A stretch of 27,388 nucleotides of DNA. Origin: a virus. The DNA lies in the IMG/VR virus record IMGVR_UViG_3300021425_000148, positions 1 to 27,388 of that record. One strand, 5' to 3'. Positions within the stretch are counted from its first letter, which is position 1. Each line of letters begins with the position of its first letter. Below, piece by piece: positions 1-27,388 of the stretch. A program made the translations under genes and the position numbers. The notes under the pieces were generated by a model. It was not told the DNA's origin and made no database searches. It worked only from the letters and a program-made list of their open reading frames with translations.

Positions 1-138
1 ATACATTTGAACGGTGTCGCAGAACATTTCTTTAAGTTCAGGCTCTCTTCGAACAAACTTATGTTCTATCAAATAGTCTATATGATTTATTAGCAAATCA
101 ACTTGCGATTCTGTCAAACAGTCTATTATTTTATTCAT
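1..138 (-). CDS. Partial small protein, unknown, runs off left edge
   Basis: An open frame of 46 codons begins at the ATG at 138..136 and has no stop before the window edge. A Shine-Dalgarno-like GAAGGTAG ends six bases before the ATG, which supports a real start. The peptide begins MNKIIDCLTESQVDLLINH and continues with alternating hydrophobic and charged residues, ending in a Cys-containing stretch; it looks helical and soluble. It lies downstream of the fibre genes on the same strand but is separated from them by 85 non-coding bases that contain a possible promoter, so it may begin another transcription unit. I do not recognise the family. Total length is unknown because the gene is cut. 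Confidence 0.55.
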   Translation of the reverse strand, partial: MNKIIDCLTESQVDLLINHIDYLIEHKFVRREPELKEMFCDTVQMY

Positions 139-161
139 GATTATCTACCTTCATAAATAAA

Positions 162-188
162 AATATAAGATTTTTTTAAATTTGTAAA
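162..188 (-). promoter_or_regulatory. Candidate promoter for the left-edge gene
   Basis: Read on the minus strand, TTTACA (188..183) is followed after 15 bases by TATATT (167..162), 23 bases before the ATG at 138. The spacer is short for a sigma-70 promoter. The -35 box overlaps a perfect 7-base inverted repeat (183-189 with 193-199, loop CTT). The 139-223 gap is otherwise extremely A+T rich, so chance matches are easy; this is a weak call. Confidence 0.25.
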
Positions 189-223
189 ACTTTTTTACAC
201 TTGTTTTATTTTTAATAAAGTAT

Positions 224-589
224 TTACCAAGGGAAAGTTGGATTTCCCTCACTATCTTCTTTAGGTGTTGCACCATTAACTTTTTCTTGAAATTCTATAT
301 CGGCTTCTATTCCAGTTTTTATATTTGCCAAAATATCAGCGTTTACTCTATTTTGTACCCAAGATAAAACATTAGCTTCTGTAACAGAACTATACGCAGT
401 AAAACTACTATCTATATTAGTAACATCCATATCTAAATCAAAACTACCACTTGCACTTATATTAGAATCTGTTTCACTTGTTCCAGTTAGGGTGGCATTT
501 ACTCTAATTATTGCATCAGAATAAGTTGTGCCATCCTTAGTGATATCTTTTGTTGATAATAAATCTATTGTCCATGCGTATGTTGCCAT
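224..589 (-). CDS. Small tail-region structural protein (DUF7936-like)
   Basis: The 121-residue protein begins MATYAWTIDLLSTKD and ends in a short Pro/Trp tail (NPTFPW). Between these lie beta-strand-like segments rich in Thr/Ser and a helical region around residues 67-100 (SVTEANVLSWVQNRV) followed by a charged segment. The beta N-terminal half, the T-E-A-x-V-x-x-W-V element and a C-terminal tail ending in W resemble the small DUF7936-type proteins often found near tail-fibre genes of environmental phages; this is from memory of the family. Its AAGGAG ribosome binding site lies 8 bases before the ATG. It is the last gene of the fibre cluster, 11 bases after the adhesin gene. No enzymatic motif is visible; a small virion or fibre-accessory part is most likely. 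Confidence 0.6.
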   Translation of the reverse strand: MATYAWTIDLLSTKDITKDGTTYSDAIIRVNATLTGTSETDSNISASGSFDLDMDVTNIDSSFTAYSSVTEANVLSWVQNRVNADILANIKTGIEADIEFQEKVNGATPKEDSEGNPTFPW

Positions 590-600
590 TTGTGTACTCC

Positions 601-1872
601 TTAACTCTGTACTGTTCCTGCTACTGTTCCATTATTTGTAAAAGTAAAACTTATAGGTGATGCTCTTTCAACTGCTAATCCAGCCGCTCCACCTGAGCCT
701 CCTGAACCCCCACCAGTTCCTGATGTTGTTGAAGGTGTTCCAGTTGCACCAGTACCACCAGTAGCTCCTGCTTGTCCATAGCCACCACCAGTACCTCCAG
801 TGGCTCCATTTCCACCATTACCTGCAGGACTTGGCGACCCCCCACTTCCTCCAGAACCCGAATCTCCTCCTGGTTGGTTATTAAAGCCTCTACCTAATCC
901 TCCAGCACCTCCAGCACCTCCATTTCCACCAGTGGCAGTAGTTTGTTGTTGTTGTGGAAATTGTCTATATATACGCCACATGTGTATTACAGATGGTGGA
1001 AAACCCTCGTCATAAACAGCTTGTTGTGAAACAAACGGACCCTTTCCATAAGTATATTGTCCCTGTGTAATTGTATTAGTGTTATAAAAGTTTGGTGTAC
1101 TGTTTTGGGCTACATATGGTGAGGTTGGACTAGTTCGACCATACTGAATAGATGCAGCCATTGGGTTGGCGTTTCCTGGTCGAGTATTTACTCTCCAGTT
1201 ACTAACCCCTATACCTTGTACAGTTGAGTAATATAAATGCGGACCTTGTTGTCCAGTGGTTTGTTGTTGTTGTGAAAGGTCTCCACCTTTTCCACCACCA
1301 CCACCACCTCCAGCACCTCCACCTCCTGCTAATATGCTTCCATTATTAACAAAAGTACATGCACTAGCGACTTTTATAGCGTCACCCCCAGCAGATCCAG
1401 CAGATCCTGAACCACTGTTTGCTCCTCCTCCTCCACCTCCAGAGCCTCCTGCACCAATGATAGAGCCATTATTGGTAATGGTAATTGTTCCATCACCTCC
1501 ACTATCTACTTCCAAAGCATATTCAGAAGTGTTGTTTGTTCCTAAAGTTACTGAAGCAGGTATTACAACATTTTTAGGGTAATCTACTGCATAATCAGGA
1601 GCACCAAATAAATCAGATAAATTCTGATCTGTGCCTCCAGTAGAGTAAGTGAATGTAAAACCTTTACCTTGATCATAAAAATCACTTACATCCAAAGCAC
1701 CACTAGTAGGTACATTCGCGGCATCATTAGTGGCAGTATTAGTTGGGTGTTTAGCTCTTATGTTAGAACCACCTCTATAAAGATCACCAAGGCTAACGGC
1801 ACTAGAACCACCTACAAATTCAGTTCTTAATGCTGAAAAAGATAAAGATTGTCCAGACGATGGAATAGGCAT
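601..1872 (-). CDS. Glycine-rich tail-tip adhesin / receptor-binding protein
   Basis: This 423-residue protein has an N-terminal anchor typical of marine phage fibres (MPIPSSGQSLSFSALRTEF, then SLGDLYRGG and PTSGALDVSDFYDQ, residues 1-68). A beta region follows, then two glycine-dominated blocks at about residues 140-200 and 310-405. Each block is introduced or closed by an NNGS/NNGT strand, and each is bordered by a QQQQTT run. Between the blocks lies an aromatic, Asn/Tyr-rich domain (residues about 205-308) that could carry specificity. Long GG(S/A/G)GG runs recall the polyglycine type II helix bundles of T-even gp38 adhesins; that is a structural analogy, not demonstrated homology. A GAGGT ribosome binding site precedes the ATG and the upstream gene's stop codon is immediately adjacent. 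The proline-rich frames on the opposite strand are shadows of the glycine codons. Confidence 0.75.
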   Translation of the reverse strand: MPIPSSGQSLSFSALRTEFVGGSSAVSLGDLYRGGSNIRAKHPTNTATNDAANVPTSGALDVSDFYDQGKGFTFTYSTGGTDQNLSDLFGAPDYAVDYPKNVVIPASVTLGTNNTSEYALEVDSGGDGTITITNNGSIIGAGGSGGGGGGANSGSGSAGSAGGDAIKVASACTFVNNGSILAGGGGAGGGGGGGKGGDLSQQQQTTGQQGPHLYYSTVQGIGVSNWRVNTRPGNANPMAASIQYGRTSPTSPYVAQNSTPNFYNTNTITQGQYTYGKGPFVSQQAVYDEGFPPSVIHMWRIYRQFPQQQQTTATGGNGGAGGAGGLGRGFNNQPGGDSGSGGSGGSPSPAGNGGNGATGGTGGGYGQAGATGGTGATGTPSTTSGTGGGSGGSGGAAGLAVERASPISFTFTNNGTVAGTVQS

Positions 1873-2871
1873 TTAATTACCTCTTAATTCGTTTATTTCT
1901 TGCTTCAATTCCTTGACTGCTTCAATCAGTACCGCAGTAAGTTTAGCATAGTCAACTGATTTTGTTTTCATTTCATCATTTGCAGTCAAAACAACTTCTG
2001 GAACAATTTCTTCCATGTCTTGTGCTAAAACACCAATTTTTAATTTAGCATTTTCTTGATCATTTCTTTTGTAGTAAACGCCTTGCATTCGCATAACTTT
2101 ATCAAGACCATTTGATATATTAGAGATATCAGTTTTCAATCTTTTATCTGAGAAAGCTGTAACATCATCATTAAATGTTGCCGCTCCAGCCGCAGACATA
2201 TCAAGTGTAAGAGCATCTATGCCTGAACCACCATCATCTCCTCTAAAAACAATATCACCATCTGTAATAGAAGAGATAATTCTAAGATTATTACCACTTT
2301 TATCTAGTTGACCAAAATTTGTACCACCATCTGCAAGTTTTATAATACCAGTATCTGCATCAAGAATAATGTTTCCAGCAGAGTCAAATGTCATATCACC
2401 AGAATTTGTTTTGAGTGTGCCTACATTTACAGAGCCACCAGATAAATCTAAATCTACAAAAGCATCAACAACTGCCGCTCCACTTCCAGCTCCATCTAAA
2501 TATACAACCTTAGTGTCACCATTACCTATTGTAACATTAGCTCCACTACCTTGCGATATATTTATTGATTGACCACCAGTTGTAGCATTTTCAATAATAT
2601 GAACTCTTTTCATTGTGTTTGGTGCAATAGTTAAAGTTCTAGTTGCCGTTAAAGTTGTTGATGTTACTTTTATATAAAAAGCTCTAGCACCGTCTGTTGA
2701 TCCATCTGCAACTGTTTCTGTTGCATCAGCATCAGACCCTAAGTTAACGGTTGCAAAACCTAAACCTTCACCTATTAGTTCTAAGTTTGTGTTTGTTGAT
2801 GTACCCCAAGTTCCAGACTCGTCACCTGTGGTGATTTCTTTTAATCTAAGATTATTTACATATGTTGCCAT
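1873..2871 (-). CDS. Tail fibre with C-terminal peptidase S74 chaperone domain
   Basis: The 332-residue fibre begins MATYVNNLRLKEITTGDES, a head well known in marine phage fibres, followed by beta-structured segments (ENATTGGQSINISQGSG; GDTKVVYLDGAG). The last 92 residues form an intramolecular chaperone of the peptidase S74 type: SDKRLKTDI, then GVLAQDMEEIVPEVV, and a C-terminal helix ending KELKQEINELRGN. In this family the chaperone folds the trimeric fibre and releases itself by cleavage just before the Ser of the S-D-x-R-L-K motif (here Ser241), with a nearby Lys as partner. I chose the ATG at 2871 because AAGGCGG precedes it and it overlaps the upstream stop as TAATG; an in-frame start 7 codons earlier has no such support. 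Confidence 0.85.
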   Translation of the reverse strand: MATYVNNLRLKEITTGDESGTWGTSTNTNLELIGEGLGFATVNLGSDADATETVADGSTDGARAFYIKVTSTTLTATRTLTIAPNTMKRVHIIENATTGGQSINISQGSGANVTIGNGDTKVVYLDGAGSGAAVVDAFVDLDLSGGSVNVGTLKTNSGDMTFDSAGNIILDADTGIIKLADGGTNFGQLDKSGNNLRIISSITDGDIVFRGDDGGSGIDALTLDMSAAGAATFNDDVTAFSDKRLKTDISNISNGLDKVMRMQGVYYKRNDQENAKLKIGVLAQDMEEIVPEVVLTANDEMKTKSVDYAKLTAVLIEAVKELKQEINELRGN

Positions 2872-4229
2872 TATGCCGCCTTTTCTATCCAATTTGCCAG
2901 TTGATCTGGCTCAATTAAACTATAAACTTGTTCCTCACCAGTTGATCCAGTGACACTTAATCCTGTTAAAGATAGCACAGAACTAGCTGTTATGGCAAGA
3001 GTACCTGCTGAAATTGATAGGCCTGCTAATGTTATAGCAACATCTGCTCCTGCACTTATTGTTTCTTCGCCTAGTGCTGTTGTCCCAAGAACCGTTGTAA
3101 CTGGAGCACCAGTAGTAGTCAAAATAGTATAAATATCTGGGGTATTAGCTTGTCCACCCATTCCAGAATGAACACTACAATAATAATATAATGTATTTGT
3201 TCTAGTTGGAACAGTTATTTCTGTGTAAGCTCCAGCTTGTCCTGGAGTTCCACTTGTTGTTACACCACTCGTAAACTCTGTACCGCCACCATGAGTCCCA
3301 TCTGAAGTTAAACTAAATCTTAATGGATGACCACTATTACTACTATCACTTTGATCAAATCTATAAGTATTTAATTCATATAAATCTAATGTGTCTTGCT
3401 GAACACCATCTATAAAGTATTTATTACCTCCAGCCGTTGATACAACTGTAACTGTTTTAGTTATTGTTGTTGCAGAGTATTGACTAATAAGTGCAGAGCA
3501 AGAAACACCAGTAGGTGAAATTAAAGCAGTACCTACAACTGCTTCATCACCAATATTTACAGAACCAGTTAATCCTGTTTCTTCTACTATGGCTCCTGCA
3601 GCAGCAAGAGCATTACCAAGAGCCGTGGTTCCCTCAACACCAGTAACACTAAATATACATGTACCAGTAATAGTTGGAGTTGTTAATTGAGCTTGTGCTT
3701 CTAAACTAGTTGGTACAATGGCTTGACCTACATCAGCGAATACACCACCACCCCATATGTGGTCACCCCAAGCAGAACTACCCCAACCAGATAAAAACCC
3801 AGTTGTGGCTTCTAATCCAGTAACAGAAACATTTACTGGGATTTTAACTAAGACACTATTTAGAGATGTGGTTGCAGAGACACCAGTTAATACAACGTCA
3901 GTAGAACCACCTATTGTTGTTGAACCTAAAGCAGTAGTAGCAGATAATCCAGTAGTGCCAGTATTACTGTCTCCGTCAAAAGTAACTGTGCCAACGGATC
4001 CCGTTACAGATGATCCCGATACTAGAAAAGCAAAAAGAAATGTTAATCCTGCTGAATTAACAACACCAGTGGCTTCTAGTCCAGTTTCAACTACTACACT
4101 AGTTCCAGTTACCCCTTCCTCACCAACGGCAGAGGTAGCTGCTAAACCAGTAACACTTACATCAGCATCTACAAACCCTCCCCAAAAGGAGGATCCCCAG
4201 GTACCATCACCCCAACCGCTAGTAGCCAT
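2871..4229 (-). CDS. Repeat-rich tail fibre protein with a cupredoxin-like domain
   Basis: This 452-residue protein is built of about ten loosely conserved beta repeats of the form V-x-T-G-L-x-A-T-T (for example VSVTGLEATT, GTTGLSATTALGSTT). Two Trp/Gly cassettes (GWGDGTWGSSFWGG at 5-18; GWGSSAWGDHIWGGG at 148-162) recall fibre repeats in other phages. A distinct domain at about 258-362 contains YFIDGVQQDTLDLYELNTYRF, then GHPLRFSLTSDGTHGGG, and YYYCSVHSGMGG. The residues His301, Cys351, His354 and Met357 have the order and approximate spacing of type 1 copper ligands in cupredoxins. Copper binding is inference; the fold may be kept only as a stable beta-sandwich. The gene starts inside a hairpin that overlaps the stop of the preceding gene, and its own stop overlaps the next start as TAATG. 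A structural role in the virion is likely. Confidence 0.7.
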   Translation of the reverse strand: MATSGWGDGTWGSSFWGGFVDADVSVTGLAATSAVGEEGVTGTSVVVETGLEATGVVNSAGLTFLFAFLVSGSSVTGSVGTVTFDGDSNTGTTGLSATTALGSTTIGGSTDVVLTGVSATTSLNSVLVKIPVNVSVTGLEATTGFLSGWGSSAWGDHIWGGGVFADVGQAIVPTSLEAQAQLTTPTITGTCIFSVTGVEGTTALGNALAAAGAIVEETGLTGSVNIGDEAVVGTALISPTGVSCSALISQYSATTITKTVTVVSTAGGNKYFIDGVQQDTLDLYELNTYRFDQSDSSNSGHPLRFSLTSDGTHGGGTEFTSGVTTSGTPGQAGAYTEITVPTRTNTLYYYCSVHSGMGGQANTPDIYTILTTTGAPVTTVLGTTALGEETISAGADVAITLAGLSISAGTLAITASSVLSLTGLSVTGSTGEEQVYSLIEPDQLANWIEKAA

Positions 4230-4252
4230 AGCTTAACCTTAAAGTTAAGCTA
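4229..4252 (-). promoter_or_regulatory. Stop/start hairpin, probable translational coupling element
   Basis: A perfect 9-base stem (4229-4237 with 4244-4252, loop 4238-4243) spans the junction of two fibre-region genes. On the minus-strand mRNA the 5' arm contains the TAA stop of the upstream gene, the loop and first stem base hold AAGG 7 bases before the next ATG, and the 3' arm ends in the A of that ATG. A ribosome finishing the upstream gene would open the hairpin and expose the start. The function is inferred from geometry. It could alternatively be a weak processing or pause site; there is no T-run for termination. Confidence 0.5.
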
Positions 4253-4700
4253 TACGAATAATAGCGTTAGAAGCATCGGCAGTTGGAAACTGTATTGTAA
4301 ATGTTCCAGATGTTGAAGTTTTGTTAGATGTAAAATCTAAAACAGCAACAGCTTTATTACTATCAGTACTATTGTATATCAAAGCACCCATTGCAGTAAT
4401 TGTTGCAGTTGTGAAACTTAAATCAGCAAAATCTGTAAATGCAGTAGTTCCAGATGTAGTTGGATCTATTCTTGTTAAACTTCCACCACCAGTTGCATAT
4501 GAACCACTAGATGCGACTTCACCAGTTGTCGTAAACGCAGTTGTTGTAGCTCCTAATGTTGCAGTTGTAGATGATTTACCACCAGAACCTTCTGCATAAA
4601 GTGCTAGTTTAAAAGTGTCACCACCACTTAGTTTAAAATTGTGTACACCTTCTAACAACTCTTGCTTGAAGGAAGTACACATTGCTTGTGCTATAGCCAT
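4245..4700 (-). CDS. Virion structural protein, beta-rich, unknown role
   Basis: The 151-residue protein begins MAIAQAMCTSFKQELLEGV, then becomes Thr/Ser/Ala-rich and strongly beta-like. It contains a GGGSLTRIDPTTSGTTAF loop and ends FPTADASNAIIRIA. I recognise this overall pattern as a common small structural protein beside fibre genes in marine phages, but I know no established function. It has no signal peptide or membrane segment. The ATG follows a clear AAGGAG, and the upstream gene ends one base before. The product is likely an abundant virion component such as a fibre-base or tail accessory protein, a placement inferred only from position and composition. Confidence 0.6.
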   Translation of the reverse strand: MAIAQAMCTSFKQELLEGVHNFKLSGGDTFKLALYAEGSGGKSSTTATLGATTTAFTTTGEVASSGSYATGGGSLTRIDPTTSGTTAFTDFADLSFTTATITAMGALIYNSTDSNKAVAVLDFTSNKTSTSGTFTIQFPTADASNAIIRIA

Positions 4701-4701
4701 A

Positions 4702-4989
4702 TTAGAGTCTCCTTATAAATTCGGCTGTTTCCTTTTGACCACTAGATCTCAAGGCTTGGATAATAGTACCACGCTCTTCCCTTCTTGCCAAGACTAGGTA
4801 GTGATACAATACCTTTTTAAGATGCTCTCTAAACTGGTTAGCTTGTTGTCTTATATGTGGAGGTGCTTCATCCGATATACTAACTATTTTATCAACAGCT
4901 AAATCAGCCAATTGTTCGTTTGATAAGCCACCTTTATCTGAAGTCATTACATTTACTTTCCCTGCTTGTGATACTCCTACATTAAACAT
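4702..4989 (-). CDS. Conserved small helical phage protein
   Basis: The 95-residue protein has a short N-terminal strand region followed by an all-helical body (SNEQLADLAVDKIVSISDEA, PPHIRQQANQFREHLKKVL, LVLARREERGTI) and a C-terminal A-E-F-I-R-R-L. A similar arrangement ending in (E/A)-x-I-R-R-L occurs in small proteins of marine T4-like and podovirus genomes, from memory, with no assigned function. The start overlaps the end of the upstream gene by 8 bases and uses GAGGAGA as ribosome binding site. It sits between a Rossmann-like gene and a structural gene; a virion or assembly role is possible but not shown. Confidence 0.6.
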   Translation of the reverse strand: MFNVGVSQAGKVNVMTSDKGGLSNEQLADLAVDKIVSISDEAPPHIRQQANQFREHLKKVLYHYLVLARREERGTIIQALRSSGQKETAEFIRRL

Positions 4990-5701
4990 CTTTTTTCTCC
5001 TCGTATGTTATACCGGGTATGTCTTCTCTACCAATTATATTAGGTGTTGCATCTAGTGGTTCTGGTGGATCTAATTTAGATTTTTTAGTTATCAACATTT
5101 CCCCTTGAGTTGTTGTTGAAACCAGTGGATCGTCTAGCCTATGATAGCCATATAGCTTCTGATCGTCTGAAACATTAGTATCTAACAAAGAAGAACTGTT
5201 GGCTATATGAAGTTTTATTCCTTTAGATACGGCTACAGCTAACCAGAACTCACAACAAGCTCTGCCTGCCTCTGCAAAATTAACTGCTTTATGTGTAAAA
5301 TCTATTCCATATAAATGTAAGTCTGAAACCTCTTCTGCTACTGCGTAGGCAAGTGCATAAGCAACAGTGTTATTCAAATATGCATATTTAGTTTTTTGTA
5401 AAACTTTTTGTAATGGATATTCAACTACATCTGGACATCTCTCATCTAATGTACAAGAAAAGATAGGAACATTTATTTTTGTCTTTAATCTTTCTGCCAT
5501 TATATTAGTCTGTGTTCCAGCATTAGGTGTATCTAAAAATCTTGAAGGAGGATCCATCATAAAACATTTGTCATGATAGATAACACCAGACATAGCATTT
5601 ATTGCCCAGACTTCATCAAACTTTTCACTTCTAATTTTAGCTAAAATATATTCTGAAAAACTATTACCTAGTCCAACGATAGCTATACTTTTATTTTCCA
5701 T
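4982..5701 (-). CDS. Rossmann-like protein (MAF/DUF115-like), unknown substrate
   Basis: This 239-residue protein starts with a beta-loop-helix (SIAIVGLGNSFSEYILAKI) typical of nucleotide-binding Rossmann folds, although the loop is G-x-G-x-S rather than the classical GxGxxG. A second strand (DEVWAINAMSG), CFMMDPPSRFLDT, a YLNNTVAYALAYAVAE helix and LHLYGIDFTHK follow. The GACCEFW-like segment EAGRACCEFWLAVAVSKG and strand IKLHIANSSSLLDT complete an alternating alpha/beta pattern. Proteins of this style in marine phages are sometimes linked to MAF/DUF115 or MptE-like families, which include sugar- or pterin-related transferases; the substrate is unknown and I would not name one. The C-terminal 60 residues are polar and probably disordered. 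The gene lacks a Shine-Dalgarno sequence and has a promoter-like sequence immediately upstream, unlike its neighbours. It may be an accessory metabolic or virion-modifying gene. Confidence 0.55.
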   Translation of the reverse strand: MENKSIAIVGLGNSFSEYILAKIRSEKFDEVWAINAMSGVIYHDKCFMMDPPSRFLDTPNAGTQTNIMAERLKTKINVPIFSCTLDERCPDVVEYPLQKVLQKTKYAYLNNTVAYALAYAVAEEVSDLHLYGIDFTHKAVNFAEAGRACCEFWLAVAVSKGIKLHIANSSSLLDTNVSDDQKLYGYHRLDDPLVSTTTQGEMLITKKSKLDPPEPLDATPNIIGREDIPGITYEEKKDV

Positions 5702-5708
5702 GTTTGAT

Positions 5709-5736
5709 AATATAAGGATTGAATATTAAAAGTCAA
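5709..5736 (-). promoter_or_regulatory. Candidate sigma-70 promoter giving a leaderless mRNA
   Basis: On the minus strand TTGACT (5736..5731) is followed after 16 bases by TATATT (5714..5709), and the ATG of the next gene lies 7 bases later. The expected transcription start therefore falls at or within a few bases of the ATG. No Shine-Dalgarno sequence is present in the 36-base gap, which agrees with a leaderless message. The region is A+T rich, so the match needs an experimental start-site map. Confidence 0.4.
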
Positions 5737-5737
5737 T

Positions 5738-6376
5738 TTATTTGGTAGGTAGACCTCTTCTATAAGAATCTAGGTTTTCTTGACCTTCTGCATATCCTTT
5801 TAGTCTTTGGATGGCTTCACCGAATCTACCATTATATAGTTGAAGTATGTCGGCTTCACCTTTCATAAAAGTATACGCTTCTACAAGACATGCATATAAA
5901 AGAGCATCTGGAGCATTTGTACTTATCCATGTACTTCCAGAATCATCTGTTGTAAGTGATGCGGGTCTGTAATAATAATGTAGCTCTACTGCAAAACCAG
6001 TGCTAGGAGTTGGAGCAACTATAAAATTATCTACATCAAAAGATGCATAATATATCGGAGATCCTGTTGATGTTGGATCAGCAGTATATTCTTGAAGAAA
6101 ATTTACATCCTTTTGAAGAAGAAAAACATTTTCGTTACTGGCATTTACATAAGACAAAGAATACGTTGCTAAGTAATCAGAAGGCTTCTGTAAAAACTTA
6201 TTATCTGCTGTCATTGTTCCAGTAACATTTTTTCTGAAATAATCTAAATCAACAAGTTTGAATATTCTCTCTTCTGCATTTTTGATGAAAAAATCTATCT
6301 CATTAACAAAAGTTGTTTCATCATTTTCTGTCCAATCTTGTATGGACTGTTTTAATGTTGTGTATGTAAAACTCAT
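5738..6376 (-). CDS. Head-tail adaptor-like protein (second copy)
   Basis: The 212-residue protein begins with a helix (TTLKQSIQDWTENDETTFV) and continues INEIDFFIKNAEERIFKLVD-like helices, then a beta domain (KFLQKPSDYLATYSLSYVN, IYYASFDVDNFIVAPTPS, VELHYYYRPASL). It ends with helices (PDALLYACLVEAYTFMKGE, RFGEAIQRLKGYAEGQ). The helix-beta-helix order, with a P-x-D-Y/F loop after a strand and a Y-Y-R-P strand before the last helices, matches the gp11/SU10-adaptor style of podovirus connector proteins. Such proteins form a ring below the portal. Its start overlaps the preceding stop as ATGA. A related protein occurs at 6921-7586, so the two may stack as successive rings; that is inference. 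Confidence 0.65.
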   Translation of the reverse strand: MSFTYTTLKQSIQDWTENDETTFVNEIDFFIKNAEERIFKLVDLDYFRKNVTGTMTADNKFLQKPSDYLATYSLSYVNASNENVFLLQKDVNFLQEYTADPTSTGSPIYYASFDVDNFIVAPTPSTGFAVELHYYYRPASLTTDDSGSTWISTNAPDALLYACLVEAYTFMKGEADILQLYNGRFGEAIQRLKGYAEGQENLDSYRRGLPTK

Positions 6377-6690
6377 GATGTACTCACTGTCACTTCTCCA
6401 AGGCCTGTGGTTGCCGTGAAGTTTGTTAATTTCTTACCTATTATACCATCACCTGCATTTGTGTATACTATGAATGATACAATATCTGTATCTTGATTAG
6501 GTCTAGGTTGAAACAAGGCTGTTGGATCTGGGCCAGGATAGTTAGGCTCTAGTTGTGGATGTTTAGCCTCATACTCATCTGGGCCGACCTTTAATCCATT
6601 CCATTCCGTTCTCATTTCTCGTAAACGGTAACGAAAGCCAGAGCGATCTGAATAACCCCATGCTTTCTTACCCGATGCAAACCTAGCCAT
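6373..6690 (-). CDS. Small conserved marine-phage structural protein
   Basis: The 105-residue protein starts MARFASGKKAWGYSDRSGF and continues RYRLREMRTEWNGLKVGPDE, then YEAKHPQLEPNYPGPDPTAL. The basic N-terminus with an R-S-G-F-R-Y-R-L core and E-W-N-G-L-K-V segment is a pattern I recognise from many marine podovirus contigs, without a known function. The C-terminal 50 residues appear beta-rich. It lies between two adaptor-like genes, overlapping the upstream gene by 8 bases and the downstream start by 4, so it probably acts at the head-tail joint or neck. No SD stronger than a purine-rich AAGAAG is seen; coupling to the upstream gene is likely. Confidence 0.6.
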   Translation of the reverse strand: MARFASGKKAWGYSDRSGFRYRLREMRTEWNGLKVGPDEYEAKHPQLEPNYPGPDPTALFQPRPNQDTDIVSFIVYTNAGDGIIGKKLTNFTATTGLGEVTVSTS

Positions 6691-6919
6691 GCTTCTTATA
6701 TTCCATCTTTATCTTTTGTTCTAAATGGCTTATTAGAATTTTTCTCATCTTTTCTGCTCTATCACGATTTGTGAAAGAGTATTCACGAATATCATCATTA
6801 TTTATACGAATAGAAAAGTTATAAAAAGCTCCAGACTTTTTGATAGGCGAAGCACTACCAGAAGCTATTTTGCTTGTGTTTACTAATGTTCCAAATTTTG
6901 TTTCTATTATGTTTGTCAT
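6683..6919 (-). CDS. Small hypothetical protein in neck cluster
   Basis: The 78-residue protein has a beta-like first half (ETKFGTLVNTSKIASGS; AFYNFSIRINNDDIREYSF) and a basic helical second half (NRDRAEKMRKILISHLEQKI) ending KMEYKKHG. A clear GAGGT precedes its ATG. It is packed between the two adaptor-like genes, with an 8-base overlap to the next gene. I do not recognise a family. The position suggests a role in neck assembly, but nothing in the sequence proves it. Confidence 0.5.
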   Translation of the reverse strand: MTNIIETKFGTLVNTSKIASGSASPIKKSGAFYNFSIRINNDDIREYSFTNRDRAEKMRKILISHLEQKIKMEYKKHG

Positions 6920-6920
6920 T

Positions 6921-7586
6921 TTAATACCTCAAATATGAAATACTAGGAGTTAGTTTTAATGGTGTACTGTTTGCATCTTCTGACATTGCTCTTTGAAATT
7001 CTTCTTCATAAATAGATTTTAATATTTGTATTCTATCAGGTGCTTTCTTTATAGCTATATAGTAAGCAAGACCTGCTGCCATACACGGTAAAAATCTAAA
7101 AGGTGCATCTGTTGTATTCACTAAAGAATCTGCATCTTGGATACGTCTTACATAATAGTAAACAAGAGTATATGAAGCATCTGGTGTAGACCATAAAGTT
7201 ATTGTAGGTGTTGTCTGTCTATCATAAAAGTATTGACTTGGTTGCCCACTATTACTTTTGTTTGGTATTCGTAAATACTCACCACGACTCATTTGAGTCA
7301 AAGTAAAGTCTGTGCCAGAACTATTTCGTAAAACAACTTCTAGTAAGTCTACAAACTCACTGTCTAATGTATAAGTAGCTGTACCAGAAGTGATTGCTTT
7401 TGTCTCTTGTGTAACTGTCCACATATTCAAACCTCTATTTGCCCAATCAGCAAACATAAGGTTTAGTGAACGTCTAGCAGTCTTGGCATCATAGCCAGTT
7501 CTCATCTCTAAGCCACAACGCTCATATGCTTCTTCTATTAGTTCTGCGACATCTAAGTCGAAATCTCTTGAGTTTGATGTAGCCAT
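6921..7586 (-). CDS. Head-tail adaptor / connector protein
   Basis: The 221-residue protein begins with FDLDVAELIEEAYERCGLE, then a helix with RRSLNLMFADWANRGLNMW, which is the characteristic N-terminal region of gp11/SU10-type adaptors (helix, R-S-L-N-x-x-F/L-x-x-W-x-N/x-R-G-x-N-x-W). A beta domain follows (TATYTLDSEFVDLLEVVLRN, FTLTQMSRGEYLRIPNKSN, PTITLWSTPDASYTLVYYYV) and C-terminal helices (FLPCMAAGLAYYIAIKKAP, IYEEEFQRAMSED). In podoviruses such proteins form a dodecameric ring docked on the portal and hold the tail nozzle. It lies just after a cluster of small basic proteins and before the second adaptor-like gene. The ribosome binding site is only a purine-rich GAAGAAA. Confidence 0.8.
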   Translation of the reverse strand: MATSNSRDFDLDVAELIEEAYERCGLEMRTGYDAKTARRSLNLMFADWANRGLNMWTVTQETKAITSGTATYTLDSEFVDLLEVVLRNSSGTDFTLTQMSRGEYLRIPNKSNSGQPSQYFYDRQTTPTITLWSTPDASYTLVYYYVRRIQDADSLVNTTDAPFRFLPCMAAGLAYYIAIKKAPDRIQILKSIYEEEFQRAMSEDANSTPLKLTPSISYLRY

Positions 7587-7865
7587 TTATTTCTTCTTTC
7601 TTCTAAGAGATTTTACTCTTCTAGGTGCACCAGCTGGTTGACCTAGTTTATTCTTTTGTCTTATTCTACTACGTTTTTCAGTAGAAGTCATCTCCGAAGC
7701 AGTCTTCGGAGTTTTCGAAGAAATCCTTTTAGTTGGACGACAATAAGGCGTACCCCTCTTCTCGCCCTTTTTACGACCACACGGTTTACCCGTTTTAACA
7801 TCTTTCCAGCCCTCCTTGAACCATCTCTTAAGTGCTAATCCTGATTTTGTTTTCCGTACTGCCAT
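7587..7865 (-). CDS. Very basic small protein, DUF5872-like
   Basis: The 92-residue protein is dominated by Lys and Arg. It contains LALKRWFKEGWKDVKTGKP, CGRKKGEKRGTPYCRPTKR, ISSKTPKTASEM and ends with RRVKSLRRKKK. The RWF-x-E-x-W-x-D-V-x-T-G-K-P-C-G-R...YCRP-x-x-R-x-S-x-K-T-P-K-T signature is the one I associate with DUF5872, seen in phages and large viruses; function unknown. Two cysteines flank a Gly/Lys loop and could bind metal, but a full four-ligand site is not present. The start overlaps the upstream stop as TAATG. The charge suggests nucleic acid binding, possibly in the virion; this is inference. Confidence 0.65.
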   Translation of the reverse strand: MAVRKTKSGLALKRWFKEGWKDVKTGKPCGRKKGEKRGTPYCRPTKRISSKTPKTASEMTSTEKRSRIRQKNKLGQPAGAPRRVKSLRRKKK

Positions 7866-8167
7866 TATGAATATTTTGTCTCTTTACGTCTACCTGCCAT
7901 GATCTTACCACAACCTCTGGCAATGTTTTTATTGTTTGATTTTCTTTTTGTCATTCGAACAACCTTACCTTCTTTGGCAGTCATTGTTTGATTTTTAACT
8001 TTTTCTATAGCAGTATTTAAAGTACCACCCATAGCTTTCTTTTTACTCTTGTTTCCGTAATTTGCCGCACCAACTTTTCTACATTTGGCAATGGCTCCCG
8101 ATGCATAGGCGGATGGGAAAACTTTATACCTTGCTTTTACTTTGTGATAACAGGCATCTTTTGGCAT
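7865..8167 (-). CDS. Basic small protein (KDACYHKVKARYKV family)
   Basis: The 100-residue protein begins MPKDACYHKVKARYKVFPSA and YASGAIAKCRKVGAANYGN, a motif I recognise in many marine phage contigs. The second half carries AMGGTLNTAIEKVKNQ and RGCGKIMAGRRKETKYS; R-G-C-G-x-x-M-x-x-x-R-K-x-T-K-Y also occurs as a separate tiny protein in related phages, so this could be two modules joined. It is strongly basic with three cysteines. A GAGGAG site lies 8 bases before the ATG. Function unknown; it belongs to a run of Lys/Arg-rich proteins in the structural operon and may bind DNA. Confidence 0.6.
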   Translation of the reverse strand: MPKDACYHKVKARYKVFPSAYASGAIAKCRKVGAANYGNKSKKKAMGGTLNTAIEKVKNQTMTAKEGKVVRMTKRKSNNKNIARGCGKIMAGRRKETKYS

Positions 8168-8306
8168 GTCTTAACTCCTCTATTCCAGTAACTCTGTAAC
8201 ATCTGCATGACCATTTTCTACGACCACAATCAAGACAGTATTTAACTGGACTTCCTCTTATAATTTCTCTTTCTTTTTGTTTTTGTTTTTCTTTTTTTAC
8301 TTCCAC
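8124..8306 (-). CDS. Possible small zinc-binding protein with GTG start
   Basis: The 8168-8296 gap is occupied only by this 60-codon frame, which starts GTG at 8306 and overlaps both neighbours. It contains PVKYCLDCGRRKWSCRCYRV: a CxxC and a CxC eight residues apart, with another Cys near the end, suggestive of a small zinc-binding fold. The N-terminus is a highly charged K/E/Q helix. Evidence against is the lack of an ATG and of a good ribosome binding site, and a 44-base overlap with the next gene. It may instead be a real peptide with a different start, or non-coding. Confidence 0.35.
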   Translation of the reverse strand: MEVKKEKQKQKEREIIRGSPVKYCLDCGRRKWSCRCYRVTGIEELRHAKRCLLSQSKSKV

Positions 8307-8539
8307 TTGAACCAGGCTTCATTATCTGTTTTGCCATCGAGCTTCGCAAGATTGCCATTTGGTTTACTCCTTCTTATAAAATCTTCCCACAAAGGCTTAA
8401 TCATTTTGTGATTTTCAGATACTTTTTCTGCCATAATAGCAGTTCTCTTATCTACCTCAATGAGAGTTTGTACAGTCCACCCAATAGCACCTGCAAACAA
8501 AACAATAGATACACCTGTTGCTATCTCCTTGATATTCAT
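8297..8539 (-). CDS. Small single-pass membrane protein
   Basis: The 80-residue protein starts MNIKEIATGVSIVLFAGAI and has one membrane segment at about residues 5-27 (with GWTVQTLIEVD at its end), followed by a charged helical region (KRTAIMAEKVSENHKMIKP) and a basic tail. I chose the ATG at 8539 because AAGGTGG precedes it and it overlaps the upstream stop as TAATG; a GTG 4 codons earlier lies inside the ribosome binding site. The N-terminal membrane helix followed by a helical soluble part resembles small holin-like or lysis accessory proteins, but no family signature is visible. Confidence 0.55.
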   Translation of the reverse strand: MNIKEIATGVSIVLFAGAIGWTVQTLIEVDKRTAIMAEKVSENHKMIKPLWEDFIRRSKPNGNLAKLDGKTDNEAWFKWK

Positions 8540-8823
8540 TAGCACTTCCACCTTTTTCTAGCTTGTCTTAAACGGCTATTAGGATTCTTTGCAGCTTTAG
8601 GAAATTTTTTCATTTGTCCAGCTGATCTTGCACAATAAGACTTACGTCTGTTTGCAGCCTTACTACCTTTTTTAACTTTGCCAGTAACAGCTGTTTTTAA
8701 TTTACTTCCAGGGTTCTCTCTTCTATATCGAGCAACACCTGCTTTAGTCATTCCCGCTCCAGACTTAGTGGAGCGGAAATACTTTTTTGTTTTAGGCGGT
8801 TGTTTGTCTGCCTTTCTAGTCAT
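8539..8823 (-). CDS. Very basic small protein, DUF6321-like
   Basis: The 94-residue protein contains KSGAGMTKAGVARYRRENPG, SKLKTAVTGKVKKGSKAANR and RKSYCARSAGQMKKFPKAAK, and ends PNSRLRQARKRWKC. The G-A-G-M-T-x-x-G-V-x-x-Y-R-x-x-N-P-G-S-K-L-x-T-A-V-T-G pattern and the N-S-R-L-x-x-A-R-K-R-W-x-C end are features of the DUF6321 family, common in cyanophages and other marine viruses, with no established function. About a third of residues are Lys or Arg. It overlaps the upstream structural gene by 8 bases. DNA binding or packaging inside the virion is a reasonable guess. Confidence 0.7.
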   Translation of the reverse strand: MTRKADKQPPKTKKYFRSTKSGAGMTKAGVARYRRENPGSKLKTAVTGKVKKGSKAANRRKSYCARSAGQMKKFPKAAKNPNSRLRQARKRWKC

Positions 8824-9220
8824 AGTTCTTTCTCATCTGAAGAGTTACTGTGTATGTGTCTCCAGAAGTATGACCCACAGTTGTAAATACGACATCACCT
8901 GTTTTACCTGATCCAGCGTTGTTCGATAAGCCACCGAAACCAGTGTAATCATGGTAACCACTTTGATTCTCACCTAGCTCTATTATAAAAGCATCAGATG
9001 TAGCATCAAAAAATAGTCTGGTTTTCATGCCAATGCACTGCCACCATATCTTTTCTATAGTTACTCCAGTACAAGTTTTACCAAGTTGACTTGCTGCCAG
9101 AGCACTTACGTCAACTTTTACAACTGCTGATTCTCCAGTACCATCAGAAATATTAGTGAATTTCTGTACAACAGTTTTTTCACCATCAACTATGGTTTGT
9201 GAAGTTACTGCATCAGCCAT
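8816..9220 (-). CDS. Virion structural protein (MADAVTSQTI family)
   Basis: The 134-residue protein starts MADAVTSQTIVDGEKTVVQK and contains FTNISDGTGESAVVKVDVSA, a Trp-rich strand (EKIWWQCIGMKTRLFFDATS), YHDYTGFGGLSNNAGSGKTG and DVVFTTVGHTSGDTYTVTLQ. The same order (DG-x-x-x-x-V-x-K-x-T-N-x-S-D-G-T-G-E, W-D-A-T-like, G-F-G-G, T-V-G-H-T) is widespread in marine phage structural proteins. It is almost entirely beta. An AGGAGG ribosome binding site suggests high expression. It follows the decoration-like gene and probably forms part of the head surface or neck; the exact site is unknown. Confidence 0.65.
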   Translation of the reverse strand: MADAVTSQTIVDGEKTVVQKFTNISDGTGESAVVKVDVSALAASQLGKTCTGVTIEKIWWQCIGMKTRLFFDATSDAFIIELGENQSGYHDYTGFGGLSNNAGSGKTGDVVFTTVGHTSGDTYTVTLQMRKNYD

Positions 9221-9232
9221 CTATACCTCCTA

Positions 9233-9739
9233 TTATTGGTCAGCGAAAGCAGGTGCAGTCGTTGATGTTACAGTACCAAAAATCTGATAGTTAGTTGAGT
9301 CTTTACCTACAATAGTAATATCAAATGCTTGTGGTACATTTAATTGAATACTACTGTTAGAGTTGCCATCAGAAAAAACAGTTGCATTATCTGCATCTGT
9401 GTCTAAATGAACAACTTGACCAATGTAAAAGTTTGTGTTTCCAGGGGTAACAATGATTGCATCTGTTCCATCTGCTGCTCCACCTGCATATACAAATCTA
9501 AACACAGACCCAGCTATTGGTGCTGGTAAAGTATATGTGTTGTCTTGAGTTCCGTCTGGTACAAGTAAAATTCTACCACTATGGGTAGCATTGTCTAAAG
9601 TTTGATCTGCATCATTTAAGCTCACTGGTGCTCCACCAAGAGTTGTTACCTCTGTGATTGTTCCAGTTGTTGCATTTTTACTGATAGTTTTAATTGTGCT
9701 TTCAGATCGTATTGGACCTGAAAAAGTTGTGTTAGCCAT
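9233..9739 (-). CDS. Head decoration-like structural protein
   Basis: The 168-residue protein begins MANTTFSGPIRSESTIKTIS, followed by beta segments (SGRILLVPDGTQDNTYTLPA, SVFRFVYAGGAADGTDAIIV) and ending QIFGTVTSTTAPAFADQ. The MANTTFSGPVRS head and a jelly-roll-like beta content are found in marine phage proteins encoded next to the major capsid gene, where they are usually considered decoration or minor capsid proteins. It is the first gene after the capsid terminator and has its own promoter-like sequence and a strong AAGGAG, so it can be expressed separately from the capsid gene. No catalytic residues are apparent. Confidence 0.6.
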   Translation of the reverse strand: MANTTFSGPIRSESTIKTISKNATTGTITEVTTLGGAPVSLNDADQTLDNATHSGRILLVPDGTQDNTYTLPAPIAGSVFRFVYAGGAADGTDAIIVTPGNTNFYIGQVVHLDTDADNATVFSDGNSNSSIQLNVPQAFDITIVGKDSTNYQIFGTVTSTTAPAFADQ

Positions 9740-9761
9740 TTTGATCTCCTTGTCCTGGCAA

Positions 9762-9785
9762 TTGTCGAAGTTAATTCTTCGTCAA
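9762..9785 (-). repeat. Inverted repeat in the leader of the decoration-like gene
   Basis: The arms 9762-9770 and 9777-9785 pair over nine positions with a single A/A mismatch around a 6-base TTAATT loop. The element lies between the promoter at 9796-9824 and the AAGGAG of the next gene, so it would be in the 5' leader of that mRNA. It could stabilise the message or bind a regulator; no T-run follows, so it is not a terminator. Confidence 0.5.
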
Positions 9786-9795
9786 GGTTTAATTT

Positions 9796-9824
9796 ATTAT
9801 ACACAAAAAAGGGCAGTATGTAAC
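9796..9824 (-). promoter_or_regulatory. Candidate promoter behind the capsid terminator
   Basis: On the minus strand GTTACA (9824..9819) and a perfect TATAAT (9801..9796) are separated by 17 bases. The -35 box lies within the loop and stem of the capsid terminator hairpin and the spacer contains its T-run. The predicted start would be about 50 bases before the decoration-like gene. The perfect -10 and spacing support it; the -35 is only a partial match. Confidence 0.45.
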
Positions 9825-9833
9825 TGCCCTTCT
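9805..9833 (-). terminator. Rho-independent terminator after the major capsid gene
   Basis: A perfect 9-base stem (arms 9809-9817 and 9823-9831, AAGGGCAGT/ACTGCCCTT) with a 5-base loop is followed on the minus strand by an uninterrupted T-run (9810-9805). It begins 20 bases after the capsid stop codon. On the plus strand only weak T content follows, so it is directed at the capsid transcript. Confidence 0.85.
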
Positions 9834-9852
9834 AGTTAAATTGTAATTTAGC

Positions 9853-10764
9853 TTACGCTCCTGGTGAACCAAACATTGCACGAGGATCTGAGAAACCGAA
9901 AGAGTATCTCTCTCTTGCCTTATATCTCATGTTTCCTGTGTCAAAATCTGGATCCATCGCAGTTGCCATTGGCATTCTTTCGAAATGCTTTAGACCATTT
10001 GGTGCATCTGTCTTAATGAAAAATGCATCTGTGTCTGTTAGATAATCGTTGACAACGTAACCTTGAGGTAACATCCCCATGTTTCTGATTGCGTTGACAT
10101 CGTTATCAGCAGTTCCAGATCTTAGATTAGATGCCATTAGTCTCTCTGCTACGAATTGTAGTTGTCTTGGGATGATCATCTTCATTCCTCTTAGAGCAAT
10201 GATTAATCCTCTCTCGTCTACAAATCCAGCAATAGAAATTAATGCATCTTCTAAAGAAGTTTCATTAAGGTCTGCTGCAGTTGTTGGCTCGTTAGCAAAA
10301 GTTCCACCACTTGTTAGTGGGTGATCTGTTGCTAATAAAGCTTTTCCGTCACCACCAGCTGTTGCTCCACCAGTAAACGCATTGTTTAATACGTTAGCTG
10401 CTTTTACCTGCTTGGTGTGTGCCATTGATCTAGCAAGTGCTCTTGTATAACGAGCAGAAAGCTTGTCGTAAAGGTTATCCTCTACAGCTTCTTCTGTTAT
10501 TGAGAAAGCCATTGCCACTGTTTCATGGTTATAACGAGCAGTGTAAGCTTCGTTAGCATCGTCAAAAGAGACTCCACTTCCTTCTGCTTTAACTGGGGCT
10601 GCTCCGAAGCCACTTAACATTACTTCTTCTTCAAACGCTCTGTCTGATGACTCTGTGTCGAAGATTTCTGCATGTTGTCCTTCGTATCTGTTATACTCCA
10701 TACCAAAGAGAGCGTTTAAGCCTGGCTCTAATTCTTTGGCGAGTTGTGCTCTAGATATTGCCAT
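9853..10764 (-). CDS. Major capsid protein (HK97 fold, Mu gpT-like)
   Basis: This 303-residue protein forms the icosahedral shell. It begins MAISRAQLAKELEPGLNALF, and its SSDRAFEEEVMLSGFGAAPV, EGSGVSFDDANEAYTARYNH and AMAFSITEEAVEDNLYDKL segments match the N-arm and E-loop region of gpT-like capsid proteins, where D/E-E-x-x-G-F-G and a K-x-E-G-x-x-x-x-F-D-D-A signature is typical. The body includes ARSMAHTKQVKAANVLNNAF and LIIALRGMKMIIPRQLQFVA; the C-terminus ends KARERYSFGFSDPRAMFG. Strong AAGGAGAG, position after the scaffold cassette, and a dedicated terminator agree with a highly expressed capsid gene. No protease is encoded next to it and no obvious cleavage site is visible. Length is near the short end for HK97-type proteins. 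Confidence 0.85.
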   Translation of the reverse strand: MAISRAQLAKELEPGLNALFGMEYNRYEGQHAEIFDTESSDRAFEEEVMLSGFGAAPVKAEGSGVSFDDANEAYTARYNHETVAMAFSITEEAVEDNLYDKLSARYTRALARSMAHTKQVKAANVLNNAFTGGATAGGDGKALLATDHPLTSGGTFANEPTTAADLNETSLEDALISIAGFVDERGLIIALRGMKMIIPRQLQFVAERLMASNLRSGTADNDVNAIRNMGMLPQGYVVNDYLTDTDAFFIKTDAPNGLKHFERMPMATAMDPDFDTGNMRYKARERYSFGFSDPRAMFGSPGA

Positions 10765-10776
10765 TATTTACTCTCC

Positions 10777-11409
10777 TTAACCTACAGTTGCTTCTGCACT
10801 ACCAGCAAGTAGAGCATGGTTGTTAATCATAACAATCAACGGGATACCAGCAGCAGTAAAGTCATTGTTCTCTGCATCATCAAGAATACCAACAATCTTT
10901 AACGGATGTGATAAATCTGATGCATCGACAGTAGAAACATCTAACTGTGCGGCTGAAATACCTGTTGTTGTACTACCATCAGCAGCTCCCTTGCCTGACT
11001 CGGCTGAGAATTCTGCACCCTCAAAGATAGTAGCGATTGCTGTCGCTTTGTCTGTGAGAGAGGCATCTGAACAAATTATGAACCTTTGCATCGGGTTATC
11101 ATATACAAATCCGATAATATCGAAGTTTGTATCTGCACCTGATCCGGGCCAGTAGTTTGAAAAGACTTTTTTACCTGTGGTTGAAGATACATATTCACAT
11201 CCTGCAAATACGCCTACAAATTTCAAAGTGTCACCAGAAGCAGAACTTGATACAGCGATTTCGCCGCCGTTTGTTGCGATAACTGGTGAACCTTGGTAAA
11301 TTGCAGAAGCACTTGAGTCTATGAAATATGAGTTTGTACCTTGAGTAGCTGGAGTGCTACCCGCGGTGTTAATTGGTTTTAAACCAAAACCAACATTCAC
11401 ATTAGCCAT
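10777..11409 (-). CDS. Capsid-cassette structural protein
   Basis: The 210-residue protein begins MANVNVGFGLKPINTAGSTP and is beta-rich throughout, with YQGSPVIATNGGEIAVSSSA, KFVGVFAGCEYVSSTTGKKV and SNYWPGSGADTNFDIIGFVY. Proteins with this start and a G-x-K-x-V-F-x-N-Y-W-P segment occur beside capsid genes of marine podoviruses and are detected as virion components; I recall no precise function. A decoration or shell-stabilising role fits the position just upstream of the capsid gene. AAGGAG precedes the ATG. It has no membrane or coiled-coil segments. Confidence 0.6.
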   Translation of the reverse strand: MANVNVGFGLKPINTAGSTPATQGTNSYFIDSSASAIYQGSPVIATNGGEIAVSSSASGDTLKFVGVFAGCEYVSSTTGKKVFSNYWPGSGADTNFDIIGFVYDNPMQRFIICSDASLTDKATAIATIFEGAEFSAESGKGAADGSTTTGISAAQLDVSTVDASDLSHPLKIVGILDDAENNDFTAAGIPLIVMINNHALLAGSAEATVG

Positions 11410-11427
11410 ATTAGCTCCTTCTAAAAG

Positions 11428-11895
11428 TTACTCGGAAGATTTTTCTTTTCCTCCGAAGGTTACACGACTTGACCTATCAATATTGATAGGCATTGAAGGA
11501 TGTTGTTCCCTCATTAAGTTTTCGTCAACGGCTTTCATTTGATTGCGAGTCTGCTCTCGGAAGTATTCAGTTCTTTCTTCTACCGTTTCATCTGGAATTC
11601 GGGCAAGCATTAAACCACCGACACCAATAATTCCTTTGTTTTTACCCTCTTCTATAACTGGATATTTATCAGCTTCTGAACCATACTCATCGGCTCTAAC
11701 TGGTTCCCATCCTTCTCTCATCTTGGCAAACACATTTGTTTTATCATCTTCGCCTTTTAAAGCAGTTCTGATCCACCTATGTGTGTAACCAGGGGGAGGA
11801 GGGGGAGCATCCAACTTAGACGGAGGTTGCCAAGGTTTTCTCCTCGTATTATTTGCACGACTTTTAGTTTCTCGTGTTGTTCTATCCATAGCCAT
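11428..11895 (-). CDS. Capsid-cassette protein of unknown role
   Basis: The 155-residue protein has a basic N-terminus with RRKPWQPPSKLDAPPPPPGY and THRWIRTALKGEDD, an acidic middle with KMREGWEPVRADEYG and GIIGVGGLMLARIPDETVEE, and a charged helical C-terminus. The K-P-W-x-P-P-x-x-L-D-x-P-x-P-P-x-G-x-x-H-R-W-I-R signature is one I know from marine podoviruses between scaffold and capsid genes; its function is not established. It may act in procapsid assembly. It has an AAGGAG site and lies 3 bases after the scaffold gene. A start two codons later (second ATG) is also possible. Confidence 0.6.
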   Translation of the reverse strand: MAMDRTTRETKSRANNTRRKPWQPPSKLDAPPPPPGYTHRWIRTALKGEDDKTNVFAKMREGWEPVRADEYGSEADKYPVIEEGKNKGIIGVGGLMLARIPDETVEERTEYFREQTRNQMKAVDENLMREQHPSMPINIDRSSRVTFGGKEKSSE

Positions 11896-11898
11896 ATT

Positions 11899-12792
11899 TT
11901 ACTCCTTCACATATTTAGCATATTCTTCAAGCGGAACATTCAGACGTTTCGCAATAGCAATCTGCGAAGCAGTCAATTTGACTGTTCTGCGTCCCTTTGG
12001 TGATGACGACTTAGAAGCCGTTGTCCCAGCAGAGGCGACTCTGGGAGCTGAGGATTTTCTCTGAGTATCCTGAAATTTATGTGGAAACTCTGATCTTATC
12101 CTATTATCAAGTTCATTATAGTACTCATCTGAGTTTGGGTCAAACCCCTCATCCTCAATTAATTGCTTATGTAAGCCAAAAGCAGCATAAGTCATGGTCT
12201 GATCTTGTCCAAACCATGTGTTTTTCTTTGCCCAATCCTCTGCTTTAGGATCTGGCTTTGCTTGAGGTTGTTGTTGTGCTTGAGGTTGTTGTTGTGCTTG
12301 AGGTTGTTGTTCAACCTGTTTGGCTTTGGCTTCTCTGTCTGCTTTCAACTGATTGAGTCGAGCCTCTTCCATAGCTATTCTAGAGATATTCTGTTGTGCT
12401 TCATACATAGCATCAGCATTACCTTCTTCTAATGCTTTCTTGTATGCTTCTTTAGCTGCAATAGATTGAGATTGAAGTCTTGTATCAAACTCTCCAACAT
12501 AAGTTGTATCTAGTTTATCTATTCTAGATTTTAATTCTTCGTTTTGTTTTTTTACGGCTTCAGCATATTCGACAGCAGCTTGTCTCTGTCTCTCTTCCTC
12601 ACGAAATCTGTTTGTAAGTTTGCTGATACGTTTCTTGACAGATTCAGAATATTCAGACAAGTCATCAGCATCATCAGTTTTTTCTTTATCTTTTGTTTCA
12701 ACTGCGACTTCATCCGTTTCTTCTTCCTTTGTTTCTAGCTCAATTTCTTGACCTTCTTCTTCGTTTTCTTCGACTTTTACATCTTCTTGCAT
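11899..12792 (-). CDS. Scaffolding protein
   Basis: The 297-residue protein has a strongly acidic N-terminus (residues about 1-45, repeated Glu/Asp), a long coiled-coil region (about 50-165, including FREEERQRQAAVEYAEAVKK), a Gln/Pro/Ala spacer of three PQAQQ repeats, and a mixed domain with KNTWFGQDQTMTYAAFGLHK. The basic C-terminus has RRTVKLTASQIAIAKRLNVP and ends EEYAKYVKE. This acidic-coil-basic plan and the K-L-T-x-x-Q-x-x-x-A-K/x-R-L/M-x-V/I-x-x-x-x-Y-A tail are typical of podovirus scaffold/assembly proteins. I start at the ATG at 12792, because ACGGAG precedes it and it begins one base after the previous TAG; a longer frame begins inside the GroES-like gene. Confidence 0.8.
   Translation of the reverse strand: MQEDVKVEENEEEGQEIELETKEEETDEVAVETKDKEKTDDADDLSEYSESVKKRISKLTNRFREEERQRQAAVEYAEAVKKQNEELKSRIDKLDTTYVGEFDTRLQSQSIAAKEAYKKALEEGNADAMYEAQQNISRIAMEEARLNQLKADREAKAKQVEQQPQAQQQPQAQQQPQAKPDPKAEDWAKKNTWFGQDQTMTYAAFGLHKQLIEDEGFDPNSDEYYNELDNRIRSEFPHKFQDTQRKSSAPRVASAGTTASKSSSPKGRRTVKLTASQIAIAKRLNVPLEEYAKYVKE
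12260..12311 (-). repeat. 18-base tandem repeat inside the scaffold gene
   Basis: The unit GCTTGAGGTTGTTGTTGT occurs at 12260-12277 and 12278-12295 and again partially at 12296-12311. It encodes the Q-A-Q-Q-Q-P spacer between the coiled coil and the C-terminal part. The copies are identical, which suggests recent slippage and possible length variation. Confidence 0.9.
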
Positions 12793-12793
12793 A

Positions 12794-13219
12794 CTAGGCT
12801 CCGTATGATTTGATGTCGTCAGGATCGACAATGGTTGCAATGACTTCATCGTCATTGATTATTCTAACTTCCCCACCCTCTATTTGGAAACGTGACCCAG
12901 CGTAACGACCAATACAAACCCAGTCGCCTTCCTTACACCAAGCTCCGTCTTCTCCAAATTTGTCTATATCTTTATATGCCAAAGGTCCCACTTTAGCTAC
13001 ATATGCTGTAACTGTGGCTCTCGCTTCTCTTTCTCTTACTGGATCTGGAACGTAAACACCACCTTCAGTTTTTTCTTTGCCCATGTAAGGCATAACTAAT
13101 ATTCGCCAACCTGTTGGCTGTGGTATTCTTTCTATTAATTTAAGTTTTTTGGCTTCTTCTTCAGCTTTTTTCTTAGCGTTCCTCTGTGCTAGAACGTATT
13201 CTGGTACTATCAGACTCAT
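12794..13219 (-). CDS. GroES/Cpn10-like co-chaperonin
   Basis: After a Lys/Glu-rich N-terminal helix (QRNAKKKAEEEAKKLKLIER), residues about 35-140 form a GroES-type beta domain: PTGWRILVMPYMGKEKTEGG with VYVPDP (mobile-loop position), ARATVTAYVAKVGPLAYKD, EGDWVCIGRYAGSRFQIEGG and RIINDDEVIATIVDPDDI. GroES-family members cap GroEL and set its cavity; T4 gp31 shows that phages use such proteins for capsid folding. The location directly before the scaffold gene suggests the same purpose here. The extra N-terminal helix of about 30 residues is not in host GroES. Two adjacent ATGs exist; I prefer the second (13219), six bases after GAAGG, the first being too close to it. Hydrophobic loop residues are not clearly I-x-L. 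Confidence 0.8.
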   Translation of the reverse strand: MSLIVPEYVLAQRNAKKKAEEEAKKLKLIERIPQPTGWRILVMPYMGKEKTEGGVYVPDPVREREARATVTAYVAKVGPLAYKDIDKFGEDGAWCKEGDWVCIGRYAGSRFQIEGGEVRIINDDEVIATIVDPDDIKSYGA

Positions 13220-13403
13220 CATCCACCTTCTTTAGCAGGGTTTGAACGTGTTCCAATGCGTAGGTTAGTCCCTGTATTTCGCCTACCATTGCTTTATATT
13301 GACCAATATCAGATGCACTACCACTAGTCAATGAAATACTTATATCATCAATTCTATTATTCAAGTCTTTTTTATATTTATGTAAGAAATCTGCTACGAA
13401 CAT
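13173..13403 (-). CDS. Small helical protein upstream of the GroES-like gene
   Basis: The 76-residue protein starts MFVADFLHKYKKDLNNRIDD and contains SDIGQYKAMVGEIQGLTYAL, then EHVQTLLKKVD and a Ser/Arg-rich tail. It is predicted helical. The Y-K-x-M-V-G-E-I-Q-G-L segment is common in small proteins of marine phages near the portal/capsid region, function unknown. It begins directly after the stop of the previous gene with AGGT upstream, and its last 47-50 bases overlap the GroES-like gene in another frame. Confidence 0.6.
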   Translation of the reverse strand: MFVADFLHKYKKDLNNRIDDISISLTSGSASDIGQYKAMVGEIQGLTYALEHVQTLLKKVDDESDSTRIRSSTEER

Positions 13404-14408
13404 TTAGTAACCTAATCTGCTTTTTATGTCGTCAGCTTCTTTTTTTGTCATTCCACCTATCGTATTAACTGTTGAATATCCTTGAGGAGAAAACATATTG
13501 TTCGAAGAACCCATTAGGTCGAGAGTTTCTATACCTACACTAGGTGTTTTACCTAATGCTGTTCCAGAAGGCATTGTTGTAGGAACATTCGTTACAGCAC
13601 TTGTTGAAGTAGCCTCTATTCCACCTTTAGGGTTTGAAAAATAGTCAATGGCTTCTTCAACGGCTTCTTTAGTGGTACCATACACCTCTTGAGCTGTAGT
13701 AGAAGTCATGCCAGTGCTTGCTAAAGAAAGAGCATCCACTATACCACCCAAAGAACTAGAACCAGTAAAACTAGGAGAAGCAGGATCTATCGTTGCATCA
13801 TATCCGGGTGTTCCTTTAGCTGCATATGTATCTCTTCCTATAGCTTGTGCCATTATTCCGGGTAAAGATAGTCCTGCTAAGTTACTAAAAACACCCATGG
13901 CTAGTGATCCCATAGGGTCATTAGGTCTTTGTGCTGCTATCTTACCAAAAGCTGTTTGTTGTCCTATGGGATTAAAAAGAGAACCAAATCCTCTTTGTAT
14001 ACCAGATCTTGGTTGATTGGCTGGTTGAGTTGGATCAAATCCCGGTGTACCAGGGGTGTTGTTTGGATTACTGTACACATCAACATTCTTCTGTGCAATG
14101 TAATTCATAGTGGATTGATTACCATCAAATATATTTGTGTAATCTATATCTTCTGGATCTATCCCAAAAACTCTACTAAAGAATCCTTGATAACCATAAG
14201 GATTGGTAGGTGTTATTCCCAAGGCACCTTTCATGGCATCTACATAAGAATAGGTGTCTTTACCCAACCCAACACCTGCCGTGGTATAATCAGTTGTTAC
14301 CGATTTATTAGCGGCAGCAGCATCATCAAAACCCCCCATACCCATTCCTGCTGCATCAGCAGAATGTTCGCTTACTTCAGCTGCGGTATCTTCATCATCA
14401 GGACTCAT
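13404..14408 (-). CDS. Virion-region protein of unknown function, Gly/Ser/Pro-rich
   Basis: The 334-residue protein has an acidic start (MSPDDEDTAAEVSEHSADAA), Gly/Ala/Asn-rich low-complexity regions, NPYGYQGFFSRVFGIDPEDI, a possible amphipathic stretch (MGSLAMGVFSNLAGLSLPGI, MAQAIGRDTYA) and a C-terminal IGGMTKKEADDIKSRLGY. Two similar short segments, NTPGTPGFDPTQPA and AKGTPGYDATIDPASP, may be an internal duplication. I do not recognise a family. Weakly hydrophobic Gly/Ala segments and location among head genes suggest an internal virion or neck protein. AGGTAGG lies 5 bases before the ATG. Confidence 0.55.
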   Translation of the reverse strand: MSPDDEDTAAEVSEHSADAAGMGMGGFDDAAAANKSVTTDYTTAGVGLGKDTYSYVDAMKGALGITPTNPYGYQGFFSRVFGIDPEDIDYTNIFDGNQSTMNYIAQKNVDVYSNPNNTPGTPGFDPTQPANQPRSGIQRGFGSLFNPIGQQTAFGKIAAQRPNDPMGSLAMGVFSNLAGLSLPGIMAQAIGRDTYAAKGTPGYDATIDPASPSFTGSSSLGGIVDALSLASTGMTSTTAQEVYGTTKEAVEEAIDYFSNPKGGIEATSTSAVTNVPTTMPSGTALGKTPSVGIETLDLMGSSNNMFSPQGYSTVNTIGGMTKKEADDIKSRLGY

Positions 14409-14413
14409 ACGAC

Positions 14414-14905
14414 CTACCTAACTCCTTTGAACCCTAATCCTTGGATAGCGATACCACCACCACGAGCAAAACCTTTAACACCACGACCTTTAAGAATATC
14501 TGCTCTTGTTACCTTTCCATCACCAGTTAGATCTGGAAACCCCCCATCTTTTCTCTTTTGAACTTTTGGTTTACCCTTTGAACCTTTAGGATTTAACTTT
14601 GGATGATATTGATCTGGGTTGAATTTTGGATGATAAGGCTTTTGTGATTTTGGTCTAACTTTAAAATCTTTGTCCTTACCAAACCTATCTCCCATAGGAT
14701 CATCTGGTTTTTTTGTCATCTTTTTTATTTTTTTTGCTTCTTTGGAAAGAGTTGTTGCTCCACCAAAACTTCTTTTAACTGGTTTCATTACATTCTCCAA
14801 GATTTGCGATCCTCCGTCCTTGCGACTTCGACCTTTGTTAATTAAGTTCTGTGCTTGGTTTTTACTTATACCCAAGTCGTTTGCAAATTGTCCTACTCTA
14901 GCCAT
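14414..14905 (-). CDS. Basic virion-associated protein with dockerin-like Ca2+ loop
   Basis: The 163-residue protein begins MARVGQFANDLGISKNQAQN, a helix-turn-helix-like segment followed by LINKGRSRKDGGSQILE, a motif frequent in marine phages. The middle is Lys/Pro-rich with two related units (YHPKFNPDQ and YHPKLNPKG). Residues 125-136 read DLTGDGKVTRAD, with acidic or hydroxyl residues at loop positions 1, 3, 5, 9 and 12 as in dockerin/EF-hand loops. The end is RGGGIAIQGLGFKGVR, a glycine/basic tail shared with other proteins in this window. I choose the ATG at 14905 because it overlaps the preceding microgene stop as TAATG; the earlier alternative at 14914 is a GTG. The role is unknown; calcium binding is an inference. 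Confidence 0.6.
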   Translation of the reverse strand: MARVGQFANDLGISKNQAQNLINKGRSRKDGGSQILENVMKPVKRSFGGATTLSKEAKKIKKMTKKPDDPMGDRFGKDKDFKVRPKSQKPYHPKFNPDQYHPKLNPKGSKGKPKVQKRKDGGFPDLTGDGKVTRADILKGRGVKGFARGGGIAIQGLGFKGVR

Positions 14906-15000
14906 TACATACACAAGTCCTGATACTTAGTTGTGTGAAGTCTATGCTTCGATAAATCTCTACTAGAAGAAGTTAATATTTTTTTAATCCAATTAATCAT
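14905..15000 (-). CDS. 31-residue microprotein after the holin
   Basis: A frame of 31 codons fills the space between the holin gene and the next gene exactly. Its ATG (15000..14998) overlaps the holin stop as TAATG and its own TAA overlaps the next ATG in the same way. AAAGGA lies 11 bases upstream. The peptide begins MINWIKKILTSSSRDLSKHR and ends in LHTTKYQDLCM: an amphipathic basic N-terminus followed by a polar D-x-x-x-H-R-L-H-T segment. Small M-I-x-W-I-K-K proteins with an H-R-L-H motif occur in related marine phages, as I recall. No function known. Confidence 0.5.
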   Translation of the reverse strand: MINWIKKILTSSSRDLSKHRLHTTKYQDLCM

Positions 15001-15395
15001 TATTTTGTTAATCCTTTATACTTTTCAAATGACCTCAAACCGCCAAGCCCGAGCATTCCCATCAACACAGTCATCAAACTACCCATATCAAAAGCAGGTA
15101 GTTCTGGTATAAATATGTCTAAATAGGCACACATAAATAGTGTAACAGGAGAAAGCACAAAATGCCAACATAGGGCGATGCCGCATGTCCAGCCAATAAA
15201 TGGTCGCCATCCGGCAACAAAAATAGATTTATGTGTTGCCTCTGCCTTGTTAATCTCTAATTGACCCTTGGCTAACTCTTGAGCATGTTTTTCTGCCATG
15301 GTCGCTATTTCATGTGCTAATTTATTCTTAGCATCTTTGTCTTCAATAAACTTACCAACTAAATTGGTTACTGGTCCAATTAACGCTGTTAACAT
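15000..15395 (-). CDS. Holin of the 3-TM (GTA_holin_3TM-like) family
   Basis: The 131-residue protein has a helical, charged N-terminal half (MLTALIGPVTNLVGKFIEDK to about residue 57), then membrane segments around HKSIFVAGWRPFIGWTCGIA, LCWHFVLSPVTLFMCAYLDI and a C-terminal hydrophobic helix FDMGSLMTVLMGMLGLGGLR followed by SFEKYKG. The W-R-P-x-x-G-W, F-D-M-x-x-L-x-x-x-L-x-x-x-L-G-L-G-G-x-R-x-x-E-K signature is that of the 3-TM holins of phages and gene transfer agents. Holins time membrane opening at lysis. AAGGA lies 10 bases before the ATG, and both ends make TAATG overlaps. The endolysin was not found in this window. Confidence 0.8.
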   Translation of the reverse strand: MLTALIGPVTNLVGKFIEDKDAKNKLAHEIATMAEKHAQELAKGQLEINKAEATHKSIFVAGWRPFIGWTCGIALCWHFVLSPVTLFMCAYLDIFIPELPAFDMGSLMTVLMGMLGLGGLRSFEKYKGLTK

Positions 15396-15601
15396 TATTT
15401 GTGTTCCTTATGTTCGTGTCCCATCCAAATACCAAAGACACCTGTCATTACACCCATAACGACTGAAACAAAAGCAGATTGAGCAGCTGTCGGAACTTCA
15501 AGTTGCATGAACCACTCTGCACATCTCCAAGACATAATAGTACTGGCAAACATCATCAGTCTCGGGAGAATTTTCCACTTCAGAAACGTCTCCACCGTCA
15601 T
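15395..15601 (-). CDS. Small two-TM membrane protein, probable lysis accessory
   Basis: The 68-residue protein begins MTVETFLKWKILPRLMMFAS and has two hydrophobic helices: LPRLMMFASTIMSWRCAEWF (about 12-30) and SAFVSVVMGVMTGVFGIWMG (about 43-62), with a basic/His C-terminus (HEHKEHK). Two TM helices, a short linker and a charged tail are compatible with a holin or antiholin, but the pattern V-x-T-A/x-x-x-x-x-V-S-V-V-M-G also occurs in uncharacterised phage membrane proteins beside 3-TM holins. The start overlaps the upstream stop as ATGA, and the stop overlaps the holin start as TAATG, so it is coupled to both. Confidence 0.6.
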   Translation of the reverse strand: MTVETFLKWKILPRLMMFASTIMSWRCAEWFMQLEVPTAAQSAFVSVVMGVMTGVFGIWMGHEHKEHK

Positions 15602-15723
15602 TTTTTAAACCTACTATCTATCCAACATTTACCATAGTATAAGATAAATAGCCACAAAGTAAAGAGTATTCCCTCAAAGTAAGTCAACCCATTCCATGCA
15701 TCTAGTATAAAATTACTATCCAT
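15598..15723 (-). CDS. 41-residue single-TM membrane microprotein
   Basis: Between two membrane genes there is a 41-codon frame, MDSNFILDAWNGLTYFEGIL followed by FTLWLFILYYGKCWIDSRFK and a final Lys. It has one strongly hydrophobic helix (about residues 15-31) with an acidic N-terminus and a basic C-terminus. The ATG (15723..15721) has AGGA 8 bases upstream and overlaps the previous stop as TAATG; its TGA overlaps the following ATG as ATGA. That fills the gap without a spare base. It probably belongs to the lysis/membrane cluster, perhaps as a regulator of the holin; that role is inference. Confidence 0.65.
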   Translation of the reverse strand: MDSNFILDAWNGLTYFEGILFTLWLFILYYGKCWIDSRFKK

Positions 15724-16475
15724 TATTTATTTCCTATGCTTCTTAAACTGTCCATGACTTTGTCTATATCTGGTTCAGTTCCATTTGGATCATATACACA
15801 TTTGTATTGTTTTGGACAGAAAGTTTCAATCATCATAGTAAATGTCTTATTACCACCTTGATAAATGCAAGCCCTTTTGTTTGTGTATTTTGATGTTATT
15901 CTTTTCTTAAGTCTACATGTAGTGTACTTTTTTGTATCTGGATTACGCCATTGTTTTTGTTGCAATGAATAGTTTTTTGGTTTGTATTCGTAAGCATTTG
16001 CTCGTTTAATCCAAACACTGGCAATCAACACGGCAAAACCACCAACCAAACCCACACAAACGAGCCAACCAATTGCTTCACCTATCTGTCTTCGAAGTTG
16101 TTGTTGTTTGTAAATTGTCTCTTGACGTTGTTTCCTTATCTGACCCTCCATCTTAAGGAGTTCATCATAAGCTTGTGGGCCGTAAGTCATGTTTAGAAAA
16201 ACCTTGAGTTCGTACCTTTGTTCCTCAAGTTTCTTTTTTGCTGCATACGCAGCCATTGCCGCCTCTTCGATAGAACCAGACTTAAACAACTTACCAAACA
16301 AGGGAGGGTTTTTAGCTTGTTTTTCTGCATTATCAACGTCACTTACGGCACCCATCCAACGACCAATATCGCCAGACATTTGCTCAATATCACGACCTAC
16401 AGCAAAGCCTTTTTTGATCGCATCAAAAGCTTTACCTGCTATTCCTACGGCTACTGATATAGTTACTGGATCCAT
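15723..16475 (-). CDS. Single-TM protein with cytoplasmic helix and Cys-rich C-terminus
   Basis: The 250-residue protein has an N-terminal Gly/Ala-rich helix (VTISVAVGIAGKAFDAIKKG), a charged helical region (about 66-132, including AAYAAKKKLEEQRYELKVF and RKQRQETIYKQQQLRRQ), one membrane helix at about 133-155 (IGWLVCVGLVGGFAVLIASV), then a basic domain with four cysteines (187, 203, 220, 226). With the N-terminal part inside the cell, the Cys-rich domain would face the periplasm and could form disulfides. It begins the membrane cluster and is coupled to the 41-residue gene. It resembles uncharacterised proteins near holins in marine phages; a spanin-like or lysis-control role is possible but unsupported by a motif. 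No good ribosome binding site is seen. Confidence 0.55.
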   Translation of the reverse strand: MDPVTISVAVGIAGKAFDAIKKGFAVGRDIEQMSGDIGRWMGAVSDVDNAEKQAKNPPLFGKLFKSGSIEEAAMAAYAAKKKLEEQRYELKVFLNMTYGPQAYDELLKMEGQIRKQRQETIYKQQQLRRQIGEAIGWLVCVGLVGGFAVLIASVWIKRANAYEYKPKNYSLQQKQWRNPDTKKYTTCRLKKRITSKYTNKRACIYQGGNKTFTMMIETFCPKQYKCVYDPNGTEPDIDKVMDSLRSIGNK

Positions 16476-16494
16476 AACCAGAGTATATCATAAA

Positions 16495-18888
16495 TTATTT
16501 ACCTTTGTTAGCCGATGCCATATTAATTCTGTATATGTTGACATCATTTCTATCATCAGCAATGTTTTCTTGTAACTTCTGTCTCTGTTGAGCTAGTTCA
16601 TAAGCTTGTTGCAACTTAGCTTGATCAATCTGAAAATCCATTTGATCGTTCATTGTTTTTCTTTGAAGTTCAGCAGTATCATTCTCAAGTTCTTTCTTTC
16701 TAATTTCTACCAATGGATCTTCTGGAGTTGGTGGAGCTAGGGCAGGCATTATTTCATTCAAGATCTCGCCAACTTGTTGAGCGATTGCCGCTTCAACGGC
16801 TGCTGGATCAATCTGAGGAACTTGTTTACCTTCCATTTGAGCTTGTTCAACTGCTTTTTGAAAGAAAGTTGTAACCTGATCTCTTGCCATCATACCAACA
16901 TGCTCTTGTACATGAGCTTGTAACATAATATATCCTTGTGGATTTGCTTGAGATGTCTGACTTGATAACATTACCACATGTGCTCTGACGTGTGCCTCGT
17001 GATCTTGTTGTGGAAAGGCTTTCAAAGGCATACCTTTCATTGCATTTCCGTTTTCTGTTGCAGGATCCACGGGTTGTGGCTCTTGTGGCTTCGGTAAAAT
17101 AGCATCAATATTCTTAATATCGAGTGCATCATACATTCTTCTGTATGCTTCATGTACATTATGTATCTGTGGAGCCGCTTGAGCCAATTGTAATTGTGTT
17201 TGAGCGAGCGATAATCGCTGTGACATAGAGAAAATGTTCGGATCTGACACTGGAAGTATGTCAACACGTCCATCAAAGTCGGCCTGCATGGTCTCTGGTG
17301 GTACATTTCCAACAAAATACGGGTATGGAACTGGATTTTCACTAAAAATTTCGGCTAACATGCGAAATTCTTGCTTTTGAGCGTAATGTAAACGCTTATG
17401 TATGCTTGAAATGATCTTTGAACCTTGTTCAATCAAGGCAACAGTCGTTCCAACGGGTGCTTGAGAGTTAACATCGGCTATTTTTGCATCTGCAACCTGT
17501 GCAAAACGTCTACCAGAGTCAACAACTACCCCTAAAAGCTGTGCTAATGTGGCTGATGGCTCTTTATATGGCAATGGAATGATGGAATTTTTGAGATCTC
17601 CGCCTGGGACATCGATGTCACGAAACTCCCCAGGATTAAGAGGCTCATCATCATTACGAATACGAACACCACGAGCCTTAAACCCAGCTGGTAAATTAGA
17701 GAGCGTACCCGAATCAATTAATTGCCTCAATATAGAAGTTGCAGCACGAGAGAGACCTCCGATTGTGTGCAATAAACCGAAGCCGTAAAAACCAAATCCT
17801 GGTAAAAATTTGAAATGAGTGAAATATTGTCTCTTCCTTTTTAATGGGTCTTGCTCTCTAAAGTTTCTAACCACTGATAGCACTTTTCCAGAGCTTTGAT
17901 CAAGGGTAACAATATAAGGGAGCATAATCCCCGAAGGATCCCCCTGATTATCCATGTCTTCAAAACCTTCCAAGTCCAAGTCAACGTGGCATTCCAATAA
18001 GGTATAAGAGTCGTCAGAGTAATTTGGACGTAGTCCCAACAACTCATCAGTACGTTCTTGGATAGCTCCTTCGTCTTCACCATCACTTGTTTCAGATAGT
18101 TCAACATCTCTGTATACTCCTGCTACTTGTAGTTTACGAATATCATTATACGTCATTCTTACTACATGTGTAACCCTCTCTGCTGTTCTTAAATCACTAG
18201 CTGAGTATGGAACAACCATATCTTCTGCTGGTACAAACTTGGAAACGGCTCTCTGTTTTGTTTCATCAAAATAAACTTTTTTAAATGTAGATCCTGTTAA
18301 AGGCAAATAAAATAGCATTTGATCAGTGTCTTGATCATATTCTTCCATGACTTCAGTAACTTGATAGTTCATGAAATCTTCTACACGTTGAGCTTGTGCT
18401 TCCGTTTCTTGTGTAGGTGCTCCTAATATTTGTGTTTTTACAGGCCCACCACTTGGTAACATTTCTTTGTAAGCTTGTGCTTGAAACTGTGTAACTGCCT
18501 CTGATAATAGTGGATGAGTTACACCACTGGCACCTAAGAAGGGTTCACTTCGGTCTTCATAATTAATACCGAGTAGCCCTAATCCCTTCGCAATCGCCTC
18601 TTCCCAATCTTCCCTTGAGTCAACATCCTCACGGAATTTCGCTCTGAGATCAGATGATAGCTCTCCAAGAACGTCGTCATCAAGAACCTCTGCGAGATTG
18701 GCATCATGTCTATATTCTTCGACTTGAACTTCAACGGCTTCTTCATCTACAAGCTCTATGCCTTCTGGTAAATCATTAATAGTATCTGGTAACTCTATTT
18801 GTAAACTATCTTCTTCAGGCATCATCTGCCCACCTGCTCCCATGGATTTCTCCACTAGTCCTGCTATTTGTCTAGGTTCTATTGCCAT
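16495..18888 (-). CDS. Portal protein
   Basis: At 797 residues this is a large portal, the dodecameric ring through which DNA enters the head. After an acidic N-terminus it contains KFREDVDSREDWEEAIAKGL, GASGVTHPLLSEAVTQFQAQ, YKEMLPSGGPVKTQILG, and a typical portal core: LFYLPLTGSTFKKVYFDETK and PAEDMVVPYSASDLRTAERV. The wing/stem region has GFGFYGFGLLHTIGGLSRAA and TSILRQLIDSGTLSNLPAGF; APVGTTVALIEQGSKIISSI and HKRLHYAQKQEFRMLAEIF follow. The last 190 residues are Gln-rich helices, resembling the barrel extension of P22-type portals. The ATG follows AAAGGCAGG and overlaps the giant gene's stop as TAATG. Assignment rests on the P-L-T-G-x-x-F-K-K-V-Y-F-D and P-A-E-D-x-x-x-P pattern and on length. 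Confidence 0.85.
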   Translation of the reverse strand: MAIEPRQIAGLVEKSMGAGGQMMPEEDSLQIELPDTINDLPEGIELVDEEAVEVQVEEYRHDANLAEVLDDDVLGELSSDLRAKFREDVDSREDWEEAIAKGLGLLGINYEDRSEPFLGASGVTHPLLSEAVTQFQAQAYKEMLPSGGPVKTQILGAPTQETEAQAQRVEDFMNYQVTEVMEEYDQDTDQMLFYLPLTGSTFKKVYFDETKQRAVSKFVPAEDMVVPYSASDLRTAERVTHVVRMTYNDIRKLQVAGVYRDVELSETSDGEDEGAIQERTDELLGLRPNYSDDSYTLLECHVDLDLEGFEDMDNQGDPSGIMLPYIVTLDQSSGKVLSVVRNFREQDPLKRKRQYFTHFKFLPGFGFYGFGLLHTIGGLSRAATSILRQLIDSGTLSNLPAGFKARGVRIRNDDEPLNPGEFRDIDVPGGDLKNSIIPLPYKEPSATLAQLLGVVVDSGRRFAQVADAKIADVNSQAPVGTTVALIEQGSKIISSIHKRLHYAQKQEFRMLAEIFSENPVPYPYFVGNVPPETMQADFDGRVDILPVSDPNIFSMSQRLSLAQTQLQLAQAAPQIHNVHEAYRRMYDALDIKNIDAILPKPQEPQPVDPATENGNAMKGMPLKAFPQQDHEAHVRAHVVMLSSQTSQANPQGYIMLQAHVQEHVGMMARDQVTTFFQKAVEQAQMEGKQVPQIDPAAVEAAIAQQVGEILNEIMPALAPPTPEDPLVEIRKKELENDTAELQRKTMNDQMDFQIDQAKLQQAYELAQQRQKLQENIADDRNDVNIYRINMASANKGK

Positions 18889-21800
18889 TAGCCTGCCTTT
18901 CTAAGATCCACTGTACCACCTTTTGCTTTAAAAACAAATTTGCTTTTTGCTAGTTTCTCACCCGCTGAACCAGGATCGAGCCTTAATATATATTGAACCG
19001 GGTTAGGAAGTCTAGCTGTTCTGTTTCCATCTTTATCTACCATATTAAAGATTACATTCTCTTCTACTTGAACTTGAGGATTACCTGCTTCGTCTAATAA
19101 TGCATCCTGAAATTGCTTTTTAACTATGTTCGGAGCAACTTCATAACTTGTAAGACCTGCTTTTTTATGTTTTGCTAATTCTGCTAAATATCTAGCACTT
19201 CCATCATCTGCTGGTAATCTAGCTCTTCCTGACATGTTTTGTAAATCTGTTCTAGCAGGGAAAACAAAACCAACAACAGGCTCTCCATATATTTTTTCTA
19301 GATTTGGTATTTGATTTATTGCTCCTTTTATGATCGCTCTTGAAGCTTGTGACTGTGAAGAATGAGCAGAGTCTCTCATATAAGGTTCTGTATTGTTTAC
19401 ATGATTGTCTAATCTTTTATAAGCATTAAATAATTCTTGTGGCTCATATCCAAAGTCTCTGGCTCTTCTAGTTATTGCTAATTCAAATACTTGAGATCTT
19501 CTATCTTTTTCTTCTCTACTACCTAATCTTCGAGCTTCAGCAAACGATGCCTTATATTTATCTCTTAATTTTGACACGTTTTTTTCCAAAGCATCTACAC
19601 TTTCAAACAAAGGATTCATATTGACTGGGGTTGCTTTTACACTATTTACATAAGGCTCTTTTAGTAAATATTGAACAAAAGAATTGTATGAACTAGAATC
19701 TGAAAGCATAGACTGTTTATATTTTTCTATTAGAGCATCATCTGACATGTTTTCGGATGTCATAATATCTCTAACAGGTATAAAACCTATTTTAGAATTC
19801 ATGGAATCTAATTCTCTGCCTATATATTTTCTAATATCTAAAACAGCTTTAGGACCAAGTCTGTTATTAAAATCTTCTACGAAACCTTTTAAATCAACAC
19901 GGTTTTCTTGTAAGTTCTGTAATGGTGAGTTATTTGGTCGTGCAGCCATCATCTGTCCTTCTGGATTATAATTAGATATAATTAACTCATCTATATCTGT
20001 TTCTGGCATTACGTTTTCTGAGCTTTTTCTGCTCTTTATGTGGTTATCTAGAATATATTTAGCAACTTTTGCATTTAATACTCTATTTGCTTGGTTGTTT
20101 ATACTCTCATTCATAACCATGTCTATTGTTTTTCTAAATGCCTCTGGCTTACTTGTTCTGTTTTGCATTTCTTCAAAATAATTTTTAGGAAGAGATTGAA
20201 GTATGTCTCTTGGAATAATTCCTTTAGAAGAACCTAATCTTAAAATAGTCATACTCCTGTAGTTACCGAGTATTCCAGGCATATCATGTATTACATTAAA
20301 AACAGGGTTTACTTCCTCCGATTCTAATATACCAAACTTCTTTTCTCTTAAAAGAATTTCATTTGGTGTTTTTGCAGTCAACTTAAAATTTGTTTCAGGA
20401 TTTGTCACAGATATTGGGGCATAACTCAAAGGTGTTTTTAATTTACCTTGTTTTTGTAGCTCTATAAAAACATTTTCAACTATAGGACCTATTGGATTTA
20501 CGTCTGTATCTGTCATGTTGGTATCTCCTGCCAAAAGATCATAAAAGTTTTCGTTTGGATCTCTTCCAAAAAAAGGAGCTCTATCTTTTATTTTACTGTT
20601 AATTGCACCAGTAATCTCAAATCGATTGTTTACCATATCGTCTAAAGCCATTTCTGTTACATCAATGACTTGATTAGGAAATATAAGAAAATCTTCTTGT
20701 TCTCTTAGTTCATCTGTTAATTTATCAAGTTTTTCTTCTTCGTCGTTATAAACTTCAAGATCACTTTCATATTTTTGATAGGCTTCTTGTCTGTCTTTTC
20801 TAAGTTGAGTTAGAGAATCCTCCATAGGTATTTCTTGTTCAATTTTATCTAGAGTAATTACTTTTTGTTTTTCAGAAGCATCAAATATATTTCTAGATGA
20901 ACCAGGTCTATAATTACCTGCTCTAGGTATTTCATTACCATCAGCATCTCTTCCTAAGTCAGGATTAAAAGAATGAAGAGCGGCAGGTCTTCTGTTTTCT
21001 GATGGTCTAGGATCATACTCTTCTGGTGCAGCTTCACCAAAAAAATCTTCGTAACTTTGACTGTCTTCATCAAATATCTGTTGTTCTTGTGTCGGTGGAA
21101 CTTGACCTAACTTAGTCAGTTCCATCCTCTCTGTCCATGTCTTTTCTAATGTTTGATCGGCAGAATCTAAGTCATACATAGGAGTAGCAACATCTAAGTT
21201 TTCTTCTTTTATTCTTGATGAATCATCTTGAACTTCTTCAGCCATCATATATAGCTTACCGTCTTCTTCTCTTCTAACGACCATGCCTCTAAGATATGCG
21301 GCACCTTTTTTATGATAATCGTGGCCTGCCCCAATTTTAAGGTCAAACATTGTATCTCCAGATTCGTTCCCTGTTACTCCGAATGAATTTTTTTCTTTTA
21401 TAGCCTCAAGCGTACCACTTTTTTCTAAAGCACCTGATTTGATGTTTTGTTTATTATCATCGTAAGAAACAATAGCGACAGAATCGACTTCAAAATCTCT
21501 AGGATTAGAAACCCTCGCCCCACTTTCATCCACAAAGTTTTGCATAATTCTTTGTGTGGATTCTAGAGCAACACCTCCAACTACGTTTGAAAGATCTAAA
21601 GTGTTACCTGCTTGTGGATTGTTTGCATTAACTAATAGACCAGTTGGATTCTGGCCTGCAGCCTTACTTCTAATCTCTAATTTGACTTGCGGTCTTGTTT
21701 GATCAAAAACTTCGATAACTTCATCATAAGTTAATTCTTTATCTTTGTTACGAACAAGATATTCTTCAAGACCAGAGTTGTATGCTTCACCTCCTCTGTT

Positions 21801-23255
21801 ATGAGTCACTGAATCTGATGTACCTGATAGGTTGTCATTAAAAGATAGCACTTCTTCTCTTGAAGGTTTTGTAATATCAATTAGCTTATATAAGCTAGGA
21901 TCAAGCTTGGTATAATCACCTTTAGCTTCTTTCATTGCTTTACCAAATGCTTTACCGTCTACACCTTCGGCGGGGACTGCTTTCTTTTCTTTAACTTCAG
22001 TTACTTTGGTATCATAGTTACCCATGAAACCAACTAAACCTTGATTACCTTTTTCTGCTGCCCTTAAATCACCAATGATATCCTTACCAGTTTTTTTATA
22101 ATTTGCCCCAGATGCTTGTCTTTTTTCTTCTTCTTTTTTTAACTTAGTCAATATAATTCTAAGAGGAGAAACTGTTGGATTATCCTTAGTAGACTCTCCT
22201 GTCATATCTTGGTTAAAAAAGTTTTGTTTAGGATCTGCCTCTTCGTCTGTATTAGCTTGTAAGTTTCTTTCAGTTGCCTCGTTTATTTTTTGACTAGGCG
22301 AAGAACCTTGGTCCGATGGACCTTGATTCATGAGTATTTCAGACGTGGTTAATGGAACTTGTCTCAACTGTGCTCGATCTGGACTAAACAAAGATCCTGC
22401 AAAAGCCATCTCGGGAGAAAAACCACCAGTTCCTGGTCCATCAGAAAACATCTCTTGTATTTTGTTCACGGCTCCCGGACCCTGGCGGAGTGTCTCAATC
22501 CCCGTAGTCATACCACCACCCATGGTACCACCTAAAACAGTGCCCTCTAATATTTTATCGGCAACTTCTAAACCAGTATACTCACCACCAGTTAGAGCAG
22601 TCGATCCAACAGAAACACCTTCTTGTGCTCCTTCTGTTACACCTTCAAAAGCAACAGACTTACCTATTCTTTTGCCAATCTCTCTGGCTGCATCTATCTT
22701 ACCTTCTTTACCAAGTGCCCTAATTAACTGCTTACCCGTCATGGTTAGTAGTTCATCTTTTGGAATCACTTTACCAGCACCAAATCGATCAAGTAACCCT
22801 ATGATGGTTCCTGCACCAATGGCGACTGCATCATCATAATTACCCGTCTTTTGTTCCATCTCTTCGGCAACTTCACCAGTGCCCATGACTCCCGAACTGA
22901 CGAGTGTCGCTCCACCGATCAAGGCTGCCGCAGGCACACTAAACGGTGCAGTCAACGCTGCCGTTAAAGTTCCTACCAATGCAGGAGCACTTGTGGCTAA
23001 ATTTTCTTGAGTTTTTTCACCGAGCCACCCTAAAGCTTTGGATATCCCACCTTGGGTATAAGCTTCACGAAGCCCCATTGTGTATTCGGGTTGATAGTTC
23101 CCTTTACGAATATCTTCTTCTTGTTGCTCAACTACTTCTCTTCCATAGTTGTATAATGACTCAATACCAGTTCTTCTACCAATAACCTCAATACCTTTAC
23201 CAAAAAGTTTTTGAGCTTGGTCTATACTGAAATCAATAGCACTATCTCTAGCCAT
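18888..23255 (-). CDS. Giant internal/ejection protein (polyvalent-protein-like)
   Basis: This 1455-residue protein is the largest in the window. Its first 300 residues hold Gly/Ala-rich hydrophobic helices (NLATSAPALVGTLTAALTAP, VPAAALIGGATLVSSGVMGT, AVAIGAGTIIGLLDRFGAGK) and EGVTEGAQEGVSVGSTALTG, a pattern seen in large phage internal proteins thought to enter the host envelope at ejection. Residues about 480-720 (ELTYDEVIEVFDQTRPQVKL, then KGAAYLRGMVVRREEDGKLY and MMAEEVQDDSSRI) resemble the segment of large polyvalent-type phage proteins ending in an E-E-V/I-Q-S/D-D motif. The rest is charged and helical, ending VFKAKGGTVDLRKAG. No transglycosylase or protease motif was found. I start at the ATG at 23255, with AGGA upstream and a TGATG overlap. 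The place between terminase and portal is unusual. Confidence 0.6.
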   Translation of the reverse strand: MARDSAIDFSIDQAQKLFGKGIEVIGRRTGIESLYNYGREVVEQQEEDIRKGNYQPEYTMGLREAYTQGGISKALGWLGEKTQENLATSAPALVGTLTAALTAPFSVPAAALIGGATLVSSGVMGTGEVAEEMEQKTGNYDDAVAIGAGTIIGLLDRFGAGKVIPKDELLTMTGKQLIRALGKEGKIDAAREIGKRIGKSVAFEGVTEGAQEGVSVGSTALTGGEYTGLEVADKILEGTVLGGTMGGGMTTGIETLRQGPGAVNKIQEMFSDGPGTGGFSPEMAFAGSLFSPDRAQLRQVPLTTSEILMNQGPSDQGSSPSQKINEATERNLQANTDEEADPKQNFFNQDMTGESTKDNPTVSPLRIILTKLKKEEEKRQASGANYKKTGKDIIGDLRAAEKGNQGLVGFMGNYDTKVTEVKEKKAVPAEGVDGKAFGKAMKEAKGDYTKLDPSLYKLIDITKPSREEVLSFNDNLSGTSDSVTHNRGGEAYNSGLEEYLVRNKDKELTYDEVIEVFDQTRPQVKLEIRSKAAGQNPTGLLVNANNPQAGNTLDLSNVVGGVALESTQRIMQNFVDESGARVSNPRDFEVDSVAIVSYDDNKQNIKSGALEKSGTLEAIKEKNSFGVTGNESGDTMFDLKIGAGHDYHKKGAAYLRGMVVRREEDGKLYMMAEEVQDDSSRIKEENLDVATPMYDLDSADQTLEKTWTERMELTKLGQVPPTQEQQIFDEDSQSYEDFFGEAAPEEYDPRPSENRRPAALHSFNPDLGRDADGNEIPRAGNYRPGSSRNIFDASEKQKVITLDKIEQEIPMEDSLTQLRKDRQEAYQKYESDLEVYNDEEEKLDKLTDELREQEDFLIFPNQVIDVTEMALDDMVNNRFEITGAINSKIKDRAPFFGRDPNENFYDLLAGDTNMTDTDVNPIGPIVENVFIELQKQGKLKTPLSYAPISVTNPETNFKLTAKTPNEILLREKKFGILESEEVNPVFNVIHDMPGILGNYRSMTILRLGSSKGIIPRDILQSLPKNYFEEMQNRTSKPEAFRKTIDMVMNESINNQANRVLNAKVAKYILDNHIKSRKSSENVMPETDIDELIISNYNPEGQMMAARPNNSPLQNLQENRVDLKGFVEDFNNRLGPKAVLDIRKYIGRELDSMNSKIGFIPVRDIMTSENMSDDALIEKYKQSMLSDSSSYNSFVQYLLKEPYVNSVKATPVNMNPLFESVDALEKNVSKLRDKYKASFAEARRLGSREEKDRRSQVFELAITRRARDFGYEPQELFNAYKRLDNHVNNTEPYMRDSAHSSQSQASRAIIKGAINQIPNLEKIYGEPVVGFVFPARTDLQNMSGRARLPADDGSARYLAELAKHKKAGLTSYEVAPNIVKKQFQDALLDEAGNPQVQVEENVIFNMVDKDGNRTARLPNPVQYILRLDPGSAGEKLAKSKFVFKAKGGTVDLRKAG

Positions 23256-23497
23256 CAAGTAATCCTTGTTGTTCTTTTCTTTTCTGGAAGAAGTATATCC
23301 GAAAAACGATTAGTAACAGTATAACCGCCTGCTTTTCTTTTCTTACCTTTATCTTTATTGACACCTTCTTGAATCTGAAGAAGAAGATCTACACCAAAAG
23401 GATCTAATTGCTTTATCTGGTCTTTTGTTAGATATTTATCTAATTTATGTTTTCCAGTAAAGTCAACAACTTTACCTTTTGATTTTTTCTTACTCAT
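23255..23497 (-). CDS. Small basic protein of unknown function
   Basis: The 80-residue protein starts MSKKKSKGKVVDFTGKHKLD and contains KYLTKDQIKQLDPFGVDLLL, then a basic stretch KKRKAGGYTVTNRFSDILLP and a Lys/Arg/Thr end. The K-A-G-G-Y-T-V tail part is similar to glycine/basic tails elsewhere in this window. AAAGG lies 10 bases before the ATG, which overlaps the upstream stop as TAATG. It is located between terminase and the giant protein gene. I recognise no family; nucleic acid binding is possible from charge only. Confidence 0.5.
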   Translation of the reverse strand: MSKKKSKGKVVDFTGKHKLDKYLTKDQIKQLDPFGVDLLLQIQEGVNKDKGKKRKAGGYTVTNRFSDILLPEKKRTTRIT

Positions 23498-24195
23498 TAG
23501 AAAGTACCTTTAAATGTACCACCACGAGCTTTCATAACACCACCCATGTTCATCTTCTTGCCAATATACATCTTGCTTCGTATACCTTTGTTTAAACCAG
23601 GAGCTCCACTTTTTCTTACTTCTAACTGAGGAGCACCCGTATCAAAAGCACCAAATTTAGATGTTTGATTTCTTTTCTTTTGTTCTAGTGTTTTTTCAAA
23701 TTCAGCTGCTTCTTTTTTCTTTTTCTCTAGTCTTTCTAAATCTGTTTCTCTCTCTTTTTTTATAGATTTAGACGGAGTTTTTTCTTTTATCGTTCCTGTT
23801 TTTATTCCACTTACTTCTTTTTCTATTCTATCCGCTTCAGATTTTTTCATAGGAGGACCAGGTCTTGTTCTGTCTTCTTTCTCCACTAAATCTTGAATAC
23901 GATCTACTTCTTTCATTCTTTCTCTTGCTAAGAACTTTCTTTGATTTGTTGTTAAGTTTTTAGGTGCTTTGTTTTTAGCTTTCTGTTGTGCTTTTTTTAC
24001 AGCCATAACATTTGCTTGTATTCTTTTTCTTTCTGTTCCCCCATCACTTTTCTTTACTGGCTTTCGGATTGATCCAAACAAATTGTCCAGTTGTTTTATA
24101 GGGTCGCCACCAAATTTATCATCAAATGCTGATTTGATAGCTTTTCTTTTTGAAATTTTCTCTGCTTTTTTGCCTTTTGCTTTATCTTTACTCAT
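23497..24195 (-). CDS. Lys-rich coiled protein after terminase
   Basis: The 232-residue protein is rich in Lys, Glu and Arg, with long charged helices (MAVKKAQQKAKNKAPKNLTT, ERETDLERLEKKKKEAAEFE) and a Gly-containing tail KKMNMGGVMKARGGTFKGTF. The MGG-x-x-K-A-R-G-G-x-F-K-G end is found in many marine phage proteins and repeats the style of 14414-14905. It could be an internal head protein or a packaging accessory; a small terminase identity cannot be excluded but there is no recognisable DNA-binding domain. AGGG lies upstream and the start overlaps the terminase stop as TAATG. Confidence 0.5.
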   Translation of the reverse strand: MSKDKAKGKKAEKISKRKAIKSAFDDKFGGDPIKQLDNLFGSIRKPVKKSDGGTERKRIQANVMAVKKAQQKAKNKAPKNLTTNQRKFLARERMKEVDRIQDLVEKEDRTRPGPPMKKSEADRIEKEVSGIKTGTIKEKTPSKSIKKERETDLERLEKKKKEAAEFEKTLEQKKRNQTSKFGAFDTGAPQLEVRKSGAPGLNKGIRSKMYIGKKMNMGGVMKARGGTFKGTF

Positions 24196-25676
24196 TAGTA
24201 ATATTCCCTTGCTCTACGAGGATACCAATCTTCTGGTATTTCTTCTCCTTTTAAGTCTATAAATCCACCTTGCCTAAAACGCATAACTGCCATTGTCATA
24301 CTATCACAATAGTCATCATGATCGCCATTCGGAAAAGATGCAACCTCTTCTATCACATCATCGGCAAATTTTTCTCCTTCAGGATACCATACTTTGCCCG
24401 ATTCGAAAATAGGCGAAACAATATGCATCCTCATAGTTTTATCAACACCGCCACCACCTTTTCGTCTGCCCGGGCTAAATGTATTAACAGGCAAGTTCAA
24501 TAGTCGTAGTTCATCTGCCAATGGTTGACCACTTGCTTTTGCCTCAATCAACATCAAGTCTGGTTGCCAATATTCATTTTCTTCTATCGCTATCTGCTTT
24601 AACTCTGGGAAACTCCATCGACCCTTCTTCGCATCCAACATTATCAAATGTTGTTCACCATTCGGTTTCGGTTCAAACACACCCCACGTTGTAATAGCAC
24701 TATAGTCTGCCGTCTCTTTTTTAGAATATGCCGTATCATAACTCTGAACTATGTAATCCAAATTAGGAACATCCTCATGCTCCCAAGGTTGCCACCACTC
24801 TCTCTTGATCATCGCAACAGCTTCCGATGTCGGATTTTGTTGCCACTGTGCATTCCATTTGACCGGGGACAGTGAAGCCTTAACCTTTAATAGTTCTTCT
24901 ACTTGCCAAAATTCAGGCCACAAAGGTTTATCATTCGGAAGTATCGCTGGAAATTCTATAACTTCCCATTGATCCGACATACTATCCATCGCCATATTCT
25001 GAATTAATCGCCCCGTCAGATCTTTCTTAGACCATCTGGTTTGCACAATGATGATGGTTCCCCCCGGTTGTAATCTCTGTCTCGGTCCTGATGTGTACCA
25101 CTCGTATGTATTATCATAAGCAACCGTGGACAGTGCATCTTGTTCCGAATGTGGATCGTCAATGATCAACAAATCAGCACCACGACCAGTCATTGCAGCA
25201 CCCACCCCCGCTGCAAAGTATTCCCCGCCTTGGCTAGTCTCCCAACGACCTGCCGCTTGGCTATCCTGTTTCAAGTCCGTCTTGGGAAAGATCTCTGCAT
25301 ATATGGGATCGGCAATGAGATCACGGACTTTCCTACCAAATCTTACAGCAAGTTCCGTGTTCATGGTAGCCTGTATGATTTTTAATTTTGGATTACGGCC
25401 CAAGAACCACGAAGGCATTAAATATGAGGCTAATTCTGACTTCGAGTGTCTAGGTGGCATGTTGATTATCAAACGCTTCAAGTTACCCGATGCAATGTCC
25501 TCGAGCTTTTCTGCAATGATACGATGATGTCTACCCTCTATAAATCCCTCATATACATGTTTAGCATAGGCAAGAAATTTAGTTTGGGCTAATTCTCTGG
25601 TATCAAGTCGTCGTTTCTGTTCTTCAAGTAACAGAACTTCTTGTAACACTTCTTTAGGTAGTACATCTAGATTCAT
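24195..25676 (-). CDS. terL: Large terminase subunit (ATPase-nuclease)
   Basis: This 493-residue motor drives DNA into the procapsid and cuts the concatemer. Numbered from the ATG at 25676, the ATPase domain has NMPPRHSKSELASYLMPSWF (deviant Walker A, about 73-80), LLIIDDPHSEQD (Walker B, about 169-180) and IIIVQTRWSKKDLTGRL (coupling motif, about 208-224). The RNase H-like nuclease has VQSYDTAYSKKETADYSA (Asp314), LMLIEAKASGQPLADEL (Glu378) and HDDYCDSM (Asp455/Asp458). All expected motifs are intact. I prefer 25676 because relatives in marine phages begin MNL-x-x-L-P-K-x-V-L-x-E; a frame extends to an ATG at 25715, and neither has a clear Shine-Dalgarno sequence. It is the first gene of the leftward operon. 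Confidence 0.93.
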   Translation of the reverse strand: MNLDVLPKEVLQEVLLLEEQKRRLDTRELAQTKFLAYAKHVYEGFIEGRHHRIIAEKLEDIASGNLKRLIINMPPRHSKSELASYLMPSWFLGRNPKLKIIQATMNTELAVRFGRKVRDLIADPIYAEIFPKTDLKQDSQAAGRWETSQGGEYFAAGVGAAMTGRGADLLIIDDPHSEQDALSTVAYDNTYEWYTSGPRQRLQPGGTIIIVQTRWSKKDLTGRLIQNMAMDSMSDQWEVIEFPAILPNDKPLWPEFWQVEELLKVKASLSPVKWNAQWQQNPTSEAVAMIKREWWQPWEHEDVPNLDYIVQSYDTAYSKKETADYSAITTWGVFEPKPNGEQHLIMLDAKKGRWSFPELKQIAIEENEYWQPDLMLIEAKASGQPLADELRLLNLPVNTFSPGRRKGGGGVDKTMRMHIVSPIFESGKVWYPEGEKFADDVIEEVASFPNGDHDDYCDSMTMAVMRFRQGGFIDLKGEEIPEDWYPRRAREYY

Positions 25677-25816
25677 GCCCAAACAATAATATATTTGAAT
25701 GAAATTATCAATCATTGTAATTATTAGTCTGTAAGTAACCCTCGCCCCGTGTTTTAGGGGGGTGGCCCCTCTTGCTATAGTAAATTTATTTTCGGTTCTG
25801 TTGGAGTAACCCCTTT

Positions 25817-25860
25817 AAAACGAAAGACTCGCAAGCTCGCTTTCGTTTTGTCAAATTTTT
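25817..25860 (+). repeat. Conserved-loop hairpin repeat, copy 1
   Basis: The 44-base element has a perfect 10-base stem (AAAACGAAAG at 25817-25826 with CTTTCGTTTT at 25840-25849), a 13-base loop containing CTCGCAAGCTC, and a TCAAATTTTT tail. It is identical to copy 2 at 26762-26805, and similarity continues about 15 bases further (GAGGGGTGCAATGCAT against TAGAGTCGCAATCAT). It may act as a bidirectional terminator, an insulator or a protein-binding hairpin. Confidence 0.9.
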
Positions 25861-25870
25861 GAGGGGTGCA

Positions 25871-25897
25871 ATGCATAGAGTGCATATCGGTCATGCA
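25871..25897 (+). promoter_or_regulatory. Possible operator with TGCAT half-sites
   Basis: ATGCA (25871-25875) and TGCAT (25881-25885) form an inverted pair with a 5-base spacer, and a third half-site ATGCA lies at 25893-25897. They stand 20 bases before the -35 box of the rightward promoter. A regulator site is suggested by spacing only. Confidence 0.3.
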
Positions 25898-25916
25898 ACA
25901 ATGTGTTACTTTCTTG

Positions 25917-25945
25917 TTTACTTATGGGACAAACTGGGATACAAT
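25917..25945 (+). promoter_or_regulatory. Rightward sigma-70-like promoter
   Basis: TTTACT (25917-25922) and TACAAT (25940-25945) are 17 bases apart, giving a start near 25952 and a leader of about 34 bases before the ATG at 25986. The spacing and -10 are good. It is placed correctly for the three-gene rightward unit. Confidence 0.55.
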
Positions 25946-25951
25946 CTTTTT

Positions 25952-25965
25952 AGGGAATAGTCCCT
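25952..25965 (+). repeat. Short inverted repeat at the predicted transcript start
   Basis: AGGGA and TCCCT flank a 4-base ATAG. It falls on the predicted +1 to +14 of the rightward promoter, so it could be an operator or a 5'-end mRNA hairpin protecting the message. It is short enough to occur by chance. Confidence 0.35.
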
Positions 25966-25985
25966 TAACAACAAGGAGGACAATT

Positions 25986-26246
25986 ATGTCAAACATTCAA
26001 GATGCAATTGAACAAGAAATTGCAGATCAAATCGAATCTCGAATTGATGATGCGATTTATGAGAACAATGATGTTCAACAATTAAAGTCAGATGTCGAGG
26101 ATCTAGAATCTAGATTAGATGTTGACGAAATAGTTGAAAAGGTATTGTTTCAACTAGCAGTTAAACAAGTTAAACAACTAGAAGGCGAGTTTGTTATGGT
26201 TAAGAAAGCTTACCTTAAACAATTAGAAGAAAAGGAGGGCGAATAA
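25986..26246 (+). CDS. Acidic helical small protein
   Basis: The 86-residue protein begins MSNIQDAIEQEIADQIESRI and is almost entirely helical and acidic, with heptad-like spacing (DVQQLKSDVEDLESRLDVDE, IVEKVLFQLAVKQVKQLEGE) that suggests a coiled coil. I start at the ATG at 25986, preceded at 5 bases by AAGGAGGA; upstream codons in the same frame belong to non-coding leader. Its stop overlaps the next start as TAATG. I do not recognise a family. It may pair with the next, also helical, small protein. Confidence 0.65.
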   Translation: MSNIQDAIEQEIADQIESRIDDAIYENNDVQQLKSDVEDLESRLDVDEIVEKVLFQLAVKQVKQLEGEFVMVKKAYLKQLEEKEGE

Positions 26247-26413
26247 TGAATGTAGAAGAAATTACATTAATTATGGATTCAACTAAAATCCTAAAAGATA
26301 TGTGTTCAAGTAATCATGCACATACTAAATCATTAAACATCGAACTTCAAAAGCTTATAAAAGTTATTATGGCTATCGAAGAAAGAGTTAGCAAATTGGA
26401 GGGCAAACAATGA
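26246..26413 (+). CDS. 55-residue helical small protein
   Basis: A 55-codon frame begins at the ATG at 26246, whose A is the last base of the preceding TAA. AAGGAGGGC lies upstream. The product starts MNVEEITLIMDSTKILKDMC and ends IKVIMAIEERVSKLEGKQ; it is predicted helical with a hydrophobic face. Its TGA overlaps the following ATG as ATGA, so the three genes of this unit are translationally chained. No family recognised; function unknown. Confidence 0.65.
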   Translation: MNVEEITLIMDSTKILKDMCSSNHAHTKSLNIELQKLIKVIMAIEERVSKLEGKQ

Positions 26414-26673
26414 AATGTGATATTTGCACGAGTGATATAGACATTCAAGCAAATGGATTTGAGGGAGGGCATAATGCCTTCCCTATTTCCAATGGTCGAT
26501 GTTGTACTAAATGTAATGATACTGAAGTTATCCCGATGAGAATCGCAATCATAGCCTCGGGTCGAGCAATGCCAACAAGACCGATCAAAGATATTCTAAA
26601 AGATCATCGCAAGGCAAGAGCTTTAGCTAAAGTATCTTTGAAGCACATCGCAAAAAAAGCCAATGAAAAATAA
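26410..26673 (+). CDS. Small zinc-ribbon-like protein
   Basis: The 87-residue protein has C3-x-x-C6 and C32-x-x-C35 pairs, with an additional C31: MKCDICTSDIDIQANGFEGG, HNAFPISNGRCCTKCNDTEV and IPMRIA. The GGHNAxPIxxGRCCxxCNxxxVIP pattern is seen in small proteins of many marine phages and implies a single zinc knuckle; function unknown. The C-terminal 45 residues are basic and helical (KDILKDHRKARALAKVSLKH), so nucleic acid or ribosome contact is possible. The ATG overlaps the previous TGA, and a terminator follows the stop. Confidence 0.7.
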   Translation: MKCDICTSDIDIQANGFEGGHNAFPISNGRCCTKCNDTEVIPMRIAIIASGRAMPTRPIKDILKDHRKARALAKVSLKHIAKKANEK

Positions 26674-26687
26674 TCAAGTTTCCTTGG

Positions 26688-26724
26688 GAAAAAGGGAGGG
26701 CTTCGGCTTTCCCTTTTTTTTATT
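26688..26724 (+). terminator. Rho-independent terminator with UUCG tetraloop
   Basis: AAAGGGAGGGC (26691-26701) pairs with GCTTTCCCTTT (26706-26716) around TTCG, giving 11 pairs including two G-T wobbles, and is followed by a T-run. It lies 15-20 bases after the zinc-ribbon gene and ends the three-gene unit. Confidence 0.9.
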
Positions 26725-26761
26725 TTGTTTCCCGTCCGTTGGGTCTCGGGTCGCAAGTTTG

Positions 26762-26805
26762 AAAACGAAAGACTCGCAAGCTCGCTTTCGTTTTGTCAAA
26801 TTTTT
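26762..26805 (+). repeat. Conserved-loop hairpin repeat, copy 2
   Basis: This 44-base sequence is identical to 25817-25860: a 10-base stem (26762-26771 with 26785-26794), a 13-base loop with CTCGCAAGCTC, and TCAAATTTTT. It lies between a terminator and the next rightward promoter. A functional terminator already precedes it, so its purpose is probably something other than ending that transcript. Confidence 0.9.
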
Positions 26806-26872
26806 TAGAGTCGCAATCATAAAACTTGATTCGGTGTATCAGAAAATACAATTCGCAAACCAGGATTTTTTA

Positions 26873-26905
26873 TTGACTTCTTGCAGTCTTAGATTATCCT
26901 ATAAT
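26873..26905 (+). promoter_or_regulatory. Candidate promoter for the last rightward gene
   Basis: A perfect TATAAT (26900-26905) lies 23 bases before the ATG at 26929. TTGACT (26873-26878) is the best -35 match but the 21-base spacer is too long for standard sigma-70, so the true -35 may be weak or an activator may be needed. Confidence 0.4.
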
Positions 26906-26928
26906 TAACAATAAAAGGAGGACTAACA

Positions 26929-27297
26929 ATGTTACAAGAAACAATGACCAAGAAGCAAAAGAAACGGGCAGATTACATTTATGCAGAAGATAGACTAGAC
27001 AATTTATTAAATAGTCATCAAGAAATATTTTGTATTATTCGCCACGTTTCAAAAAGTGGAATGTGCCGACACATCAGTTTTTTTATTATCGATAACCAAA
27101 GCAATCAACCTTTGTTTTTGGATAATTTAATATCGGATTATTTGGACTATCGACCAAACAAAACTTATACGGGTTTGGTTGTTAATGGGTGTGGAATGGA
27201 TATGGCTTTCTCGGTCGTCCATCATCTACAAGAACAAATGAAACATTCCAAAAACACAACCTTTATAAATTATGATTTCCGTCATAGAATTATCTAG
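26929..27297 (+). CDS. Conserved RHVS-x-SGM / GCGMDM phage protein
   Basis: The 122-residue protein has two signature segments: IIRHVSKSGMCRHISFFII (about 37-55) and VVNGCGMDMAFSVVHHL (about 84-100). The R-H-V-S-x-S-G-M-x-R-x-I and G-C-G-M-D-M-x-F-x-V-V-x-x-L motifs occur together in small proteins from many unrelated phages, as I recall, without a known function. Conserved His, Cys and Asp would be consistent with an enzyme or metal site, but this is unproven. The gene has AAAGGAGGA 6 bases before its ATG, stands alone between a promoter-like sequence and a terminator, and is therefore independently expressed. Confidence 0.65.
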   Translation: MLQETMTKKQKKRADYIYAEDRLDNLLNSHQEIFCIIRHVSKSGMCRHISFFIIDNQSNQPLFLDNLISDYLDYRPNKTYTGLVVNGCGMDMAFSVVHHLQEQMKHSKNTTFINYDFRHRII

Positions 27298-27301
27298 CAT
27301 C

Positions 27302-27326
27302 GGGAGGCTTTCGCCTCCCTTTTTTA
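27302..27326 (+). terminator. Rho-independent terminator
   Basis: A perfect 7-base stem GGGAGGC/GCCTCCC (27302-27308 with 27313-27319), loop TTTC, followed by a run of seven Ts interrupted only later. It lies 5 bases after the stop of the preceding gene. Confidence 0.9.
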
Positions 27327-27354
27327 TTTTATTTTCCCGAAGCCTCACATACTT

Positions 27355-27388
27355 AAAACGCAAAGCTCGCAAGCTCTCTTTGCGTTGT
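27355..27388 (+). repeat. Conserved-loop hairpin repeat, copy 3 (cut by window edge)
   Basis: The arms AACGCAAAG (27357-27365) and CTTTGCGTT (27378-27386) pair perfectly and enclose a 12-base loop CTCGCAAGCTCT. Relative to copies 1 and 2 both arms carry an additional complementary base (C on one side, G on the other), while the loop core CTCGCAAGCTC is unchanged. The right-hand tail is outside the window. Confidence 0.85.

Follow-up and report, generated by a model that had tools for sequence, protein, structure and literature searches.

The short hairpins beside terL in this phage DNA may well be structured DNA borders of exchangeable early-gene cassettes, set between terL and a convergent nuclease gene, a reading that we hold with slightly better than even confidence from comparisons of sequences. 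The DNA analysed (hereafter the window) is an IMG/VR phage fragment of 27,388 nucleotides (27.4 kb) in which terL, an SU10-type portal and a major head protein are recognisable. We favour borders in DNA because the hairpins combine a fixed loop with compensating stems and a scarcity of G-U pairs, because they are confined to one array and stand there in fence-post order, and because whole units are gained and lost with breakpoints that usually fall at hairpins. In such an arrangement, the hairpins would be inverted repeats with a fixed loop that can fold into a cruciform or a single-strand hairpin, and each cassette would consist of a hairpin, one or more genes and a terminator. This reading was absent from the preliminary description of the window, yet comparisons of units between relatives favour it. 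Phage genomes are mosaics, and physical marks of the joints between small modules are known in few groups; if a phage protein does read these hairpins, they would provide a natural handle on early-gene trading among phages.

Judged by its sequence, the window phage is a distant relative of the pelagiphages HTVC023P and HTVC027P and represents an uncultured, water-borne family. The nearest cultured phages to its TerL protein were the Pelagibacter phages HTVC027P and HTVC023P, 023Pt_psg01 and DSL-LC04, at 54-60% identity. Promoter-like sites (sigma70-like) numbered 10, compared with 5.2 +/- 2.5 expected, and PHROG and Pfam matches were absent for the two unit 1 ORFs tested. Elsewhere in the window, a 1456-aa ORF (18888-23258) lies between terL and the portal gene, measures 1094 to 1561 aa in relatives and is absent from relative L029, while positions 601-1872 encode a predicted protein with a repetitive, low-complexity coding sequence (repeat family D1).

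Hairpin copies 1 and 2 are identical across 44 nt (25817-25860 and 26762-26805), and copy 3 carries the paired stem change that the preliminary description had reported while retaining the loop core CTCGCAAGCTC (Table 1). When at most one mismatch was allowed, this core occurred 3 times in the window compared with 0.22 expected, a count reached in 0 of 100 shuffles. Terminators, which had been described at two of the sites, were recovered ahead of copies 2 and 3. The earlier statement that the loop is invariant does not hold strictly, since CTCGCAAACTC, CTCGCAATGCTC, CTCGCAAGCCTC and larger branched loops also exist. Sequence conservation does not stop at the stem but goes on in its 3' flank (GTCAAATTTTTT..TCGCAA; GTCAAATTTTTTAG-GTCGCAA). 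Copy 1 sits immediately upstream of terL, in the gap between divergent genes, and a homologous slot is present in relatives. The window stops short of the nuclease gene, and the near-identical loci L004, L006 and L011 run on past the position of copy 3 to a fourth hairpin and the nuclease gene. A strip upstream of terL, window 25733-25815 (GTAACCC..TTTTAGGGGGGTGGCCCC..AGTAACCCC), is shared by the relatives read, those that lack an array among them, and is a candidate packaging site.

Table 1. Coordinates of terL, cassette units, terminators and hairpin elements at the right end of the window.
Feature	Position	Strand	Remarks
terL	24195..25715	(-)	conserved left border of the cassette array
Hairpin copy 1	25817..25849	(+)	arms 25817-25826 / 25840-25849; loop 25827-25839 (ACTCGCAAGCTCG)
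3' flank of copy 1	25850..25871	(+)	GTCAAATTTTT tract and TGCAA
Unit 1: three small ORFs	25986..26673	(+)	25986-26246, 86 aa; 26246-26413, 55 aa; 26410-26673, 87 aa
Intrinsic terminator, end of unit 1	26685..26722	(+)	
TCGCAAG upstream of copy 2	26751..26757	(+)	YGCAR motif recurs in the elements
Hairpin copy 2	26762..26794	(+)	same sequence as copy 1
3' flank of copy 2	26795..26816	(+)	GTCAAATTTTTTAGAGTCGCAA
Unit 2: single ORF, 122 aa	26929..27297	(+)	PHROG 12365, unknown function
Intrinsic terminator, end of unit 2	27302..27319	(+)	T run after
Hairpin copy 3	27355..27388	(+)	arms 27357-27365 / 27378-27386; loop CTCGCAAGCTCT; 3' side cut by contig end

The hairpin family was found in at least 60 IMG/VR contigs, every one of them a relative of the window phage. 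A pattern scan yielded nine further IMG/VR contigs, and 80 TerL relatives were read at the slot upstream of terL and for all arms around TCGCA. Three forms were met in this slot: short loops, with CTCGCAAGCTC or one of its variants; branched loops of 20-21 nt (TCGCARnGCGACCACTYCGTT); and long loops whose inner hairpin varies. In some relatives the slot is occupied by other palindromes or has no palindrome at all. Scanning for the 20-21 nt loop alone, with the stem left out of the pattern, returned 54 contigs, and perfect 9-15 bp arms flanked 58 of the 65 distinct large-loop matches. The arms were interrupted in two matches (L065, L159), displaced by a duplicated inner repeat in two (L007, L013) and absent from the three in unrelated phages (L130, L143, L158), which serve as a negative control. 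In 81 of 168 copies, the YGCAR of the loop is preceded at exactly 10 nt by a second YGCAR.

Outside these relatives, the short-loop pattern gave just scattered sites in 84,980 bacterial and archaeal genomes, plus an unrelated repeat, CCCCCAAAAGCTCGCAAGCTCACTTTCGGGGAACCCC, that is present in many copies in the Clostridia MAG RGIG1980 (L089-L110). We found no cultured phage with these hairpins: HTVC027P, HTVC023P, DSL-LC04 and 023Pt_psg01 have none of the same type, and the region has other repeats. In HTVC027P (L111), for example, the terL-terS region carries GCTTGNN heptad arrays at 16499-17746. When the intergenic DNA was compared with cultured phages, no real match emerged: each record covered just 2-3% of the query, for the most part at terminators. 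Hairpins, stem-loops and intergenic repeats go unmentioned in the paper on the HTVC023P group. Apart from a tRNA in L073, Rfam gave no match at the gathering threshold, and weak E-values gave scattered sub-threshold matches.

Among 43 distinct large-loop copies, compensatory changes were observed at 10 of 10 stem pairs, with 126 double changes versus 2 single ones. The covariation score of these copies was 0.503, compared to 0.166 when shuffled and at most 0.112 when the partners were slid, and invariant columns numbered 0 in the stem and 15 of 21 in the loop. An inner pair also covaries (C-G to T-A), whereas the other inner hairpin has four pairs, all of them invariant. The preliminary description had looked to further copies whose stems covary around a constant loop, and these were indeed found: 29 hairpins in the first loci, then 80 distinct short- and large-form hairpins with one internal mismatch in all, and the formal pair count. 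Its proposal that selection acts on a folded structure together with the loop sequence thus gained strong support from the flanked loop-only matches, the near-perfect stems and the pair counts. A double-stranded DNA operator with two half sites was ruled out, since the arms vary inside one genome while the loop stays constant.

In the records of two relatives, each of about 61 kb, the elements were confined to the interval beside terL, and the hairpins usually number 3-6 copies across about 2 kb. The layout runs from terL through a hairpin, small genes, a terminator, a hairpin, a gene, a terminator and one or two hairpins to the nuclease, and these unit layouts in relatives agree with the earlier suggestion that the hairpins mark transcription-unit borders. 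The far end of the interval is formed by a convergent gene of ~140 codons, whose stop codon lies in the last hairpin or at most ~30 nt from it in the ten cases read. By simple-script ORF calls, in which small genes could be missed, a plus-strand ORF followed the last hairpin in 0 of the 55 arrays that have at least two hairpins, which favours borders over a role as promoter or leader. In relatives L042-L050, terL and the nuclease gene are almost adjacent, and array and element are both absent.

Comparisons of close relatives, all of them metagenomic contigs, placed breakpoints in or beside hairpins in most cases, four of which were clean. Between L029 and L030, one complete unit (hairpin, gene and terminator) differs, with both borders at ATCGCAAACTTCTTAAAACAAAAG, the element's 5' flank and arm; in another unit of this pair, the genes have been exchanged for others although the hairpin DNA that flanks them is almost the same. 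Whole-unit differences with both breakpoints within hairpin arms were also observed for L136/L133, L136/L115 and L160/L007. Two other pairs were dropped as clean hairpin-border cases: in L139/L075 the unit borders coincide with terminators, and the breakpoints of L155/L142 lie in the tract just after the hairpin. L159 combines the 5' arm of one copy with the 3' arm of a neighbouring copy, both of which are found in L150; this is consistent with either a deletion between identical loops or a chimeric assembly.

The protein encoded at the end of the array has PD-(D/E)XK residues, with invariant E25, D34, E47-x-K49 and Q63 and with P33 in at least 90%. Nine of 10 members matched the PHROG annotation 'Holliday junction resolvase' (PHROG 5702, E 2e-4). 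Curated family cut-offs were not reached (Pfam VRR_NUC E 0.055, Hjc E 0.095), and the best PDB sequence matches, the nuclease 4qbo and the Hjc-like 2eo0, had E above 0.1. An AlphaFold model of moderate confidence (mean pLDDT 69) has an alpha-beta3-alpha-beta fold, and its best Foldseek matches were archaeal Hjc resolvases (E 5e-4); no match to the nuclease was obtained in cultured phages. Stand-alone VRR-Nuc proteins cut four-way junctions (PMC4103454), and since a cruciform contains a four-way junction, the nuclease gene is a natural candidate to act on the elements. Nevertheless, the gene is also present in the hairpin-less relatives L042-L050, so the two are not strictly coupled.

How units might be exchanged at such borders can be pictured in more than one way. 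The hairpin would form in DNA during infection and a phage protein would recognise its loop and fold; less certainly, the Holliday-junction-resolvase-like nuclease might nick or resolve the extruded junctions and in this way promote exchange. Alternatively, that the elements are identical in sequence would by itself be enough for ordinary homologous recombination to shuffle the units. Since the arms differ among copies in one genome, homologous exchange should drop, and exchange may arise as a side effect of some other function. A dedicated cassette-exchange system, in which loop-recognised cruciform borders would be cut or resolved by the resolvase-like enzyme at the array end, seems unlikely to us; it would be integron-like without the integrase. 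Integron attC sites are structured DNA sites between exchangeable gene cassettes. The present arrays differ in that no integrase was seen beside them and in that their hairpins conserve the loop and leave the stem free to vary.

Whether the structure is formed in DNA or in RNA bears directly on the other roles that can be proposed. G-U pairs accounted for 2 of 396 pairs in the element stems, both in the chimeric L159 copy, compared with 46 of 743 pairs (6%), in 33 of 75 stems, for the intrinsic terminators of the same contigs. The minus strand, which is the template of the rightward genes, folded better in 32 of 43 large loops and 17 of 17 short loops with RNA parameters, and in 21 of 43 large loops (20 equal) and 14 of 17 short loops with DNA parameters; strand differences in thermodynamics were small. 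Read on the minus strand, the short loop is CGAG-CTTG-CGAG, in which two sheared G-A pairs can form, and the sequence AC(GRA)GT inside the large loop is a GNA-type triloop. A constraint on the elements at the DNA level has good support. Wobble-free, perfect stems could also come from template-switch correction of quasi-palindromes, and since such correction could keep stems perfect, the G-U scarcity points to DNA but alone shows no selected function.

These observations weigh on an RNA-level element, either a small RNA or a transcribed, protein-bound hairpin that would serve boxB-like antitermination, mRNA processing or mRNA stability, which we regard as quite unlikely. Compensating stem changes around a constant loop are a classic sign of structured RNA, copy 1 could sit in the leader of the rightward unit, and a T tract follows 78 of 176 copies at a median of 8 nt past the stem. 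However, RNA function is disfavoured because G-U pairs are nearly absent and because folding is mostly better on the minus strand than on the one transcribed into the units; in addition, copies 2 and 3 follow terminators and leave little space for a promoter, the last hairpins have no plus-strand gene after them, and Rfam matches at the gathering threshold are lacking. Among the second roles raised in the preliminary description, the G-U scarcity and minus-strand folding thus speak against a small RNA or a protein-binding hairpin at the RNA level, and an insulator comes closest. Such a transcriptional insulator, a second terminator or roadblock that would stop read-through between units in either direction, is nonetheless similarly improbable. 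A location after one unit's terminator and ahead of the next unit would suit it, as would the A-rich 5' arm and T-rich 3' arm of several copies, but 98 of 176 copies lack a T tract within 70 nt, several lack a T run at the stem (e.g. CTTTTCGTCGTGCCTCATT), and a conserved loop is not needed for termination. The elements also lack the U tract directly after the stem that characterises an intrinsic terminator.

A promoter of the N4 type, in which a template-strand DNA hairpin would be read by a phage or virion RNA polymerase for the small early genes, appears very unlikely even though it accommodates several properties of the elements. The stems of N4 promoter hairpins are shorter than the 9-15 bp stems observed here. 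The likeness lies in a template-strand structure in several copies ahead of small early genes, in a single orientation and near terL, and in the inner mini-hairpin of the large form, A-C(GRA)G-T on the template strand, which is of the central-purine triloop type that N4 vRNAP needs (PMC4496689). Yet extra hairpins at the end of arrays have no plus-strand gene downstream, the inner loop is closed by T-A in 13 of 43 copies and by C-G in 30 of 43 where N4 needs C-G, and the short forms, those of the window included, lack a GNA-type triloop. Moreover, no polymerase was found among ten large ORFs tested, and PF00940 (T7-type RNA polymerase) was unmatched in ten relatives, although the control for this search was uninformative. 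A replication or packaging element (a primer hairpin, an origin or part of a packaging site) is highly improbable. Its confinement to the interval adjoining terL and the iteron-like recurrence of YGCAR about one helical turn upstream of the loop would be compatible with such a role, but the elements are multiple and spread over the array and are missing from L042-L050, which keep the strip beside terL, so they are essential for neither replication nor packaging.

Returning to borders of exchangeable cassettes, several known phage repeats invite comparison. PeSLs are said to be promoter-early stem-loops of T4-type phages, reportedly described by Arbiol in 2010 and Comeau in 2014. They reportedly form repeated intergenic modules of stem-loop and promoter that border small nonessential genes, with the stem-loop itself terminating transcription. 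PeSLs mediate gene shuffling in T4-like phages (PMC4503421), and our unit comparisons likewise place a stem-loop between exchangeable small genes. In contrast with PeSLs, where the stem-loop is the terminator, the units here appear to have a separate intrinsic terminator, consistent with the many elements that lack a T tract. The elements further differ in their constant loop, covarying G-U-poor stems and better-folded template strand, and they occur in another phage group, whose arrays end at a resolvase-like gene. By these properties, the elements are comparable to PeSLs as putative functional analogues, not as members. In the ESAS/SAS repeats of cluster K mycobacteriophages, the inverted repeat itself is conserved and is tied to the translation start (PMC3203893). 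Those repeats resemble the present ones in occurring in many copies, mostly in one orientation, before a subset of small genes, and in being imperfect inverted repeats with a variable spacer, but here the arm sequence is free and the loop is fixed.

Other palindromes were observed in and around these arrays. An operator-like palindrome of the form AAATGTCACA-N3-TGTGACATTT lies just 3' of several hairpins (L008, L009, L026 and L031), and other subclades (L079-L086 and L015) carry different long palindromes in the same interval, such as TTAACATGTTAA-AGGCCTGGATAG-TTAACATGTTAA.
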